Below, piece after piece: positions 1-64,000 of a DNA stretch of 64,000 nt; position 1 is the stretch's first letter, and every line of letters begins with the position of its first letter. Made by a program: the position numbers and the translations under genes. Source of the stretch: Mycoplana azooxidifex (GTDB taxonomy: Bacteria; Pseudomonadota; Alphaproteobacteria; Rhizobiales; Rhizobiaceae). The DNA is taken from contig NZ_JACIEE010000009.1 of the NCBI RefSeq assembly GCF_014196765.1, positions 186,001-250,000 of the forward strand. The letters run 5' to 3'. Under the pieces are notes generated by a model. That model was not told where the DNA came from, did not search any database, and worked only from the letters and a program-made list of their open reading frames with translations.

Positions 1-2
1 AC

Positions 3-2054
3 GAGTACCAGAGACTTGCGCCGCGGCCGTTCGAGGACCTGCCGGTGCGGGTGGTCGACATCGACGAGGCGTCGCTGAAGGTGCTGGGGCAATGGCCGTG
101 GCCGCGGGATCGGCTGGCGCGGCTGGTCGAGCGGCTCTCCGACATGGGGGTGGCGGCGGTCGCCTTCGACATCCTCTTTTCGGAGCCCGACCGCCTGTCG
201 CCGCGCTCCGTCGTGCGCGAGGTCGAAGGTGTCTCGCCGGAGCTTCTGGGCCGGCTGCCGGACAACGACGCGCTCTTCGCGCGCACCTTCGAGGGCCGGC
301 CGATCGTGCTCGGCTTCGGCATTTCCAACGACGGCAGTTTCATGCCGCAGGTCAAGGCCGGTTTCGCCTTCACCGGCGAGGCGCCGTTCGGCGCGCCGCC
401 GCAGATCAGGGCGGCGACGCCGCTTCTGCCCGAGTTCGAGCAGCGCGCGGCCGGCATAGGTCACATCAGCCTCGACCCGGGCAACCCGTCTTCGGTGGTG
501 CGCACGATGCCGCTGCTTCTCAGCGACGGCCAGCATCTGTACCCGAACCTGATGATGGAGGCGCTGCGCGTCGCACAGGGCGCGTCGACCTACGTGCTTG
601 CCGACGCGCCCCGCCAGCCCGACACGATCATGATGGTGAAGGTCGGCGAATTCGTCATCCCGGTGACGGCCGCCGGCGAGATGTGGCTCTACGTCACCCC
701 CGACCGGGCCGAGCGCTACGTGTCGGCGGCGAAGGTGCTCGCCGAGGAAGGCCCGCCCGACGAAGTGCGCGCGGCGCTGCAGGGCGCGATCGTCTTCGTC
801 GGGACCTCGGCGGCGGGCCTGCAGGATATCCGCACGACGGCGCTCGGGCAGCACGTTCCGGGCGTGTCGATCCATGCCCAGGCGGCCGAGCAGGTCCTTT
901 CGGGCCGGTTCCTGTCGCGGCCCGACTGGGCTGACGGGCTGGAGATCGTTTCGATCGCGCTTGCGGGGGTCCTGATCGTCCAGCTGACGATGGCCTTCAG
1001 TCCCGCCATCGCGCTCGCCTTCGGCCTTCTGGTCACGGTCGCCGCGCTGGGAGCCTCTTGGCTCGCCTTTCTCTATGCCGGGCTGCTTCTAGACCCGCTC
1101 GCCCCGATCGTCTGCGGCACGATCACGCATTTTGCGGCCACGGGCTTCCGGATCCTGGTCATCGACCGGGAGCGGCGGGAGGTTCGCCGGGCCTTCGGCA
1201 AGTATCTCTCGCCGGAGCTCCTCCATCGCGTCGAGCACACCCGCGACGCCCTGCAGCTCGGTGGCGACGAACGCCAGCTGACCGTGATGTTCGTCGACGT
1301 GCGCGACTTCACGGCCATCAGCGAACACCGCTCGCCCAAGGAGGTGGTGGCGTTTTTGAACATGCTGCTCGATGCGCTGAGCCGCGACGTCATCGCCCAT
1401 GAGGGCATGCTCGACAAGTTCATCGGCGATTCCATCATGGCCTTCTGGAACGCGCCCGTCGATGTCGCCGACCATGGCGCAAAGGCGGTGCGCGCAGCCC
1501 TTGCCATGCGCCGGACGCTTGCGCGCCTCAACGCCGACGACGCCTTCGGCTTCGGCGGGCAGAAGGTCGCCATCGGCGTCGGCATCCATACCGGGCTCGC
1601 CTGCGTCGGCAACATGGGCGCGGAGGTGCATTTCAACTATTCGGCCGTGGGCGACACGGTCAACATCGCCGCCCGGATCGAAGCGGCCAGCAAGGAGGTC
1701 GGCTACGACGTCCTGATCTCGGACAGCACGGCGAGCGGCCTGTCCGGCATGGCGCTTCTGGAGGCCGGAGGACTGGCGCTGCGGGGACGGCGGTCGCGCA
1801 CGCAGATCCTTGCGGTAGTGGGCGACGAACAGGTGGCGGCCAGCGGCGCCTTCACCGAACTGGCCGCGGTCCACGAGCGCCTCGTCGAGGCGCTGCGCAC
1901 CCGGTCCAGCGCGGCCCGCGAGCTCGTTCGCCTGGCCAGGCAGAGGGCTGCGGCGATCGACGAGGCGCTGCCGGAATTCTATCGCCGCATGGCCCGCCGG
2001 GGCGAGCATTTCCAGCGCGAGCTGGAAAATCCGCCGGATGTGGCTGCAAAATAG
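3..2054 (+). CDS. CHASE2-domain class III adenylate cyclase (5' end outside window)
   Basis: Membrane sensor that makes cAMP from ATP. The frame is open to the first base, so the true start lies upstream and about 680 residues are visible. The N-terminal half is an extracytoplasmic CHASE2 domain (its VVDIDEASL...WPWPR opening lies near nt 48-105). Two or three hydrophobic helices follow at about nt 945-1110. The C-terminal cyclase domain has the metal aspartates in MFVDVRDF (nt ~1290), KFIGD (nt ~1414; the lysine suggests adenine specificity) and NYSAVGDTVNIAAR (nt ~1640, catalytic Asn and Arg). CHASE2 cyclases and FecR-domain proteins often lie close together in rhizobia; a FecR-type gene is 2.4 kb downstream, though not in the same operon. 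Product sure; the sensed signal is unknown. Confidence 0.9.
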   Translation, partial: EYQRLAPRPFEDLPVRVVDIDEASLKVLGQWPWPRDRLARLVERLSDMGVAAVAFDILFSEPDRLSPRSVVREVEGVSPELLGRLPDNDALFARTFEGRPIVLGFGISNDGSFMPQVKAGFAFTGEAPFGAPPQIRAATPLLPEFEQRAAGIGHISLDPGNPSSVVRTMPLLLSDGQHLYPNLMMEALRVAQGASTYVLADAPRQPDTIMMVKVGEFVIPVTAAGEMWLYVTPDRAERYVSAAKVLAEEGPPDEVRAALQGAIVFVGTSAAGLQDIRTTALGQHVPGVSIHAQAAEQVLSGRFLSRPDWADGLEIVSIALAGVLIVQLTMAFSPAIALAFGLLVTVAALGASWLAFLYAGLLLDPLAPIVCGTITHFAATGFRILVIDRERREVRRAFGKYLSPELLHRVEHTRDALQLGGDERQLTVMFVDVRDFTAISEHRSPKEVVAFLNMLLDALSRDVIAHEGMLDKFIGDSIMAFWNAPVDVADHGAKAVRAALAMRRTLARLNADDAFGFGGQKVAIGVGIHTGLACVGNMGAEVHFNYSAVGDTVNIAARIEAASKEVGYDVLISDSTASGLSGMALLEAGGLALRGRRSRTQILAVVGDEQVAASGAFTELAAVHERLVEALRTRSSAARELVRLARQRAAAIDEALPEFYRRMARRGEHFQRELENPPDVAAK

Positions 2055-2113
2055 AGCTGCGTTGCCAGCGCGCGAGTCTTGTGCGATTATACACGCATAA
2101 GGGGAGTTAACGC

Positions 2114-2338
2114 ATGGCTTCGCAATTCCTAGACGAGATAGACGCTGCGGTACTTCGGTTGATCGAAAGGCGTCGAAAAGTCGTTCGAGAGATCGGAGAC
2201 GATCTCGGCGCGCTCGAAGGGCTCGGCGCCATCCAGGGTGCATTTGCCGACCTGCGCCTGGCGCGCGATCAGGAGATGGCGCTGCAACATGTCGCGCCGT
2301 CGCCCAAGGCCAAGAGCAAGGCCGGCCAGACGAAATGA
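2114..2338 (+). CDS. Small hypothetical protein, 74 aa
   Basis: Starts at an ATG preceded by a good ribosome binding site (aggggag, about 8 bases upstream), 59 bp after the cyclase stop, so it may be co-transcribed with it. The first 50 residues are predicted helical and charged (LDEIDAAVLRLIERRRKVVREIG region). The tail is Lys/Ala-rich and probably disordered. The first helix superficially resembles the first helix of chorismate mutase, but the rest does not fit that enzyme. No family recognised and no function proposed. Coding potential is supported by the RBS and by the lack of a better frame. Confidence 0.55.
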   Translation: MASQFLDEIDAAVLRLIERRRKVVREIGDDLGALEGLGAIQGAFADLRLARDQEMALQHVAPSPKAKSKAGQTK

Positions 2339-2493
2339 ACGCGCGGTCGCGGGCGGTTCCGGCGGGAGGCCGAGGCGTAAACGCCCCGGCCGCCCTTGGT
2401 ATGCCCCCTGGTATGCCGATCGCTGCCTGATGGGGCTGTTGCGCCCGGCGTCCGCAATTCCGATCGAAATTGCACCGGCGGCACAGTGGCCCT

Positions 2494-3249
2494 TCAGATG
2501 CCCTGGCCGCCGGAGACTTCGATCCGCTGGGCGTTGATCCAGCGGTTGTCCGGCGACAGCAGGCTCGCGATCATCGGGCCGATGTCGTCCGGCTGGCCGA
2601 CGCGGCCGAGCGCGGTCATGTCGGCAAAGAGCCTGTTGAACTCCGGCGTGTCGCGGACCGCGCCGCCGAAGAAGTCGGTCTCGATCGCGCCCGGCGCCAC
2701 CGTGTTGACCGCGATGCCGCGGGAGCCCAGTTCCTTGGCCATGTAGACGCTCAGCACCTCCACCGCGCCCTTCACGGCCGCATAGGCGCCCCATCCGGGC
2801 GCCGAGACCCGTGTGAGGCCCGAGGAGAGGTTGACGATACGGCCGCCGTCGGCGATCAGCGGCAGCAGCGCCTGCGTCAGGAAGAAGACGCCCTTGAAAT
2901 GGACGTCGACGAGCCTGTCGAATTGCGCCTCGCTCGTCTGCTCGATCAGCGAGTAATCGCCGTGGCCGGCATTGTTGACGAGGTGATCGAAGCTGTCGCG
3001 GCGCCAGGTCTCGCGCAGCACCGACCGCAGCCGGTCGGCAAAGGATGCGAAGCCTGCGACCTTGCCGGTGTCGAGTTGCAAGGCGACCGCCTTGCGGCCC
3101 ATGGCGCCGATCTCTTCTACGACGGCTTGCGCGTCTTCGGCGCGGCTCTGGTAGGTGAGGATGACATCTCCGCCGCCGCGGGCAATGCTCAGGGCGGTGT
3201 TTCGGCCGAGCCCGCGGCTGGCTCCGGTGACGATTGCGATCTTGATCAT
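2494..3249 (-). CDS. SDR-family NAD(P)-dependent oxidoreductase
   Basis: Classical short-chain dehydrogenase/reductase of 251 aa, the usual family length. Visible motifs are the nucleotide-binding TGASRGLG (residues 8-15), NNAG (92-95), catalytic Ser at 142-143, Tyr156 and Lys160 (YAAVK), and the PGAIETDF segment (186-193). Substrate cannot be told from sequence. It is transcribed away from the AraC-type regulator starting 150 bp away; this divergent SDR/AraC arrangement is common, and the regulator probably controls the reductase. No signal peptide, so it is cytoplasmic. Confidence 0.9.
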   Translation of the reverse strand: MIKIAIVTGASRGLGRNTALSIARGGGDVILTYQSRAEDAQAVVEEIGAMGRKAVALQLDTGKVAGFASFADRLRSVLRETWRRDSFDHLVNNAGHGDYSLIEQTSEAQFDRLVDVHFKGVFFLTQALLPLIADGGRIVNLSSGLTRVSAPGWGAYAAVKGAVEVLSVYMAKELGSRGIAVNTVAPGAIETDFFGGAVRDTPEFNRLFADMTALGRVGQPDDIGPMIASLLSPDNRWINAQRIEVSGGQGI

Positions 3250-3398
3250 GGTCGATCTCCTGTCTTTCTGGAAATACTGATGGACGACCGAGTGATAGAT
3301 GCCGAGGCGGGTGGGCGTCGTGCCGGAACCTCGACGTTCCTTGCCTGATTCTCCAAAAGAAGATGCGCGGCCGGCCTTATTCGGATAGGCTTGCCCCC

Positions 3399-4292
3399 AT
3401 GACCGATACGCTGCTCGATGCCGTTCGCCGCTACGTGGAGACTCATGCCGATCCGGCCGGGCTGGCGCAGACGCCGATCCCCGGCCTGACGACCATCCGC
3501 TCGACAGCGCCCGGCGGGCTCGTCCACGCGATCTCGAAGCCGCTCGTCTGTCTCGTTCTCCAGGGGACCAAACAGGTCTCGATGGGGGCGGAGATGTTCA
3601 CGTTCGGCGCGGGCGATTCCCTGCTGGTCACCGCGGACGTGCCGACCGTGAGCCAGATCACGCAGGCCAGCGCCGACCGGCCCTATCTCTCGCTTGTGCT
3701 GGATCTGGATCCGGCGGTCATCGCGGAACTGGCGGTGGAGATGGGGACCGTGCCTTCCGCCGACGCTGCGGCCGTGCGGCTCGAGGCGACCGACGCCGAG
3801 GTGACGGAGGCGGCCCTGCGGCTGATGCGGCTGCTCGATCGCCCGGAATCGGTACCCGTGCTGCATGCCCAGCGGGTGCGCGAGTTGCACTACTGGTTGC
3901 TGCTCGGGCGGCACGGGGCGGCCATTCGCCGCTTCGGCTGGCCGGAGGGGCATGCCCAGCGCGTCGCCCGCGCCGTCGCCGTGCTCAGGGAGCAGTATGC
4001 CCGGCCCCTGCGGGTGGACCGCCTCGCGGCGGTGGCGGGCATGAGCCCGTCGTCGTTCTACAGCCACTTCCGCGCGGTGACTTCGCTGTCACCGCTGCAG
4101 TTCCAGAAGCAGTTGCGCCTCATCGAGGCGCGGCGGCTGATGCAGGCGGAAGGCATGCCGGCAAGCGCTGCTGCCTTTGCGGTCGGCTACGAGAGCGTGT
4201 CGCAATTCACCCGCGAGTATGGCCGGATGTTCGGCCGGCCGCCGGCAAGGGACACCGAGGCGCTCAGACGCTGGGCCGTGGCCGCCGCGTGA
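3399..4292 (+). CDS. AraC-family transcriptional regulator (AraC_N type)
   Basis: 297 aa from the ATG at 3399; an in-frame ATG at 3363 would add 12 poorly coding residues, so the later start is preferred. Residues ~20-150 form the cupin-like AraC_N effector domain (LVCLVLQGTKQV, GDSLLVTADVPTVSQ). Residues ~190-290 hold the double helix-turn-helix (YARPLRVDRLAAVAGMSPSSFYSHF and ASAAAFAVGYESVSQFTREYGRMFG). Family members typically activate a divergent oxidoreductase gene, here the SDR at 2494-3249. The inducer is unknown. Confidence 0.9.
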   Translation: MTDTLLDAVRRYVETHADPAGLAQTPIPGLTTIRSTAPGGLVHAISKPLVCLVLQGTKQVSMGAEMFTFGAGDSLLVTADVPTVSQITQASADRPYLSLVLDLDPAVIAELAVEMGTVPSADAAAVRLEATDAEVTEAALRLMRLLDRPESVPVLHAQRVRELHYWLLLGRHGAAIRRFGWPEGHAQRVARAVAVLREQYARPLRVDRLAAVAGMSPSSFYSHFRAVTSLSPLQFQKQLRLIEARRLMQAEGMPASAAAFAVGYESVSQFTREYGRMFGRPPARDTEALRRWAVAAA

Positions 4293-4447
4293 TCGGCTGG
4301 GACCTTGCGCTTGACCGATTGCCTGGGCCGTCACAGGGGCCGTCAACGGCATCCTTGTGATGGCGGCAGGCGCGAAGTTGCGGTCGTGAAGCACGGGGAG
4401 GTGCCTGAGAAACCGCCTCATAGATCACCCAGAAGATCGCCGCGCGC

Positions 4448-5479
4448 TCAGTCGAAATCCGGACGGTCGCGGCCGGGGCTGTCCCTGCCCGGCGTATCCG
4501 GGCCGCCCCCGTCGCGGTCCGGCCGATCGCGGTCGGGCCTGTCGCGGCCGGGCCGGTCGCGATCGGAGGTCTCGCGTGTCGGGCGGTCCCTGTCCGGCCT
4601 GTCCCTGTCGGGCCTGTCGAAGCCCGGCCTATCCCGGTCCGGCTTGACGCGGCCGGGCGTGTCGAAATCGGGCTTGTCCCTGCCGCGCGTTTCGCGATCC
4701 GGGCGATCCCAGCTCGGCCGTTCCACTTTCCTGCGTTTCTCGGGCGGCGGCGCCGGCTCGGGTCGGCGCGGTGGCCGCTCCAGCCGCTCCTGTCGCGGCT
4801 GCATCGATGCTTCGAGGCTGCAGGCACCGTCCTGGAAGCCGCCGGCGAGTTGCTGGTGGCCGGAGAGGAAGGGAAGGGCCCGCGCGTTGCCGAGCCGCCG
4901 CAGGACGCTGCGGTCGACGCGCCGGACGTCGGTCATGCCGCCGTTCGGCGTTGCGACCACGCAATCGCAGCGCCGAACCATTTGACGGCATCCGCCGGAG
5001 CCACAGAAGGAGGCGGAGCCGTTCAGCAGCACCATCGCCGTGGTGCCGTCGGCGGCGACATAGAAATCGAATGCGGTGCCGCGCACGCCGATCGTGCCGG
5101 CCGGCGTGACGATCTCGTAGGCGGTGCTCTTCGACCGGCCGCTGACCCAGCGAAACGTGCCCTTGGCGGTATTCAGCGTCAGCTTCTTCAGCGAATTGCC
5201 ACCGTCGAAAACGAAGCGGTCGATCACCACCGAGGAGCCCCAGCCGACTGCGAGCTTGGTGCCGTCGCGAAAGACGAACTGGCCCAGGCCGGAGCGGGAG
5301 GTGCGAATGCGCTCGTCACGGTGGACGGGGTCGCGCGTCACCATTTCCTGGCCGTCGCCGGTGACGCTGGTGCGGATATGCGATGCCTGGCCGATGACTT
5401 CGGCGGCGGGTGCTGCGTGCGCGCAGCAAAGCATCGCCGATCCGGCGAGGGCGATCGCAACACGCTGCAACTTCGACAT
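4448..5479 (-). CDS. Secreted FecR-domain protein with RPD-repeat tail
   Basis: 343 aa starting at MSKLQRVAIALAG; an upstream in-frame ATG at 5497 would add six residues. Residues 1-26 are a clear Sec signal peptide (AHAAPAAE cleavage area). Residues ~30-150 are a FecR domain (DGTKLAVGWGSSVVIDRF, TPAGTIGVRGTAFDFYV), here as a stand-alone exported protein and not an anti-sigma factor with a membrane anchor. Four or five cysteines lie at ~165-220. From about residue 250 to the end the chain is almost only Arg, Pro, Asp and Gly in RPDRD-like units. The gene is convergent with the AraC gene. The FecR fold is clear; role is inferred as a periplasmic or surface structural protein. Confidence 0.8.
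   Translation of the reverse strand: MSKLQRVAIALAGSAMLCCAHAAPAAEVIGQASHIRTSVTGDGQEMVTRDPVHRDERIRTSRSGLGQFVFRDGTKLAVGWGSSVVIDRFVFDGGNSLKKLTLNTAKGTFRWVSGRSKSTAYEIVTPAGTIGVRGTAFDFYVAADGTTAMVLLNGSASFCGSGGCRQMVRRCDCVVATPNGGMTDVRRVDRSVLRRLGNARALPFLSGHQQLAGGFQDGACSLEASMQPRQERLERPPRRPEPAPPPEKRRKVERPSWDRPDRETRGRDKPDFDTPGRVKPDRDRPGFDRPDRDRPDRDRPTRETSDRDRPGRDRPDRDRPDRDGGGPDTPGRDSPGRDRPDFD
4451..4735 (-). repeat. In-gene tandem repeat coding for Arg-Pro-Asp units
   Basis: The last ~95 codons of the FecR-domain gene consist of imperfect units of 9-15 bp (read on the plus strand as variants of cggtcsggcctgtc) encoding DRPDRD/RPGRDRP-type steps. Short repeats of this sort change copy number easily, so length variation between strains is expected. 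The tail is highly charged and probably unstructured. Confidence 0.7.
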
Positions 5480-5788
5480 CCGCCCCTCCCGGTGCATCCG
5501 GACTGACCGAGCGTGGCAGAGATTATATCAGTGAGGTCTAATTGTCTCTCCGGCAATGGTGGTAGGGGGTAGTGGTCAGTTGTCCGGTGGTCGGGGCGGG
5601 CGTATCCTGCCAGTTATCTGCAGGATACGCCGGACCCGTCGCCCGTCGCCCCGTGGCATTCGTTGCCGTCCATGACGCCGCCGCTGCGGGCCGATGTCGG
5701 AAACCGACCGGCTGCTTCGTCCTGTGCGAGCCGCGCAACGGCGCGGCGGAAAGGGGCGCGCGGAGGCGTCGCCCGTTGGGAGGTATCA

Positions 5789-6142
5789 ATGCCATATGTC
5801 GATGGTTTCCTGATTGCCGTTCCGAAACAGAAGCTGGACGACTACAAGGCGCTGGCGAGCCTCGCCGGGCCGATCTGGATAGAGCATGGCGCACTTTCCT
5901 ATGTCGAGTGCGTCGGCGACGACGTGCCCTACGGCAAGCTCACGTCCTTTCCCCGTGCGGTCCATGCCAAGGACGACGAGGTGGTGATCTTCTCGTGGGT
6001 GACCTACGACAGCCGCGAGACGCGCGACTCCGTCGTCGGCAAGGTGATGGACGATCCGCGCCTTGCCGACGAACAATGGCAGGACATATTCGACGGCAAG
6101 CGCATGATCTATGGCGGCTTCCAGAGCTTCCTGAAGCTGTGA
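5789..6142 (+). CDS. DUF1428 family protein (YbaA-like)
   Basis: 117 aa beginning MPYVDGFLIAVPKQ, preceded by gggagg 6-11 bases upstream; the longer frame from 5663 is rejected because its extra 42 residues are low-complexity. Residues align by eye to DUF1428/YbaA over their full length (YVDGFLIAVP, FSWVTYDSRETRD, MIYGGFQ). These are small dimeric ferredoxin-like alpha+beta barrel proteins of unproven function. Cytoplasmic. It sits alone between the FecR gene and yjbQ-like gene. Confidence 0.85.
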   Translation: MPYVDGFLIAVPKQKLDDYKALASLAGPIWIEHGALSYVECVGDDVPYGKLTSFPRAVHAKDDEVVIFSWVTYDSRETRDSVVGKVMDDPRLADEQWQDIFDGKRMIYGGFQSFLKL

Positions 6143-6235
6143 GCGTCGCCGTCCGTCCGGCCCTCTCGTGCGCATGCCGGGTGGGGGCCGGACGCAGGCT
6201 TTGAACCAAACTTTGACGTATAACGGGGAGGCAGG

Positions 6236-6658
6236 GTGCCACAGACGAAAATTTCCGTCCGGACGAAGGGCCAGGGGCTCTACGAGTTCACCGCGCAGGC
6301 GGCGACCTTCGTGCGCGAGAACCACACGGAGGAGGGGCTCCTGACGGTGTTCGTCCGCCACACCTCCTGCTCGATCCTCATCCAGGAGAATGCCGATCCC
6401 GACGTGCGCCACGACCTTGCCGCCTTCTTCCGCCGCCTGGTGCCGCCGTCCGATGACCCGTCCATGCGCTGGATTACCCATACGATGGAGGGGCCGGACG
6501 ACATGCCCGCCCATATCAAGGCGGCGCTCAACCAGGTCTCGATCGGCATTCCCGTGACGGACGGGCGGCTCGTGCTCGGCACCTGGCAGGGGCTCTATCT
6601 GTTCGAACATCGCGACCGCCCGCACGAGCGCGAGATCGTCCTGCACCTGGGGCCGTGA
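6236..6658 (+). CDS. YjbQ/UPF0047 family protein
   Basis: 140 aa from a GTG start (ggggagg a few bases upstream). The family motifs are present: GLYEFTAQ near the start, HTSCSILIQENAD at ~42-55, WITHTMEGPDDMPAHIK at ~80-97 and GTWQGLYLFEHRDRPHEREIVLHLG at the end. Homologues have been reported to have weak thiamine-phosphate synthase activity and to bind metal through conserved histidines; the true role is unsettled. Full family length, no oddities. Confidence 0.9.
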   Translation: MPQTKISVRTKGQGLYEFTAQAATFVRENHTEEGLLTVFVRHTSCSILIQENADPDVRHDLAAFFRRLVPPSDDPSMRWITHTMEGPDDMPAHIKAALNQVSIGIPVTDGRLVLGTWQGLYLFEHRDRPHEREIVLHLGP

Positions 6659-6734
6659 CGGCGCACCGGAACACAGCGCGCTCCTTGCGCATTTCTACTG
6701 GCAATCGTTGCAGGACAGACGGGAGGATCGACAC

Positions 6735-7091
6735 ATGCCGGATGGAGCAGCCATCGCAAGGGAATTTGTCGTGGCGCTGAATGCGCGCGACTACGCGGCG
6801 ATCGCCGCCCTTGCGGACGAGGACGTCGCAATCTCGGGGATCGGCGGGAGCAGCGACATGGGACGCGACGCCCTGCGCGACCGGCTCGCGCGGCACTTCG
6901 CCGCTCTCGACGAGGCCTTCGGCGACGCGGTCGTCATGCAGGCCACGGGTGGATCGCCTGTGGCGATCCGTGTGACGGCGCGCGGCAAGGACGCTTCGGG
7001 CGCCGCCCGCTCGGCTGACAGGTTGTTCGTCCTCGAACTGGACGGCGGCAGGATCACGCGGCTGTCGATGTTTGCCGAGTCAGGCGCGTAG
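6735..7091 (+). CDS. NTF2-like / SnoaL-like protein
   Basis: 118 aa from the ATG at 6735, chosen because gggagg lies 8 bases upstream; a start at 6708 has no such site. The pattern (AIAREFVVALNARDYAAIAALADEDVAISG ... LFVLELDGGRITRLSMFAES) is that of a small cone-shaped NTF2-like domain, a fold used by ketosteroid isomerases, cyclases and binding proteins. No catalytic residues can be assigned. 76 bp after the yjbQ-like gene, same strand, possibly one transcript. Confidence 0.75.
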   Translation: MPDGAAIAREFVVALNARDYAAIAALADEDVAISGIGGSSDMGRDALRDRLARHFAALDEAFGDAVVMQATGGSPVAIRVTARGKDASGAARSADRLFVLELDGGRITRLSMFAESGA

Positions 7092-7413
7092 GACGTGTCA
7101 CCTTGAACGAGGGCGAGAATGGCGCCCGCGGTGGTTGCCCGGCCGGCAACCAGGCGCCAAGACCATGAACCCGACGGGATGACACCGCGCCGGTTGCTGG
7201 CGAGAGTCGCGGCGCGAATGGCGTGGCCTGCAATCTCTGTCACGCATTGGGCGAGATGGAAACGCCGTTACCAGGAGATTGCAATCGCGCAGGGGAAAGG
7301 ACTGGCGCATATGGCTGTTCCGCCATGGCCTATCGCTCGCTGGCCATTGCCGCCGCCGCCTAACCTGTTCGGCGCAGCGTGATTCCGCAGCGTCTCGTCC
7401 AAGGCGCGTGGCT

Positions 7414-7448
7414 GAACGACGGCTGAACGTGCAGTTCTGCAACCGTTC
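7414..7448. promoter_or_regulatory. Paired inverted LexA-type sites (GAAC-N7-GAAC, GTTC-N7-GTTC)
   Basis: GAAC-N7-GAAC at 7414-7428 and GTTC-N7-GTTC at 7434-7448 are separated by 5 bases and form one imperfect dyad flanked by CTGAACG/CGTTCAG. Direct repeats of GTTC spaced by seven bases are the LexA operator of alphaproteobacteria. The rest of the 444-bp gap (7092-7535) shows no gene. The dyad lies ~88 bp before the small secreted protein gene. It could equally be an operator for an unrelated dimeric repressor. Confidence 0.45.
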
Positions 7449-7535
7449 AGCGGCCCGGCGCTAGCCTGACTTCATTGAAACCCGCGGTCGTCCGACACGC
7501 TTTCGCAGTCGACGGCGCACTCGATGGAGCCCCTG

Positions 7536-7919
7536 ATGTCGACGTTCTTCGGAAAATCCCTTGCCGTTGCCCTGCTTGCCCTTGCCGGCCTTTCCGCCGC
7601 CGCTCCCGCCGCTTCGGCCGGCGGCCTCGACGTCCGCATCGAGACGGTCGGCTACCGCGACGGCTACTACGGCCATCGTAGCGATCGTTACGATGGCCAT
7701 GGTCGTTGGGGCGATCGCCATGGGCGTTGGGACGATCGCCGCGGGCGCGGACGCTGCGCGCCCTGGCTCGCCGTCGAGAAGGCGCGCGACCACGGCCTGC
7801 ACCGCGCCCGCATCGCCGATGTCAGCCACCGCCGTGTCGTGGTCGAGGGCTGGCGACACCATCGCTACGCCCGCATGGCCTTCGCGAATGTGGCCCGCTG
7901 CCCGGCGATCTGGCGCTGA
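7536..7919 (+). CDS. Small secreted Arg/Tyr/His-rich hypothetical protein
   Basis: 127 aa from the ATG at 7536 (an ATG four codons earlier is also possible). Residues 1-28 form a typical signal peptide ending in AAPAASA-G. The mature part starts with a Tyr/Arg/His/Gly-rich stretch (YRDGYYGHRSDRYDGHGRWGDR...), followed by a compact part with two cysteines (CAPWLAVEKARDHGLHRARIADVSHRRVVVEG ... CPAIW). This last part recurs, as I remember, in short rhizobial envelope proteins of unknown role. Periplasmic or surface location is inferred. A LexA-like dyad lies upstream and a strong terminator downstream. Confidence 0.7.
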   Translation: MSTFFGKSLAVALLALAGLSAAAPAASAGGLDVRIETVGYRDGYYGHRSDRYDGHGRWGDRHGRWDDRRGRGRCAPWLAVEKARDHGLHRARIADVSHRRVVVEGWRHHRYARMAFANVARCPAIWR

Positions 7920-7976
7920 GGCAGGGGTGGGTGCCGGCCGAACAGCGCCATTGGCATCAACACCATAATATGAAAA

Positions 7977-8008
7977 GGCGGCGCCATCCGGCGCCGCCTC
8001 TGTTTGTT
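7977..8008 (+). terminator. Rho-independent terminator
   Basis: Perfect 9-bp stem ggcggcgcc / ggcgccgcc with a 4-base loop (7977-7998), then a T-rich run (tctgtttgtt). It ends the small secreted protein transcript, 57 bp after its stop codon. Confidence 0.75.
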
Positions 8009-8043
8009 GACAAACTCGCTCCTGTCGGGATCTCCCATTCTTA

Positions 8044-8157
8044 CGTCACCCCGGACTTGATCCGGGGGCCAGCCGCACCGGGTCTGCGGCGCAAGAGATT
8101 CTTTTTTGCGATCAATGACTTGAGCGCGCTAGATGCCGGATCTAGTCCGGCATGACG
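8044..8157. repeat. Dispersed palindromic element with inverted ends
   Basis: 114 bp whose ends are inverted repeats with 9 of 11 bases matching (cgtcaccccgg / ccggcatgacg). Each end also contains its own perfect palindrome: CCCCGGA-N5-TCCGGGG at 8049-8067 and ATGCCGGA-N5-TCCGGCAT at 8133-8153. This matches the abundant non-coding CCGGA...TCCGG repeats of alphaproteobacterial intergenic regions. No ORF inside. It fills most of the 365-bp gap between the small secreted protein and the SIMPL gene. Confidence 0.6.
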
Positions 8158-8284
8158 GCCCCTTTTGAGCCTGTTCGAAGAAATGGCCGGAACAAGGCGT
8201 TGTCAGCAGGCTCAGGCGCCAGTGGCGGCCGGCGGATGCCGGCCTGCCTCCTTGGCCTCTTCCGGCGATGCAGTCGATCTGTGA

Positions 8285-9031
8285 TCAGTTCTTCAGGGCG
8301 AAGGTCATGGTGACCGTGACGGAGTAGCTGTTCTCGCCGGCTGCGACCGGCACCGCCTCGGGGGCGAAGTCCTTGGCCATCGCGGCGCGCATCATCGGCA
8401 CGGGCTGCGGACGGAAGGAGGTCTCGGAGATCTCCAGCACCTTGCCGATATCGATGCCGGCGGCGGCCGTCAGTTCGCGCGCCCGGGCGATGCCGTCTTC
8501 CACGGCCTTCTTGCGCGCCTCGCTGATGGCGGCTTCTGGCTTGTCGTTGGTGAAGCGGATGCCGCCGCTCTGGTTGGCGCCGAGCGTCACAGTCTGGTCG
8601 AGAATGGCGCCGAGCCTGGCGAGGTCGCGAATGCGCACGGACAGCATGTTGGAGACCTGGAAACCGACCAGGACGGGCGGCTTGTTCTCGCCATTGTCGC
8701 CTTGCGGGAACTGGTATTGCGGGTTGATGACGAAGCCGGAGGTCTGCAGGTCGCGCTCGGCGATGCCGGCATCCTTCAGCGCCTTCATCACCTCGGCCAT
8801 CGCCGCGTTGTTGGCGTCCAGCGCCTCGCGGGCGGTCTTGCCGTCCTTGAGGACGCCGAGATCGACGACCGCCATGTCGGGGGCGACGTCGGCGCGTCCT
8901 TCGCCCGTCACCGTGATCACGGGCTCGCGCGGCCGTGTCTCTTGCGCAAAGGCCGGCGCGGTTGCCGCAGCCGTGAGCGCCGCTGCCACTGTGGCTGCGG
9001 TCAGCGCACGCGAAAATCCTACTCGAAGCAT
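8285..9031 (-). CDS. SIMPL-domain (DUF541) periplasmic protein
   Basis: 248 aa from MLRVGFSRAL, with a ggagac-type site upstream; the longer frame from 9088 has no signal-peptide start. Residues 1-29 are a signal peptide (AATAPAFAQ). The SIMPL domain follows: ITVTGEGRADVAPDMAVVDLGV, DLQTSGFVINPQYQF, a middle section with YSVTVTMTF at the end, and the LGAILDQTVTLGANQSGGIRFT helix-strand unit. Family members include the outer-membrane/periplasmic BP26 antigen of Brucella; function is unclear (oxidative-stress links and channel-like assemblies are reported). Adjacent to the tRNA on the other strand. Confidence 0.88.
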   Translation of the reverse strand: MLRVGFSRALTAATVAAALTAAATAPAFAQETRPREPVITVTGEGRADVAPDMAVVDLGVLKDGKTAREALDANNAAMAEVMKALKDAGIAERDLQTSGFVINPQYQFPQGDNGENKPPVLVGFQVSNMLSVRIRDLARLGAILDQTVTLGANQSGGIRFTNDKPEAAISEARKKAVEDGIARARELTAAAGIDIGKVLEISETSFRPQPVPMMRAAMAKDFAPEAVPVAAGENSYSVTVTMTFALKN

Positions 9032-9172
9032 AAGGGGTCTCCCATTGGTTGTCCTCGCACGTTTCATCCAGTGCGATTGTGTAAGCATTGCGGCGGCGCT
9101 TGTCGCGCGCGAATATTTCGTCTAGACGAAACTCCCCGGGGCCACCATTGACCCCGAGCCGCCCAGGCGGCA

Positions 9173-9248
9173 GGGCCTGTAGCTCAATGGTTAGAGCCGG
9201 CGGCTCATAACCGCTTGGTTGGGGGTTCGAGTCCCTCCGGGCCCACCA
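9173..9248 (+). tRNA. tRNA with CAT anticodon, probably tRNA-Ile2 (lysidine-modified)
   Basis: 76 nt folding as a complete cloverleaf: acceptor GGGCCTG/CGGGCCC with discriminator A and encoded CCA, D-arm AGCTC...GAGC, anticodon loop CTCATAA (anticodon CAT), and T-arm GGGGG-TTCGAGT-CCCTC. The anticodon arm and variable loop (CTCATAACCGCTTGGT) resemble the minor tRNA-Ile2 type, whose C34 is converted to lysidine, more than an elongator tRNA-Met; this assignment is an inference. Its last 16 bases are repeated at 33054-33069, making it the attachment site of the prophage. The integrated element regenerates an intact 3' end. Confidence 0.93.
9233..9248 (+). other. attL core (tRNA 3' end)
   Basis: CCCTCCGGGCCCACCA, identical to 33054-33069; flanking bases differ on both sides, so the core is exactly 16 bp. 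Lies in the T-arm/acceptor of the tRNA, the usual target of tyrosine recombinases. Confidence 0.85.
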
Positions 9249-9279
9249 AAACACCTTATAAATCAATATGTTATATGGT

Positions 9280-9313
9280 GGTTAGCCAGCCGGGTTAGCC
9301 AAACGGTTAGCCA
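9280..9313. repeat. Three direct GGTTAGCCA repeats beside attL (integrase arm sites)
   Basis: GGTTAGCCA occurs at 9280-9288, 9293-9301 and 9305-9313, spaced about one helical turn apart; the third overlaps the int stop codon. The inverse, TGGCTAACC, occurs near the right end at 33007-33015. The regular spacing next to the core site fits arm-type binding sites of the integrase. Confidence 0.6.
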
Positions 9314-10401
9314 CGCGGTTTTTTAGGCTGCAGGCCGCGAGTGAGTCGGGTCATGGCGTCCCTCGCAAGTCGCTGCTGTTCGGCCTCACGGCTGTACAGC
9401 TCGGCGTGCTCGATATTATCGTGACCGAGCGTCTCCATCAGCTGGCGGGTGGTCGAGCCGGTTTCGGCCAGCATCTTGCCAAGAGACTTGCGCAGGCCGT
9501 GCATCGTGCAGCCTTTCGGCATCTCGGCGCTCTTGGTCCAGTCGGCCATGCGACCTGTCAGCGACTTCTCGGAGAAGGGCTCGCCATAGGCGGTCATCAA
9601 CACGAATTCGCCCTTGCGCTCCAGCGGCTGGACGATGTCGCGCAGCATCGGCGTCAGCGGCAGGACGAGCGTCTTGCCACCCTTCTTCTGCTCGATCGTC
9701 ACCGTTCCCTTGCGGAAATCGAACCAGCTCCATTTGACGCGCGCCACATCGGAGCGGCGGTTGCCGAGCCACAGCGCGAGGCCATAGGCGGTGCGCGGCG
9801 TGGTGCCGGGTGGCCAGCGCGCCTCGAACTTCGCGCGTTCATCGTCTGTCCATGCGCGCCAGCCCTTGTATTCCGGCCGGTAGCTCAGCTTCCAGGTCGG
9901 GTCGGTTTCAATCCACTCCTCGTCGAGCGCGGCGTAGATCATCTTCCGGATGGCGACCAGCAGGTGCTTTGCCTTGTGAGGGGTGGCGGCGAAGCGAGCC
10001 AGGATGTCCTTGATGTGGCGGCGCTTGAGATCGCGCACCAGCATGTCGCCCCAGACGGCCGGATGATCGGCGACCAGGCGAAGCTTCAGGAACTCTTCGG
10101 CAAGGCGGGTGTTCTTTGCCTTCGTCGCTTCGTCGTGGCGCAGCCATTCCGGCGATGCGAGTACCTTCTTCCATGCGGCCTTGAACGACCCCGGCAGGGC
10201 GGAAGACGGGTGTGCTAGCACCTTGGCTGGGACATGCTTCCGACCTTCAACGGCCGCCGTGTAGGCGGCTTGGAACTCCGGTTCACCCGGCGTGCCGGGG
10301 AGGGACACCGTCTTGCCAGCGCGACGATAGCGCCAGCGACGACGACCGTGCCGGTCCAGGAATGACGAGAGGTAGGGGCGGGGCTCTTCCGGATCAAGCA
10401 T
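9307..10401 (-). CDS. Phage tyrosine-recombinase integrase
   Basis: 364 aa. Residues ~70-165 are the SAM-like core-binding domain, and the catalytic domain follows. Catalytic residues visible: Arg in GNRRSD (215/216), Lys around 240-243, His301 and Arg304 (HGLRKS), His327 (LGHDN) and Tyr336 (ELYSREAEQ). Full length, no frameshift. It sits immediately inside attL, as expected for the enzyme that inserted the element into the tRNA. It is the last gene of the leftward operon, 18 bp after the excisionase-like gene. Confidence 0.92.
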   Translation of the reverse strand: MLDPEEPRPYLSSFLDRHGRRRWRYRRAGKTVSLPGTPGEPEFQAAYTAAVEGRKHVPAKVLAHPSSALPGSFKAAWKKVLASPEWLRHDEATKAKNTRLAEEFLKLRLVADHPAVWGDMLVRDLKRRHIKDILARFAATPHKAKHLLVAIRKMIYAALDEEWIETDPTWKLSYRPEYKGWRAWTDDERAKFEARWPPGTTPRTAYGLALWLGNRRSDVARVKWSWFDFRKGTVTIEQKKGGKTLVLPLTPMLRDIVQPLERKGEFVLMTAYGEPFSEKSLTGRMADWTKSAEMPKGCTMHGLRKSLGKMLAETGSTTRQLMETLGHDNIEHAELYSREAEQQRLARDAMTRLTRGLQPKKPRG

Positions 10402-10418
10402 GCGGGGACGATAGGCGT

Positions 10419-10661
10419 CTAGCGTCGGCCTGACAATATGTCGTCGATGCGGTTCGAGCTTTCATCCGGCAGCTCGCTGAACGCGACATCGAGTGCGATC
10501 CTGTCCCATATCACGCAGCCTCCGACCTTCTTCGGTTTCGGCATCTGCCGATCGGCGACCATCTGGTCGAACTTCGACGCGCCGACGCCGATGTAGCGCG
10601 CCGCCTCTTCCCGGCGCAGTCCGCGCGGGGCATAGGCAATGGTATCTGCGTGGCGGCTCAT
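10419..10661 (-). CDS. Excisionase-like DNA-binding protein
   Basis: 80 aa from MSRHADTIAYAPRGLRREEAARY. The segment GLRREEAARYIGVGASKFDQMV is a winged-helix/AlpA-MerR-type recognition unit, followed by a basic wing (MPKPKKVGGCVIWDR). Position directly before int and size point to an excisionase/directionality factor. Start overlaps the stop of the preceding gene (ATGA), which decides it over the longer upstream frame. Confidence 0.7.
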   Translation of the reverse strand: MSRHADTIAYAPRGLRREEAARYIGVGASKFDQMVADRQMPKPKKVGGCVIWDRIALDVAFSELPDESSNRIDDILSGRR

Positions 10662-11179
10662 CGTGCCCGCCTCCATTGATCGAATTCCGCCCGCAGCGAC
10701 AGCCAGCGCTTGCGGGCGTTTTCGTCTGTGTTGAGTTCCGTCATCGACTGGATGGCGAGGATGGAGCGGACTCGGGTCTTGATCCGCTCCAGATCCGAAG
10801 TGTCCAGGTTGTGTCGCTCCTCGAGGAACCGGCGAAAGGCGTGATCTTTGGCGCACTTCATTGCGCATTCGGCGCTGAAGTCCTTCGGCTTTGGCGACAG
10901 CCGGTCGATTTCGGCCAGCGCCTTGCGGTGGCGCTCGGCGAGGCGGTCGTACATGTCGAGCAGCCAGAAATGATCGTCCGGCAGGTGCAGGACGAACTCG
11001 CGATCGTCGACCGGTGCCTCGTCGGTGACGCGCAGGACGACAGCCTCGGCCTCGCCTTCGCCCGTCATCAGACAGAGTTGGCCGTCGGCCATCACGCTCC
11101 AGTCACGCGAGGCGCGAGCGGCGCGCGTGCGGATCGCCTCCATGCGCTTCTGAGCTGGGCTGACGTCTTGCTGGTTCAT
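10658..11179 (-). CDS. Phage hypothetical protein, 173 aa
   Basis: Starts at MNQQDVSPAQKRMEAIRTRAARAS; the start overlaps the stop of the ASCH gene by 4 bp, so translation is probably coupled. Mostly helical and charged, with a coiled-coil-like stretch around LLDMYDRLAERHRKALAEIDRL and a second near the C-terminus (ARKRWLSLRAEFDQWRR). Two cysteines (SAECAMKCAKD). No family recognised. Part of the leftward early operon. Confidence 0.65.
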   Translation of the reverse strand: MNQQDVSPAQKRMEAIRTRAARASRDWSVMADGQLCLMTGEGEAEAVVLRVTDEAPVDDREFVLHLPDDHFWLLDMYDRLAERHRKALAEIDRLSPKPKDFSAECAMKCAKDHAFRRFLEERHNLDTSDLERIKTRVRSILAIQSMTELNTDENARKRWLSLRAEFDQWRRAR

Positions 11180-11769
11180 CGAGCGGCCGCCTCGTCGATG
11201 CTCTGCAGCTGCACGGTGAAAGTGTAGGCGGCGACCCATGGGTTTGCCTGCCAGGAGCCGTCGCCGTTGATGGTTTCCCAGAGCGCGGCGTAGGCGTCGA
11301 CGGCGGATTCGGTGGACGCGCAATCCCAGTCGGCATCCTCAAGGCCGTAGAACCGGCCGACCTTCACAATGCCCTCGGCGCGTGCATCGGCTTCGCTGAT
11401 GTCCTGAAGCCGCTCGACGCGAACGTCGGTGACGATGAGGGTGAGACGGGAGGCCCATCGGGGCATGAACATGCCGGGACGTAGTTTTCCCTTTAGCCCG
11501 ATATCGGCGTAGCTGCGCGCGGTGGCCGCATGTTCGATATCGGCATCGGTCGGTATGTCTCTCGGTCGCGTGCTATTGAGTGACCGGGCTGCATGCCATG
11601 CCTCGCGGACCCAGAGCCGGTCGCCAACAGCGATACGCAGCTGACTGGGTATCTGACCTTCCGAAATACCGTCGGGCTGCGGCTTGATGATCCGCCGGGT
11701 CTGCGTCTTGGTACCGGCGAGAATTGCGCGGATCATGGGAGCCGAGAACAGGATCGGGCGATCGGTCAC
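11176..11769 (-). CDS. Phage ASCH-domain protein
   Basis: 197 aa from a GTG at 11769 that overlaps the previous stop (GTGA); the longer ATG start at 11823 would overlap that gene by 58 bp and is less likely. The N-terminus RPILFSAPMIRAILAGTKTQTRRIIKPQ is the signature of phage ASCH-fold (PUA-like) proteins, which bind RNA or modified nucleosides. Further family features: VGDRLWVREAW, the SRLTLIVTDVRVERLQDISEADARAEGI stretch, and ALWETINGDGSWQANPWV near the end. Exact role in phages is unknown. A homologous N-glycosidase/amidohydrolase activity is known for some ASCH proteins but not shown here. Confidence 0.85.
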   Translation of the reverse strand: MTDRPILFSAPMIRAILAGTKTQTRRIIKPQPDGISEGQIPSQLRIAVGDRLWVREAWHAARSLNSTRPRDIPTDADIEHAATARSYADIGLKGKLRPGMFMPRWASRLTLIVTDVRVERLQDISEADARAEGIVKVGRFYGLEDADWDCASTESAVDAYAALWETINGDGSWQANPWVAAYTFTVQLQSIDEAAAR

Positions 11770-11972
11770 AGCAGCGATCCTCTCGTCTGATCGGGCTTGC
11801 AGTCGGCGCAGAAGTGCAGCCATTTGCCGGCGCGCCTGCTGATCATCCAGCCGGCGGCCTTGGCATCGGCGATCATCACGTCGAAGTCGTCGGTTCCATA
11901 GGTGTTCGGATAGGAGGCGGGGCAGCCGTCGCAGCAGACCTGGCGCTCGCGGTCGAGGGCTTCAATCGTCAC
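11766..11972 (-). CDS. Small zinc-ribbon-like phage protein
   Basis: 68 aa with cysteine pairs near both ends (CCDGC at residues 13-17 and CADC at ~55-58), a spacing typical of a treble-clef or zinc-ribbon fold. The middle (DDFDVMIADAKAAGWMISRRAGKWLHFC) is seen in many small prophage proteins. DNA or protein binding is possible. Overlaps both neighbours slightly in the leftward operon. Confidence 0.65.
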   Translation of the reverse strand: MTIEALDRERQVCCDGCPASYPNTYGTDDFDVMIADAKAAGWMISRRAGKWLHFCADCKPDQTRGSLL

Positions 11973-12153
11973 GGCGTGGGCCCCCTCGGGAAGCGGCTAC
12001 GCCTACCGCCGGGACGATGATGGCATAGATCGTCCAGACGGCCGCGGCGGTGAGCAGTCCGTGTTCCTGATAAAGCTGATATGCCAGCCCGTAGCCAAAG
12101 AGGTCGTAGGGCGACAGAAACGGCTTGCGGAGAAAGCGGTCGAAATCGCTCAT
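11962..12153 (-). CDS. Small phage membrane protein, 63 aa
   Basis: Begins MSDFDRFLRKPFLSPYDLFGYG; one hydrophobic helix of about 22 residues (LLTAAAVWTIYAIIVPAVGVAA), then a basic end. Start overlaps the stop of the preceding gene by 4 bp. Orientation and role unknown. Confidence 0.55.
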   Translation of the reverse strand: MSDFDRFLRKPFLSPYDLFGYGLAYQLYQEHGLLTAAAVWTIYAIIVPAVGVAASRGGPRRDD

Positions 12154-12392
12154 GGCGCCATCTCCAGCAGGCCGTCCTGTCCGGCTTCGACGAGGTTGAC
12201 CAGGTTGTCAGCCAGAGCCTCGGCGACGAACAGGGCTTCGTGCCGGCATGCGGCGGCGTTGTTGATGGTGGCGGCGATCACGCTGACCATGGCGGGGAAG
12301 GCGTCGGCATGCTCGCAGCCCTGCAGGACGGCGCAGATCGCGGCCGAAATCTCTTGCTGGTGCGGGGTGAGGATGCGGTGCTTTTCCGTCAT
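12150..12392 (-). CDS. Small phage hypothetical protein, 80 aa
   Basis: Begins MTEKHRILTPHQQEISAAICAVLQGCEHADAFPAMVSVIAATINNAAACRHEALF. Helical, no known domain. The start codon overlaps the dam stop (ATGA). The DNA around this start is part of a 43-bp repeat shared with the dam start region. Leftward operon. Confidence 0.6.
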   Translation of the reverse strand: MTEKHRILTPHQQEISAAICAVLQGCEHADAFPAMVSVIAATINNAAACRHEALFVAEALADNLVNLVEAGQDGLLEMAP

Positions 12393-12430
12393 CGGCGCGC
12401 CTCGGGGAAGCCGTTGTGCTCGATGCCGTC
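12388..12430. repeat. 43-bp repeat, copy at dam 3' end
   Basis: Matches 13278-13320 with only two differences over 43 bp. It spans the last codons of dam, its stop, and the start of the next gene. Confidence 0.85.
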
Positions 12431-13282
12431 GAACAGCGATATCGACTGCTGCTCGAGGCGCTCCGCGCAATTGGGGTTGATCCACAGGACTTCGATCCGC
12501 GGACGGGCTCCGTCGGCGAGCGCCTGACGCTCGACCCGCATCCAGTCCGAAAGGGCGTCGTCGTACAGCGCAGCAGGATAGCCGGACAGAACGACCATGC
12601 CATTGAGAACACGAAGCGCATCGAGCAGCTCCTCGTGATCGGAGACGGTCAGTTCGTCGCGATACTGGTGCTTCGCGTCGTAAACATTCTTCCGCCCGCG
12701 CGTCTCGGGTAGGTACGGTGGGTCCACGTAATGCAGGGTGTCAGCGCCATCGTGCGTCTGCATGACCTGCAGCGCCGGCCGGCGCTCTATAACGACGCCA
12801 CGCATCCGCTCGACAATGGACGCGAGGCGAAAGGGATATCGAGCCCAGTCGTGCGCCGGCGTGGAGCCTGATCGATTGGAATTCGCTCGAAATCCTGTGG
12901 TCCGGTGACCTTGGCCCATATCGGCATGAGCATGGGAGCCAAATCCCATGAAGCTGCGAATGATGAGCCGGCGCGCCATCTCAAGCGGTTCGTCCGTTAT
13001 CTCCCATCCCAGCTCATATTCCGATCGCGCGAACGGTGTGACCTCCAGCGCGGCCACCAGGCGCTCCGCTGCGGCTCCATCCTGCAGAACGCGAAAGAGG
13101 TTTACGGCCTGCTCGTCAAGGTCGTTGTAAACCTCGGCATAGGCGCGCTGCTTGCGGAGCAATACGGATGCTCCGCCGCCAAATGGTTCGACGTAGACCC
13201 TGTGCTGCGGGAAGTGGCTGATGATCCAGGGGGCAAGCCATTTGCCGCCGTGCCACCGCAACGGAGGAAGTACCGGCGTCAT
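12389..13282 (-). CDS. Phage DNA adenine methyltransferase (Dam/D12 class)
   Basis: 297 aa from the ATG at 13282, which overlaps the upstream stop; longer frames are antisense noise. SAM-binding motif VEPFGGGASVLL (31-42) follows the N-terminal PPLRWHGGKW, and the catalytic DPPY is at 187-190. The order of motifs is that of N6-adenine methylases of the Dam/DpnM class; target sequence cannot be read out. No cognate nuclease nearby, so it probably serves anti-restriction or phage regulation. The last ~13 residues (DGIEHNGFPEARR) copy the end of the neighbouring DUF5131 protein, an odd shared tail. Confidence 0.9.
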   Translation of the reverse strand: MTPVLPPLRWHGGKWLAPWIISHFPQHRVYVEPFGGGASVLLRKQRAYAEVYNDLDEQAVNLFRVLQDGAAAERLVAALEVTPFARSEYELGWEITDEPLEMARRLIIRSFMGFGSHAHADMGQGHRTTGFRANSNRSGSTPAHDWARYPFRLASIVERMRGVVIERRPALQVMQTHDGADTLHYVDPPYLPETRGRKNVYDAKHQYRDELTVSDHEELLDALRVLNGMVVLSGYPAALYDDALSDWMRVERQALADGARPRIEVLWINPNCAERLEQQSISLFDGIEHNGFPEARR

Positions 13283-13320
13283 CGGCGCACCTCCGGGAAG
13301 CCGTTGTGCTCGATGCCGTC
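13278..13320. repeat. 43-bp repeat, copy at DUF5131 gene 3' end
   Basis: Second copy of the repeat at 12388-12430. It spans the last codons of the DUF5131 gene and the start of dam. The encoded ending (LLDGIEHNGFPEVRR) fits the normal C-terminus of DUF5131 proteins, so this copy is likely the source. Confidence 0.85.
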
Positions 13321-14220
13321 CAGCAGTCGGCCGGCTTCCTTCTTGGTGGCCGGGATCATGTAGCGGCCGTTGCAGTCGGACGTCTGCTTGTGCGAGCCCC
13401 ACTGCTTGAATAGAAATGGCACGCCGGCGGCGGCGCACTGGTCGCGCAGACTCTCGGCCCATTCCGGCTGCATCGGTCGGGCGGCGTGGCCGCTTTCGCC
13501 ACCGACGACGACCCAGTCGAGGTGCCGGATCTTCTCCAGCCCCGGAGCAAAATGTCCGCGCGCCAATAGGCCTGCCGCGATGTCCAGAGGATTGAGTGAC
13601 AGCGCCCATGCAACATCAAGCGATCCGAGCAATGGTTCTGCGCTGATCCAGCGGATCGCGGCAGGCGTGTCGAGCAGGACCGGGATGCGCCCATTGGCGC
13701 GCTTCTGATCCTCGACGGAAACTCCGAGCCAGACGTTGGGCAGGGGCATGTGTGGCCAGCGGCCGGGCTCCGGCACGGAGAATGCGAATTGGATGAGCGC
13801 GGCGACGAGCTGATGACCGAGCTGGCTGCGCGTCAAATATTCACGCATCCGCTCCGGCCGCTTGGTCAGGACCTGGAAGGTGTGCTGCGGCGCCTGGGAC
13901 ATCACGGCGAAGACCTGGTCAATCCATGCGTCGGGCACGCCTTCGGCGAAGAGGTCGCCATGGGCGCAGACGAAGATCATGCGCGGGCGGCGCCAGCGCA
14001 GCGGCTGGTCCAGCCATTCGTGGTTGAAGCGCACCTCGCCGGTCCAGACGGGGCCGGCCTTGCTGTCGCGGGTCAGGCCGGCGCGGCTCGGAATGTGCTT
14101 GAGCCGCGTGCCGGCGAGCTTCATGGCGTAGCAGTTGGTGCAGCCGGGGGAGACGACGGAACAGCCGGTGATCGGGTTCCAGGTGGCGTCGGTCCATTCG
14201 ATTTCGGTGTTGTCAGCCAT
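13279..14220 (-). CDS. DUF5131 / phage gp37-gp68 family protein
   Basis: 313 aa starting MADNTEIEWTDATWNPITGC; an ATG five codons earlier (14235) is possible. The family cysteines lie at 20, 27 and 30 (GC-N6-C-TNC), a radical-SAM-like cluster motif. Further family stretches: VFMSQAPQHTFQVLTKRPERM-type segment, WLGVSVEDQ, RWISAEPLLG, WVVVGGESG and GVPFLFKQWG. Common in phages and plasmids; biochemical role unproven. It is the first surviving gene of the leftward operon, and its start abuts the sheath stub with no promoter-sized gap. Confidence 0.88.
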   Translation of the reverse strand: MADNTEIEWTDATWNPITGCSVVSPGCTNCYAMKLAGTRLKHIPSRAGLTRDSKAGPVWTGEVRFNHEWLDQPLRWRRPRMIFVCAHGDLFAEGVPDAWIDQVFAVMSQAPQHTFQVLTKRPERMREYLTRSQLGHQLVAALIQFAFSVPEPGRWPHMPLPNVWLGVSVEDQKRANGRIPVLLDTPAAIRWISAEPLLGSLDVAWALSLNPLDIAAGLLARGHFAPGLEKIRHLDWVVVGGESGHAARPMQPEWAESLRDQCAAAGVPFLFKQWGSHKQTSDCNGRYMIPATKKEAGRLLDGIEHNGFPEVRR

Positions 14221-14464
14221 GTCAGTGCGCCCCATCGCAAGGGGTGAGCTGACCATTGTGGCAGACACGCTGGTGCACAGCTACCTGGAGATGTCCGGCG
14301 TCCTCGAGAACGCCGACGCCATCATCGAGGCGCTGACCGTTGTCCGCGACAAGGATAATGCGAACCGCGTCAACATCCATCTGCCGCTCGACTTCGTCAA
14401 CGCGATGGACATCTTCGCCGGCCTCGCGGTCGCCAACAGCCAGATCAGCAGCGTCGCTGCCTGA
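14219..14464 (+). pseudogene. Tail sheath protein, C-terminal fragment
   Basis: The frame encodes ...GVLENADAIIEALTVVRDKDNANRVNIHLPLDFVNAMDIFAG..., which matches the C-terminal end of Mu gpL-type contractile sheath proteins (pattern: glvEN...l.v.Rn..dpNRl.v.lP.dlvN). Those proteins are ~480-500 aa; only ~70-80 residues remain. Upstream in frame the sequence is merely antisense to the DUF5131 gene, so the deletion joint lies close to 14220-14240. A GTG at 14258 with aggggtga upstream could still start a short peptide. Identification rests on pattern memory. Confidence 0.7.
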
Positions 14465-14491
14465 CCGGAAGCAAAAGAGAGGACCTGAGAA

Positions 14492-14866
14492 ATGGGCAAG
14501 AAAGATTTCGGCGGGATCATCCGCATGAAGCTCTCCACCGGAGAGCAGATCTCGCTGCGCGGAACGCTCGCCATGAATACCTCCGGCGTATCGACGGAGG
14601 CGGTCACCAACCAGGACGGGAGCGTCGACCGCACCCTGACCCCCGTTCCGCGCCGGGCGGAATTCACCTTTGCCGATCGTGGTCTCAATCACGACCGGCT
14701 GATGAAGTCGGACCGGTTCAACGTGACCTTCATCGAGGACCAGACCGGCGTCACGCACTACTTCACCAAGGCCTTTCTCGTCGGCGATCCGGCCAAGAAC
14801 CGGATCAACGGCGAAGTGACGGGCTTGTCGCTCGCCGCCGAAGGCTACCGGAAAACGGAGGGCTAA
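14492..14866 (+). CDS. Phage tail tube protein (Mu gp40-like)
   Basis: 124 aa starting MGKKDFGGIIRMKLSTGEQISLRG, with gagagga upstream. Size and pattern (FTFADRGLNHDRLMKSDRFNVTFIEDQTGVTHYFTKAFLVGDPAKNRINGEVTGLSLAAEGY) fit the Mu-type tail tube, the inner cylinder around which a contractile sheath assembles. Stands between the sheath remnant and the tail chaperone, in the gene order sheath-tube-chaperone-tape measure seen in Mu-like phages. Confidence 0.82.
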   Translation: MGKKDFGGIIRMKLSTGEQISLRGTLAMNTSGVSTEAVTNQDGSVDRTLTPVPRRAEFTFADRGLNHDRLMKSDRFNVTFIEDQTGVTHYFTKAFLVGDPAKNRINGEVTGLSLAAEGYRKTEG

Positions 14867-14869
14867 CGC

Positions 14870-15178
14870 GTGGCGAACACGATCGTCCCCCTTTCGCGCA
14901 GCTATACCGGCCATGCCGGCAAGTTCTCCACGGTCGAGCTGCGGGAGCCGACCTATAAGGAAATCTACATCGACGGGCTCGGGGAGCCACAGCAGTGGCA
15001 GCCGGGCCCGAGCGGCCAGGCGGTGCTGATCACGCTGCCGGATGTCATCAATCAGTATGTCGATCAGCTGGCGGTCGCTCCGACCTCCGAGGATCTCGGT
15101 CAGTTGAATGCCAGGGACAGCCGGGCGCTTGCGCGAGCGGTGATCGGTTTTTTTCAGGATGGGCCGACGGCGACCTGA
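14870..15178 (+). CDS. Tail assembly chaperone (Mu gp41-like), short product
   Basis: 102 aa from a GTG 4 bases after the tube stop. Features LREPTYKEIYIDGLGEP and ARDSRALARAVIGFF match phage tail assembly chaperones located between tube and tape measure. The product ends soon after a run of seven T. Ribosomes that slip back one base there make a longer protein (14870-15297). Both forms are normally needed to fold the tape measure during tail assembly. Confidence 0.8.
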   Translation: MANTIVPLSRSYTGHAGKFSTVELREPTYKEIYIDGLGEPQQWQPGPSGQAVLITLPDVINQYVDQLAVAPTSEDLGQLNARDSRALARAVIGFFQDGPTAT

Positions 15179-15297
15179 GCGCCGACGTGCTCGTGTTCCG
15201 GTTCGGCTGGGACGCATCGCGCGTCGAGGCGATGACCCTGCGCCAGATCCACTACTGGATTGATCGAGCCATCCAAATGAAGGAACGCGCGTCGTGA
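14870..15297 (+). CDS. Tail chaperone -1 frameshift product
   Basis: Reading through the T7 run with a -1 shift gives a 142-aa fusion whose added part is SGWADGDLSADVLVFRFG...IHYWIDRAIQM, ending with a TGA that overlaps the tape-measure GTG start. The -1 extension lacks its own start and RBS yet has good coding character, the expected layout for the G/GT (lambda) or E/E' (P2) type of tail genes. Confidence 0.75.
15148..15154 (+). other. Programmed -1 ribosomal frameshift site (T TTT TTT)
   Basis: Seven T bases in exact slippery phase: zero-frame codons ggt-ttt-ttt-cag, so both tRNA-Phe can re-pair after a one-base backward slip. Zero frame stops 18-24 bases later; the -1 frame continues to 15297. 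Confidence 0.8.
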
Positions 15298-17840
15298 CAC
15301 GTGAAGTCGAGGCCCGCCTCAAAATCTCCGCCGTCGACCGGACCGGGCGCGTGCTGCAGCAGGTCGGAAGCCGGCTGCAGCAGGTCAACCGGCAGGCTGC
15401 CTCGCTCAATGCCCAGCAGGGTGTGCTCGGCCGCACGACCGCATCGACATTCGCGGTCATGGGGCGGTATCTGGCGCCGGCCGCCCTCGGGGCTTTTGCC
15501 GCGGGTGCGGTGAAGGATTTTGCTGCGATCGAGCGGCAGATGGCGCGGATCGGCATCACGGCAGACGCCAGTGCTGCGGAAACCGAGGCGGCGTTCCGGA
15601 GGATGCAGGACGTCTCGAAGGAGATGGCCCTGCCGGTGGACGCAGCCGTCAGTGCGCTCGACACGCTGGTCTCGTCCGGTCTCAGCCTGAAGGAGGCAAT
15701 GGACTTCCTGCCTTCCGTTCTGGCGACCGCCCAGGCGTCCGGATCGGCCACGGAAGATATCGCCAATACGGCGATCAAGGCTTCGTCGGCCCTGAAGATC
15801 CAGGCGGGCGAAATGCAGCATGCATTCGACATCATGGTCATGGGGGGCAAGGCTGGTCAGTTCGAACTCAAGGATATGGCGGCTTTCATCCCGGAGCTTG
15901 CCAACTCCTTCGCCTCGCTGGGGTACACAGGTGAGGGCGGTTTGAAGCAGTTGATCGCCGTGCTGCAGACCCTGCGCGAAGACACCGGCTCCGCATCGGC
16001 GGCGGCAACGCAGGCGCAGAACATCTTCGGCAAGATGTTCTCCGAACAGACGGCGAAGAAGTTCGCCGATTTCGGGATCAACCTGCGCAAGGAAATGGAA
16101 GCGGCGAAGGCATCCGGAGAAGACGCCATCTCCGCCTTCGTGCGGCTTTCAAAGGAGGCGCTGAAAGGTGACCTCTCAAAGCTGCCCCTGCTGTTCACCG
16201 ACCAGGAATTCCGTCTCGGCATGCAATCGCTCATTACAAGCCCGGAGGCGCTTGAGAAATTCGTCAGGGTTCTCAACACCGCTCAGGTGGATGGGACCGT
16301 GTTTCGCGACCTGCAGAAGGTGACCAGCGACACGCAGGCGAGCATCGACCGGATGGCTGCCAGTTGGGAGAAGATGAAAACATCCCTCGGCGGCAAGGTT
16401 GCCGGCGGCGTCGTACCGGTGCTCGATGCCATCAATGATGCCACCGACAAGTCGGCGGCCGTCGACCGCGCGCTGAAGAACCGTGGCATGGGTTATCTGG
16501 AAAGTCAGTGGCACCGGCTGACCCTGAGTCAGGAAGAGCACGATCGCCTCGCCATCGAGGGCGGGTTCAAGGATCCGGCCCTGCGTGCGCAGTACGAGCA
16601 GGGCCCGAAACTGCCCGATGGCTGGAAGGCGGACAAAGAATTTCCGGGCGGTGGAACGAGCAATGGCGCCATGCCGGAGGCGGGGCCGATACCGTCGCCG
16701 CGCCCCGCGCAGGACGTGGCCGACCTCGGTCCAACGCTGCCTGATGGCGGCACGCCGGCGAAGGGGGCTCCGGGCGGCGGAGCAGCCAAAGCCGCCATGT
16801 CGCAGGCGGGGTCGATGCCGGTGCCCCGACCCGCGCCTGATGTCTCCGGCCTTGGTGCGAAGCTGCCTGATGGCGGCGGCGAAACGAGCAAAGCCGCCAT
16901 GTCGGAGACGGGACCGTTACCGGCGCGGCGCCTCACGCAGGATTTGTCCGACCTTGGTCCGAAGCAGCCTGAAGGCTGGAAGTCGGAGAAGGAATTTCCG
17001 GGCGGCGGAGCGAGCAAAGGCGCCATGCCGGAGGCGGGGCCGATACCAACGCCCCGTCCCGCGCATGGTTTGTCCGATCTCGGGCCGAAGCCGCCTGGTG
17101 GGCCGGAAAAGGAGCTTCCGTCGGAGGCGCCGAAGCGCCGCGCTGCGCCGGATTTGTCCGATCTCGGCAAGTCGACGGGCACCGTCGCCGTTCCCGTCAG
17201 CCGCCCGACCTATATCGAGGCGGACGCCGGACGCGACCAGATGACGGCTGTGATGCTCGCGCGTCGCGCCGAGATCGACTATCTCAACAAGTCCGGGCTG
17301 GACTGGAACCACCCCTCGGCGCCGGACGATTTCTCCGGGCCCGCGGTCGGGTATCAGCCTTGGGAACCGAAGAAGGTCTATAGCGACAGCGTCGTGGACA
17401 AGCAGTACCCACGGCTCGACAAGAGCCCCGTGGAGGCGATGCGCGACGGTGACCGCCGCTCCTATGTCGAGCGCCATGCCGGCATGGAGCCGTGGACGCC
17501 GACGCGTGCCTGGGAAGGGATCAAGGATTTCTTCAGTCCCGAGGAGGCGCAGCCGGTCGGCGAGGCGCTCGCACAGGCGGCCATCGCCCGAATGAGTTCC
17601 GATGCCGGGGCGGTTGGGACCGAGATGGCGGGCGTCGTGCGCGACATCCTCGCCAGCATCGCACCCCAGATCGGCGCGGCAATCGGTCAGGCCTTTGCCG
17701 CGTCGGCCAGCCAGGTGAAGGTGGGCGTGAACGTACCGGGCGCAGCGAGCGCCAATCCGGCCAAGTCCAATCCGGTCAAGGCCAATACGGGGCGCAGCAT
17801 GCCCGAACTTTCCGGAGCCAATGGCGGGAGTGCATTCTGA
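15294..17840 (+). CDS. Phage tail tape measure protein
   Basis: 848 aa from a GTG overlapping the chaperone fusion stop. Residues ~1-75: amphipathic start and a hydrophobic stretch (YLAPAALGAFAAGAV). Residues ~85-360: the TP901/Mu-type tape measure core (IGITADASAAETEAAF, LVSSGLSLKEAMDFLPSVLATAQASG, KMFSEQTAKKFADFGINL). Residues ~430-630: Pro/Gly-rich repeats. The end (residues ~755-830) is again helical with ASIAPQIGAAIGQAFAAS. Tape measure length sets tail length, and repeat expansion here would lengthen it. It plugs the tail tube and is ejected with the DNA in complete phages. Confidence 0.88.
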   Translation: MTREVEARLKISAVDRTGRVLQQVGSRLQQVNRQAASLNAQQGVLGRTTASTFAVMGRYLAPAALGAFAAGAVKDFAAIERQMARIGITADASAAETEAAFRRMQDVSKEMALPVDAAVSALDTLVSSGLSLKEAMDFLPSVLATAQASGSATEDIANTAIKASSALKIQAGEMQHAFDIMVMGGKAGQFELKDMAAFIPELANSFASLGYTGEGGLKQLIAVLQTLREDTGSASAAATQAQNIFGKMFSEQTAKKFADFGINLRKEMEAAKASGEDAISAFVRLSKEALKGDLSKLPLLFTDQEFRLGMQSLITSPEALEKFVRVLNTAQVDGTVFRDLQKVTSDTQASIDRMAASWEKMKTSLGGKVAGGVVPVLDAINDATDKSAAVDRALKNRGMGYLESQWHRLTLSQEEHDRLAIEGGFKDPALRAQYEQGPKLPDGWKADKEFPGGGTSNGAMPEAGPIPSPRPAQDVADLGPTLPDGGTPAKGAPGGGAAKAAMSQAGSMPVPRPAPDVSGLGAKLPDGGGETSKAAMSETGPLPARRLTQDLSDLGPKQPEGWKSEKEFPGGGASKGAMPEAGPIPTPRPAHGLSDLGPKPPGGPEKELPSEAPKRRAAPDLSDLGKSTGTVAVPVSRPTYIEADAGRDQMTAVMLARRAEIDYLNKSGLDWNHPSAPDDFSGPAVGYQPWEPKKVYSDSVVDKQYPRLDKSPVEAMRDGDRRSYVERHAGMEPWTPTRAWEGIKDFFSPEEAQPVGEALAQAAIARMSSDAGAVGTEMAGVVRDILASIAPQIGAAIGQAFAASASQVKVGVNVPGAASANPAKSNPVKANTGRSMPELSGANGGSAF
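16586..17185 (+). repeat. Pro/Gly-rich tandem repeats in tape measure
   Basis: About five imperfect units of ~35-45 codons with the scheme LPDGW-(k)EFPGGG-S-GAMPEAGPIP-PRPA-DLSDLG. The first and fourth units keep the full scheme (EFPGGG...GAMPEAGPIP), while others have lost parts. DNA-level similarity is obvious (ccggaggcggggccgatacc occurs at ~16673 and ~17028). Confidence 0.8.
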
Positions 17841-18298
17841 TGCGTGACTGGGCGCTGACACTGTTGCCGGCCTCGTTTCGCGGCGTCGCGTTCTACGTCG
17901 AAGGGGAAGACCTCTCCGGCGGGCGGCGGGCGGCCATCCACGAATTCGCGGGCGGCGAGATCTCGGTCATTGAGGATCAGGGACGGCGTACCCGCATGGT
18001 CGACGTCACCGCCTATGTGACGGGCGACGCAGCCGATGGACGGGCGCACGGCCTGACGGCGGCGCTCGATGCGCCCGGTGCAGGAATGATGATGTTGCCC
18101 ATCGACGGCGCGATCTCCGTCCACGTGCTCGACTGGCGCCGGGCGCGTGAGCGTGACCGAAACGGTTATGTCGCCTTCGACATTCGTGCCGCCGTTCCGG
18201 GGTATGCCGGCGCGGTCGGACTCTTGCTGGGCGATGTACGGGCCGCGTTTTCGATTGGGATCGCCGCCGCGGCGGCGTCCTTTGGAGGATTGTTCTGA
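17840..18298 (+). CDS. DNA circularisation protein N-terminal domain (Mu N/gp43-like)
   Basis: 152 aa from the ATG overlapping the tape measure stop. The RDWALTLLPASFRGVAFYVEGEDLSGGRRAAIHEF... opening and the ISVIEDQGRRTRMVDVTAYVTGD segment match the N-terminal domain of Mu gpN-type proteins, needed for tail/baseplate completion despite the old circularisation name. Full N proteins are ~450-490 aa; here the gene stops early and the remainder is encoded by the next, overlapping ORF. Confidence 0.75.
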   Translation: MRDWALTLLPASFRGVAFYVEGEDLSGGRRAAIHEFAGGEISVIEDQGRRTRMVDVTAYVTGDAADGRAHGLTAALDAPGAGMMMLPIDGAISVHVLDWRRARERDRNGYVAFDIRAAVPGYAGAVGLLLGDVRAAFSIGIAAAAASFGGLF

Positions 18299-18912
18299 TG
18301 GCGGCCGACCGGAGCACCGTTCTCGTCTGGCTCACCTCCGTGGCGGGCAGCATCGTGCGCGATGCCGAGGATGAGGCGCAGATCGCGCGTCGCGTGGATG
18401 CAGCGGCGGCCCTCGATGCCGCGGCCTTCGCGGCCGAGGTCATCGATCTCGTGCGGATTGTCGCGGAGAATGCCGATGACGAGCCGGCCTATGCCGCGCT
18501 GGCAGAGGTCGACCTCGATGCCGGCGCCAGTCGCGATGCGATTGTGCTGCTCTCCGCCGTTGCGCTGGCGCTTGCGGTCGGCCGGATCGGCTGGCCATCG
18601 CGACAGGCGGCCCGCAAGGCGCGATCCACGCTGCAGGCGAGAGCGGAAGAGGCCTATGCGGTTGCCTCTCCGCTTGGTCCGGATCTTTACGCGTGGCTGC
18701 GCTCGCTCGTGCAGGTGGCGGTGCGGCTCGTGTCTGAGATCGCTGCGAATGCGGCGCCGATGGCGCAGGTCTCGACGCCGCTCTCGATCCCTTCGACGGT
18801 CGCGGCCTATCATCTCTACGGCGACGCGAACCGCGCGCGGCAGGTCGTCGACATCGCGCGATCGGCGACGCCGATGCTGATGCCATCCCTGTTTGACGTC
18901 CTGGCGGAATAG
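18298..18912 (+). CDS. DNA circularisation protein, C-terminal half (split gene)
   Basis: 204 aa; ATG overlaps the stop of the preceding ORF (TGATG). Helical middle, then TPLSIPSTVAAYHLYGDANRARQVVDIARSATPMLMPSLFDVLAE, which fits the conserved end of Mu gpN-like proteins (lP...LAy.LYGDa.Ra.eiv.rN.i.hP.f.p...l.vL). Because the ends of both ORFs are neat and overlap by one base, this looks like a stable two-gene version and not a random frameshift, but the latter is not excluded. Confidence 0.6.
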   Translation: MAADRSTVLVWLTSVAGSIVRDAEDEAQIARRVDAAAALDAAAFAAEVIDLVRIVAENADDEPAYAALAEVDLDAGASRDAIVLLSAVALALAVGRIGWPSRQAARKARSTLQARAEEAYAVASPLGPDLYAWLRSLVQVAVRLVSEIAANAAPMAQVSTPLSIPSTVAAYHLYGDANRARQVVDIARSATPMLMPSLFDVLAE

Positions 18913-19959
18913 ATGCTGGAAACCGTTTCGATCCCCGGCCTGCCGGCGATCAAGAGCTTTTCCCTGTCGATGTCGATCGAGGAGGCTGTGCGCACGGCGA
19001 CGGTCGACGTCGATCCAACGGGCCCCGCCGTCAGTGTGCGGACCGGCCAGGCGGTGACGGTATCGGCCGGTGGCGTGCTGCTGACGGGGTACGTGCGGGA
19101 TGTGACCCCGGAACACGACCGGGAAATGCGGTCGCTTGTGGTGACGCTCGTGTCCCGGACCGTCGATGCCACCGAGTGCTCCGTCGATCATCCGACCGGC
19201 GAAGTTCTGAAGAAGAACCTTGCCGATATCGGCCGCGAATTCGACGGGCTCGGGATAGGCATCGAGGACGACGGTGGCCTCCCGGAAGAGCCGGTGCATC
19301 GCCTGCGTGTCGGGGAAACGCTCTTCGGGACGCTGGAGCGACGGGCGCGCGGGCGCGGGATCTTGCTGCACGATACCGCCGAGGGGAAGCTGAAGCTTGC
19401 CACGAAGCCGGCCGGGACCCATTCCGGCGGGCTGGTGTTCGGGCGGAACATCGAGCGCGCATCCGCCACCTTCACCGAGGAGGGCCGGCATTCGGACGTC
19501 AAGGTGCGCGGCCAACTGACCGAAGGCATGGAATCGCAGCAGCTGCGCGGACAGGCGACAGTACGTGACAGCGGCGTGGCCCGTTCTCGGCCGCTGATCC
19601 TGTCGCATGAGGGCGAGAGCACCGTCGACCGCATGAAGAAACGCGCCGAGTGGCGCGCCAAGCGTGCGGCAGGGAACGGCTCGACGGCGGAAATCACCGT
19701 CATGGGCTGGCGTGACAGCGGGGGCCGGGTCTGGACCCCGAACTATCTCGTCCATGTCGAAGACGACTGGATCGGCATCAACGGCATGATGCTGATCAAG
19801 AGCGTGACACTGGTGCAGAGCGGCGACAGCGAGGACGGCACGACGGCAACGCTCTCGCTTGCGGACCCGCGGGGTTACGGCGGCGAGAACCCGCGCGGCA
19901 AATCGGCTGCGGCCTACCAGGCGCCGGGGGACATCACAGCGGAGTGGGAAGAGGAATGA
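18913..19959 (+). CDS. Phage baseplate hub protein (Mu gp44/P, late control D-like)
   Basis: 348 aa. Begins MLETVSIPGLPAIKSFSLSMSIEEAVRTATVDV; contains GYVRDVTPEHDREMRSLVVTLVSRTVDATECS, the stem-like middle with RLRVGETLFGTLERRARGRGILLHDTAEGKL, and TAEITVMGWRDSGGRVWTPNYLVHVED...IKSVTLVQSG. These are the domains of Mu gpP/gp44, homologous to T4 gp27 and VgrG hubs. Sits between circularisation and spike genes as in Mu. Confidence 0.85.
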   Translation: MLETVSIPGLPAIKSFSLSMSIEEAVRTATVDVDPTGPAVSVRTGQAVTVSAGGVLLTGYVRDVTPEHDREMRSLVVTLVSRTVDATECSVDHPTGEVLKKNLADIGREFDGLGIGIEDDGGLPEEPVHRLRVGETLFGTLERRARGRGILLHDTAEGKLKLATKPAGTHSGGLVFGRNIERASATFTEEGRHSDVKVRGQLTEGMESQQLRGQATVRDSGVARSRPLILSHEGESTVDRMKKRAEWRAKRAAGNGSTAEITVMGWRDSGGRVWTPNYLVHVEDDWIGINGMMLIKSVTLVQSGDSEDGTTATLSLADPRGYGGENPRGKSAAAYQAPGDITAEWEEE

Positions 19960-20441
19960 CCGGCAGGCGCTTCGAGTTCGACGGCACGGTCGAGGAAAAG
20001 GGCGGGCAGCAATTCGTCAACGGCCGGGGCGCTTACGCTCAGGGGTTCACGCGCGTGCATCGGCCCGAACCGCACGGCTTTGCGTCGATGCCGATCAAGG
20101 GCGCGAAGGGATTGCTGTTCCAGCCCAACGCACAATCGGACGAGGCCTTCCTGCTGGGAGGGGAGCATGCCGATCATCGCCCGAAGGACCTGCCGTCCGG
20201 CGGGTCGGCGCTCTACGACGCGCAGGGCAATATCATCAAGGTCCTCATGGGGGACGGTATCGTCATCGACGTTGCCGGCGAGGCCTATGTCATCCGAAAG
20301 GGTGGCGTTTCCCTTACGATTTCCGCCTCCGGTTTTGACTTCCAGGGCGGCGCGGTCACGCACAACGGCAAAAACATCGGCCACGACCATGTGCACGGGG
20401 GCGTCCTGCCTGGCGGGGCTAACACGGCCGAGCCGGCCTGA
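19956..20441 (+). CDS. Baseplate spike protein (Mu gp45 / baseplate V-like)
   Basis: 161 aa from the ATG overlapping the hub stop (ATGA). N-terminal OB-fold-like part, then beta-helical strands (YDAQGNIIKVLMGDGIVIDVAGEAYVIRKGGVSLTISASGFDFQGGAVTHNGKNI) and the tip GHDHVHGGVLPGGANTAEP, with the H-x-H pattern that binds an iron ion in P2/Mu membrane-piercing spikes. Complete length. Confidence 0.85.
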   Translation: MTGRRFEFDGTVEEKGGQQFVNGRGAYAQGFTRVHRPEPHGFASMPIKGAKGLLFQPNAQSDEAFLLGGEHADHRPKDLPSGGSALYDAQGNIIKVLMGDGIVIDVAGEAYVIRKGGVSLTISASGFDFQGGAVTHNGKNIGHDHVHGGVLPGGANTAEPA

Positions 20442-20455
20442 AGGATGGATCTATC

Positions 20456-20992
20456 GTGCTGAAAATCATTCCGCTGCCGGACGCCGCGGAACCCTATCGC
20501 GCGCCTGATCTGGTGTGGGACGGGCTCGCCGGCGACCTTGCCATCAACAGGCTCGACCATGTCGAAGCGCCGGGCGACCTGCGCGCCGAACAGGGGCTCG
20601 CCACGCAGGTGCTGATCTGCCTGATGACCGACCGGCGCGTCGAGCCGCACGAGCTGCCGGACGGCGTCGCAAACCGGGGATGGATCGGCGACAGCTTCGA
20701 CCTCGGCCCTGACGAGACGCCGCTCGGCTCCCGTCTCTGGCTGCTGCGGCGCTCGGCGCTCCTCGAGGGCATCGAGACGATCGCGGAAACTTACGCTTCC
20801 GAGGCCTTGCAGCCGCTGATCAACCAGGGCGCCGTCACACGTGCCGTCGCGAACGCGACCGTCAACCGCGTCGCCAACCGTCTCGACCTCTCCGTCTCGC
20901 TCTATGGCCGCGACGGCGCTCAGGTCTTTGCAACGAAATTCGAAATTCTCTGGAGGCAGATCGATGGCGTGGACCGTCCGCTCGCTGGCTGA
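20456..20992 (+). CDS. Baseplate wedge protein (Mu gp46 / GP46 family)
   Basis: 178 aa from a GTG. PDLVWDGLAGDLAINRLDHVEAPGDLRAEQGLATQVLICLMTDRRVEPHELPDG...WIGDSF....GSRLWLLRRS is the pattern of Mu gp46-like baseplate proteins (T4 gp25 function). Ends 29 bp inside the next gene. No anomalies. Confidence 0.85.
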   Translation: MLKIIPLPDAAEPYRAPDLVWDGLAGDLAINRLDHVEAPGDLRAEQGLATQVLICLMTDRRVEPHELPDGVANRGWIGDSFDLGPDETPLGSRLWLLRRSALLEGIETIAETYASEALQPLINQGAVTRAVANATVNRVANRLDLSVSLYGRDGAQVFATKFEILWRQIDGVDRPLAG

Positions 20993-22412
20993 AATCTCCG
21001 CACGTGTGCGGGGCGCCTATCGCGAGTACATGCCGGGCACTGATGCCTCGCTCGCGAACAATGTCCTGACCGTGACCGGCAAGGTGATCGCCGCCCTGTC
21101 GCACGAGTTCGAACTGCGCATGGCCTATCTCACGCGGCAGCTGTTCCTGTCGACGGCGACAGGCGCGTGGTTGGTGCGGCACTGCTCGGACGTCGGGATC
21201 TACCGCAAGCCTGCCGCGGCGGCGGCGGGCCGCATCGAGGGGACCGCGACCGCGAACGCCAGCGTTCCCGCCGGGGTGCGCTTTACATCCGGATCGGACA
21301 TCTACGTCTCGGTGCAGTCTGCGGCGGCCTCGCCGGTCGGCCTGATTACAATCCCGGTCAAGGCGGAAAAGCTGGGTGCGACCTCCAATCGTGACGCAGG
21401 CGGGACCCTTTCGCTGGCCGACCCGATCCTCTGGTCCGACCTGGCGGCAACCTGGACTGTCGACGACGCCGGCCTGGGCGGGGGGGCGGACGTCGAGGAA
21501 GACGAAAGCCTGAGGCGGCGCGGCTTGCAGCGCAAGCGCAACCCGCCCGGGGCGGGCACGCTTGCCGACTACGAGCGCGCCGCACTTTCCGTGCCCGGCG
21601 TGGTCAAGGCCTGGGCATTCCGAGGCAGCAACAATCCGTCCTTCCTGTCGGTGCTTTTCCTCTTCGAGGGGCGTCCCGGTCTTATCCCGACCGACGGCGA
21701 CATCGAGGGGGTGCAGGCGGAAATCGATCGGCGCCGGCTGATCCGCGTGGATGACGGGGTCGCTGCGGCGCCGATCGCGCGCACGATCGACGTCAGTATC
21801 GCCAACCTCGCCGGCGATACGACCGATGTCCGCGCGCGGATCTCTGCTGCGCTGACTTCCATGCTGTTCGAGCGGGGGCGTCCGGGGGTTGCAAGCGATC
21901 CGTTCTGGCTTTCGCGGTCATGGATTGCGGAGACCAAGGATCTCGCAGATGCGGGGTACAACGCCGGCGGCTCGCCCACGACAGAGGCGAACGAAGTGCT
22001 GGACAGCAGCTATGACGACATCCTCTTTGCAAGGGTCGTCACAAACGGCGCCAACGTCCCGACCGTCAAAAATCTTGCCAACAGGGCGCGGCTCGATCTC
22101 CGGGCAATGGTGAACGGATCGGACATCCAGCTCGCAAGCGACAACGGCGCCAACGTGCTCATGCAGCATGTCTACGACTGGGCGCGCCGACCGAGGGTCG
22201 TCGACCTGGTGAAGGCCCGGCTTTCCTACAATCACACCATTGCCGGCGCCGACCATGACTTCAACATCTTCGCGCCCGGGCCGAGCCGTGCGGACGCGGT
22301 TGCCATGACGGGGGCCGCTCCGGCGATCCCGGTCGACCGCTACGGCCTCAACGCGGTGGTCATGTACGACATGATGCAATCCATCACCATGCACTTTTCA
22401 GCAGGAGCTTGA
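20964..22412 (+). CDS. Baseplate J-like protein with C-terminal extension
   Basis: 482 aa from the ATG at 20964, the first plausible start (ctggagg upstream); the longer frame is shadow. Residues ~1-300 match Mu gp47/P2 gpJ (MPGTDASLANNVLTVTGKVIAALSHEFELRMAYLTRQLFLSTATGAWLVRHCSDVGI; GTLADYERAALSVPGVVKAWAF). The normal ending around a short alanine-rich or charged motif is replaced by ~150 residues of unknown nature (VVTNGANVPTVKNLANRARLDLRAMVNGSDIQLASDNGANVLMQHVYDW ...). No Mu gp48-like gene follows, so the extension may take over fibre attachment; this is speculation. Confidence 0.82.
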   Translation: MAWTVRSLAEISARVRGAYREYMPGTDASLANNVLTVTGKVIAALSHEFELRMAYLTRQLFLSTATGAWLVRHCSDVGIYRKPAAAAAGRIEGTATANASVPAGVRFTSGSDIYVSVQSAAASPVGLITIPVKAEKLGATSNRDAGGTLSLADPILWSDLAATWTVDDAGLGGGADVEEDESLRRRGLQRKRNPPGAGTLADYERAALSVPGVVKAWAFRGSNNPSFLSVLFLFEGRPGLIPTDGDIEGVQAEIDRRRLIRVDDGVAAAPIARTIDVSIANLAGDTTDVRARISAALTSMLFERGRPGVASDPFWLSRSWIAETKDLADAGYNAGGSPTTEANEVLDSSYDDILFARVVTNGANVPTVKNLANRARLDLRAMVNGSDIQLASDNGANVLMQHVYDWARRPRVVDLVKARLSYNHTIAGADHDFNIFAPGPSRADAVAMTGAAPAIPVDRYGLNAVVMYDMMQSITMHFSAGA

Positions 22413-22415
22413 CCG

Positions 22416-23300
22416 ATGGCCGAAGGCGTAACGATCGAAGACCTCGACACGACCCCTTTTCCTTCGAAGTTCCACTCTGTTCCCGCGATGATGGACGGTG
22501 CGGTCGCGCGGCTCACTGTCGACCAGATCAACAAGCTGACGGAGTCGACGGATGTCTCTCACGACGGCGGCACGGTTGCCGACGCACTGGACGGCAAGTT
22601 CGACAAGTCGGGCGGGACGGTAGAGGGGAGCGTCAACGTTGCTGGAGCCCTTCAGAAGAGCGGCGTCAACGCAGCGCTCGCCCCCGTGCCTGCGTCTTTC
22701 TCTGCCGCGTTCTCGGTGACGGCAGCCCACAACGGCGCCCTTGTGAGCGGTGACGCTACAAGCGGCGCGCTGGCCTGCTCACTGCTGAGTGCGGTGACGG
22801 CCGGGGCCGGCTACTCGGTGACGATCAAGAAGTCAGGCACCGGTTACAATGCCGTCACGATCACGCCGGCGGCAGGCACGATCGACGGAGCGGCGACGTT
22901 CGTCCTCCGGCTCCCCGGTCAGTCGGTGAAGCTGGTATCCGATGGCACGAACTGGCTCATCGCGGATCGGGTCGGCGAAGAGGTGTACGGTAGCAATGCC
23001 AACGGATCATTTATCAGGCGCGCGAATGGTGTGCAGGAATGCTGGAATTCTGCCGCCGGAACGCTGGACACTCAGACTGCCACTGGCAATATTTTCCGCT
23101 CTGGCTCGAACATCATATGGATATTCCCAATGGCATTCAACGTCGCGCCAACGGTAAATCCTGCCTGCGAGGCCGGGACATCTCGTTGGGCGGCAAACGA
23201 TAGCCCGACCACGACCCAAGCAATACTGCGGCAGTTCGCATCCGCCACATCGGCAACAGTGGTAAATACTACGGCTCGCGCTATCGGGACGTGGTTTTAA
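22416..23300 (+). CDS. Tail fibre-like protein
   Basis: 294 aa, starts 4 bp after the baseplate J stop with aggagc upstream. N-terminus (VTIEDLDTTPFPSKFHSVPAMMDGAVARLTVDQINKL) resembles an attachment segment; the rest is small-residue- and Thr-rich beta structure (FSVTAAHNGALVSGDATSGALACSLLS, AAGTIDGAATFVLRLPGQSVKLVSDGTNWLIADR, NANGSFIRRANGVQECW), as in phage fibres with WxG-like knob parts. It shares the NANG-F-R-ANG-ECW/ECL motif with the following spike, suggesting a common domain. Host receptor unknown. Confidence 0.65.
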   Translation: MAEGVTIEDLDTTPFPSKFHSVPAMMDGAVARLTVDQINKLTESTDVSHDGGTVADALDGKFDKSGGTVEGSVNVAGALQKSGVNAALAPVPASFSAAFSVTAAHNGALVSGDATSGALACSLLSAVTAGAGYSVTIKKSGTGYNAVTITPAAGTIDGAATFVLRLPGQSVKLVSDGTNWLIADRVGEEVYGSNANGSFIRRANGVQECWNSAAGTLDTQTATGNIFRSGSNIIWIFPMAFNVAPTVNPACEAGTSRWAANDSPTTTQAILRQFASATSATVVNTTARAIGTWF

Positions 23301-23303
23301 GCT

Positions 23304-24608
23304 ATGGGCGGGTTCTGCATCATCTCGGTGGGCCTATCGGACAATCGAAAGGTCATGGCCGCCAATGCCTTGACCGGTTTGTTGACCGTATCGCTGCCCA
23401 GTGCTCCCGTGGGCTTCCGCGTGGCTGTTCAAAAAACCGACAATTCTCCCAACCTGGTGAACGTTGTCGACGATCACTCCTGCCCAGTGGCGTGTCTTTC
23501 GCGATGGGGTGATATTGCGGCGCTCGAGTTCGACGGGACTTCTTGGTTTCGGATGCCCGGTGGCGCGATTTTTGATAGTGGACGCAATGCCAACGGCGAA
23601 TTCGTGAAGTTCGCAAATGGCCGGATGGAGTGCCTTCATAGCGACGGCCCGCTGATGGACACCGCCACAATGGCGTTCAATATCGCCCGGTCGTCAGCTC
23701 CGTCCGTGTGGACATTCCCTTCCCCCTTTGCTCCCGGAACGCTGCCTGCCGTCAGGGGCATGGCCGTGAACCACACTGGGAGATGGATCAACGCTTACGC
23801 TCGCAGCAACTCCGGCGCCATCTTTGCGCAGATGGGATCGACCGTGAGCGCCACACTCGGGGAAGAGCGTCTTGATGCGTCGGGCTGGTGGCTCGACCCC
23901 GTCCTGTCGCCCGGGACGCTCACACTGCTCTGCATGGGCCAGAGTAACGCGTGGTTCCAGGGGACCGGAGGGCCGTGGAACATCTCGCCTAATGTTTCCG
24001 TCTGGAATTGCTCCAACAATATTCTGGATCTGACCGCTCTTGGAAACCGATGGGGCCGATGCCGTCAGGGCGATGACCCTTTCCGGCTGCCTGATGCGGG
24101 GTTGCATCGGAACAACTTCTTCGCCCACGCGGCCCACCACCTGCACATGCGAACGGGCAAGAATGTCCGCATCATCCTCGTGGCGGCAAACGGCATGCCC
24201 ATAGAACGGTGGGTCAACGGGAATGCCCGCGCTGACCTGTACACCCGCATGCAGGCGGTCCTTAGCGCGGCAGGGGTGCATTTCGTGGACGCTATGCTAT
24301 GGATGCAGGGCGAGGCGGATGACACTTCCGCAGGCACTTACCCGGACCAGTTCGATGAAATGCTCGGCTTTCTTGACGCCGACAAAATTCTGTCCTCGTT
24401 GGCGCCTGTCGTCGTTGGGTCCGTCGCACCGGCGCGGGCGAACATCAAAGCAGTGTTGGAATCGCTCCCACTTACAAGGCCCCGCGTCAAATGCGCGGAC
24501 GTTGGTAGCCTCACGACTATCGATGGCGTCCATTTCGCGGGCTCCGCAGCGCCGGCTGGCGGAGCGCTGTTTGAGGCAAATCTCGCGACCTTGATGGATC
24601 TGATCTAG
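23304..24608 (+). CDS. Tail spike with SGNH carbohydrate esterase domain
   Basis: 434 aa, 3 bp after the fibre stop. Residues ~1-200: fibre-like beta domain, with the NANGEFVKFANGRMECL module also present in the previous protein. Residues ~205-430: SGNH/GDSL (sialate O-acetylesterase-like) domain: block I MGQSNA (Ser ~214), Gly in NGMPIERW, WMQGEADD (~333-340) and DGVHF (Asp/His ~406-409). Such spikes remove acetyl groups from surface polysaccharides during adsorption. The stop codon shares CTAG with the stop of the convergent methyltransferase. Confidence 0.8.
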   Translation: MGGFCIISVGLSDNRKVMAANALTGLLTVSLPSAPVGFRVAVQKTDNSPNLVNVVDDHSCPVACLSRWGDIAALEFDGTSWFRMPGGAIFDSGRNANGEFVKFANGRMECLHSDGPLMDTATMAFNIARSSAPSVWTFPSPFAPGTLPAVRGMAVNHTGRWINAYARSNSGAIFAQMGSTVSATLGEERLDASGWWLDPVLSPGTLTLLCMGQSNAWFQGTGGPWNISPNVSVWNCSNNILDLTALGNRWGRCRQGDDPFRLPDAGLHRNNFFAHAAHHLHMRTGKNVRIILVAANGMPIERWVNGNARADLYTRMQAVLSAAGVHFVDAMLWMQGEADDTSAGTYPDQFDEMLGFLDADKILSSLAPVVVGSVAPARANIKAVLESLPLTRPRVKCADVGSLTTIDGVHFAGSAAPAGGALFEANLATLMDLI

Positions 24609-25582
24609 TCGTCTCTGGTTATCACCAAGCCTGTGATCGATGGGGCGGTGTTGGAAAACTGATGGGGGCTGCTGCGTTCCCACCAGGCCGGAAGCGCTTG
24701 GGTCGAGTTGAGGCCGGAAACTATGATCCAATGGCGGCGAGCCCAGTAGTCGCCACTTGCATCGCGATGGAGCGATTCACGAAGCTCGTCTCGATCGCTA
24801 AGGTATGTCCTCTTCGCTACCTGTTGCGCGCCCTTCGGCTCGGGGGCACCCCACTCAAGATCGATGGCCGATCCCGGTTGCTTTTCGAATAGGCAGTCCC
24901 GGAGATCATTGGAGCTGACTTGATCACTTTCGATGACTGATAGCCGACCTGCGCCGATACTGGTCAGGGCTTCGTAGGACCGGGACCACTTGGGGTTTCT
25001 GCCATTCGTATAGATCTCGGGAGTTCGAACAGGTCGATACCCTTCAGAGATCCCCAAGTCCGTGAACAGATAGCTCGCGTTGAAGATGGAAATCAGGCCA
25101 CCATCAATGAGTGATGAATGTAGCGGGCCGACGAGCGCCTCAAATTGATCGAACGGAAACTCTGCCTGGATGGAGAGCGCCACTGGGTGCTTGCAAAGCA
25201 CAGAGTGAGCGAAGATCAAATCAAATGGGCCGTTTTCCGCGATCGTTTCGGGCGTGCTGTCGAAATAGATCCCGGCGCGACGAGCGACCACATTCTTTGA
25301 GTACGGGATCGGGTCGACGTCGCATCCAAATATGGTGGCTGAAGGGAAGTACGCCCGCAGGGTCGCCACCTCCGAGCCATCGCTACAGCCGAATGACAGT
25401 ATCTTGAGGGCGCCGCCATTCATGGATGGCCCATACTTGTTTACGGCCCACGCCTGGCTGCTGCGAAAGATGGTCGGATACCGATTGTAGGACGTCGACA
25501 TCTTGTGCTGGGCGCGGTGGGCGCCCGCGCCATCGCGGCAGTCGTGTTTTCGCTTTGCTGCGGCAATGAGTTCGTCGGTCAT
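24605..25582 (-). CDS. Class I SAM-dependent methyltransferase (prophage moron)
   Basis: 325 aa from MTDELIAAAKRKHDCRDG, preceded by aaagggg; the ATG 19 codons upstream is less good. SAM-binding glycine motif ILSFGCSDGSE (~65), the acidic end of strand 2 (IFGCDVD), and a later PFDLIFAHSVLCKH motif; one domain, no transit signal. Lies on the opposite strand to the tail operon and is convergent with the spike, with lower GC than neighbours. Typical of lysogenic conversion genes that modify surface glycans or other small targets, but the substrate is unknown. Confidence 0.72.
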   Translation of the reverse strand: MTDELIAAAKRKHDCRDGAGAHRAQHKMSTSYNRYPTIFRSSQAWAVNKYGPSMNGGALKILSFGCSDGSEVATLRAYFPSATIFGCDVDPIPYSKNVVARRAGIYFDSTPETIAENGPFDLIFAHSVLCKHPVALSIQAEFPFDQFEALVGPLHSSLIDGGLISIFNASYLFTDLGISEGYRPVRTPEIYTNGRNPKWSRSYEALTSIGAGRLSVIESDQVSSNDLRDCLFEKQPGSAIDLEWGAPEPKGAQQVAKRTYLSDRDELRESLHRDASGDYWARRHWIIVSGLNSTQALPAWWERSSPHQFSNTAPSITGLVITRDD

Positions 25583-25662
25583 CTCGGCCCCTTTTACCCA
25601 CTGACCATTTGTCACAACGCGCCCGAAATTTAAAGCCAAACCATCTTCAAAAGGACATCACT

Positions 25663-26325
25663 ATGAACACGACCGTGCAGGATCTGCAGCGGCGCTTGAC
25701 CGCGCTTGGCTATAACCCTGGTCCGGCCGATGGCATCGCCGGGGCAAAGACCAAGGCCGCCGTCAGGATCTTCCAGATTGCGGAAGGCTTGGCGGTCGAT
25801 GGCATCGCTGGTCCCAAGACATGGGAGCGCCTGCGAGCCAAGGCCGCGCCGGCCGTGATCCCCGCCGGAGTGATGGCAACCAGCCCGGCCGGCCGCAAGG
25901 CTATCACCGCTCACGAGGACAATGTCCTGACGGCATATCCGGACCCGGCGACGGGCGGGGAGCCTTGGACGATCGGCGTCGGCCATACGAGTGCCGCTGG
26001 CCCCCCGAAGGTCGTCAAGGGCATGAGGATCACCGCGGCGGAAAGCGATGAAATCCTGTCGCGCGACCTCAAGACATTCGAGGCCGGCGTTCGCTCCGCC
26101 GTAAAGGTGCCGCTGAACCAGAACGAGTTCGACGCGCTCGTCTCGCTGGCCCTCAACATCGGCGTCGGCGCGTTCTCGAAATCCACGCTCGTCAAGAAGC
26201 TGAATGCCGGTGATCGGCCGGGCGCGGCCGATCAGTTCGGCGTGTGGGTTAAGGCGGCCGGCAAGACAATGCCGGGCCTCGTCAAGCGCCGTGCATCCGA
26301 ACGTACTCTTTTCCTCAAGCCCTGA
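25663..26325 (+). CDS. Endolysin: PG-binding domain plus GH24 lysozyme
   Basis: 220 aa from ATG 25663 with aaaagga upstream. Residues ~4-60: peptidoglycan-binding type 1 fold with the repeated signature GPADGIAGAKTKAAVRIFQ/AVDGIAGPKTWERL. Residues ~75-220: phage GH24 (T4-type) lysozyme; catalytic Glu85 (HEDN), Asp94 (YPDP) and Thr109 (GVGHT) are all in place. No signal peptide, so export to the wall needs a holin. Cleaves the glycan chain. Complete gene, next to the holin-like gene. Confidence 0.92.
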   Translation: MNTTVQDLQRRLTALGYNPGPADGIAGAKTKAAVRIFQIAEGLAVDGIAGPKTWERLRAKAAPAVIPAGVMATSPAGRKAITAHEDNVLTAYPDPATGGEPWTIGVGHTSAAGPPKVVKGMRITAAESDEILSRDLKTFEAGVRSAVKVPLNQNEFDALVSLALNIGVGAFSKSTLVKKLNAGDRPGAADQFGVWVKAAGKTMPGLVKRRASERTLFLKP

Positions 26326-26336
26326 AAGGACTGACC

Positions 26337-26510
26337 ATGCAGAAGATCTCGAAAGCCATCGCAGCAGCAGCCGGCGGTGCAGCAACCGGAACCATCGGCC
26401 TGCCGTTCATGCCGGAAGGCACGCCCTGGTACGGCTATCTCGCGCTCTACGCCATCACGACGCTGCTGCCGGCCGTGCTGACCTACATCGCGCCTGCGAA
26501 CAAGTCCTGA
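26337..26510 (+). CDS. Putative small holin, 57 aa
   Basis: ATG 11 bp after the endolysin stop, with aaagga upstream (ctgaaaggactgacc). Encodes MQKISKAIAAAAGGAATG... followed by two weakly separated hydrophobic stretches (AATGTIGLPFM and YGYLALYAITTLLPAVLTYIAP) and a short polar end. Size, position and membrane segments fit a class II/III holin that releases the endolysin. Family membership not proven. Confidence 0.65.
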   Translation: MQKISKAIAAAAGGAATGTIGLPFMPEGTPWYGYLALYAITTLLPAVLTYIAPANKS

Positions 26511-26716
26511 TCGGGCGGTTCGACTATCGCGAGCAGCTTCTCGCGATCACGGATACCCTGCTGGTAGAGGCTGAGCAGTTGCTTGGCCAGAGCGAATGCT
26601 GGCTCGCTCTCAGCCACGATTTGCCGTTGCCGGCACACTTCGTCGAACACGTCCCCCAGCATCGAGAGACCTGCAGGATCGATGAAGCCTTCATTCGGAA
26701 GGTGACGATGGATCAT
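26483..26716 (-). CDS. Small conserved rhizobial hypothetical protein, 77 aa
   Basis: MIHRHLPNEGFIDPAGLSMLGDVFDEVCRQRQIV...ALAKQLLSLYQQGIRDREKLLAI. Opposite strand, overlapping the end of the holin-like gene by 28 bp. The FDPxxLxxLGxVFDEVC pattern recurs, as I recall, in many Rhizobiales chromosomes and prophages. Helical, cytoplasmic, function unknown. A GC-rich dyad (CGGGGCG...CGCCCCG, 26733-26757) lies just upstream of its start and could be an operator or a hairpin in the leader. Confidence 0.55.
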   Translation of the reverse strand: MIHRHLPNEGFIDPAGLSMLGDVFDEVCRQRQIVAESEPAFALAKQLLSLYQQGIRDREKLLAIVEPPDQDLFAGAM

Positions 26717-26823
26717 GACGTTTCTCCCTCTTCGGGGCGTCAGCCCGTGGCGCCCCGAAAAACGATACTAAGATGGAAATTCGTGTCGCGGGCGTCAATA
26801 TCCCGTGACAACCAGGAGCAGAC

Positions 26824-27195
26824 ATGTCGCCAAATGAGGATGCCTATGTACACCGTCAGCTTGGCGAACTCGCGGAGGGTATGCGCGGGTTGCAGCAATC
26901 CATGCAGCGGATGGAGAAAAGTGGCCGGCGATCGGAGGACAAGTCCGACGCGAGCCGGGCGGTAGTCCACAAGCGAATGGACGAACTGGTCTCGCGCGTC
27001 GGCACTCTCGAGGCGGTTTCGTCGGAGATAAAAGAAGACGTCTCCGAGATGAAGCCGGTCACCGACGATGTGAAGCGCTGGAAGCTGATGGGGATCGGCG
27101 CACTCGGCGTGATCGGCATCGGCGGGATGGTGCTCGGCGTCACCTTCGCCGATGCGGTCAGGCGAATTGGCATGGTGATCATCGGCAAAGGATGA
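26824..27195 (+). CDS. DUF1515-like phage membrane protein
   Basis: 123 aa. Residues 1-90 are a charged coiled coil (LGELAEGMRGLQQSMQRMEKSGRR...MDELVSRVGTLEAVSSEIKEDVSEMKPVTDDVKRW), then a C-terminal membrane segment GIGALGVIGIGGMVLGVTFADAV. This is the layout of DUF1515 proteins in rhizobial prophages, near lysis genes. Role could be spanin-like or a second holin; not established. Confidence 0.7.
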   Translation: MSPNEDAYVHRQLGELAEGMRGLQQSMQRMEKSGRRSEDKSDASRAVVHKRMDELVSRVGTLEAVSSEIKEDVSEMKPVTDDVKRWKLMGIGALGVIGIGGMVLGVTFADAVRRIGMVIIGKG

Positions 27196-27348
27196 AACGG
27201 CTCGGCCGCGCCAATGGGGGACCGCGGCGGCGGCTTGCGGTTGACCTCATATTGGCGAGACGATAGATCTCGCCAAAATCCACCGCTCGGCGTTTTCTTT
27301 CGGGGTGGTCCGGGTCACAGTGTATCGGAAGTAGTCGTAGTGGCGGTC

Positions 27349-28446
27349 ATGAGGGACTCCAAGAATGTCGAGCCGGTCGGAGCGCCGGACACCCAGCCGA
27401 AAGCATCGCCGTACATGCGTCTTCCCGACCGCCAGTTCTGGTCGAAGGCGGTGCAGCCGGCCGATTTCAAGTCGGTGGAGAACATCTATACGAAGAAGTT
27501 CTCGATCGAAGGCTTGGACACTGCCACCGCCGGAAGCTGTTTCGCCCAGCATGTGGCGAAGAACCTGAAGCTGAACGGCTATACGGTTCTCGACCTCGAG
27601 CCGGGCCTGCCCTCCGTCGCCGGCATGGTGGCAAAGCGGTTCGGCTATGACACCTATTCCGCGCGCTACGGCAATATCTATACCACAAGGCGCCTTCGCC
27701 AGCTTGCGGAGGAGGCGGCGGGCCTGATGAAGCCGGATGCCGACGATCTCGTCTGGAGCCGGGCGAACCGCTACTGGGACGCTCTGCGACCCAGCGTCGA
27801 GCCGAAGGGGCTCGCTTCACCTCAAGAGGTGCTCCTGCAGCGCGCGGACCACGTTTCGCGTGTCCGGCGGCTCCTGGAAAGGGCCAAGCTCTTCGTCTTC
27901 ACGTTCGGGCTTACGGAAGCCTGGATGAGCAGGCGCTCCGGTCTCGTCTATGCGCAGGCGCCCGGCACGCCGATCGAAGGGCGCTTGGTCGGTTCCTATG
28001 ACGAGAGCGCGCATGCCTTCGTGAACTTCCGCGTCCAGGACGTCTACGACGATTTTGTCGCGTTTCGGAAGATTGCGCACAGCTTCAACCCGGAGATGAA
28101 GTTCCTGGTGACCGTCTCTCCGGTGCCGCTTGCCGTGTCCGCGGTCGATACGCATGTGCTCGCGGCCACTGTTCGATCCAAGGCTGTCCTTCGTGCCGCC
28201 GCTGCGCAGCTCTACGAGGATTTTGCCGACGTCGACTATTTCCCCTCCTTCGAACTGCTGAGCACGCCATTTCTCGGAGCGGCGCGTTTCGAGGAGGACA
28301 AGCGCGAGGTTCAGCCGAGGGCCGTCGCCATGGTCATGCGGCACTTCTTTAGCGAGCATCCGCCGCTGGACGGCAAGCGTCTGCGCACCGCGTCGCAAGA
28401 GGATGTTGTTTGCGAGGAAGCACTCCTGAAGGCGTTTTCGAAATAA
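27349..28446 (+). CDS. GSCFA-domain protein (SGNH-like)
   Basis: 365 aa from the ATG at 27349; the frame is open upstream to 27214 but that part is not protein-like. The diagnostic TAGSCFAQH motif lies at residues ~62-70, with FTFGLTEAWMS (~190-200), KFLVTVSPVPLAVSA (~255) and the final HFFSEHPP block. GSCFA enzymes are SGNH-hydrolase relatives thought to act on acyl groups of polysaccharides; here the prophage copy pairs with the next gene. No signal peptide. Likely a lysogenic conversion gene, with the substrate inferred only by family. Confidence 0.82.
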   Translation: MRDSKNVEPVGAPDTQPKASPYMRLPDRQFWSKAVQPADFKSVENIYTKKFSIEGLDTATAGSCFAQHVAKNLKLNGYTVLDLEPGLPSVAGMVAKRFGYDTYSARYGNIYTTRRLRQLAEEAAGLMKPDADDLVWSRANRYWDALRPSVEPKGLASPQEVLLQRADHVSRVRRLLERAKLFVFTFGLTEAWMSRRSGLVYAQAPGTPIEGRLVGSYDESAHAFVNFRVQDVYDDFVAFRKIAHSFNPEMKFLVTVSPVPLAVSAVDTHVLAATVRSKAVLRAAAAQLYEDFADVDYFPSFELLSTPFLGAARFEEDKREVQPRAVAMVMRHFFSEHPPLDGKRLRTASQEDVVCEEALLKAFSK

Positions 28447-29225
28447 TGTCTCTCAATATCTGTATTCTCGGCAATTCCCACATGGCGGCCTTCAAATTGG
28501 CCTGGGAGGCGATCAAGCAGGACTATCCCGACGTCAGGATCACCTTTTTCGGCGGGATCAAGGGCGTCGTCAGCCGCCTGCACGTCGAGGACGGTGCGAT
28601 CGTGCCCGACAATGACCGCGTCCGCGAGTCGCTTCTTTGGACCTCCGGCGGCCTCGATCGGATTACCGGCGACTATGACGCCTTCCTGCTGATCGGCATG
28701 GGGCTGAGCTACGAACGTCTCGTGCACATGTTCAAGAACCACCGGCTGCCGGACATGATCGAGACCCTGAAGCATAGCGTTCAGCCCATATCCGAGTCGT
28801 ACCTGCGGGCCGCGACCGAGTACTTCTATTCCGCTTCGGGCGCCGTCCAGAATGTCGAGCATGTGCACGCGATCACGTCCGCGCCTGTCTTCTACATTCC
28901 TTGCCCCCTCGTCAGCGAACGCGCCCTCGACGACGCGTCCTACGCCTATTGGCGGTTCGTCAAGGGTCGCGACTATATGATGAATGTCTACAACTCGATG
29001 CTCGACAGGTTGCGGGAGCACTGCACCGTCGCTCCCCAGCCCGAGGAGACGGTCGTCGACGGCATATTCACGAAGGGCAAGTATTGCGTGGGCGCCGTCA
29101 GGCTCGAAAAGGGGCTGGACCGGGCGCACGACGTTCGCGACTACGTCCATATGAATGCTGAGTTCGGCGAGATCTCCTTGCGAGACGCGCTCGCGATCAT
29201 ACGCAAGGCTCTGCCGGACCGCTAG
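28446..29225 (+). CDS. SGNH-fold-like protein, partner of GSCFA gene
   Basis: 259 aa from ATG 28446, whose first base is the last base of the GSCFA stop (TAATG), so translation is coupled. Starts with MSLNICILGNSHMAAFKLAW: strand-GNSH, a block I seen in SGNH-like polysaccharide enzymes, followed by DAFLLIGMGLSYERL. A final His block (DYVHMNAEFGEI, residue ~236-247) could supply the catalytic Asp/His. Works probably with the GSCFA protein on surface-sugar acylation. No experimental anchor. Confidence 0.6.
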   Translation: MSLNICILGNSHMAAFKLAWEAIKQDYPDVRITFFGGIKGVVSRLHVEDGAIVPDNDRVRESLLWTSGGLDRITGDYDAFLLIGMGLSYERLVHMFKNHRLPDMIETLKHSVQPISESYLRAATEYFYSASGAVQNVEHVHAITSAPVFYIPCPLVSERALDDASYAYWRFVKGRDYMMNVYNSMLDRLREHCTVAPQPEETVVDGIFTKGKYCVGAVRLEKGLDRAHDVRDYVHMNAEFGEISLRDALAIIRKALPDR

Positions 29226-29314
29226 AGCGCCTGCCACACATGCCCTACCATGCTCGCCAGCGCCAGTAGAATGCATGCAACCAGCATCGCGTAGAGCCAC
29301 CACGGATCGCGCAT
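29222..29314 (-). CDS. Tiny membrane protein, 30 aa
   Basis: ATG at 29314 with ggagg 6 bases upstream; encodes MRDPWWLYAMLVACILLALASM..., one membrane helix with a short polar end. Convergent with the SGNH-like gene, stops overlap by 4 bp. Too short for routine gene finding. The RBS and hydrophobic design support expression, no function known. A hairpin (ccggcgg-N5-ccgccgg, 29343-29361) sits upstream. Confidence 0.4.
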   Translation of the reverse strand: MRDPWWLYAMLVACILLALASMVGHVWQAL

Positions 29315-29552
29315 CGCACCCTCCGCCTCGGCCCAAAAAGAACCGGCGGATTTGCCGCCGGCAGTTAAGTTCAGGCACGCATCAGAACGAGGATATTTCA
29401 CCAAACTGAAAAAGGCTCGTCAACCCTGCGAATCGGCACGCAAGCTGGCCCAGCGGGACCGCTAGATGCATGCCCCGGCCACACTCTCCACCGCAAACGA
29501 ATCGACTTTCTCCCGAAAGCATGCTCTTCAACCCTGAATAGGGGAGAAGAAA

Positions 29553-29861
29553 ATGTCGCGGAAAGCAGTGAGCCAGTTCATCATAGTCCCGCCTACGAGA
29601 CGGGTGGAAGAATTTATCGGCGCCCAGGACCGCTTCTCAGTATACCTTTCGGACCACTTCCCCGGCTATGAATTCCGTATCGCGGGAAACTCCCCGTTCA
29701 GGAGCGACGACTTTCAGGTGGTTCCGATCATGGGAGGCGAGAGCAAACAGTCGAATCCGGATGGCGGGTTCGAGATGCGGATCCCGCCCGAGCGCGTTGT
29801 CCTCGAAGAAATAGTACAGGTCTGCCGCAGCTTCGACGTTTCGAAGAGCCGATTATCGTAG
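29553..29861 (+). CDS. Hypothetical protein, 102 aa
   Basis: Starts MSRKAVSQFIIVPPTRRVEEFIGAQDRFSVYLSDHFPGYEFRIAG, preceded by ggggagaag 5-8 bases upstream. Compact alpha/beta composition with one cysteine; the region FSVYLSDHFPGYEF...FQVVPIMGGES looks like a globular small domain. Not recognised. The 238-bp stretch before it (29315-29552) holds only the hairpin and the gene's own leader. Confidence 0.5.
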   Translation: MSRKAVSQFIIVPPTRRVEEFIGAQDRFSVYLSDHFPGYEFRIAGNSPFRSDDFQVVPIMGGESKQSNPDGGFEMRIPPERVVLEEIVQVCRSFDVSKSRLS

Positions 29862-29886
29862 TTCGTAGAGCCACATAGATCGCGCC

Positions 29887-30003
29887 TCAAATCAGACCCG
29901 CCCTTCGCTTCCGCATGAATTCCTCGTGAGCGAGAATATCCGCGACGTCATGTTGGGTCATGCCGAAGTGCCTTCCCGCCATCGCGTCGTTATTCGCCGC
30001 CAC
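29887..30003 (-). CDS. Possible 38-aa ORF
   Basis: GTG start; encodes VAANNDAMAGRHFGMTQHDVAD... ending MRKRRAGLI. Composition and codon use look protein-like (helix-turn-like GMTQHDVADILAHEEF), but there is no clear ribosome binding site. The rest of the 286-bp gap 29862-30147 shows nothing certain. Confidence 0.3.
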   Translation of the reverse strand: MAANNDAMAGRHFGMTQHDVADILAHEEFMRKRRAGLI

Positions 30004-30147
30004 AATGTGCCATCATGAGGGGACTTGATCCATGTGGGACGGCGCGCGGCTCGCCCTGTCGCTCACTGTAGATGTTCCATTTTCGTTCTCGCTGTGGCAT
30101 GACTTCATGGAGGCATGCGGCCCGACGAAAACAAGAGGAACCAGCCA

Positions 30148-30396
30148 ATGGCTCGACGATCTTCCCGACACCTGGAAATGTACGGCAGTGAGCGCGAAAA
30201 GTTCATGCGCGCAGCGACCGTGCTGCATGGCGCGCTTCAGGACATATGCAGGGAACTGACAACATCCGGAGACGACTACAAGGCGTTGAGCGCTCTCAGC
30301 CAGTCTGTGTGCGAAGCGATTACGCAGGTCACGGGCGATGCCCCGCCATGGGCGCAATCTTCCGCTGCGAGCAGCAACGGACCGCGCTCGGCGTAG
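30148..30396 (+). CDS. Small hypothetical protein, 82 aa
   Basis: From MARRSSRHLEMYGSEREKFMRAATVLHGALQDICRELTTSGDDYKALSALSQSVCEAITQVTGD; aagaggaacc lies upstream, preferring this start to 30115. All-helical small protein with two cysteines, no family known. A strong hairpin follows the stop. Confidence 0.5.
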   Translation: MARRSSRHLEMYGSEREKFMRAATVLHGALQDICRELTTSGDDYKALSALSQSVCEAITQVTGDAPPWAQSSAASSNGPRSA

Positions 30397-30407
30397 TTTC
30401 GGCCCCA

Positions 30408-30436
30408 GCGGGCGGAACTAAAGCGGTTCTGCCCGC
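30408..30436 (+). terminator. Strong hairpin after the 82-aa gene
   Basis: 11-base arms gcgggcggaac / gttctgcccgc (one G-U pair) with a 7-base loop. There is no U-run, so it is either a rho-assisted terminator or a stabilising hairpin; it also separates the convergent 78-aa gene. Confidence 0.45.
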
Positions 30437-30478
30437 CCCTCCGCGATCAGTCAAAACTTGGTCAGGTTTATCCAGCTT

Positions 30479-30715
30479 CTACGCAGCCAGCTCACCGATC
30501 TCGCCGAACTGCACTAGCAGTCTGGGACTGCTCATGTCGCCGCTTTCCATATCGACCTGAACTGCGTACGCGGCGACACCGATGTGACGCGGCGCCATTG
30601 CTGCGGCCACCTTCTCGGCGCCGGCGGCCGTTGACGCGGCGCGCATCTCGCCGGGCGCTAGGCCTCCGCGAACGCGCCTGAACGGAAGGACGATATATTT
30701 CTCAGCCATTGCCAT
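30479..30715 (-). CDS. SOS-controlled 78-aa prophage protein, copy 1
   Basis: MAMAEKYIVLPFRRVRGGLAPGEMRAASTAAGAEK...; ATG with gaggtg upstream. 72 of 78 residues identical to the gene at 32492-32728. Basic N-terminus, a helix with Ala-rich APGEMRAAS...AEKVAAAM, then a beta part (IGVAAYAVQVDMESGDMSSPRLLVQFGEI). Not recognised. Its promoter (30740-30768) is overlapped by a LexA-type box, so it should be induced by DNA damage. Candidate roles: anti-repressor or induction switch; inference only. Confidence 0.7.
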   Translation of the reverse strand: MAMAEKYIVLPFRRVRGGLAPGEMRAASTAAGAEKVAAAMAPRHIGVAAYAVQVDMESGDMSSPRLLVQFGEIGELAA

Positions 30716-30733
30716 CGGATCACCTCTTCATTT

Positions 30734-30768
30734 GTTCTATAAATGTTCTCGTTGTCGAGGTATGTCAA
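30734..30768 (-). promoter_or_regulatory. Promoter with LexA box, 78-aa gene copy 1
   Basis: Minus strand: -35 TTGACA (30763-30768), 17-bp spacer, -10 CATTTA (30740-30745). GTTC-N7-GTTC at 30734-30748 covers the -10, the textbook position for a LexA operator in alphaproteobacteria. ATG is 18 bp downstream of the box. Confidence 0.75.
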
Positions 30769-30966
30769 TGGCCGGCCAATCGCAGCGTTTGTGGGACGCC
30801 GAAGAAAAATAGCATAGGGATATCAATGCCAGATTTTCTGCCCCACAAATGCGCAAGCCATTGGGATTGAAGCCTTTGCGGAGAACTCTTCTGTCTCGAA
30901 CGCCGCAATCACATATAACGAAGAAGGCTTTCCCTCACCGCTTCGTCGCCAGCTCCGAACTATGTA

Positions 30967-31527
30967 TCAGCTGTCTGCGGGGTCGGTGATCGAAGCCAGT
31001 CGGTAAACAATCTGAGCAGAAGCTATGACGAGAAGAATCGAATACACCAGAAAAAAGTGCCCTATAAAAGACCCAGTCGCAGCTAGGTAGAAAAACGCAG
31101 CCTCAGGATACTCGAAGTATGGAGAAGTTATCTCCATGAGATCCACCAGCCATCTTCCACTATAGAGAACACCCCACACCAGACAAATCACCTGAACCAT
31201 GATAAAATGAAAAAAAGTGGCATTAATTTCATCAAGATAGCTTATATTTCGACTATTCTTTACCAGCTTCAGCGCGCGCTTCAAACGCCCCGTCATAAGA
31301 CTGAAAAGCAACGCATACGTTCCCAGACTAAACCCCAAAAGGCTTGGCACAAGTGACTGGCTCAAAGGAAGCCAGTCGGGGCTTATCCAATGACTGTAGC
31401 TTATCGCGGTAATGATAATGGAGAGGAGGAATAGCGGTGATGACACCGTGTCCGCCCAACCACCATAGGCATGGAAGTAGCGTTGCAGTGAGCGCTTGAA
31501 GGCAATGAGTTGACTTTTAGCGGACAC
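30967..31527 (-). CDS. Four-helix membrane protein of two-gene cassette
   Basis: 186 aa from a GTG that shares its first base with the upstream TAG (TAGTG), so it is translated with the DUF4747-like gene. Four membrane segments at about 29-47, 57-80, 105-128 and 142-172; N- and C-termini polar. Between helices 2 and 3 a basic loop (MTGRLKRALKLVKNSRN). Clearly AT-richer than the prophage around it. No family recognised; the layout (soluble partner plus small multi-spanning protein) is that of membrane-targeting abortive infection or superinfection-exclusion effectors. That role is a hypothesis. Confidence 0.65.
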   Translation of the reverse strand: MSAKSQLIAFKRSLQRYFHAYGGWADTVSSPLFLLSIIITAISYSHWISPDWLPLSQSLVPSLLGFSLGTYALLFSLMTGRLKRALKLVKNSRNISYLDEINATFFHFIMVQVICLVWGVLYSGRWLVDLMEITSPYFEYPEAAFFYLAATGSFIGHFFLVYSILLVIASAQIVYRLASITDPADS

Positions 31528-32393
31528 TAGTTTCCGTCTGCCCCCTCTGTAACTAGACGTGTGAACGCCTGACTCTCAGTCGTTAGGTCTGGATCATATC
31601 TATCCTGCAAGACGCGCGGAATTTCGCTGGTAGACATTCGGACGCTAGCACCATCATTTCGGCCTGCGACTTCGACGTCGCCATTCTCCAGTGCAGCGTC
31701 GCTCAACGTATTGATATCGGGAGTTGGCACCAACGACTCGCCAGGCTCTGCGTGGTATGTAATGGAGAGTTTCTTAGCGTGCGACTCCGCTAGATGTGCT
31801 TCAATTTGCGCCTCGAAGTCGTCTGATAAAATGTCCGCGTTTGGCTTCATTATTGTAATGGTAATACGATCAATCCTGTCCAATTTGAATAGCTTTTTAA
31901 GCCCATCCTTACTCTGTACCAATGTGATATTTGCGTAATTATATTTCTCAGTCATTTCTATTGACTGCGCCAAAGAATTAAAGAACAGCAACCCCTGAGA
32001 AGGCGTTAGAACCTTACCTCTTGAGTAGTTTTGGACATAAATTTTATGCCGATTGATGTCAAAGTGAAACAAAAATTGGGCTGAATTCGGGTGCAGGTTT
32101 TCTGGAATGCTAACTTGTGATACCTGCGTGTCCGTAGCCTCAGAAAGTTTTTCTGTATCAAACCAATCACCGTCAATCTCCACAACGACGAATGTTGTTA
32201 TGGTCCCAGTGATTATGCCGCGATCCGCTCTACTTCTATCAAGGAAAGAAATAATACCGTGCCGATCGCCGTGCAGGCGAATGATCCTCTTCAGATCATA
32301 AGCATCCTTGATGAACGAACTGTAGATTTCAGGGCTGTGTGGATGCAGCCTGATGTTGAGAATAGAAGACGATATCTTAATTTTGCGCGCCAT
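31527..32393 (-). CDS. DUF4747-like soluble protein of two-gene cassette
   Basis: 288 aa from MARKIKISSSILNIRLHPHSPEIYSSF; gaggggaaa lies just upstream, better than the start at 32417. The opening ...ILNIRLHPHSPEIY, the ITTFVVVEIDGDWFD strand and the phrase RITITIMKPNAD resemble DUF4747 proteins as I remember them. The C-terminal ~70 residues are acidic/Ser/Thr-rich and probably flexible. Low GC and atypical codons versus neighbours point to separate acquisition. First gene of the pair; likely sensor or regulator of the membrane protein. Function unknown. Confidence 0.6.
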   Translation of the reverse strand: MARKIKISSSILNIRLHPHSPEIYSSFIKDAYDLKRIIRLHGDRHGIISFLDRSRADRGIITGTITTFVVVEIDGDWFDTEKLSEATDTQVSQVSIPENLHPNSAQFLFHFDINRHKIYVQNYSRGKVLTPSQGLLFFNSLAQSIEMTEKYNYANITLVQSKDGLKKLFKLDRIDRITITIMKPNADILSDDFEAQIEAHLAESHAKKLSITYHAEPGESLVPTPDINTLSDAALENGDVEVAGRNDGASVRMSTSEIPRVLQDRYDPDLTTESQAFTRLVTEGADGN

Positions 32394-32491
32394 TTTCCCC
32401 TCACCGGCGAGTTTCACGCGCTGTTATAACGGGTTGCGTGAGTTTGGGAAGCCCCACCACAGGTGGTTGGATGGCGCAGGGAAGTGTCGAC

Positions 32492-32728
32492 TTATGCAGT
32501 CAGGTCTCCAATTTCACCGAACTGAGCTAGAAGTCGGGGGCTACTCATGTTGCCGCTTTCCATGTCTACCTGGACCGCATAGGCGGCTACGCCGATGTGG
32601 CGGGGCGCCATGGCGGAGGCCACCTTCTCGGCGCCAGCAGCGGTTGATGCAGCACGCATTTCCCCGGGCGCTAGACCGCCTCGAACGCGCTTAAAGGGAA
32701 GGACGATATATTTCTCAGCCATTGCCAT
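32492..32728 (-). CDS. SOS-controlled 78-aa prophage protein, copy 2
   Basis: Paralogue of 30479-30715 with six substitutions (R13K, A38S, D60N, V68A, E75D, A77T) and many synonymous changes, so both copies have been kept under protein-level selection since duplication. Same start, same Shine-Dalgarno (aaggtg) and same LexA-overlapped promoter. Lies between the AT-rich cassette and the right att. Confidence 0.7.
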   Translation of the reverse strand: MAMAEKYIVLPFKRVRGGLAPGEMRAASTAAGAEKVASAMAPRHIGVAAYAVQVDMESGNMSSPRLLAQFGEIGDLTA

Positions 32729-32745
32729 CGGAGCACCTTTTCGAT

Positions 32746-32780
32746 GTTCTATAAATGTTCTCTCTAGCGGGCGAAGTCAA
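32746..32780 (-). promoter_or_regulatory. Promoter with LexA box, 78-aa gene copy 2
   Basis: Minus strand: -35 TTGACT (32775-32780), 17-bp spacer, -10 CATTTA (32752-32757), with GTTC-N7-GTTC at 32746-32760 over the -10. Same design as copy 1. Confidence 0.75.
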
Positions 32781-33053
32781 CTGGAGATTTAGTTGCGGCT
32801 CACCTGGCTGGACACTTTTGAAAAAAGCGTAGCAATTCCGTGGCAACTACAAATGTCCATAACGCGTACATGTAATTGATATTATTTATTTTAAATGGGA
32901 TTGGAGCCTTTGCGGAGAATTCTTCTGTCTCGAACCTTTGCGCTGCGGTCCGCGGCTGACCGATCGAGACGGTTGGCAAACATCGGGAACAGAGGGGAAA
33001 CTCTGCTGGCTAACCGTCCGGTTATCCATTTGTTTTTGCGATGTATTATGCGG

Positions 33054-33069
33054 CCCTCCGGGCCCACCA
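33054..33069 (+). other. attR core
   Basis: CCCTCCGGGCCCACCA, identical to the tRNA 3' end at 9233-9248. No tRNA precedes it; only the core is duplicated. Confidence 0.85.
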
Positions 33070-33111
33070 TCTTTATCCCATTTCAATGGGTTAACCACAA
33101 GAATCACAAAC

Positions 33112-33135
33112 GAGTCACAAATCGATAAGTGACTC
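33112..33135 (-). terminator. Inverted repeat after integrase remnant
   Basis: GAGTCAC-N10-GTGACTC, perfect 7-bp arms, 11 bp beyond the stop of the integrase fragment (leftward). No U-run; may be a recombinase site or a terminator relic. Confidence 0.35.
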
Positions 33136-33145
33136 TCGGATCGGG

Positions 33146-33445
33146 CTACTTTTCACTATCTCGAATCCTTCGAATTTGCGCCACTCTTCGTGCCGCCGCG
33201 TCCGCAGCTCGTACAGCCATGGGCGTCGCGTCTAGCTTCTTGAGATAGATCTGAGTTGTTCGAAAATTCCTGTGGCCCAACGCTTTCTGGACGGCGAAGG
33301 GATCGGCGCCGCCCTCGGCAATTTTATTGGCGAAGGTCGACCTCAGTCCATGCAGGGTGTAACCGGGTGGGATACCGGCTTGCTCGCACCAAACGGCCAT
33401 ATGGTTCGTCAGGCTCTTCTGGGAGAACGGCTTGCCGTAAAGGTT
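33146..33445 (-). pseudogene. Tyrosine integrase, C-terminal remnant
   Basis: About 100 codons from GKPFSQKSLTNHMAVWCEQAG to the end, with HGLRSTFANKIAEGG (His, Arg), LGHRNFRTTQIYLKK (His, Tyr) intact. The N-terminal two thirds are missing; upstream the frame runs into sequence antisense/out of frame to the cytochrome gene. It is distinct from the prophage integrase (different spacing and residues). Its 3' end faces attR at 77 bp, as expected for an earlier element that used the same tRNA site. Confidence 0.8.
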
Positions 33446-33528
33446 GTCGAGCCACCAATAGGCAAGGCAGGCGACAATCAATCCGACTTCGATGAAATCA
33501 AGGATCAGGCGGACGCGGAAGATGCCGT

Positions 33529-34008
33529 TCATTCGAATTCGAACCGCCGCATGTCGTTGAATGTGTACAGGAAGTCCCTGTCGGACCGCGACGTATGGCA
33601 CCGCTGGCAACGGGCCGTGTTCTCGTCCATGTTGATGGTGCCGTCCGGCTTGAACCATTGAAACTGCCAGTCTTCGGTGCGGCGGTTCTCGTCGTAATCC
33701 TGTCCCCAGCCTTCGCCCTTCTCCATGATGAAGTAGCGGAAGACCTTGCCCTCGCGGTAGTCAACCAGTGCGACATGGGTGCCATTCGGGATCGGCTCGC
33801 CGCGTTTGACGGCCTCGATCGCCTCGCGCGTGGTCATGATATGCTCAGTCACCTCGCCACGCTCGACGGTGGTGTAGTGGACGAGCTTGTCAATGTCCGG
33901 CATGGTTGCCCGGGTTGGTTCGGCGTGGACCTGCACGCCAACGAGGATCACGGCGCTCGCCACGAAGGCGGCTGCTCCGATCGTGTGGATGATCCTATTC
34001 ATCCGCAT
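33529..34008 (-). CDS. Cytochrome P460 family protein
   Basis: 159 aa with a signal peptide (residues 1-29, ends VQVHAEP) and a c-type haem motif CQRCH at 134-138 near the C-terminus, the position typical of cytochrome P460/c'-beta. Other P460 features: [27 protein letters not shown] and FQWFKPDGT. Known members oxidise hydroxylamine or bind NO. Here it lies at the 3' end of a cluster of exported enzymes, overlapping the cupin gene by 14 bp, so part of one leftward operon. A second start two codons later is possible. Confidence 0.88.
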
Positions 34009-34486
34009 CTCCGTTGCTCGGGCTATACTGCTCGTCGGTCACGTGTTCCATCCAATCGACCGTCTTTCCATCCAGGGCCTCCGCGATGGCGATGTGCGAC
34101 ATCGCTTGTTCCGGCGAAGCGCCGTGCCAGTGCTTCACACCGGGAGGAATCCACACGACGTCGCCAGGCCCGATCTCCTGGATGTCGCCATCCCAGTGCT
34201 GGACGCGTCCCGTTCCTTCCGTAACGATCAGCGTCTGGCCGAGCGGGTGCGTGTGCCAGGCGGTGCGGGCGGCGGGTTCAAAGGATACGAGGCCGCCGCC
34301 GACTCGGGCGGGCGGCGAGGCCTGGAAGCGAGACTGCACCTTGACGGAGCCGGTGAAGTTCTGGGGAGACCCTGCGGTGGCGACCTGAGAGCCGGAGTGG
34401 GTGACTACGACGGCACGATCAGGTTCGGCGAGAGCTGCCGAGGCGCTAAAGGCCACGGCGGCGGTGAGCATCGATCTGGTGTTCAT
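33995..34486 (-). CDS. Exported cupin-domain protein
   Basis: 163 aa. Signal peptide 1-20 ([13 protein letters not shown]). Cupin motifs: [24 protein letters not shown] (His-x-His metal ligands) and [18 protein letters not shown] (second His). Resembles the quercetin-dioxygenase-like/manganese mandelonitrile-lyase cupins often found with carboxymuconolactone decarboxylase-type genes, as here (3 bp gap). Catalysis unknown. Confidence 0.85.
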
Positions 34487-34489
34487 GGA

Positions 34490-34906
34490 CTACTTCTCCG
34501 CAAATACATCTTTGGCGATTGCGACGGCGGAGACGCCACTCGGCCATCCTGAATAGAACGCCATGTGGGTGATCGTTTCGACGATCTCCTCCTTGGTCAG
34601 GCCATTCTGCAGCCCCAGGCGGATATGAGAGCGAAGCTGATCGGGGCGATTGAGCGCGATCAGGGCCGAGATCGTCACAAGGCTCCTGTCGCGTTTGGAT
34701 AGCTCGGGGCGTTCCCATATGTCTTTGTAGAGGACGTCATCGGTTAGTTCCGCCAGTTTCGGCGCGGTGCCACCCATCAACTGCTGAGCTCGAGAGGTCA
34801 CGGGGCTGTCCTTTGCTTCGCTATTTGACTGGGCACAGGCAGCGCCCGGCATCGCCGCCACGACGATGCCGACGGTGAGGAAAGTGTTCAGGAGGAGATG
34901 CTTCAT
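34490..34906 (-). CDS. Exported carboxymuconolactone decarboxylase-family protein
   Basis: 138 aa with a signal peptide (residues 1-25, PGAACAQ), unusual for this normally cytoplasmic fold. The CMD helix motif is clear: LSKRDRSLVTISALIALNRPDQLRSHIRLGLQNGLTKEEIVETITHMAFYSGWPSG. It lacks the Cys-x-x-Cys of AhpD peroxidases, so it is not a peroxidase of that type. CMD proteins with a cupin neighbour recur in many bacteria; substrate unknown. Confidence 0.87.
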   Translation of the reverse strand: MKHLLLNTFLTVGIVVAAMPGAACAQSNSEAKDSPVTSRAQQLMGGTAPKLAELTDDVLYKDIWERPELSKRDRSLVTISALIALNRPDQLRSHIRLGLQNGLTKEEIVETITHMAFYSGWPSGVSAVAIAKDVFAEK

Positions 34907-34917
34907 CGGGTTCCACC

Positions 34918-36018
34918 TCAGACCAGCGTTCGGTTGAAAAATGGTGTCAGCTTGTCCAGCGCCGACTGGACATATTCGGGAACCCAGTAGGTCTCGATGT
35001 GCTTCGCGCCCTTGATCTTGAAGAGTTCCTTGTCCTTGGTGCCAGTGGCCTTGGGGAAGGCGTCTTCGGTCATGTAAAGGGTGTCAGCGTCGCTGCCTGC
35101 AATCATCAGCAGCGGGACGTCAATCAGCTCGATCTCGTCTGTGGCATCCCAGCGCATCAAGTCCATCAGGCTGCTCATCGTGTATTTGAAGGTCGAGCCG
35201 GGATGGGCATTGGTGCGCCAGTAGTAGTGGTAGCCCTGACGATAGAGATCGAATGGGAGGGCATCGATCTGCGCGTCCGTCAGATTGGCGTCGCCCGCAT
35301 AGATCATCTCTCCGCCCGCAGCCTCCTGGGTACGGGCCGCGGATGCCTGCTGCAACCGCTTCTGGATCGAATCCATCTGCGAGTCCTGGAAGCCATTGCG
35401 GCGGACGCGTCCCGAATTGAACATGCTGAGCGTCGCTACGGACTTGAATCGCTTGTCGGTCTTGGCAGCAGCCAGCGAGTAGCCACCGCCGCCGCATATG
35501 CCGAACAGTCCAAGCCGTGCGGTGTCGACGCCGGGGAAGCCACTAATGAAGTCGGCCATCCCATGGATGTCCTCGATGCGGTACTGAGGCTTGTCGACGC
35601 TCCGTGGTGCGCCGCCGCTTCCCCCCTGATAGGCGGCGTCGGCCGTGATCGTGATGAAGCCCCGTTCCGCGAGACGCTGGGCATACAGGCCTGTTGTCTG
35701 CTCCTTCACGCCTCCGTTGGGATGCGCGAGGACGATTGCAGGGTACTTCTTGTTGGGATCGTAGCCGGCCGGGGTGTAGACATTGGCGACGATGTCCAGG
35801 CCATTGAGCTTGTACTTCACCGGATGGATGTTGACCTTGCCCGGCTCGTTCCTGGTGATCGCACCATCGTAGACGAGGGTGAAAGGATTCTGCTTGTAGT
35901 CGGCTGCGACAGCCTTGGTGGTTGCCATGGTTGAAACTCCTAACATTGCCCCGGAGATGAAGAGGGCGGATGCTCCGAGGAACTCACGTCTCTTCGTGTT
36001 GATGATTTCGTCGGTCAT
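34918..36018 (-). CDS. Exported dienelactone-hydrolase-like alpha/beta hydrolase
   Basis: 366 aa. Tat-like leader (KRREFLGASALFISGAML, residues 9-26). Alpha/beta hydrolase with a cysteine nucleophile in GICGGGG (Cys175), the dienelactone hydrolase variant of GxSxG; catalytic His in GAKHIETY (~344). Also RIEDIHGMADFISGFPGVD before the nucleophile. Acts in the periplasm on esters or lactones by inference. Operon with the cupin/CMD/P460 genes. Confidence 0.82.
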   Translation of the reverse strand: MTDEIINTKRREFLGASALFISGAMLGVSTMATTKAVAADYKQNPFTLVYDGAITRNEPGKVNIHPVKYKLNGLDIVANVYTPAGYDPNKKYPAIVLAHPNGGVKEQTTGLYAQRLAERGFITITADAAYQGGSGGAPRSVDKPQYRIEDIHGMADFISGFPGVDTARLGLFGICGGGGYSLAAAKTDKRFKSVATLSMFNSGRVRRNGFQDSQMDSIQKRLQQASAARTQEAAGGEMIYAGDANLTDAQIDALPFDLYRQGYHYYWRTNAHPGSTFKYTMSSLMDLMRWDATDEIELIDVPLLMIAGSDADTLYMTEDAFPKATGTKDKELFKIKGAKHIETYWVPEYVQSALDKLTPFFNRTLV

Positions 36019-36065
36019 CGTAGGTATCCTCAGTTTGTCGGACGTGCGCGGGGCGTGCTGCCGGG

Positions 36066-37160
36066 TCAGTCCAGCTTCTTGTCGGCGAGGAACTTCGAGA
36101 CCTGATCGGCGATCTCGACATTGTTCAGGTCCGACATCAGGAAATGCGTGCCACCTTTGATGCCGATGTCCGGCAGGTGGACGAGCGTCGCGTCGCCGCC
36201 ATGCTTGTTGACGGCGGCGACCCAGAGCTTCGCCATCGCCAACCGGACACGCCAGTTGTCCTGTCCGCGCTCGGCGGTGGGCTCGGTCGGGAAGTTGTCG
36301 CCGTAGTAGATGACGATCGGCAGGCGGGTCAGCTTCTCGAAGTCGGCCGCAGGAACGGCCTCGCCCTTGAGCGTGCCGGCAGCACTCGGCATGTCGGCCG
36401 GGACCTCGCCTTCGGGGAAGATAAAGCCGCTACCCGGCTCAAGCGCCACGATGCCCTTGACGTTCGGATTCCTGATTGCCGTCAGCCATCCCGGGCCGCC
36501 TGCCTGAGAATGCGTGAACAGGATTCCAGGTCCAGTCTTGTCGAACAGCGCCGACATGGCATCCGAGATCACGTTGGCATCGAAAGGTCCGGTGTTCGGG
36601 GTGACGGACCGGAAGAACTGATCGAGCGCCGTCGGATCACGGGAGAATTGTACGTTGCTGAAGTAGTTCGGCCACTTGCCGATGCGGAACTGGTCGAAGA
36701 AGAGCTGGTCGTAGGGCGTTGGCTCGATCGTCGTGCCGACCGTGCTGTTGCCAGCGCGGCCTCGGCGCGGCTGGTCCACGATATAGGTCGAGTAGCCGCG
36801 CCGGAGGAAGATGTTCTGGAATCCTTCGCGGCCGTCCGGTGTCGTCTCCCAGCTACGTCCGGACTGATAGGCTCCGTGGAGCATGACAATCGGGAGCGGC
36901 TTCGGATTCTGCGGAGCCTGATAGAATACGTAGGCGTGGTCGCCGTGCAGGGTCTGGCCTTCGGCCGTCGGCGCGTTGTTGTCGTAAGTCCCGGGTGTGG
37001 TCGACACCGTGCCGCCGACCGCGAAGCTGCCCTGCTCCTGTATGACCAGGGGTTCAGGCTTCGTGACGTCGGAAGCCGAAGCCGAAGCCGGCATCGATGC
37101 TCCCAGACCACACAGAAATGTCAGTACGGTCGCCAGCGTTTTGAATTCGGGTCTCATCAT
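36066..37160 (-). CDS. Exported alpha/beta hydrolase
   Basis: 364 aa, signal peptide 1-30 (SMPASASASD). Nucleophile Ser218 in THSQAGG; oxyanion-loop HGAYQSGRSWE at 95-106; late His in GGTHFLMSD. Similar proteins are annotated as esterases or lactonases. First gene of the leftward cluster. An ATTAG-N5-CTAAT dyad 78-92 bp upstream equals the LysR-type site at 52459-52473 (before an MFS gene). Confidence 0.82.
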   Translation of the reverse strand: MMRPEFKTLATVLTFLCGLGASMPASASASDVTKPEPLVIQEQGSFAVGGTVSTTPGTYDNNAPTAEGQTLHGDHAYVFYQAPQNPKPLPIVMLHGAYQSGRSWETTPDGREGFQNIFLRRGYSTYIVDQPRRGRAGNSTVGTTIEPTPYDQLFFDQFRIGKWPNYFSNVQFSRDPTALDQFFRSVTPNTGPFDANVISDAMSALFDKTGPGILFTHSQAGGPGWLTAIRNPNVKGIVALEPGSGFIFPEGEVPADMPSAAGTLKGEAVPAADFEKLTRLPIVIYYGDNFPTEPTAERGQDNWRVRLAMAKLWVAAVNKHGGDATLVHLPDIGIKGGTHFLMSDLNNVEIADQVSKFLADKKLD

Positions 37161-37178
37161 ACTCTCTCGAGGATTGCG

Positions 37179-37440
37179 ATGAGAAACGATATCCCGAGTA
37201 GGCTGACCGGATTAGTCGGCGCGAACAGGATGAGGTTATTAGCTGTCCTAATCAATCACGAATTGTTGATTACTTTTTCGATAATGTTCGGAGGGCGCAT
37301 CGACCTCGAAGCCCTGGAAATAGCGCTAAAGGAGCTGATTGTTTTGCGTTCGGCGCAGTTCTGCTGCCACAGGATTGTCCAAATTACAAAGTTTGCGCTC
37401 TTGTACCGCCATAGGACTTTCACGCACCCCGGCGACCACA
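37179..37440 (+). pseudogene. Carboxymuconolactone decarboxylase-like remnant
   Basis: A frame starting MRNDIPSRLTGLVGANRMRLLAVLINHELL...GGRIDLEALEIALKELIVLRSAQFCC has the feel of a CMD N-terminal half (...LEALEIALKELIVLRSAQ...). After about 37400 it turns into non-protein sequence and ends at 37520. Either a decayed gene or coincidence; low certainty. It overlaps the ATTAG-N5-CTAAT dyad, which argues that at least one of the two readings is wrong. Confidence 0.3.
37238..37252. promoter_or_regulatory. ATTAG-N5-CTAAT dyad upstream of hydrolase cluster
   Basis: Perfect 5-bp inverted repeat with 5-base spacing and a T-N11-A core, identical in arms and spacing to the site in the LysR/MFS intergenic region at 52459-52473. 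A LysR-type operator is likely. Confidence 0.45.
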
Positions 37441-38072
37441 TCAAGTGTCCGGAGATATGCCTTGGAAACCGATACGCCGACGCTGGCCGAGCCGACGAGT
37501 CGAGCACTTGCATTCGCTGAGCGGAGGGGAATCAAGCTCGCGGTGTATGGCCGGACCGTCGCAGCGTCGCTGATGGCGGGGGCGGCGCTGTGGGGCTACT
37601 TGCGGTCGGCAGCGCCTGCGGCCTCAAATACCTGGGCTCCACGAGCGTCCGGAATAGGCAGAGGCGCGTCGACCTATATGTGCTGTCAGATTGATCGTAC
37701 TCGGGGTTCGCACCGGGGCAAACCGATATGCACGGAAGCTGGAAACCAGTGACACATCTCTTCGATCCAAAAAAGCGCTCGACGGAATTGGATTCACGTA
37801 GGCGATACCGGAACTGACGTATCCGCTTTTGGGCCCGAAGCTGACATAGAGGACTCGATACGGCTTCGCGCCCTCCTTCCGGCCGTTCGCCCAACACTGT
37901 GAGGATCCTGCAAGCCGCCCGGTCCGCTTTGCCTCGAACGCAATTTTTGTGCCCTGGCTTTGGAGCTAGGCAACCGGGTCGGTTGGCGGCAATAATTTCC
38001 GCTTCTTACCGGCCGCGGCGACCGATCATCTGGCTAGAGCTCAGCTGGTGGGCACCGGGCATGAATGTCTAA

Positions 38073-38103
38073 TTTCCCATATTTACTTTTATAACGATAT
38101 AAT
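38073..38103 (+). promoter_or_regulatory. Candidate tctCBA promoter
   Basis: TATAAT at 38098-38103, 62 bp before the tctC start; best upstream hexamer is TTTCCC at 38073-38078 with 19-bp spacing, so the -35 is poor and an activator is likely. A similar TATAATG lies before acnA. Confidence 0.35.
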
Positions 38104-38164
38104 GCAAATTCTGCGATGTCCGGCTCAGGAGGTGAGCCCCGCGATGCGAGGAGGAGAAATCGCG

Positions 38165-39136
38165 ATGCGCAATTTTATGAAATACGGTTTGATGGCCGCC
38201 ATCGTCGGAAGCGTTCTTAGTTTCGGAAGCCTTTCGGCAACTGCACAGGATCTCGAGCTGACAATCACGGCCCCTGCGGGTGCGGGTGGCGGTTGGGACT
38301 CTGCATCCCGTTCGCTGCAGGAGGCTATGATGGCGACGGGCAACGCAAAGAGCGTGCAGGTGGTCAACGTTCCGGGTGCGGGTGGGACTGTCGGCCTTGC
38401 CCAGTTCATTGGATCGGCCAAAGGTAGCCCCAATCAACTGCTGGTCGCTGGCATTACCCTTGTAGGCGCTAGCATTTCCAACAAGTCTCCGGTCAACCTG
38501 ACGCAGGTAACGCCTCTCGCGCGCCTCACCGGCGATCCTCTCGTCATTGTGGTCTCAAAGGACTCCCCCATCAAAACGATCGACGATCTCCTGGCCACCA
38601 TCAAGACGGACGTCGCCAAGACGATCTGGGTCGGCGGGTCGGCTGGTGGTGCTGACCATATTCTGGCAGCTCTGGTGACCAAGGCGGCCGGGGCAGATCC
38701 GGCCAAGATCAACTACGTCGCATATTCCGGTGGTGGCGAGTCTCTCGCGGCAATGCTTGGCGGCCAGGCTACTGCCGGTGTTTCCGGCTATGGCGAATGG
38801 GAAGGCCAGATCAAGTCCGGCGATCTGAGGGCACTGGCGATCTCCTATCCGGAACCGATCGAAGGTATAGAAGCGAAGCCGCTCAAGGCGCAGGGCCTCG
38901 ACATCGAGCTGGTGAATTGGCGCGGCATCTTCGCCGGTCCGGATGTCCAGGGTGCTGATCTCGATGCGCTCAAGGCCGCCGTGGACAACACAGTTAAATC
39001 GGAACAGTGGCAGGCAATCCTGAAGGCCCGCGGCTGGTCCGACTATTACGCGCCCACCGATGAATTCAAGACTTTCATCGCATCGGAGAATGACCGCGTC
39101 AGGTCCATCCTGACCTCCATTGGCCTTGCCGATTGA
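38165..39136 (+). CDS. tctC: Tripartite tricarboxylate transporter substrate-binding protein
   Basis: 323 aa from ATG 38165 (ggaggag upstream; the longer frame from 38048 is not a leader). Signal peptide 1-27 (GSLSATAQD). TctC/Bug fold: ITAPAGAGGGWDSASRSLQEAM (the two-water loop), VVNVPGAGGTVGLAQFIGSAKG, VGGSAGGADHILAALVTKAAG, GGQATAGVSGYGEW. Binds a carboxylate in the periplasm and passes it to TctAB. Neighbouring aconitase suggests citrate, aconitate or a related tricarboxylate. Confidence 0.93.
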   Translation: MRNFMKYGLMAAIVGSVLSFGSLSATAQDLELTITAPAGAGGGWDSASRSLQEAMMATGNAKSVQVVNVPGAGGTVGLAQFIGSAKGSPNQLLVAGITLVGASISNKSPVNLTQVTPLARLTGDPLVIVVSKDSPIKTIDDLLATIKTDVAKTIWVGGSAGGADHILAALVTKAAGADPAKINYVAYSGGGESLAAMLGGQATAGVSGYGEWEGQIKSGDLRALAISYPEPIEGIEAKPLKAQGLDIELVNWRGIFAGPDVQGADLDALKAAVDNTVKSEQWQAILKARGWSDYYAPTDEFKTFIASENDRVRSILTSIGLAD

Positions 39137-39188
39137 TGTGACGCTGGAAGGGAGGGGCTCTGCTCCTCCCGCTTGCGACGAGGACACA

Positions 39189-39662
39189 ATGACTCCTAGA
39201 CCGATCCACACTCCGAACCGTCCCCCGGCGGTGATTGCCATCGTATTGTTCGCGATAGCAGTGATCACCTACTGGGACGCCAGTCAGATGACGACCCGCG
39301 CGGCCTACGGAATGAGCGCGAGTGCCGCGTCCTATTTCGTCGCCCTCCTGTTTGCCGTTCTTGCGGTCGGGCATCTGGTGTCCGCGTTCAAGCCCTCGAA
39401 TGTCGAAGTGGAAGTCGCGGACTGGAAGGCCGTTGGCTGGATCGGCCTCGCATTGTGTGGGCTCATTGGCTCGATATGGCTTGGCGGTGGTTTCATCCTC
39501 GGGTCGACCCTGCTCTTCGCTCTGACTGCCCACGCTTTCGGCCGCCGAGCGTTCCTAGTTGACCTCTGTCTCGGGGCCGCTATCGGCGTGTTCGTGTTCC
39601 TACTGTTCAACAAGCTGCTGACGCTTGCGCTGCCGCAAGGCCCGCTCGAGAAGCTTTTCTGA
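39189..39662 (+). CDS. tctB: Tripartite tricarboxylate transporter small membrane subunit
   Basis: 157 aa from ATG 39189; four membrane helices ([69 protein letters not shown]). TctB is poorly conserved; identification rests on size, topology and position between tctC and tctA. Confidence 0.88.
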
Positions 39663-39672
39663 GGTTCGTCAG

Positions 39673-41172
39673 ATGGATTCCATTTCCTTCCTCATCGAGG
39701 GCTTTGCGCTTGCGATCCAGCCCGCAAACCTGATTTATGCTGCGATCGGCGTGATGATTGGCACGGCTGTCGGCGTTTTGCCGGGGATCGGTCCGGCGTT
39801 GACCGTCGCATTGCTATTGCCAGTGACATTCAAGCTCGATCCGGGCGGCTCGATCATCATGTTCGCCGGGATCTACTACGGGGGCATGTATGGCGGTTCC
39901 ACCACTGCAATTCTTCTGAATACACCCGGTGAAAGTGCCTCGGTCGTTACGGCCCTCGAAGGCAACAAGATGGCCCGATCGGGCAGAGGCGGTCCGGCAC
40001 TTGCAACCGCGGCGATAGGATCGTTCGTAGCCGCTCTCATAGCCACCCTTGGCCTTGCTTTTCTGGCTCCGATACTGGTCAAGGTTGCCGTGAAATTCGG
40101 TCCCTGGGACTACTTCGGTCTGATGCTGATCGCATTCGTGACCGTCTCTGCGACCTTCGGTTCGTCGCCGATGCGCGGTCTCACGAGCCTGGCATTTGGC
40201 CTCTGGCTCGGCCTGATGGGGATCGATCAGCTCACCGGACAGGCCCGGCTGACGTTCGGCGTTCCAGAACTCCTCGATGGCGTGGAAGTCACCACCCTGG
40301 CGGTCGGCCTGTTTGCAATCGGCGAGGCGTTTTTGGTGGCCTCCCGCCACCTCCATAAGCCGGAAAAGCCCATTCCGGTGAAAGGGTCGATCTGGATGAC
40401 GAAGGAAGACTGGGGACGCTCCTGGAAGCCCTGGCTTCGCGGAACCGTTCTCGGCTTCCCGATTGGCGCATTGCCGGCCGGCGGTGCCGAAATCCCGACC
40501 TTCCTCAGCTACAACATCGAACGCAGGCTGAGCAGGAAGCCTCAGGAGTTCGGTCAGGGCGCAATCGAGGGTGTAGCCGGGCCCGAGGCTGCCAACAACG
40601 CATCGGCAGCCGGCACACTCGTCCCGCTTCTGACACTCGGGCTACCGACGTCGGCGACCGCCGCAGTGATGCTCGCCGGGTTCCAGCAATATAATATCCA
40701 GCCAGGTCCACTGCTGTTCACCCAGCATGCCGATCTGGTGTGGGGGCTAGTCGCAAGTCTCTTCATTGCCAATGTCATGCTGCTCGTCCTCAACCTCCCG
40801 CTGGTCGGCATGTGGGTGAAACTGCTCAAGATCCCGTTGCCATGGCTTTATGCTGGCATTCTGGTTTTCGCGTCGATGGGAACGATAGCGGCCAATCCCT
40901 CTGTTGTGGAGCTCCTCCTTTTGACGGGATTCGGCGTCATCGGTTTCCTGATGAGGAGATACGACTATCCGATAGCGCCGGCTGTTGTCGGCCTGATCCT
41001 AGGCCCGCTCGCCGACAACGCGCTGCGTCGATCCTTGCAGATGAGCCTTGGTGATCCAATGATACTGTTCCAGCATCCCAGCTCCGCGATCATGATCGCC
41101 ATTGCGACGATCGCCTTGATTGCGCCCTTTATCTTCCGTGGGTTGTCGCGGTTCCAGCACGACGAGGATTGA
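39673..41172 (+). CDS. tctA: Tripartite tricarboxylate transporter large permease subunit
   Basis: 499 aa from ATG 39673, 10 bp after tctB. About 11-12 membrane helices with the family hallmarks [20 protein letters not shown] (~34-53), [34 protein letters not shown] (~66-99), [34 protein letters not shown] (~318-350). It carries the sodium- or proton-coupled transport step. Complete. Confidence 0.95.
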
Positions 41173-41257
41173 CGCGCGGCGGCTCGTGCCGACTAAGTCA
41201 TGAGCAGGATGAACTGGTCCGATTGTCATAGTGAAGAAGAAGTGGCTCGAGACGGAC

Positions 41258-42142
41258 ATGGCAAGAAATAGCCTCTCACCTCAGATCAGCACGAGCATCA
41301 TCGAGTTCGTGCGGGCCAATGGCATGCGAAAAGGCGAACACCTGCCGTTGCAGATGCTTGCTGATACGTTTCGCGTTTCCCGTGCGCCGGTCATGAGTGC
41401 GCTACGCAAGCTGGAAGAGCGGGGCATCGTCCGTGCTGAACCCAATCGCGGATATTTCCTCGGGATGGATAGCGATAAGATCGAGGTGGCGAAGGAGGAC
41501 GGAGGCGAACATCCGGAGGGCGACGAGGCCGCCTACTTCCGGATCGCGGAAGACCGCCTTTCCGGCGCTCTGAGCGAGCGTGTGAGCGAAAGCGAACTCA
41601 TGCGGATCTATGAACTGCCGCGCACGAAGCTTTTGAAGGTTCTCCATCGCATCGCCGAGGAGGGATGGATCGAGAGGCTTCCAGGAAACGGATGGTCGTT
41701 TACAAGAACCCTCACTTCCCGTCAGAGCTACGAGGAGGGCTATGTCTTTCGTGCCGTTATCGAGCAGCAGGCCATGTTGTTGCCGACGTTCGAGCTGAAC
41801 AAGGAAGGCTTCCTCAAGGCGCGTGAAACACAGACGGCGCTGCGCGACGGCGGATACGAACACTGGTCGCGCGCAGAGATCTTCAAGGCGAACAACGACT
41901 TCCATGAGACGCTTGTTGCTTGCGCAGGAAACGAATTCTTCCTGGATTCCATCAAGCGCATCAACAGACTGCGCCGGCTTGTCGAGTATCACGTCACGAT
42001 CGACAGAAGCCGGTTGCCGAGGCAGACGACGGAACATCTGCATATCCTGGACCTGCTCGAAGCCGGTCGACGAACCGAGGCGGCCGCTTTTCTTTACACC
42101 CACATTATGGGCGCAGGTCGCATAAAGGCCCCGCAGGTCTAA
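41258..42142 (+). CDS. GntR-family regulator with two winged helices and FCD domain
   Basis: 294 aa from ATG 41258; a GTG at 41231 would add nine residues but has no RBS. Residues ~10-65: GntR winged helix (LQMLADTFRVSRAPVMSALRKLEERGIVR). Residues ~95-155: a second, similar wHTH (LSERVSESELMRIYELPRTKLLKVLHRIAEEGWIERL). Residues ~165-290: all-helical FCD effector domain with candidate metal ligands in NDFHETL, VEYHVTID and EHLHILDLLEAGR. Most FadR/FCD regulators have one wHTH. Placed between tctCBA and acnA, it probably controls both in response to a carboxylate. Confidence 0.87.
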   Translation: MARNSLSPQISTSIIEFVRANGMRKGEHLPLQMLADTFRVSRAPVMSALRKLEERGIVRAEPNRGYFLGMDSDKIEVAKEDGGEHPEGDEAAYFRIAEDRLSGALSERVSESELMRIYELPRTKLLKVLHRIAEEGWIERLPGNGWSFTRTLTSRQSYEEGYVFRAVIEQQAMLLPTFELNKEGFLKARETQTALRDGGYEHWSRAEIFKANNDFHETLVACAGNEFFLDSIKRINRLRRLVEYHVTIDRSRLPRQTTEHLHILDLLEAGRRTEAAAFLYTHIMGAGRIKAPQV

Positions 42143-42218
42143 TTCGCATGCCAACTAGCTGTTTTGAGATTCCGGTGAGACGGATGAGGTGAGAGTGCGG
42201 CGATTCTCAAAATGCACC

Positions 42219-42233
42219 ATATGATCATATAAT
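42219..42233 (+). promoter_or_regulatory. Palindrome and -10 box before acnA
   Basis: Perfect 12-bp palindrome ATATGATCATAT (42219-42230) overlapping TATAAT (42228-42233), 69 bp before the aconitase start. Good candidate for the GntR-family operator. The remainder of the gap is featureless. Confidence 0.45.
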
Positions 42234-42301
42234 GAAAAAATGGAGGTCTTAGCTCCAGATCGCAATCGCCACCAACGACTACATGCGGAAGTGCAGAGCC
42301 A

Positions 42302-44905
42302 ATGATGACAGAGAAAATCACCATCGAGAATGAGGAATATGACTTCATCGACCTGCCGCAGGTGGCCGGCGATAAGCTCGAACGCCTTCCCTATATCCAT
42401 CGCATCTTGCTGGAGAACGTGCTTCGTACCGCGGGACAAGATGCTGAACGGGCGAAGGCGGCAATCCTCGGATGGATCGATACCGGCACCAGCGACCAGG
42501 AGATCCCGTTCCTGCCAAACCGCGTTCTTATGCATGACACGACCTGCGGTCCGGCCCTTGTCGATATCGCCGGCATGCGTTCTGCGCTTGCGGAGGCCGG
42601 CGCTGATCCGGCACTGCTCAATCCCGTAGTGCGCGTCGACGTCTCCACCGACCACTCAGTGGCGGTAGATTTCTTTGGTGGCGTGGGCGCACTAGAGCGC
42701 AACATGGCGCGTGAGTTCGAACGGAACGCTGAGCGATACCGCTTCATGAAATGGGCGACCAGTACCCTGGCGGACTTTCACGTCCATCCTCCCGGGACGG
42801 GTATCATGCACACCCTGAACCTCGAAAAGCTGGCGACGGTGGTGAGCCTTGTTCCCAATGAAGAAAAGCGCTGGATTGCGCCAGACACTCTGATCGGTAC
42901 CGACAGTCACACCCCCATGATCAACGGCATCGGGGTGCTTGCCTGGGGCGTGGGAGGGCTGGAGGCGGAAAGCGTCTTCTTCGGCATGCCGGTTGCCCTT
43001 CGCGTGCCCGACGTCGTCGGCGTGAGACTGTCGGGAAAACTGAAAGATGGCGTGCTGGCGACGGACCTGGCTCTTGTGGTGACGCACGTCCTTCGCCGTA
43101 TCGACCTTCAGGACAAATACGTCGAATTCTATGGACCTGGCGTGTCGGAACTCACGGCCGGCGATCGCTCCGTCGTTGCGAATATGACCCCTGAATTCGG
43201 TGGCAACAGCGGATATTTCCCGATCGACACGAACACGCTTGCCTATCTGCGCTCCACCGGACGAGTGGAGGTCCACATACGCCTGGTGGAGACGTACTGC
43301 CGTCGCGTCGGCCTCTGGTTCGATCCTGAGGCGACGCCGCGCTACACAAGCGTTGTCGAAATCGACCTGTCTCGTGTTGAACCGAGTCTTGCCGGACCTT
43401 CCCGGCCGCAGGATCGGTTGCCCGTCAGCCAGACCAGAGCTGCCATCGCGCCGATGAAGAAGGATGGAACGCCGGCCGCTGGTGGGGGCGGGCCTGATGA
43501 CGGTGCTGTTGCTATAGCGGCCATCACAAGCTGCACCAATACGTCAGATCCCAGACTTGTCCTGGCCGCAGGCCTGCTCGCCCGTAAAGCCCGGATATAC
43601 GGGCTTCACCCACCGCACTGGGTCAAGACCTCTCTAGCGCCGGGCTCGCCAACGGCCGAGCGTTATCTCCGGCGCTCCGGCATCCTTTCGGACCTCGAGG
43701 CCGTGGGCTTTGGGATCGTTGGGTATGGCTGCACGACCTGCATCGGCAACTCCGGTCCGCTGACGGAGCCGATTTCCAAAGCGATGACCGAACGTGGCAT
43801 CCTCCCTGTCGCAGTCCTCTCCGGCAACAGGAATTTCCCCGGACGCGTTCATCCGCAGCTCGAGGCGGGCTTCCTGGCCTCGCCACCGATGGTGATTGCA
43901 TTCGCATTGGCTGGAACTGTTGACCTCGACATCTTGACTGACGTCATCGGCTATTCGCAGACCGGGGAAGCCGTCACTCTGTCGATGCTGTGGCCGAAGA
44001 GTTCCGAGATTGACGAAGCCCTTGCCTTGGCGGCAGACGCAGGTGACTACACGCCTGCCTACGAAGAGGCTGAAGCCAGCCGCGTCTGGCGTGAGCTCGA
44101 TGCTCCCGAGACGACGATTTTTCCATGGGATGAAGCGTCGACTTACATCCGTCGGCCGCCTTTCGCATGTGTCGGCACAGGAAGTCTACTTGGAAACTAT
44201 ACAGCGCGCCCACTGCTCGTTCTGGGCGACGACATCACGACCGACCACATATCACCTGCCGGCGCCATAGCTGAGGAGAGCGAGACCGGCCGGTATCTCA
44301 TCGGGATGGGCGACGACCCGAAGGACCTGAACGTCTACGCGTCTCGCCGCGGCAATTGGGAGGCCATGGTTCGCGGCCTATTTACGAACCGCACGGTCGA
44401 CAACATGTTGGGGGACGGAATACCGGCCGGATCGACCATTCATTGGCCGTCGCAAGAGGTTCTTCCGCTTTGGAGTGCTGCACAAAAATATGCAGCAGCA
44501 GATCAGTCTGTCGTGATCATTGCCGGAGAGAGATACGGCATGGGGTCGTCGCGCGACTGGGCAGCCAAAGGTGTCTCACTCCTGGGCGTCCGGGCAGTGC
44601 TGGCCTTGAGCTTCGAGCGTATTCATCGCTCCAATCTCATCGGCATTGGAATTCTGCCGATGAGATTGCCACCTCAATATGGTCCTGCAGCACTGGGCTT
44701 GGAGGTAGGTGATATCCTTGAAATTGAAGCGGACGAATCTCTCATTGCACCCCGCTGCCCCGTAAACGTAACCATTCGACGGGCCGACGGAACCATCCAT
44801 GAATTTGTGGCAACAGCGGCAATCGAGACGATGGCCGAAGTCGAGAATCTGAGGGCGGGGGGAATCCTACCGCGCATATTGCAGGACCTGACGTCAGCAA
44901 AATGA
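42302..44905 (+). CDS. acnA: Aconitate hydratase (AcnA-type)
   Basis: 867 aa; isomerises citrate/isocitrate through cis-aconitate with a 4Fe-4S cluster. Cluster cysteines Cys411 (ITSCTNTSDP), Cys477 and Cys480 (GCTTCIGNSGPL). Other sites: STDHSVAVDFFG, GTDSHTPMINGIGVLAWGVGG, and the swivel-domain GERYGMGSSRDWAAKG (~741-756). Slightly shorter than housekeeping AcnA (~890 aa) and set beside a tricarboxylate transporter, so it is probably a second, catabolic enzyme for imported citrate, aconitate or a methylcitrate-type substrate. Confidence 0.92.
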   Translation: MMTEKITIENEEYDFIDLPQVAGDKLERLPYIHRILLENVLRTAGQDAERAKAAILGWIDTGTSDQEIPFLPNRVLMHDTTCGPALVDIAGMRSALAEAGADPALLNPVVRVDVSTDHSVAVDFFGGVGALERNMAREFERNAERYRFMKWATSTLADFHVHPPGTGIMHTLNLEKLATVVSLVPNEEKRWIAPDTLIGTDSHTPMINGIGVLAWGVGGLEAESVFFGMPVALRVPDVVGVRLSGKLKDGVLATDLALVVTHVLRRIDLQDKYVEFYGPGVSELTAGDRSVVANMTPEFGGNSGYFPIDTNTLAYLRSTGRVEVHIRLVETYCRRVGLWFDPEATPRYTSVVEIDLSRVEPSLAGPSRPQDRLPVSQTRAAIAPMKKDGTPAAGGGGPDDGAVAIAAITSCTNTSDPRLVLAAGLLARKARIYGLHPPHWVKTSLAPGSPTAERYLRRSGILSDLEAVGFGIVGYGCTTCIGNSGPLTEPISKAMTERGILPVAVLSGNRNFPGRVHPQLEAGFLASPPMVIAFALAGTVDLDILTDVIGYSQTGEAVTLSMLWPKSSEIDEALALAADAGDYTPAYEEAEASRVWRELDAPETTIFPWDEASTYIRRPPFACVGTGSLLGNYTARPLLVLGDDITTDHISPAGAIAEESETGRYLIGMGDDPKDLNVYASRRGNWEAMVRGLFTNRTVDNMLGDGIPAGSTIHWPSQEVLPLWSAAQKYAAADQSVVIIAGERYGMGSSRDWAAKGVSLLGVRAVLALSFERIHRSNLIGIGILPMRLPPQYGPAALGLEVGDILEIEADESLIAPRCPVNVTIRRADGTIHEFVATAAIETMAEVENLRAGGILPRILQDLTSAK

Positions 44906-44983
44906 CACAAGGCGCACAAAGCCGACATTTTTCAACTATCGGCTTCGGCGGCTTTACGCCGGCAACTCGGTCGTTCGGATCTT

Positions 44984-45241
44984 TTACTTGCCGTCCTGAA
45001 AGCAGCCATCAAATCTAGTGAGATGACAGACGGTCGATCCGTAGGATTGGCCAGCCCTTAGCGCGACAGTGCATATAGACCGAGAGGCCTCTCCCGAGCC
45101 GCCCACCATATAGAGCACACCGTAGGCGATTTCAGGGAGTTCGACGTCGAGCCTGATGGTATAGCTTTGCCGGCCGATGCTTGCAGCCGCGAACTCGGGC
45201 AGGGCGACCGGCTCGGTCAAACGCTCAAACCATTGGTCCAA
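44984..45241 (-). pseudogene. Possible arylsulfatase C-terminal fragment
   Basis: 85-codon frame reading ...SIGRQSYTIRLDVELPEIAYGVLYMVGGSGEASR..., which weakly recalls the C-terminal beta domain of arylsulfatases (SyTitadv.iP.ga.GVl...GG). No catalytic part is nearby. The 381-bp gap 44906-45286 otherwise contains a hairpin aagccga-N13-tcggctt at 44919-44945 just after acnA, a possible terminator. Confidence 0.25.
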
Positions 45242-45286
45242 TTCACGGCCTCCTTGAATGAGGATATGAACGCAACAAGGTCGCAG

Positions 45287-46279
45287 TCATGAATTGCGGC
45301 GCCCTTTCGTCGGGGGACCCGTCGCTCGGTCATCAAGCCGTGTCGATACTTCGGATATCTGGCGAACTGATCGCAGGCATATTTCGAGTTCGCTCTTGAG
45401 CAGGTCACCGACAATACGTCCGACGCGCGAAAGCGGCTTCTTTGCATCGATCGCCAGGCCTACGGTCTGAGGCTCGGCGCCCTTGTCGCGCACTGGCCGG
45501 AACAGAAGCGAGCCCGCAATGATCTCCGGTGCAGCATCCAACTCGGATGTGAAGGCGATATATCGGCCGCTTCGCGCCAGATTCTTGACGAGTTGCAGTG
45601 AATTGGTCACCACCGCCTTCTGCGGATCGTTGAAAAGCCAACTGTAACGGGCATCCAGATAGCGGCGGATGAATAGCGCTCGGCTTTGCAGGGCGATCGG
45701 ATAATGCACGGCTTCCTGCAGACTGGTCGTTGCGACTTTGGACAGTTCGTGGCCGGGTGCCACGACGCAGCCGAACGGCAGTTCGGCGCTCCACAGAACA
45801 TGTACGTCGCGTCGTGGAGACAGATTGAAGGCGGCGATGATATCCGCCTCACCGGACATGAGCATGGTCAACGCGTCGTCGGGGCTTGCTATCTCCACTG
45901 CTAGAGAAATACGCGGATGCTGGACCGCCAGCTTCTCAATGAACTGCGGCAGGAAGCCGTTGGCATGGCTATCCATGGCGACCAGCCGCATATGCCCCTG
46001 ATGGACACCCTGCAACTGCCGGATTTCGGTCACCGCGCGGCGCTCGTCGCTTTTCCAGCGACGAGCGAGCGTGATCAGGGCATCGCCCGCCGCCGTCAGC
46101 CGCATTCCGCGTGGCAGGCGTTCGAAAAGCTCGACTCCCAGATCCTCCTCCAGCAGCAGGATCTGCCGGTCGATTGCGGATGCCGCAACATTCAGTTCTT
46201 TCGCGGCCTTCTGGATCGAGCCGGAGCGAGCGACCTGATCGGCATAGCGTAGCGATGCAGGTACCAGAGATCCGCGCAT
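45287..46279 (-). CDS. LysR-family regulator of the divergent ABC operon
   Basis: 330 aa. HTH at ~1-60 (ADQVARSGSIQKAAKELNVAASAIDRQILLLEEDLGVELFERLPRG), LysR substrate-binding domain ~90-300 (GHMRLVAMDSHANGFLPQFIEKLAVQHPRISL). Divergent from the transporter operon with 125 bp between; an inverted repeat TTCTC-N5-GAGAA lies in the gap (46303-46317). Likely senses the transported compound. Confidence 0.9.
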   Translation of the reverse strand: MRGSLVPASLRYADQVARSGSIQKAAKELNVAASAIDRQILLLEEDLGVELFERLPRGMRLTAAGDALITLARRWKSDERRAVTEIRQLQGVHQGHMRLVAMDSHANGFLPQFIEKLAVQHPRISLAVEIASPDDALTMLMSGEADIIAAFNLSPRRDVHVLWSAELPFGCVVAPGHELSKVATTSLQEAVHYPIALQSRALFIRRYLDARYSWLFNDPQKAVVTNSLQLVKNLARSGRYIAFTSELDAAPEIIAGSLLFRPVRDKGAEPQTVGLAIDAKKPLSRVGRIVGDLLKSELEICLRSVRQISEVSTRLDDRATGPPTKGRRNS

Positions 46280-46300
46280 CCAATATCCTTCGGCATTCTA

Positions 46301-46319
46301 ATTTCTCGAATGGAGAATT
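46301..46319. promoter_or_regulatory. LysR-type inverted repeat
   Basis: TTCTC-N5-GAGAA (46303-46317) with flanking A/T symmetry, 22 bp from the LysR start and 86 bp from the permease start. Typical placement of a divergent LysR operator. Confidence 0.4.
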
Positions 46320-46404
46320 GCCCATTCTGCGATAGACGGCAACGCGAATCTCCTCGATTGTCAAGGCGGAGAGCAAGGCAAGATACCGCCGAAGGTGAAT
46401 TCTG

Positions 46405-47385
46405 ATGCGAAGCATGGAAAGAACAATACCCTTCGAAACTCCGCGGGAGAGCGAAGAGGTAATGGCGGCCGGCCCCGTCGCCGGACGCTTCTCGCGCCCC
46501 GCCGAAATGTTCTGGACGGCATTTTCGTCGACCCGCCATACAGGCCTGTTTCTCGTTGCTCCAGCGCTTCTGTTCCTGGCGATCTGGTTCCTCTGGCCGG
46601 TCCTCTCGATGATCGTGTCGAGCTTTTCTTCCCACAGCGTCGATGGCGTGATGGTCGAGGGCATCACGTTCGAAAACTATACCCGCCTATTTTCCTCCGA
46701 TCTTTATTTCAGAATCCTGATGCGGACCGTGCGGATCGCGCTGCTGACCAGTCTCTGTGCCATGGTCTTCGCCTACCCGCTGGCCATCGCCATCGCACGT
46801 GGCGGCCCGTCGCTCGCAAGACTCGTGACGATCACGATCCTCGCGCCGCTTCTGGTCAATGTGGTCGTCCGTTCCTATGGCTGGCAGACGATCCTTAACA
46901 AGGCCGGCGCGTTCGCCTGGATTTTGAAACAGGTTGGCATCACCAGCCCGCCAGTCCTGCTGTATACGGAATGGGCGGTCCTGATCGCTTGCGTCCATGT
47001 GTATCTGCCCTTCATGGTCATGCCGCTCGCAGCCGCGATAGGCCGCATCGACCGCACGGTCGAGGAAGCGGCACGCGTCGCAGGCGCAACAAGGCTCAAG
47101 GTCTTTATCCGGATCGTTTTCCCGCTCAGCCTGCCGGGGCTGGCCGTCGGAGCATCGCTGGTCTTCTCGCTAAGTTCGGCGGCCTATGTCACGCCGCAGA
47201 TCCTTGGCGGCAATTTCTCACCGCTCTTGGGCACGCTCATCGAGCAGCAGATCCTGACACTCAACGACTGGCCCTTCGGCGCCGCCATCTCCACGCTGCT
47301 GATCGTCATGGTGCTGACCGTCAACCTCGTCTTCCTTAATGCAGTCAACCGGCGCTTCGCCCGCTGGACGGAGAGCGCCCGATGA
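46405..47385 (+). CDS. ABC transporter permease, PotB-type
   Basis: 326 aa with six membrane helices after a long polar start; first helix LFLVAPALLFLAIWFLWPVL (~48-67). The inner-loop EAA motif is EEAARVAGATRLKVFIRIVFPLSLPG (~211-236). Belongs to the spermidine/putrescine/iron (PotB, FbpB) permease type. Its stop overlaps the next start (ATGA). First gene of a five-gene operon. Confidence 0.92.
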   Translation: MRSMERTIPFETPRESEEVMAAGPVAGRFSRPAEMFWTAFSSTRHTGLFLVAPALLFLAIWFLWPVLSMIVSSFSSHSVDGVMVEGITFENYTRLFSSDLYFRILMRTVRIALLTSLCAMVFAYPLAIAIARGGPSLARLVTITILAPLLVNVVVRSYGWQTILNKAGAFAWILKQVGITSPPVLLYTEWAVLIACVHVYLPFMVMPLAAAIGRIDRTVEEAARVAGATRLKVFIRIVFPLSLPGLAVGASLVFSLSSAAYVTPQILGGNFSPLLGTLIEQQILTLNDWPFGAAISTLLIVMVLTVNLVFLNAVNRRFARWTESAR

Positions 47386-48176
47386 CCGAAACTGTCAGTC
47401 CAGCCATCAGGATCGTCGTTGCAATCATCCTTCTGATGGTGGTCGCACCGCTCGTCGTGCCACTGCTCATGTCGATCTCCGACACGGCCTTCATCGTCTT
47501 CCCGCCGCAGGGCTTCACCCTGAAATGGTACGCCGCGGTGCTCGCAAACCCGGAAGCGCGGGGCAGCTTCTTATTCTCCCTTGAACTGGCGGCGATCGTC
47601 ACGACGGTTTCGCTCGTGCTCGGTATTCCTTGTGCCGCAGGACTCACGCGTTTCAAGGTGCCCGGACAGGACATCATGCTCGGCATCATTCTATCGCCGC
47701 TCATCGTGCCGCTCATCGTTACCGGTATCGCGCTGCTGCAGTTCTTCTCGATGATGAATTTCCGCGCCACGCTGCTGCAGCTTGTTATCGGTCACACCGT
47801 CGTCTGCTTACCCTATGTGATCCGGTCGGTGTCAGCGAGCTTCGTTCTGGCGAACCGCAATCTGGAAGATGCTGCAGCCGTTCTTGGTGCGCCGCCGCAT
47901 GTTGTCGCGACGCGGATCGTCTGGCCACAGGTAAGGCCCGGCATCCTCGCCGGCGGCGTGTTCTGCTTCATCGTGTCTTTTGACGACTACCCAATCTCGA
48001 TGTGGCTTGCCGATGGTAACCACTTCCCGATTCCGCTGTATCTCTACACCGTCATTGAACGATCCTTCGATCCTTCGATCGCGGCTATCGCCTCGCTGAT
48101 GATCTTCTTCGCTCTGCTTCTCGTGCTCGTCATCGAAAGGGTTTTCGGGATCAACCTCGCCCGCTTGGCAAGCTGA
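47382..48176 (+). CDS. ABC transporter permease, PotC-type
   Basis: 264 aa, six helices, EAA motif LEDAAAVLGAPPHVVATRIVWPQVRPG (~161-187). Pairs with the preceding PotB-type permease to make the channel. Overlap of 4 bp with it. Confidence 0.92.
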   Translation: MTETVSPAIRIVVAIILLMVVAPLVVPLLMSISDTAFIVFPPQGFTLKWYAAVLANPEARGSFLFSLELAAIVTTVSLVLGIPCAAGLTRFKVPGQDIMLGIILSPLIVPLIVTGIALLQFFSMMNFRATLLQLVIGHTVVCLPYVIRSVSASFVLANRNLEDAAAVLGAPPHVVATRIVWPQVRPGILAGGVFCFIVSFDDYPISMWLADGNHFPIPLYLYTVIERSFDPSIAAIASLMIFFALLLVLVIERVFGINLARLAS

Positions 48177-48226
48177 TCCGGTCCTCAGTCTCCAATCACC
48201 GAATCAACCACAATAGGGGAAGTTAC

Positions 48227-49309
48227 ATGACAGACATTTCAAGACGTAAATTCGGCAAGCTTGCGCTCGCTACCGCAGCGCTTGCCGCACCCTTGGCGGC
48301 CCCGGCGGGTTTCGTCCGCAATGGCTTCGCCGCCGGCAAGGAAATCCATGTGGGGATCTGGGGCGGCTCGCAAGGCGAGTTCGTCAAGAAGGAAATCATT
48401 CCGGCTTTCGAGAAGGATTTCAACTGCAAGGTCACGGCGGAAGAGGGCTTCACGCTTGCAAATGTCGGCAAGATGCGCGCGACAAAGGACAATCCGAAGT
48501 TCTCGGTCATGTTCATTGACGACGTGGCCATTCCGATCTGCAAGGCGGAGGACCTGATCGACCAGTTGCCGAAAGGTGACATGCCCGCGCTTGCCAACCT
48601 CTATGACAAGTTCGCTTTCGGCGGCTGGGGCAGCGCACTTGCGATATCGGTCGCAAGCATGTTCCACAATACTGCCGTCAGCCCTCCGGCAAGCTATGCC
48701 GACCTGTGGAAGCCGGAATATGCCGGCAAGCTGAAGCTTGTCAGTCCGAAGAACACGCCTTCGGTCTTCTTCTTGATCGTCGCAGCGTCGATCAAGTCCG
48801 GAAAGCCGTTTGCAGAGGCGCAGTATCTGATCGATGACAGCTTCGACAAGGTCGCCGAACTGAAGCCGAACATCATGAACCTGTTCGACAACGGTCCGCA
48901 GGCTGCGAACGAGGTGGCACAGGGCCAGGCAGACATCGGTCTTCTGGAGCTGTCAAAATACATCTATCCCTACACGGCCAAGGGCGCGCCGGTGACCATG
49001 AGCTTCCCGAAGGAAGGCAGCTTCGCCGGTAACAACTGCCAGGTCCTCGTCAAGGGCGGGCCGAACCGGGATGTCGCGGTCGCTTTCATGAACCGCATGC
49101 TTGAACCCAAGGTCCAGAAGGCCTTCAGCGAATATGCCCTGACGGCACCGCCGGTCAGCGGCATTGAATTCTCGGCAGACACATTGAAATACATCGCCTA
49201 TCCGCTTTCCGAAATGGACAAGCGTGGTCTGTTTACGCCCGACTGGGAATTCATCAATGCCAAGCGTTCCGCTTGGACCGAGAAGATGAACGGCATTTTC
49301 GCCGTCTGA
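48227..49309 (+). CDS. ABC transporter substrate-binding protein (PotD/Fbp type)
   Basis: 360 aa. Tat leader SRRKFGKLALATAALAAPLAAPAGF (residues 5-29). Then KEIHVGIWGGSQGEFVKKEIIPAFEKDFNCKVTAEEGF, GGWGSALAISVASMFHNT, DLWKPEYAGKLKLVSPKNTPS and QAANEVAQGQADIGLLE, the pattern of type 2 binding proteins for polyamines, opines or small carboxylates. Actual ligand unknown. Confidence 0.9.
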   Translation: MTDISRRKFGKLALATAALAAPLAAPAGFVRNGFAAGKEIHVGIWGGSQGEFVKKEIIPAFEKDFNCKVTAEEGFTLANVGKMRATKDNPKFSVMFIDDVAIPICKAEDLIDQLPKGDMPALANLYDKFAFGGWGSALAISVASMFHNTAVSPPASYADLWKPEYAGKLKLVSPKNTPSVFFLIVAASIKSGKPFAEAQYLIDDSFDKVAELKPNIMNLFDNGPQAANEVAQGQADIGLLELSKYIYPYTAKGAPVTMSFPKEGSFAGNNCQVLVKGGPNRDVAVAFMNRMLEPKVQKAFSEYALTAPPVSGIEFSADTLKYIAYPLSEMDKRGLFTPDWEFINAKRSAWTEKMNGIFAV

Positions 49310-49324
49310 CCTTGAAGCCTGAGC

Positions 49325-49349
49325 GACGGCCGGCGGATCGCCGGTCGTC
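49325..49349 (+). terminator. Intra-operon hairpin
   Basis: gacggccggc-ggatc-gccggtcgtc, 10-bp stem with one G-U pair, between binding-protein and ATPase genes. It probably lowers read-through or protects the upstream mRNA so that binding protein is made in excess. Confidence 0.5.
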
Positions 49350-49370
49350 TCGAACCGATGGAGAGTGCCG

Positions 49371-50486
49371 ATGGGCAATCCTGCAGTGACAACCAACCGC
49401 GGCGGCGGCAGTGTCAGCCTTAGCGGCATCAGCCGGAGATATGGCGCCAGCCAGGTGGTCAGCGACGTGAATCTGGAAGCGCGAAGCGGCGAGATCCTGG
49501 CGCTACTCGGCCCCTCCGGGTGCGGCAAGACGACGACGCTGCGCATGATCGCCGGCCTCGTCCAGCCGACATCGGGCGAGATCTCCATCGACGGAAAGCC
49601 GGTGACCACGCTTCCGGTCCATCGCCGCAATCTCGGCATGCTGTTCCAGAACTATGCCCTGTTTCCGCATATGACCGTTCTGGAAAACGTCGCCTTCGGC
49701 CTGTCGATGCGCGGCACCCCGAAGGCGGAAATGGCCCATCGCGTGAAACAGGCGTTGGCGCTCACGCATCTGACCGGTTTCGAAGATCGCATGCCGGCCG
49801 CCCTTTCCGGCGGGCAGCAGCAGCGTGTCGCGCTTGCCCGCGCGATCGTCTACCAACCGAAGGTCCTTCTCCTCGACGAGCCCTTCGGAGCGCTTGACAA
49901 GAAGCTCCGCGAGGCGATGCAGATCGAATTGCGCCAGCTCTGCAACAAACTGGGGCTGACGACGATCCTCGTGACCCACGACCAGGAAGAGGCGCTTGTG
50001 CTGGCCGACCAGATCGCAGTCATGCGCGGCGGACGCATCGAGCAGGTTGCCTCCGCACGCGAGGTCTACGAGCGACCGGCATCGCATTTCGTCGCGGATT
50101 TCATCGGTACGTCGAATTTCATACCCTCGGCGGTCCTCGAAAGCCGGAACGGCATGACGACCCTGGCGGGACTTTCCGGGAATGTTTTCACCAGCAGCAT
50201 GACGACCAACCTTGGCGCAGGCGAAAAGGCGATCGTTGCAGTCAGGCCGGAAAGCATCCGTCTTACACCCGGCGAGCCTTCCGGTGGAGAGACCAACACG
50301 ATCAGCGGAAACGTTCTCAGAACGGTCTTCAAGGGCCAATCGCTTTCCGTCTGGCTGGACGTTCCGGGCCTCGAATTCGTCTGCGCGCTGCCGATCGAAG
50401 CCATCGGCGCGACACCGCCCGAACCGGGAACGAGATGGACCGCGAACTGGTCCGCCGAGCGCACATTGATCGTCCGGGAGCAGTGA
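49371..50486 (+). CDS. ABC transporter ATP-binding protein (PotA type)
   Basis: 371 aa from ATG 49371 (a GTG two codons earlier is possible). Walker A GPSGCGKTT (~45-53), Q-loop LFQNYALFPHMTV, signature LSGGQQQRVALARAI, Walker B VLLLDEPFGALD, switch His in VTHDQEEA. C-terminal TOBE domain from ~250 (VRPESIRLTPGEPSG). Energises the PotB/PotC-type channel. Confidence 0.94.
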   Translation: MGNPAVTTNRGGGSVSLSGISRRYGASQVVSDVNLEARSGEILALLGPSGCGKTTTLRMIAGLVQPTSGEISIDGKPVTTLPVHRRNLGMLFQNYALFPHMTVLENVAFGLSMRGTPKAEMAHRVKQALALTHLTGFEDRMPAALSGGQQQRVALARAIVYQPKVLLLDEPFGALDKKLREAMQIELRQLCNKLGLTTILVTHDQEEALVLADQIAVMRGGRIEQVASAREVYERPASHFVADFIGTSNFIPSAVLESRNGMTTLAGLSGNVFTSSMTTNLGAGEKAIVAVRPESIRLTPGEPSGGETNTISGNVLRTVFKGQSLSVWLDVPGLEFVCALPIEAIGATPPEPGTRWTANWSAERTLIVREQ

Positions 50487-50493
50487 CAGACAG

Positions 50494-51210
50494 ATGAAGA
50501 TGACAGCTTCCGTGGCAGCGCGCGCATTCGGCGTGCTCCTGCCTTCGTCCAACCGCGTCGTCGAGCGCGTCACTAGAGCGATCATCGAGGGTTTTCCGGG
50601 CATCGATGCATGTTTTTCCCGTGTTCCCTATGGCGGCCATCCCGCCGCGGGCTATGACGAGGCGGCCTTTCTGAACGCGGCAGGAATGCTGGCGCAGGCT
50701 CGCCCCGGTGTCATACTGTGGAACGCCACCCGGGGGGCACTGCTCGGTTTCGAACCTGACCGTAAGCTCTGCAAGTTGATCGAACGGGAAACCGGCATCC
50801 CCGCAACCACGACGGCGCTGGAGACTGTGGCACTTTTCAGATCACGCTGCATCAGACGCATCGCAATTCTTCAACAGGGCACCCCCGCTGAGGGCGTCCG
50901 TCTCGAGGAAAACTTTGCGCGGGAAGGAATAGAGATCGTCACGCGCCGCGACCTTGAGGTCCGCGATAATTTCGAGGCTGCGAACGTCAATATCGAGACC
51001 ATGGCGCGCCTCGTTGACGAACTTGCCGCTGGCAAGCCCGACGGAATTCTGATCTGGAGCACCAATCTCTCCGGTTACGCGCTTGCCGGAACACTGACGT
51101 CCAAGCTTGGCATCACCGTTTTCGATTCTGCTGCAATCGGCATATTGTCTGCTATCCGGAAACTCGGTGTTACAAATGAAGAGTTTTCTTGGGCTTGTCG
51201 CGAATTTTGA
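50494..51210 (+). CDS. Asp/Glu racemase / maleate isomerase-fold protein without usual cysteines
   Basis: 238 aa, 7 bp after the ATPase gene. GVLLPSSNRVVERVTRAIIEGFPGI and the two-domain pattern match the maleate isomerase/arylmalonate decarboxylase branch. Family enzymes use one or two cysteines, in a cTS-type motif of each half. Here the sites read ILWNATRGALLG (~75-86) and LIWSTNLSGYAL (~185-196), with no Cys at either. So it may be non-catalytic, use Ser/Thr, or act on a new substrate, presumably the ligand of the transporter. Confidence 0.75.
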   Translation: MKMTASVAARAFGVLLPSSNRVVERVTRAIIEGFPGIDACFSRVPYGGHPAAGYDEAAFLNAAGMLAQARPGVILWNATRGALLGFEPDRKLCKLIERETGIPATTTALETVALFRSRCIRRIAILQQGTPAEGVRLEENFAREGIEIVTRRDLEVRDNFEAANVNIETMARLVDELAAGKPDGILIWSTNLSGYALAGTLTSKLGITVFDSAAIGILSAIRKLGVTNEEFSWACREF

Positions 51211-51535
51211 TTCCCAGCTTTATGTTGATGATAGGGCAGAGGGGCGAAAACTCTCAGGCATGCCGGCTTCACCGTTGCTAGCAGTTCAACCTGCCGAGTT
51301 TTTCAACGAGATCGGCGGATCCCAGACCTCGGCGGCAATAGCTCTGATGTTAGCTTTTCGTGTTGGGTGTCCTGGCAGCGGACGGTCGGCCAGCGGCCCC
51401 AAATCGGCCACTTCTCCAAGCAGAGCCCGTGTCCGCTGTCGGGCGCAAAGTGGACAGAGGCATTTTGACTGCTGTAGGCCCAGATAGGTCGAACATGAGC
51501 GGCAAGAGCGGTGGTTGCTACGCGTGAAAGGAACG
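51211..51535. other. 325-bp gap, no gene recognised
   Basis: Frames here are short and of odd composition. The stretch 51280-51510 reads on the minus strand like a fragment (…LCARQRTRALLGEVADLGPLADRPLPG…), possibly a worn insertion sequence, but no family could be assigned. Confidence 0.3.
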
Positions 51536-52429
51536 CTACGCTCGGAAGCGCAGCGCATCCACGACAGCCGCGAATGCCGGAGAGGCATGCCTTCGATTGG
51601 GGTAGTACAGATGATAGCCCGCAAACGGCTCGCACCAGTCTTCCAAAACCCGGATTAAATCACCCCTACGGACATCTTCCACCACTTGGTCCTCGGGCAT
51701 ATACGCCAGACCAAGTCCACGTAGCGCGGCGTCGCGACGCATTCCCATGTTGTTGAAGACGAGTTGGCCTTCGACCCTGACCTTGACCTCATGCCCGTCC
51801 TTTTCGAACTCCCAGGGAAATATGTTTCCATAGGTGGGCATGCGAATCTGAATGCAGTTGTGGTTCGTGAGGTCTTGGGGCGTTTCGGGCCACGGATTGC
51901 GTTGGAAATACGACTTCGCTCCCACGACGGCCATACGCATCTCCGGACCGATCTTAATGGCGATCATGTCCTTGGCGACCTGCTCCCCAAGGCGAACACC
52001 CGCGTCGTATCGCTCCGCAACGATGTCCGTCAGCCCGTAGTCCACGGTAATCTCGACGTTGATCTCGGGGTAATTTGGCAGGATTTTTTCGAGTGCGGGA
52101 GCGAGAACGGAGATCGCGGCGTGCTCACCCGCCGTGATCCGGACGGTTCCGGCAGGTTTATCCCGCATCTCGCTGAGCGCCGACAGTTCTGACTGGATTT
52201 CATCGAACCGAGGCCCCGCCGTCTGAAGGAGGCGCTCTCCCGCAGGCGTCGGCGAGACGCGCCTGGTCGTCCTTGTCAGCAGCCGAAGACCAAGCCGCTC
52301 CTCGAGACCGCGCACAGTCTGACTGAGCGCCGACTGGGAGACGCCGAGTTTTACGGCCGCCCGGGTAAAGCTCTCCTCGCGCGCCACCGTGACGAACGCG
52401 ACCAGATCGTTGAAGTTCTCCTGCGGCAT
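51536..52429 (-). CDS. LysR-family regulator, divergent from MFS gene
   Basis: 297 aa. N-terminal wHTH (FNDLVAFVTVAREESFTRAAVKLGVSQSALSQTVRGLEERLGLRLLTRTTRRVSPTPAGERLL), effector domain 90-290 of the CrgA/DhcR type (GTVRITAGEHAAISVLAPALEKILPNYPEINVEITVDYGLTDIVAERYDAGVRLGE). Regulates the MFS gene by position; a perfect dyad lies between them. The same dyad core near 37.24 kb suggests a second target. Confidence 0.92.
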   Translation of the reverse strand: MPQENFNDLVAFVTVAREESFTRAAVKLGVSQSALSQTVRGLEERLGLRLLTRTTRRVSPTPAGERLLQTAGPRFDEIQSELSALSEMRDKPAGTVRITAGEHAAISVLAPALEKILPNYPEINVEITVDYGLTDIVAERYDAGVRLGEQVAKDMIAIKIGPEMRMAVVGAKSYFQRNPWPETPQDLTNHNCIQIRMPTYGNIFPWEFEKDGHEVKVRVEGQLVFNNMGMRRDAALRGLGLAYMPEDQVVEDVRRGDLIRVLEDWCEPFAGYHLYYPNRRHASPAFAAVVDALRFRA

Positions 52430-52456
52430 TCATTAGGCGCCCTTATAGCTTCATCC

Positions 52457-52475
52457 CGATTAGTGCCTCTAATCG
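52457..52475. promoter_or_regulatory. LysR operator CGATTAG-N5-CTAATCG
   Basis: Perfect 7-bp inverted repeat with 5-base spacer and T-N11-A inside, 28 bp from the LysR start and 88 bp from the MFS start. Confidence 0.6.
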
Positions 52476-52562
52476 AAATGGTCGGCAAGGAATATCTTGC
52501 CAGCATCGAAACCGCAGCTTCGTCGTGGAGGACGGCCTTGCAAAGCGCAGAACGGACGAGCG

Positions 52563-54008
52563 ATGCCTACCGAACAATCGACCGCCTCCCATTCAAACAA
52601 GACCGCGATCCTCGCCATCATCCTCATCAGCTATGTGATGATCGTCCTCGACATCTCGGTCGTGCTCACAGGGTTGCCCAAGATCCATCACGAACTTGGT
52701 TTCACAGATGCTGGGCTTGCCTGGGTGCAGAGCGCCTACACGCTGACTTTCGGGGGATTTCTTCTGCTCGGCGCAAGAGCGGGTGACATCCTCGGCCGCC
52801 GTCGGATGTTCATGGTCGGCATGGCGATCTTCACCTTGGCTTCAGTCGCGATCGGTGCCTCGCAATCATCCGCATGGATGCTTGCCTGGCGAGCGATCCA
52901 GGGGCTGGGTTCGGCCATTCTCGCACCTTCGACGCTGGCTCTGTTGCAGACACATTTTGACGAGGGCGAAGAGCGTGTCCGGGCGGTGTCGCTCTACAGC
53001 GCCGCGGCGGGGGTTTCCGCCACCGTTGGGCTGATCGCCGGCGGCCTTCTCGCCGACTGGCTGTCGTGGCGTGTCGGCTTCCTGCTCAACCTGCCGATCG
53101 GGATAGCAATGATCCTCGCGGCGCGCGCCTACATCCCTGAAACAGGCAAGCGTCCAGGTGCCTTCGATGTCCCGGGTGCGCTCACATCGACAATCGGAAT
53201 GAGCGCGCTCGTCTACGGGTTCATTCGCTCGGCACAGGCAGGCTGGGACGCCACCACCGTCGCAATTCTCCTTTCCTCCATCGTCCTCATTGGCCTGTTC
53301 GTTCTGATCGAACGCCGTGCGCGGCAGCCCATTCTTCCGCTCCGCCTGTTCTCTGACGTGGAACGATCGGGCGCCTACGGTGCGCGCGTCCTCTATCTCG
53401 CCGCGATGGTCGGGTTCTTCTTTTTCACGACGCTCTATCTTCAGGAAGTCGCCGGCTTCCGCCCCGCTCTCACGGGCCTGGCTTTCGTCCCTGCGACGAT
53501 CCTGCACGTCCCGATCGCGATGATCGTGCCGCGTCTCATCCGCCGCTTCGGTCGCAATACGGTTCTGGTCGCCGGAATGCTCATCGGCATCATCGCCATG
53601 GGCTGGTTGAGCCGTGCGGGCGTGGGATCCGATTACTGGAGCGCCGTAGCGTTGCCGATGATCCTGATCGGGGTCAGCCAGGGTCTGACGCTCAGCCCCC
53701 TGACATCCTCCGGTGTGGCCCGTGTGGATCATTCAGATGCCGGAGCGGCCTCTGGCGTGGTCAACGTCGCCCACCAGATTGGAAGCTCCGTCGGTCTCAG
53801 TGCCCTTATAGCGATTGCAGCCATTGGATCGGCCGGCCTCAGCGGTGCGGATCTGACCGCCTACCGCGTCTCGCACGCCTTCGACGCTGGAACGGTCATG
53901 CTGATCCTAGGGTTTCTGATCACACTGACAACCATTGTCCCGTCGGTCGGCGAGGCTAACTCGGCCAAGCTCGATGAAGCCAGGACTGCCTGCGCTGCCG
54001 ATGCCTGA
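52563..54008 (+). CDS. MFS drug efflux transporter (DHA2/EmrB type)
   Basis: 481 aa from ATG 52563. Fourteen likely membrane helices; motif A-like GARAGDILGRRRMFMVG, motif C-type GVSATVGLIAGGLLADWLSWRVGFLLNLPIG, and LDISVVLTGLPKIHHELGFTDAGLAWVQSAY near the start, all typical of DHA2 proton-drug antiporters. Divergent LysR gene and following reductases suggest a stress-response group. Upstream frame to 52497 is not used (no RBS). Confidence 0.92.
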   Translation: MPTEQSTASHSNKTAILAIILISYVMIVLDISVVLTGLPKIHHELGFTDAGLAWVQSAYTLTFGGFLLLGARAGDILGRRRMFMVGMAIFTLASVAIGASQSSAWMLAWRAIQGLGSAILAPSTLALLQTHFDEGEERVRAVSLYSAAAGVSATVGLIAGGLLADWLSWRVGFLLNLPIGIAMILAARAYIPETGKRPGAFDVPGALTSTIGMSALVYGFIRSAQAGWDATTVAILLSSIVLIGLFVLIERRARQPILPLRLFSDVERSGAYGARVLYLAAMVGFFFFTTLYLQEVAGFRPALTGLAFVPATILHVPIAMIVPRLIRRFGRNTVLVAGMLIGIIAMGWLSRAGVGSDYWSAVALPMILIGVSQGLTLSPLTSSGVARVDHSDAGAASGVVNVAHQIGSSVGLSALIAIAAIGSAGLSGADLTAYRVSHAFDAGTVMLILGFLITLTTIVPSVGEANSAKLDEARTACAADA

Positions 54009-54106
54009 CCATTCATAAGCTCTTCCAATAGGGACATGCGGTCCTCGGCGTCTAATCCGACCGAACGCACACACTACATTCGACCACGAAGCTGATGGAG
54101 AACAAC

Positions 54107-54476
54107 ATGTCCAATGAGAACAGCGATACACCGCATCCGGTCGGCGAGAGCGCCGCGCTCAGCCGCCGTCTCTTCCTCGGTGCCACAGGCGCTCTAGCAT
54201 CGGTTCCGATCCTGGAAGTCGGATCCACGCTGGCGCAGGAGGCGGGCGCTTCTGCCGCCGCGTCTGCGGGGCTTGGCCTTCGCCGGCTCGGCTCGCTGGA
54301 GGTTTCCAGCATCGGCATCGGCGTCCAGAACATGAGCCACACGTATCAGACGACGATCGAACCGTCGGGAGCTCAAGGAGCTGAACGAGGCGGTCGACGC
54401 CATCGAGATTCGCGGCGCAAGGCTTCCAGATCAGGTGCTTGTCTACTCTGGCGTGGAAGCGCCGCAGCCAAGCTGA
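54107..54476 (+). pseudogene. Tat-exported aldo-keto reductase, internal deletion
   Basis: ATG 54107 (ggag upstream). N-terminal part is a Tat leader (SRRLFLGATGALASVPI...) and the first AKR strand (LRRLGSLEVSSIGIGVQNMSHTYQTTI). Near 54365 the sequence jumps, one frame over, to the normal end of the same kind of enzyme: RELKELNEAVDAIEIRGARL...VYSGVEAP, with stop at 54474-54476. Roughly 250-270 codons with the active site are missing. The original frame reads on as nonsense to 54547. Confidence 0.8.
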
Positions 54477-55511
<1,035 letters not shown>

Positions 55512-55516
55512 ACAGT

Positions 55517-56635
55517 ATGACGGGCCGCTCGATCGGCAGGCGGCCCGACGCAACGATGTCCGCATTCGAATCCAAATCCGCCGGACGACCCTCAAGGGCG
55601 AAGCCCGGCCCCCTGCGGGCTGCAGGCCTCGTCCTGTCGCTTACGATTGCCCCAATGTCGGCAGCCGCGGAGAAGGCGGACAAATTGTCAGTCCAGCCGG
55701 GTCAAGCTGACAAACTCGCGGATAGTTCGTCCGTGCGCCATCTCGCAACTGGCGAGCGAATAGGCCATCTACTCTCACATCCCGCCTTCAAAGGATTCGC
55801 ACCGCTCATTCTCCCGTGGGATGGTCGGGGCTACGATCCGGAGATGCGTCTCGACCAGATCGCTTCGCTGCTGCCCTACCACAGCGAAGTCAAGCCTGAC
55901 GTTGTGGTGGCCGGACTGAATCGCATGATCGAGGACCTCGCAGCCGGACATCAGGTATTCTTCGACATCTACTCCGAGGAGGAGAAGCGTAGCGACCCCA
56001 GCAAGGCGAGGGCTGGGCTGTTCTTCTTCCGAGGCCCACCCGACGCATCTTTCGCGATGATCGCGCCGGGAGGCGGGTTTGCCTATGTCGGTTCAGTTCA
56101 CGAAGGATTTCCCTACGCCAACGAGATCAACGCCTGCGGATACAACGCCTTCGTCGTCCGATACCGGGCCGGTGCTGGCGGCTTGGTAGCCACCGAAGAC
56201 ATGGCCGCGGCACTCTCCTTCGTGTTCCACAACGCCCGAAAGCTTGGCATATCCACGGAAGGCTACTCGCTGTGGGGCAGTTCGGCGGGTGCAAGAATGG
56301 CCGCATCTATCGGGTCGCGCGGGGTGGCCGCGTTTGGCGGCGACAGGATCGACGGGCCCACTACGGTCGTCATGGCGTATACGGCCCGCGCGCCCGTGGA
56401 GCCGGCCACCTTCGCAGTCGTCGGAAAAGACGATGGCATCGCGTCGCCCGCGACCATGCGCCGTCGGATCGATGCGCTGCGCAGGACGGGGACATCCGTG
56501 GAATATCTCGAGTACCCGCGCGTCGGCCACGGCTTCGGTACCGGTGCGGGCACGTCCGCGCAGGGCTGGATAGCGGCCGCGTGCGAATTCTGGAAGAAAT
56601 CTATGCCAAGACCGGACGGAAAGGTTGCTCCATGA
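55517..56635 (+). CDS. Exported alpha/beta hydrolase (acetyl-xylan-esterase-like)
   Basis: 372 aa from ATG 55517, 5 bp after the AKR stop; an ATG 13 codons later is possible. Leader helix around AAGLVLSLTIAPMSAAA. Oxyanion motif MIAPGGGF (~175-182), nucleophile Ser in LWGSSAGAR (~257-265), acid in VVGKDDG, His in PRVGHGFG (~337). Works on esters in the periplasm; substrate unknown. Its stop overlaps the next start. Confidence 0.85.
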   Translation: MTGRSIGRRPDATMSAFESKSAGRPSRAKPGPLRAAGLVLSLTIAPMSAAAEKADKLSVQPGQADKLADSSSVRHLATGERIGHLLSHPAFKGFAPLILPWDGRGYDPEMRLDQIASLLPYHSEVKPDVVVAGLNRMIEDLAAGHQVFFDIYSEEEKRSDPSKARAGLFFFRGPPDASFAMIAPGGGFAYVGSVHEGFPYANEINACGYNAFVVRYRAGAGGLVATEDMAAALSFVFHNARKLGISTEGYSLWGSSAGARMAASIGSRGVAAFGGDRIDGPTTVVMAYTARAPVEPATFAVVGKDDGIASPATMRRRIDALRRTGTSVEYLEYPRVGHGFGTGAGTSAQGWIAAACEFWKKSMPRPDGKVAP

Positions 56636-56790
56636 GCAGGCTCCTGGTGCTGGTGATCGGCGCGACAGGCAGTGTTGGCAGGCTTGTCGATGACGAGGCA
56701 CTGAGGGCAGGCCACCGAGTTCGGGCGCTGGTCCGCACATCGGGCCGGACGGCCTGGGCTGATGGCGTCGCGGAAGCCCGCTTCTTCAGC
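56632..56790 (+). pseudogene. NAD(P)-binding (NmrA-like) reductase, truncated
   Basis: ATG 56632 overlaps the hydrolase stop. MSRLLVLVIGATGSVGRLVDDEALRAGHRVRALVRTSGR is a normal N-terminal Rossmann start (GATGSVG), but after ~52 codons similarity ends in unrelated sequence. The 3' part is gone. Confidence 0.7.
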
Positions 56791-57319
56791 GTCTCTCGGC
56801 GTTTCCCTCGAGGTTCGCTCTCGGCTCCACGATCAGCTTGTGCATTGCCATTCATCCTCGCGACGACTTTCTAACAACGGTCGCGGCCGCCGAGCCGCCA
56901 GCACGAAAGTCCCATTGATTCAAGGACTCCGTTCCATCCAATGCCGGTTGCCCGAGCACATACCAATGGTTTGTCGTCCTCGCCAATTTGCCACGTACCC
57001 AAAGCAAGTGAAGTGGTGTCGTGCATCCAAATGCACCGAAGGATTCATGCTGAAAGGAGAGACCCCTTGGCTGCCTGAACTCTCCTACCAGCATTGGCAC
57101 CGAGCGCTCCGCGATGAACCAGTTTTCCACCAGCGGAGCTTCAAGCATCGCGGTGGCGATCGCAAGTCTGGGCCATCCGGAATGTGGCCAAACGGTGGCT
57201 TGCAAGAGCTATCACGTATCCTGGCTTCACAAAAAAGTTAATCCGTGGTTGCGCGGAAGTTCTGCTAGCTTTCGCGTTGCGGCATGGATCCCCGGGGGCG
57301 GCTAACAGCCGATATTCAC
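56791..57319. other. 530-bp gap, decayed DNA
   Basis: No gene recognised on either strand. Open frames (e.g. 56852-57205 minus) have unnatural composition. It separates the broken reductase from the intact iorAB-like operon, and may mark the right border of the accessory region, though no copy of the tRNA att core was found here. Confidence 0.4.
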
Positions 57320-57778
57320 ATGTCATACGATCTCCAGGTCAATGGTAAGTCCTATTCCATCGATGTAGACGGCGATATTCCGCTGCTGTGGGTCCTGCGC
57401 GACACCATAGGCCTCACCGGAACGAAATTCGGCTGCGGGATCGCCATGTGCGGCGCCTGTACGGTGCACGTCGACGGCTTGCCTGTGCGGTCGTGCGTCA
57501 TGCCGGTTTCCGACGCGGTGTCCAAGCCGATCACCACGATCGAGGCGATCGGCGAGACCGTGGAGGGCGCGCGGGTGCAGAAGGCCTGGCTCGACATCGA
57601 TGTCGTCCAGTGCGGCTACTGTCAGTCCGGGCAGATCATGTCCGCCACGGCACTCCTTGCGGCCAATTCGTCGCCGACCGACGAGGACATCGACGCGGTC
57701 ATGGCCGGAAATATCTGTCGATGCGGCACCTATCCGCGCATTCGCGCCGCGATCAAGCTGGCCGCGGCGGAGAGGTGA
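57320..57778 (+). CDS. 2Fe-2S subunit of molybdenum hydroxylase (IorA-like)
   Basis: 152 aa from [15 protein letters not shown]. First [2Fe-2S] cluster: Cys39, 44, 47 and 59 ([12 protein letters not shown], plant-ferredoxin type). Second: Cys98, 101, 133 and 135 ([16 protein letters not shown]). Transfers electrons from the molybdopterin subunit. Size equals IorA of isoquinoline 1-oxidoreductase. Next gene starts 5 bp after. Confidence 0.94.
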
Positions 57779-57783
57779 GTGTG

Positions 57784-59937
57784 ATGTCCATCCACGACAA
57801 AGTCACCCTTCCCGTATCGCGCCGTCATTTCCTGATCGGCGCATCGCTGACGGCTTCCGGCCTCGTCATCGGCCTGAGGCCTGCGCCTTCGTCCGCCGCA
57901 CCGGAGGCCTTCGAGGCCGGTGCCTTCATCCGCATTCCGGCCGAAGGCAAGATCGTGTTCGTCATGCCGTCGGTGGAAATGGGGCAGGGCATCTACACGG
58001 CCGTGGCGATGCTTCTGGCCGAGGAACTGGAAGTTTCCCTCGATCAGGTGGAACTGGAGCACGCGCCCGCCGATCCTGCGCTATATGCAAACCCCTTGCT
58101 CGGCGACCAGATCACCGGAGGCTCGCTTGCCATCCGCGGCGTCTACGAGCAGATGCGCAAGGCCGGCGCCACCGCGCGCGTCATGCTGGTGAACGCCGCT
58201 GCGCGTGGCTGGGACGTGGCGCCGGAGACCTGCACGGCCGAGGCCGGGCAGGTCGTTCATGCCGCAAGCAACCGCCGCGCCGCCTATGGCAGCCTGGTGG
58301 AGGCGGCAGCGGCGCAGGCCGTCCCGCAGGAAGTGCCTTTGAAACCTGCGACCAGTTTCAAGGTGATCGGCCAGTCCGTCCGGCGGCTCGACAGTCCGGA
58401 GAAGGTCAACGGTTCGGCCAAGTTCGGGATCGATGCCCGCCCGGACGGCGTGTCCTATGCGGCGATCGCACTCTGTCCCCACTTCGGCGGCAAGCTGCGC
58501 TCGCTCGAGGATGCCCCCGCCTTGGCGGTCAAGGGCGTCAGGCAGGTCGTGCGGATCGATGATGCCGTCGCCGTCGTCGCCGACAATACCGGTGCCGCCC
58601 GCAAGGGGCTCGCTGCCCTGTCCATCGACTGGGATCCGGGTCCGAACGGCAATCTTACGCTGGCCGATCTCGAAGGACGCGCCGAGAATGCGATCGAGGG
58701 CAGCGCCCTGCCGCATATCAACGAGGGCGATGTCGAAAAGGCGGAAGCCGAGCACGGTCCTGTCCACGAGTTCGTCTATCGGCTGCCGATCCTGACGCAT
58801 ACGGCGATGGAGCCGCTGAACTGCACGCTCCATATCCGCAGCGACGGCTGCGAGGTCTGGGTCGGCACGCAGGTCATGGGTCGGGCGAGGCAGGCCGTGG
58901 CCGATGTCACAGGGCTGCCGGTGGACAAGGTCGTGGTGCACAACCACCTGCTGGGCGGCGGCTTCGGCCGCAGGCTCGACGTCGACAGCGTCATCGTGGC
59001 GGCGAAGATCGCGCAGCAGGTCGATGGCCCGGTCAAGGTGACCTGGAGCCGCGAGGAGGATATCCGCCACGACTGTTATCGCTACCTCAACTACAGCAAG
59101 GTCACGGCGACCCTGGATGCGGACGGCATGCCCGTTTCCTGGCGCCACCGCGTCATCGGCCCCTCCGTCATGGCGCGCTGGCTGCCGGCCTTCACGCGCG
59201 ACGGCATAGACCTCGACATCATGGCCGGCGCGGAATCTCCCTATGCCATCGCCAACAAATATACGGACTTCGTGCGGCACGAGGCGCCGGACGGCATGTT
59301 GACGGGCAATTGGCGCGGCGTCGGCGCCACGCGCAACATCCCGCCGGTCGAGGGCGGGATCGACGAACTGGCCCATATCGCCGGCGTCGATCCGCTCGAA
59401 TACCGCCGCCGGCTGCTCCAGCACAAGCCGCGTCTCCTGGGCGCGCTCGATCTTGCGGCCGAGAAGGCGGGCTGGTCGACCGCGCCTGCGCAAGGGATGG
59501 GCAGGGGGATCGCCGTTGCGGAGGATTTCGGCAGCTTTGCCGCGATGATCGCCGAAGCCGGCATCGCCGAGGACGGAAGCCTCAAGATCGATCGCATCGT
59601 CTGCGCGGTCGATTGCGGCCAGGTCATCAATCCGGACACGGTGGAGGCCCAGATCCAGAGCGGCATCGTCTATGGCCTGAGCGCCGCCCTCTATGGGCGT
59701 ATCACGGTCGAGAACGGCGCTGTCGTCGAGGGCAACTTCGACGATTCCCCCGTTCTGCGGATCCACGAGACGCCGAAGATCGAAGTGCACATCGTGCCGA
59801 GTTCGGAGGCGCCGGGCGGCATTGGAGAGATCGGCACCCCCGGTGTGGCGCCCTCGCTCCTCAACGCGCTCTTCGTCGTCACCGGCAAGCGGCTGCGATC
59901 GCTCCCGATCGACCAAAGTGAATTGCGGAGGGTGTGA
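57784..59937 (+). CDS. Molybdopterin-binding subunit of xanthine-dehydrogenase-family enzyme (IorB-like)
   Basis: 717 aa from ATG 57784 (GTG 57781 also possible). Tat leader SRRHFLIGASLTASGLVIGL identifies an exported IorB-type protein. Motifs: VEMGQGIYTAVAMLLAEEL, LLGDQITGGSLAIRGVYEQMRKAGATAR, LLGGGFGRRLD, GNWRGVGATRNIPPVEGGIDELAH, and the final PGGIGEIGTPGVAPSLLNALFVVTGKRLRSLP with the catalytic-Glu-type GEIGTP. Hydroxylates aldehydes or N-heterocycles outside the cytoplasm. Partner is the 2Fe-2S subunit; electrons go to the cytochrome. Confidence 0.93.
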   Translation: MSIHDKVTLPVSRRHFLIGASLTASGLVIGLRPAPSSAAPEAFEAGAFIRIPAEGKIVFVMPSVEMGQGIYTAVAMLLAEELEVSLDQVELEHAPADPALYANPLLGDQITGGSLAIRGVYEQMRKAGATARVMLVNAAARGWDVAPETCTAEAGQVVHAASNRRAAYGSLVEAAAAQAVPQEVPLKPATSFKVIGQSVRRLDSPEKVNGSAKFGIDARPDGVSYAAIALCPHFGGKLRSLEDAPALAVKGVRQVVRIDDAVAVVADNTGAARKGLAALSIDWDPGPNGNLTLADLEGRAENAIEGSALPHINEGDVEKAEAEHGPVHEFVYRLPILTHTAMEPLNCTLHIRSDGCEVWVGTQVMGRARQAVADVTGLPVDKVVVHNHLLGGGFGRRLDVDSVIVAAKIAQQVDGPVKVTWSREEDIRHDCYRYLNYSKVTATLDADGMPVSWRHRVIGPSVMARWLPAFTRDGIDLDIMAGAESPYAIANKYTDFVRHEAPDGMLTGNWRGVGATRNIPPVEGGIDELAHIAGVDPLEYRRRLLQHKPRLLGALDLAAEKAGWSTAPAQGMGRGIAVAEDFGSFAAMIAEAGIAEDGSLKIDRIVCAVDCGQVINPDTVEAQIQSGIVYGLSAALYGRITVENGAVVEGNFDDSPVLRIHETPKIEVHIVPSSEAPGGIGEIGTPGVAPSLLNALFVVTGKRLRSLPIDQSELRRV

Positions 59938-59939
59938 CC

Positions 59940-60581
59940 ATGGCCGGGAAACTGCTTGCAATGCCGCTCCTTGCCGCGCTAGTCGCGGTCGGCGTCGCCG
60001 CCGGCATGGGGCCCCTGCGCAGTCATGCCGAAACGTCCGATGGCGGAACCCTCAAGGCGGTCTCCGACTTCGAGACCATTGCCGACACCGGGGCACGCTC
60101 GAAGGCGATTTTCGTGGAGGCCAGCCGTGTTTTGACGCATCCACGCTGCATCAACTGCCATCCGGCAACGCGCAGCCCCACCCAGGGCGAAAACCTGCAT
60201 CCGCATGTGCCGCTGATGATCGCAGCCGAGAGCGCCGTGGGCCCGGCGGGGCTTGCCTGCGCCGCCTGCCACGGCGCCGAGAACCGTCCGATCGTCGGCA
60301 GCCGCCTGAAATCCATTCCGGGCAATGCCCATTGGTCGCTGGCGCCGGCCAGCATGGCCTGGCAGGGACTGACGGTCGGCGAGATCTGCCGGCAGGTGAA
60401 GGACACGGAGCGGAACGGCAATCGCTCGCATGCCGACCTCGTGCGCCACATGGGAGAGGACCACCTGGTCGGCTGGGCCTGGCATCCGGGCGAAGGCAGG
60501 AGCGCGCCCCCGGGCTCGCAGGTAACCTTTGCCGCCCTGATCGACGCGTGGGTCACGACAGGGGCCGAATGTCCTGATTGA
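59940..60581 (+). CDS. Di-haem c-type cytochrome (hydroxylase electron acceptor)
   Basis: 213 aa from ATG 59940; a GTG at 59934 overlaps the previous stop. Signal peptide to ~31 (GPLRSHAE). Haem motifs CINCH (70-74) and CAACH (107-111); His/Met ligands not assignable by eye. The pattern HPRCINCHPATRSPTQGE...GPAGLACAACHGAENRP recurs next to IorAB-like pairs, so it likely passes electrons to the respiratory chain. Confidence 0.88.
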   Translation: MAGKLLAMPLLAALVAVGVAAGMGPLRSHAETSDGGTLKAVSDFETIADTGARSKAIFVEASRVLTHPRCINCHPATRSPTQGENLHPHVPLMIAAESAVGPAGLACAACHGAENRPIVGSRLKSIPGNAHWSLAPASMAWQGLTVGEICRQVKDTERNGNRSHADLVRHMGEDHLVGWAWHPGEGRSAPPGSQVTFAALIDAWVTTGAECPD

Positions 60582-60626
60582 AGTACGTCGCGATCCTTTC
60601 AGATTCGCGCCCGACGAGCCTGATCG

Positions 60627-62207
60627 TCACGGCTCGCGCAGGGCGGTGTCCAGTCCGCGGACGAGGGGATAGAGGAAATAGGAGATGACGGTGCGGCGGC
60701 CGACCTTGACTTCGGCCGACACGGTCATGCCCGGAAGCAGACGCACGGGTTTTCCGGCATAGTGGAGTTCGGTGTTCGCCAGCGGGATGCGCGCCTTGAA
60801 GTAGGGCGTGGGCGGCTGGCCTGCAGCGGTCTCCTGCTGGCTCGGGCTGAAGGCGTCGCGGCTGACCGTGCGGATGCTGCCGGTGACGGTGCCGTATTTC
60901 TGGAACGGATAGGCGTCGAACTTGACACGGACGTCCTTGTCGACGGTGACCTGCCCGATGTCGCGGGAATTGATCGAGATCTCGGCTTCCAGCGGCGCGT
61001 CGAGCGGGACGAGCGTCACCATCGGCTCGGCCTCGCGCACGACCGACCCCACCGAACGCTGCGCCATGTCGAGGACGACCGCGTCGGCCGGCGCCCGCAT
61101 CTCGACCATGTCGCGTCGGCGCTCCATCTTCTTCAGTTCCTCGGCGGCCGCATCGTGCTGGGTCTTCGTCTCGACCAGTTGCTCCATGGTGGTGCGGCGG
61201 AAATCCTCGATGAAGGCCTGGCGGTCGGCCCTGAGCTTGGCGAGCGCATGGACGGCTTCCGCCGCACGGCCCTGCAACTGCGACAGGTCGGACTCGACGT
61301 CGAGCCGCGCGTCGCGCGCGCCGAGGAAATTGATGCGCGAGCCGCTGTCGGTCCGCCACAGGAGTTCGCGGGCCGCCTCGATCTCGGCCAGGTTCTGCTT
61401 GCGGCTGGCGAGAATGTGCTGCTGGTTCGCGCTGGCGACGAGGGTGGCGTTCTGGCCGGCGATCTGGTGGTCGAAGTTCTGCAACTGCGCGGTATGGAAG
61501 GCGAGACGCTGGCCGAACAATTGCAATTGCAGCCTCTCGTCGGGAGAGAAGCCGGCAGACTTCGCATAGTCATTGCCGCCGAGCTCCGCCGAAAGCCTGT
61601 TCAACTGCGCATCGAGGGCTGCGAACTTGGCGCGCTGCAGATCCACGTCGGCCTGGCTGAAGGTCGGGTCGAAGGTCGCGAGCACCTGGCCGGCGCGCAC
61701 CGTATCGCCCTGGGCAACGTCGACGGTGCGCACGATCGACGTCTCGATCGGCTGGACGACGATCGTTGGCTTGGTGGTGATCAGCTTGCCGGGCGCGACG
61801 ACCACCTCGTCGATCTCAGACAGGCTCGCCCAGGCGATCGCGGCGGCGATCAGCGCGGTGATGCCGTAGAGCGTCAGCCGGGCGATGCGCGGCGGCACGC
61901 GCTCCTCCAGTTCCACTGCGTCGCTCTGGAACTCGGCGATGACCGGCGGCAGCATCCGCTGCACGACGAGGTCGGTGCCAGGCTGTTTGACCGGGACCGG
62001 CAGGTTGCTCTTCGCAGCGGCCCGGTCGTCTCCAGCCGCCTTGCGCTCGCCGGCCTGGACTTTGCTGACCTCGACTTTGCTGGCATCGGCTTCGACTGGC
62101 CCGTCTTCATTTGACCTGTCCACGTCCGGCTTGCCGTCGCTCGGCCTGTCATCCGGGCCGGCGCCGTTCGGGGGGGCGCTCCCCTGGGGTCCGGTTCTCT
62201 TTTTCAT
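60627..62207 (-). CDS. Type I secretion adaptor (HlyD family)
   Basis: 526 aa from MKKRTGPQ; the start overlaps the stop of the ABC gene. Acidic, Pro-rich cytoplasmic start (~1-90), one membrane helix (LTLYGITALIAAAIAWASLS ~110-130), lipoyl-like half (VVAPGKLITTKPTIVVQPIETSIVRTVDVAQGDTVRAGQVLATFD), long coiled coil ~180-370, and the C-terminal HlyD beta part (AYPFQKYGTVTGSIRTVSRDA). Links the ABC pump to a TolC-type outer membrane channel. Exported substrate not in the window. Confidence 0.93.
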   Translation of the reverse strand: MKKRTGPQGSAPPNGAGPDDRPSDGKPDVDRSNEDGPVEADASKVEVSKVQAGERKAAGDDRAAAKSNLPVPVKQPGTDLVVQRMLPPVIAEFQSDAVELEERVPPRIARLTLYGITALIAAAIAWASLSEIDEVVVAPGKLITTKPTIVVQPIETSIVRTVDVAQGDTVRAGQVLATFDPTFSQADVDLQRAKFAALDAQLNRLSAELGGNDYAKSAGFSPDERLQLQLFGQRLAFHTAQLQNFDHQIAGQNATLVASANQQHILASRKQNLAEIEAARELLWRTDSGSRINFLGARDARLDVESDLSQLQGRAAEAVHALAKLRADRQAFIEDFRRTTMEQLVETKTQHDAAAEELKKMERRRDMVEMRAPADAVVLDMAQRSVGSVVREAEPMVTLVPLDAPLEAEISINSRDIGQVTVDKDVRVKFDAYPFQKYGTVTGSIRTVSRDAFSPSQQETAAGQPPTPYFKARIPLANTELHYAGKPVRLLPGMTVSAEVKVGRRTVISYFLYPLVRGLDTALREP

Positions 62208-64000
62208 GCGACCTGCCTCGTCTGCTGGCTCCACAGGTGCCGGTACGTCATGCAGCGCGAGACGAGCTGGTCGTGGCGGCCGATGTCGGCGACCTTGCCG
62301 CGATCGACGACGAGGATGGCATCGGCATCGACGAGCGTGGACAGGCGGTGGGAGACGATGATGACGGTGCGGCCCGCGGCGATCCGGCTGAGGTTCTGGC
62401 GGACGATGGCCTCGCTGTCCGGATCCAGCGCGCTGGTCGCCTCGTCGAAGATCAGCAGCTTCGGATTGGTGAGCAGCGCGCGGGCGATGGCGAGGCGCTG
62501 TTTCTGGCCGCCCGAAAGGTTGGAGCCGTTTTCCTCCAGCATGGTCTCGAATCCGCGCGGCAGCCGTTCGATGAATTCCTCGGCGCCCGCCATGTGCGCG
62601 ACCTCGACGATCTCCTCGATGGTGGCGTCGGGTCTTGCGGCGGCGATGTTGTCGCGGACGGTGCCGCGGAACAGGAAGTTGTCCTGCAGCACCACGCCGA
62701 TGCTGGTGCGCAGGTGGACCAGGTCGATCTCGCGGCTGTCGTAGCCGTCGATGCGGACGATCCCCTGCTGGTTCTGGTAGAGGCCCTGGATCAGGCGGGT
62801 GACGGTCGTCTTGCCGGAGCCGCTCTTGCCGACGATGCCGAAGACCGAGCCGGCCGGGACGGTGAAGGAGACGGCGTCCAGTGCCGGCGGGCCGTCCGCG
62901 CCGTAGCGGAAGGTCACGTTGTCGAACTCGATGCGGCCGTGCAACTCCGGCCTCATGCCGCGCCCGCGGCCGTACTGCTCGGGCCGCTGGTTCATGATCT
63001 CGCCCAGCATGCGCACCGACAGCGCGACTTCCTGGTACTCATGCACCATCGTGACAATCTGCACGAGCGGTCCGGAAACCCGGCCGGCGAGCATGTTGAA
63101 GGCGACGAGCGCGCCGATGGTCATCGCACCGCTGAAGACGTCGAGCGCACCCAGCCCGATGATGGCGACGCTCATCAGCTTTTCCACCAGCCCGATGAGC
63201 GACTGGGCGATTGCCGAGATCTGGTCGACGCGGAAGCGGACGGAGATGGACTGGGCAGAGCTGTCGTCCCAGACCTTGCGCTGGCGGGGCTCCAGCGCCA
63301 GCGACTTGACGGTGCGCATGCCGTGCACGGTCTCGACCAGCAGCGCCTGGCGCTCGCCCTCGGCCTGGTAGAGCGCCTGCAGGCGACGGTTGAAGGGGCC
63401 GACCAGCAGCATGACGACGAGGCCGACGAGAGCGGCGAAGGCGAGGACGACGAGGGTCAGCTTGACGCTGTAGAGGAAGAGGATCGGCACGAAGACGAAG
63501 AGCGACAGCCCGTCCAGCAGCGTCAGGAAGAGGCGGCCGGTGAGGAATTCGCGGATGCGCCCCGTCTGCTGCATGTGCTTGACGAGCACGCCGGCCGAGG
63601 TCTGCTCGAAGAGGGCCACGGGAAGGTTCAGCAGGTGGCCGAAGGTGCGGGTGGCGATCTTGATGTCGATCTTGTTCGTGGCGTAGAGCAGCAGGTATCG
63701 CCTGAGGAAGGTGAAGGCGGCGTCGAAGACGAGCGCGATCGCAATGCCGATCGTCAGCACCGTCAGCGTGGCATAGCTCTGGTGCACCAGCACCTTGTCG
63801 ATCACGAGCTGGAAGAAGATCGGGGTCGCAAGCCCCAGCCCGTAAAGCACGAGTGCTGCAAGCGCCACGTCGCGAAAGAGGCTGCGCTGGCGGATGATCT
63901 CCGGGATGAACCAGCGAAAGCCGAACGGCTGATCGACGTCCGACATGCGGTAGTTGCGCTTGACGAGAATGACCGAGCCGCGCCAGGACCGCAGGAAGCG
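62204..64000 (-). CDS. Type I secretion ABC transporter with C39-like domain (N-terminus outside window)
   Basis: 598 residues visible; the frame stays open to the last base (RFLRSWRGSVILVKRNYRM before the ATG at 63946), so the gene starts beyond the window. That piece is the end of a C39-peptidase-like domain. Then six membrane helices (FRDVALAALVLYGLGLATPIFFQLVIDKVLVH...), Walker A GKSGSGKTT, signature LSGGQKQRLAIARALL, Walker B KLLIFDEATSALD and HRLSTL. Matches HlyB/RTX exporters. Operon with the HlyD adaptor (4-bp overlap). Confidence 0.94.
   Translation of the reverse strand, partial: RFLRSWRGSVILVKRNYRMSDVDQPFGFRWFIPEIIRQRSLFRDVALAALVLYGLGLATPIFFQLVIDKVLVHQSYATLTVLTIGIAIALVFDAAFTFLRRYLLLYATNKIDIKIATRTFGHLLNLPVALFEQTSAGVLVKHMQQTGRIREFLTGRLFLTLLDGLSLFVFVPILFLYSVKLTLVVLAFAALVGLVVMLLVGPFNRRLQALYQAEGERQALLVETVHGMRTVKSLALEPRQRKVWDDSSAQSISVRFRVDQISAIAQSLIGLVEKLMSVAIIGLGALDVFSGAMTIGALVAFNMLAGRVSGPLVQIVTMVHEYQEVALSVRMLGEIMNQRPEQYGRGRGMRPELHGRIEFDNVTFRYGADGPPALDAVSFTVPAGSVFGIVGKSGSGKTTVTRLIQGLYQNQQGIVRIDGYDSREIDLVHLRTSIGVVLQDNFLFRGTVRDNIAAARPDATIEEIVEVAHMAGAEEFIERLPRGFETMLEENGSNLSGGQKQRLAIARALLTNPKLLIFDEATSALDPDSEAIVRQNLSRIAAGRTVIIVSHRLSTLVDADAILVVDRGKVADIGRHDQLVSRCMTYRHLWSQQTRQVA

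Follow-up and report, generated by a model that had tools for sequence, protein, structure and literature searches.

A DUF4747 gene and a membrane-protein gene form a probable RexAB-type abortive-infection pair in a tRNA-Met-integrated prophage of Mycoplana azooxidifex

The 64,000-nucleotide stretch of the Mycoplana azooxidifex genome analysed here (hereafter the window) contains a prophage, within whose bounds, near the right end, lie two genes designated A and B (Table 1). A preliminary description of the sequence had recognised the prophage, and this is borne out by the repetition of the 3' end of a tRNA-Met gene at its right boundary, together with an integrase gene and tail genes. Both open reading frames described for the pair are present, and the stop codon of gene A and the start codon of gene B share one base in the coupling motif TAGTG (gap -1). 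The pair is also AT-richer than its surroundings, as had been noted: its GC content is 0.463, whereas 1,252 sliding windows of pair length average 0.624 (sd 0.043), and the two among them that do not exceed the pair's value both overlap the pair itself, making it the most AT-rich stretch of the window. GC3 of the two genes is 0.50-0.52, versus 0.58-0.88 in 24 of the 25 other prophage ORFs called. The remaining prophage ORF (70 aa, doubtful) has a GC3 of 0.50.

Table 1. Features of the prophage and of the gene A/gene B locus (window coordinates).
Feature	Position	Strand	Basis or remark
attL, 3' end of tRNA-Met gene (9173-9248)	9233..9248	+	16-bp exact direct repeat
Prophage tyrosine integrase beside attL	9307..10401	-	phrog_1 integrase, E 2.7e-34
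First copy of the 78-aa SOS gene, following gene B	30479..30715	-	ORF and homologues
LexA box, copy 1	30734..30748	-	
40-bp block, copy 1	30862..30901		repeat family D4
Gene B, 186-aa membrane protein predicted to have four helices and to act as effector	30967..31527	-	PHROG, hydropathy, model
Gene A, 288-aa DUF4747 protein predicted to be a soluble sensor	31527..32393	-	Pfam, PHROG, model
Second copy of the 78-aa SOS gene, in the same direction as gene A and 98 bp before it	32492..32728	-	ORF
LexA box GAACATTTATAGAAC, copy 2	32746..32760	-	367 bp upstream of gene A start
40-bp block, copy 2	32896..32935		repeat family D4
attR, repeat of tRNA-Met 3' end	33054..33069	+	16-bp exact direct repeat

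Gene A had been labelled DUF4747-like, and it scores well above the Pfam gathering cut-off for PF15931 (DUF4747; E 1.7e-39, 136.3 bits vs a cut-off of 27) over profile positions 1-250 of 257. It also matches phrog_10040 (E 7e-93), and its start at MARK is backed by alignments of relatives. The fold of a structural model built on 9 sequences (pLDDT 81.9) resembles the RdgC type: among the best 50 of 246 Foldseek matches, the best PDB match was RdgC (2owl, E 1.8e-4), the only one below 0.001 among the matches listed, followed by weak matches to human CCAN chain L (CENP-L; E 0.025 and 0.035), and phage RdgC-like proteins also match the model. TM-scores to 2owl_A are low (0.32-0.34), and the solved RexA structure (8twq) is absent from the best 50 of the 246 matches. 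The PDB sequence copy includes 8twq; searching PDB sequences with the profile of gene A gave one chance match only. Neither gene A nor gene B has a PADLOC match.

Gene B matches phrog_20580 (E 2.9e-20). The four membrane helices ascribed to it are predicted both by a simple hydropathy scan (four segments) and by a model built on 8 sequences (four long helices, pLDDT 83.8), the exact four differing between methods; as hydropathy detects four segments in no more than 20 of the 51 B proteins (three in 22, two in 8 and one in 1), the helix number rests mainly on the model. In an alignment of 54 rows, not all independent, Q112, P61 and G65 are conserved in 54/54 and H107 in 50/54, and the conserved polar residues fall in the third predicted helix. 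The central loop (residues 78-96) is K/R-rich and is probably cytoplasmic. Among viral matches to gene B, an Sbash protein, taken as gp31 on the basis of its 165 residues, ranked 6 (E 1.1, not significant).

Genes A and B form one unit. The same 6 of 297 family genomes carry both genes, and a query with gene B alone recovered 50 IMG/VR contigs, 47 of which have gene A directly upstream, although this query was built from partners of A and hence leans towards A-linked relatives. Among 66 loci examined, we counted 51 distinct A-B pairs including that of the window; the other 15 comprise 10 copies (identical over a 140-residue stretch of A), 3 loci without A, and 2 rows of one contig cutting B. 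Co-occurrence elsewhere, which the preliminary description had named as a check, is thus found in both the genomes and the distinct pairs. A further scan with alignment A6 gave no contigs beyond those already found, and tblastn of an isolate-phage collection was negative for both genes. Two near-identical contigs, L103 and L104, carry a deletion of gene A while gene B remains open, which fits gene B being harmless without its trigger. The pair also occurs on two small Acinetobacter plasmids and a Niveispirillum replicon. Its neighbours, called by greedy ORF scripts that may yield false ORFs, are varied phage genes in prophages, not only repressors, and toxin-antitoxin genes on the plasmids.

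The pair had been described as lying between two direct copies of a ~430-bp segment, each with a 78-aa gene and a shared 39-bp block. Both copies are real and each holds the gene and the block, the latter being 40 bp long and 95% identical; they do not, however, form one gap-free repeat, as 250 bp align at 83%, the LexA box falls in a 36-bp stretch of 78% identity, and the copy-to-copy offset, 2,012-2,013 as far as the box, is 2,034 at the block. On a different contig of this genome (G000:C8:317924) there is a third copy (84%), again beside the 40-bp block. The 78-aa gene upstream of the pair has neither a Pfam nor a PADLOC match. It is found in 41 of 297 family genomes, 2 of which also carry the pair (one via a weak 78-aa match).

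The proposal that the pair is a mobile cassette, inserted by or retained through recombination between these repeats, can appeal to its position exactly between both copies, to its deviating GC, and to one other pair locus (L015) with a 59-bp repeat (81%) on both sides. Yet the copies are diverged small SOS genes, 83% identical, and 36 of the 42 sites at which the two 78-aa genes differ are third codon positions (mostly silent). Moreover, the 78-aa gene was found at 0 of the 50 other distinct pair loci examined, and 49 of these 50 have no flanking repeat within 1.5 kb (E 1e-4; of the 51 loci including the window, 38 extend for 1 kb or more to each side). We therefore reject the repeats as insertion footprints and regard a repeat-borne cassette as very improbable. 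Three stretches of a same-genus genome (G054) contain no empty site; they match the repeat region only at the 78-aa gene, apart from a few short matches elsewhere.

The SOS control attributed to the repeats is supported for the 78-aa gene, whose homologues are preceded by an exact GAAC-N7-GAAC box in 28 of the 33 rows compared (one row duplicates a window copy). The box lies 32 bp upstream of copy 2, the same type is found 62 bp upstream of the lexA gene of this genome, and the available text of PMC8565304 gives GTTC-N7-GTTC as the LexA box type for Alphaproteobacteria. An exact LexA-type box also occurs at most 300 bp upstream of gene A itself in 5 of its 12 closest distinct relatives (shuffles, mean 0.08), and in 4 of the 12 a direct box lies 108-138 bp upstream. 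These relatives are the members of alignment A6 minus the window, 45-64% identical, with an alphaproteobacterial host inferred for part of them; the count leaves out L018 and L019 (more distant, without a box) and L072 (not scored), and two genomes with gene A, G719 and G760, do not count as new, their upstream sequences being those of L095 (with a box) and L073 (without one) again. Gamma-type SOS boxes were found upstream of gene A in 0 of the 51 distinct pairs. The boxes among these relatives suggest SOS control of the DUF4747/membrane pair, which is new here. In the window, LexA control of the pair could act only through the 78-aa gene; as the pair lies directly behind this boxed gene and is co-oriented with it, some of its transcription may be inducible by DNA damage.

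The 78-aa gene may further mark a site at which prophages carry defence genes. In 4 of 7 viral contigs scanned singly, the next large gene after it matches a PADLOC defence model; all 4 of the 7 with an S24 repressor before the 78-aa gene have such a match next, and L145, L147 and L148 have none. L146 and L149 were scanned only in a pool, L140 has no downstream sequence, and L139 is the window's own prophage. In cellular genomes, 1 of 9 singly tested neighbours of the gene had weak PADLOC matches, three more neighbours had none, and the frequent neighbour families are housekeeping, so that the idea is weaker outside prophages. A broader proposal, that the alphaproteobacterial pair is a member of the LexA regulon (through a direct box or an SOS gene in front), with DNA damage by an invading or induced phage raising a RexAB-type suicide system, and that the 78-aa gene marks a prophage spot for parking defence genes, is put forward tentatively, since we judge it less probable than its opposite.

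The comparisons with characterised systems that follow draw on the available portions of the cited papers. As in the window, lambda RexAB (PF15969 RexA, PF15968 RexB) consists of a prophage-borne soluble gene followed by a four-helix membrane gene, and the RdgC and kinetochore CCAN matches of the gene A model are the kind of relatives (RdgC, IML3/CHL4) reported for lambda RexA (PMC11077077); gene B is longer than RexB (186 vs 144 aa). Sbash gp30/gp31 and CarolAnn gp44/gp43, whose prophage defence is shown, have the same order and architecture, and the CarolAnn gene overlap resembles that of genes A and B. Their soluble members are described as DUF4747-like on weak HHpred matches; gene A, by contrast, belongs fully to the Pfam family DUF4747. 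An immunity repressor adjoins the lambda (cI) and CarolAnn pairs, but not those of Sbash or Butters, and none adjoins the pair here, its upstream neighbour being the 78-aa gene. By description, P. putida RexABpp (PP_5643-5644) is likewise a prophage pair, of a RexA-fold DNA-binding protein and a membrane protein with four helices that, once triggered, causes membrane damage (PMC12894663); the word DUF4747 is absent from that paper in the text available. Operons behind capK-capS, which are under DNA-damage control, include a "DUF4747/CarolAnn prophage system" at 17 of 443 capK loci, where it is counted among known or predicted immune operons (PMC13373217). Here, the link to DNA damage would be LexA itself, with a box upstream of the 78-aa gene or, in some relatives, of gene A. 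The earlier remark that no described system with this pair was known to its author calls for correction, as RexAB, Sbash, CarolAnn and RexABpp are all soluble-plus-membrane pairs and "DUF4747/CarolAnn" is already in print. Sequence profiles did not connect these proteins: hhalign of A (53 rows) against lambda RexA and CarolAnn gp44, and of B (54 rows) against RexB and CarolAnn gp43, scored like reversed sequences, in comparisons weakened by targets that are single sequences. Smaller A and B profiles against RexA, RexB, gp44 and gp43 gave probabilities of about 0.1 (without a reversed control), and a richer RexA profile was precluded by the near-identity of RexA relatives in IMG/VR (10/11 loci at 99-100%).

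Taken together, the pair is probably a RexAB-type abortive-infection module, an accessory cargo of the tRNA-Met-integrated prophage, and we read it as belonging to the DUF4747/CarolAnn kind already named in print. The earlier suggestion of a phage-defence or exclusion pair at a prophage accessory site is well supported by strict pairing, prophage distribution, the predicted RdgC-type fold, the membrane partner and the name in print; as far as checked, neither housekeeping homology, nor a failure to co-occur elsewhere, nor a GC equal to that of the prophage was found. The soluble gene A protein (RexA role), of predicted RdgC-type fold, would probably dimerise and recognise a nucleic-acid or nucleoprotein signature of the infecting phage. 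Once triggered, it would switch on gene B (RexB role), which, by analogy with characterised RexAB pairs, may permeabilise or depolarise the membrane, halting the infected cell and thwarting the phage.

Other readings assign the two proteins different roles. In mycobacteriophage Butters, two phages are inhibited by gp30 on its own, and gp31 dampens the action of gp30 (PMC7542560, available text). Gene A could similarly be the antiviral agent, kept inactive until infection by gene B at the membrane, and the retention of B after loss of A in L103 and L104 is compatible with B as a harmless partner. RexABpp, CarolAnn, Sbash and lambda, however, are described as needing both genes, with the membrane protein as effector (PMC12894663, available text), and polar positions in a predicted helix of gene B are conserved beyond the needs of a mere anchor; we consider a Butters-like arrangement unlikely. 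About equally unlikely is a lysogeny-switch or DNA-damage module, in which the pair would tune prophage induction or halt the damaged host with exclusion as a side effect. It draws on the LexA boxes that precede the pair or its leading gene and on the reported ability of lambda RexA to bias the bistable switch independently of RexB (PMC11077077, available text), but it accords poorly with the plasmid and Niveispirillum copies and with the varied, not only repressor, neighbours in prophages. A small membrane protein tightly coupled to a soluble one, next to toxin-antitoxin genes on plasmids, might also be a holin-like or toxin-antitoxin pair without a defence role. We hold this to be very improbable, given a gene A of 288 aa with a predicted RdgC-type fold, a distance of more than 4 kb from the lysozyme gene (25609-26325), and relatives in varied places. 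To our knowledge, the usual antitoxins differ from a protein of this size and fold.

In the available text of PMC12894663, five RexAB-like systems are described so far and the activation of lambda RexAB is still unknown. Full-length DUF4747, whose model resembles RdgC, recurs strictly paired in dozens of viral contigs and so provides many cases amenable to study. Were the LexA boxes functional, they would add a second route, besides CapKS, for DNA damage to arm such immunity, and the operon would be induced by mitomycin C in a recA+ host and not where LexA is uncleavable.

The DUF4747 gene (gene A) and its membrane partner (gene B), which overlap by one base (TAGTG), are located within a prophage of 23.8 kb, at a distance of 0.7 to 2.1 kb from attR, given that a 16-bp repeat of the tRNA-Met 3' end (attL/attR) encloses phage genes together with accessory genes, the pair, and both flanking copies of a small 78-aa gene. 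At a GC content of 0.463 versus a window mean of 0.624, the pair has the highest AT content among window segments of equal length, in line with what had been noticed initially. Gene B had no match in the Pfam search of window proteins. Throughout the 5,234 bases compared, an IMG/VR contig (IMGVR_UViG_2829954201_000002) has the same sequence as the window; the contig stops at 30715, and that prophage prediction therefore left the pair out. No capsid, portal or terminase was found among 10 proteins scanned with PHROGs and the other scanned window proteins for this prophage (9233-33069), which, judged by gene content, is possibly defective or else a tailocin-like element with tail genes only. A GSCFA-family gene (27214-28446) is present among its accessory genes, and a partial integrase ORF (33146-33658) just outside attR, matched by Pfam only over the C-terminal portion of its family model, is perhaps a remnant of earlier integration at the same tRNA.

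Coordinates of the gene pair, the flanking 78-aa gene copies and prophage features in the window.
Feature	Coordinates	Strand	Remarks
tRNA-Met	9173-9248		ARAGORN
Tyrosine integrase	9307-10401		between attL and attR
Tail tube, tape measure, baseplate hub, baseplate wedge genes			between attL and attR; PHROGs
Lysozyme	25609-26325		between attL and attR
78-aa gene, copy 1	30479-30715		downstream of gene B
Gene B	30967-31527	-	186 aa; PHROG 20580
Gene A	31527-32393	-	288 aa; DUF4747 PF15931, 136.3 bits; PHROG 10040
78-aa gene, copy 2	32492-32728		upstream of gene A
attR repeat	33054-33069		exact match to last 16 bases of tRNA-Met

Genes A and B form one unit. Co-occurrence elsewhere, put forward in the preliminary description as a check, was found: DUF4747 is present in six of 297 family genomes and gene B in the same six, the two adjoining in the window and in all five other genomes, and an IMG/VR scan using gene B alone returned 50 loci with gene A directly upstream in 47. 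The query was derived from A's partners and could be biased towards relatives linked to A. Of the remaining three loci, L100 starts at a contig end, and L103 and L104, which are alike, carry a natural deletion of gene A relative to L102 with gene B kept open (approximately 3829-4531). Removal of 10 copies, three loci lacking A, and two rows of one contig cutting B from the 66 loci gathered left 51 distinct pairs, including that of the window. Gene A was further identified in eight of 394 genomes of a second draw (overlapping the first), in one genome besides the window's in a class-wide draw of 385, and in three plasmid records, each time followed by a gene of fitting size. Relatives include Altericroceibacterium and Niveispirillum, which together with the LexA box type points to an alphaproteobacterial host. 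Genes flanking the IMG/VR loci (best 25 families, 120 pooled neighbours) encode head protease, NinG, integrase, repressor, endolysin, and Psu, an assortment expected of a mobile accessory module, and no relative of either gene was found in the isolate-phage collection. Two small Acinetobacter plasmids (L020, L021) carry a DUF4747 gene and following partner beside RelE/ParE or BrnT/BrnA toxin-antitoxin genes.

The AlphaFold model of A (pLDDT 81.9, from 9 sequences) has E. coli RdgC as its best structural match (E 1.8e-4; best 50 of 246 matches), with chain L of the human CCAN complex next (E-values of 0.025 and above), and also matches phage proteins, annotated RdgC among them. From the chain naming, we take chain L to be CENP-L, presumably the counterpart of IML3. 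For the lambda RexA crystal structure, the reported relatives are RdgC and two kinetochore proteins, IML3 and CHL4 (PMC11077077). RexA itself (8twq) is absent from the best 50 of 246 matches, and the link to RexA would thus run through shared relatives rather than directly. Profiles of A (53 rows) against RexA or CarolAnn gp44, and of B (54 rows) against RexB or CarolAnn gp43, scored about as did reversed sequences; the DUF4747 match of CarolAnn and Sbash is called weak in the literature, with an E-value of 140 for Butters. As these comparisons found no sequence link, what draws support from the architecture, the setting, and the relatives by fold is the proposal that the pair would work like RexAB, as distinct from being homologous to it.

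Gene B is modelled as all-helical (pLDDT 83.8). Its long helices span 31-48 (broken), 52-77, 97-123, and 141-178, and a hydropathy scan missed the first of these and split the last; across 51 B proteins, four hydropathy segments were found in 20, three in 22, two in eight, and one in one. The counterpart of the K/R-rich loop 78-96 in Sbash gp31 would be its central cytoplasmic loop, in which substitutions are inactivating (PMC6426596). Within helix 97-123, Q112 is invariant in 54 B rows and H107 is conserved in 50, an arrangement that in the model would be fitting for a pore or gate. A viral match search with B placed an Sbash protein of gp31's length at rank 6 (E 1.1, not significant).

In each flanking copy, the 78-aa gene is preceded at 32 or 33 bases by a GAACATTTATAGAAC box, and a 40-bp block is also present. 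The proposal that the cassette was inserted by these repeats was not borne out. They share 83% identity, and of the 42 positions that differ inside the gene, 36 are third codon positions. The gene is present in 41 of 297 family genomes (two of which also have the pair, the window's and, by a weak match, G113), has a conserved box, and is absent from all 50 other distinct pair loci, one of which (L015) is flanked by its own short repeat. This argues for reading the copies as conserved SOS genes, not insertion scars. Their suggested SOS control gains support from homologues of the gene: 28 of 33 rows, with identity as low as 46%, carry an exact GAAC-N7-GAAC box at a distance of 25-44 bases upstream. 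This is the GTTC-N7-GTTC LexA box of Alphaproteobacteria (PMC8565304), a type also given for Caulobacter (PMC9578287). Such a box lies 62 bases upstream of lexA in the window's genome, and no exact box was found at the recA locus fetched from it. A third copy of gene, box, and block is present on another contig of this genome (L013, 8924-9336, G000:C8), beside a fragment and a gene that we take from their translations to be DNA-ligase-like and histidine-kinase-like, and about 4 kb from a presumably integrase-like gene. Window positions 29673-29806 (134 bp, within small gene 29553-29861) are 78% identical to L013 6821-6949, a second element common to both regions.

An exact box lies within 300 bp of the A start in five of the 12 closest distinct relatives, compared with a shuffled mean of 0.08 (at most 2 in 300 trials) and 0.27 expected from box density of the same loci. 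Four are at -108 to -138 with AT-rich spacers (L015, L016, L017, L095) and represent about three lineages, since the L016 genome shares its genus with G719, which repeats L095; the remaining box (L068, -237) carries less conviction. Over the 51 distinct pairs, such a box is found in seven and a gamma-type SOS box in none. In the window, the upstream box is separated from A by 367 bp that include the 78-aa gene; the 98-bp gap separating this gene from A showed no terminator-like site, and A could have its own promoter instead of depending on read-through.

An S24-type repressor followed by a 78-aa gene relative occurs around position 5000 in five of six IMG/VR loci tested (L140-L144, not L145). 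Among seven contigs scanned singly (L141-L145, L147, L148), the downstream gene has a PADLOC match in four, the same four that have the S24 repressor: SIR2/ThsA-like, OLD/PtuA-like, Ppl-like (these latter two being matches to broad ATPase models), and TIR-NLR. Cellular copies of the 78-aa gene display no such defence-neighbour pattern. The pair occupies this spot in the window, behind copy 2, and these few cases are suggestive of the 78-aa gene marking a prophage spot for defence genes.

Five RexAB-like systems have been counted (PMC12894663), and operons named the "DUF4747/CarolAnn prophage system" are already in print (PMC13373217), which corrects the earlier statement that no described system with this pair was known. 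LexA control of such a pair was not found described in the open-licence literature, as judged by titles and abstract openings. The pair is a member of an already described kind, and its novel aspect would be the possible SOS wiring.
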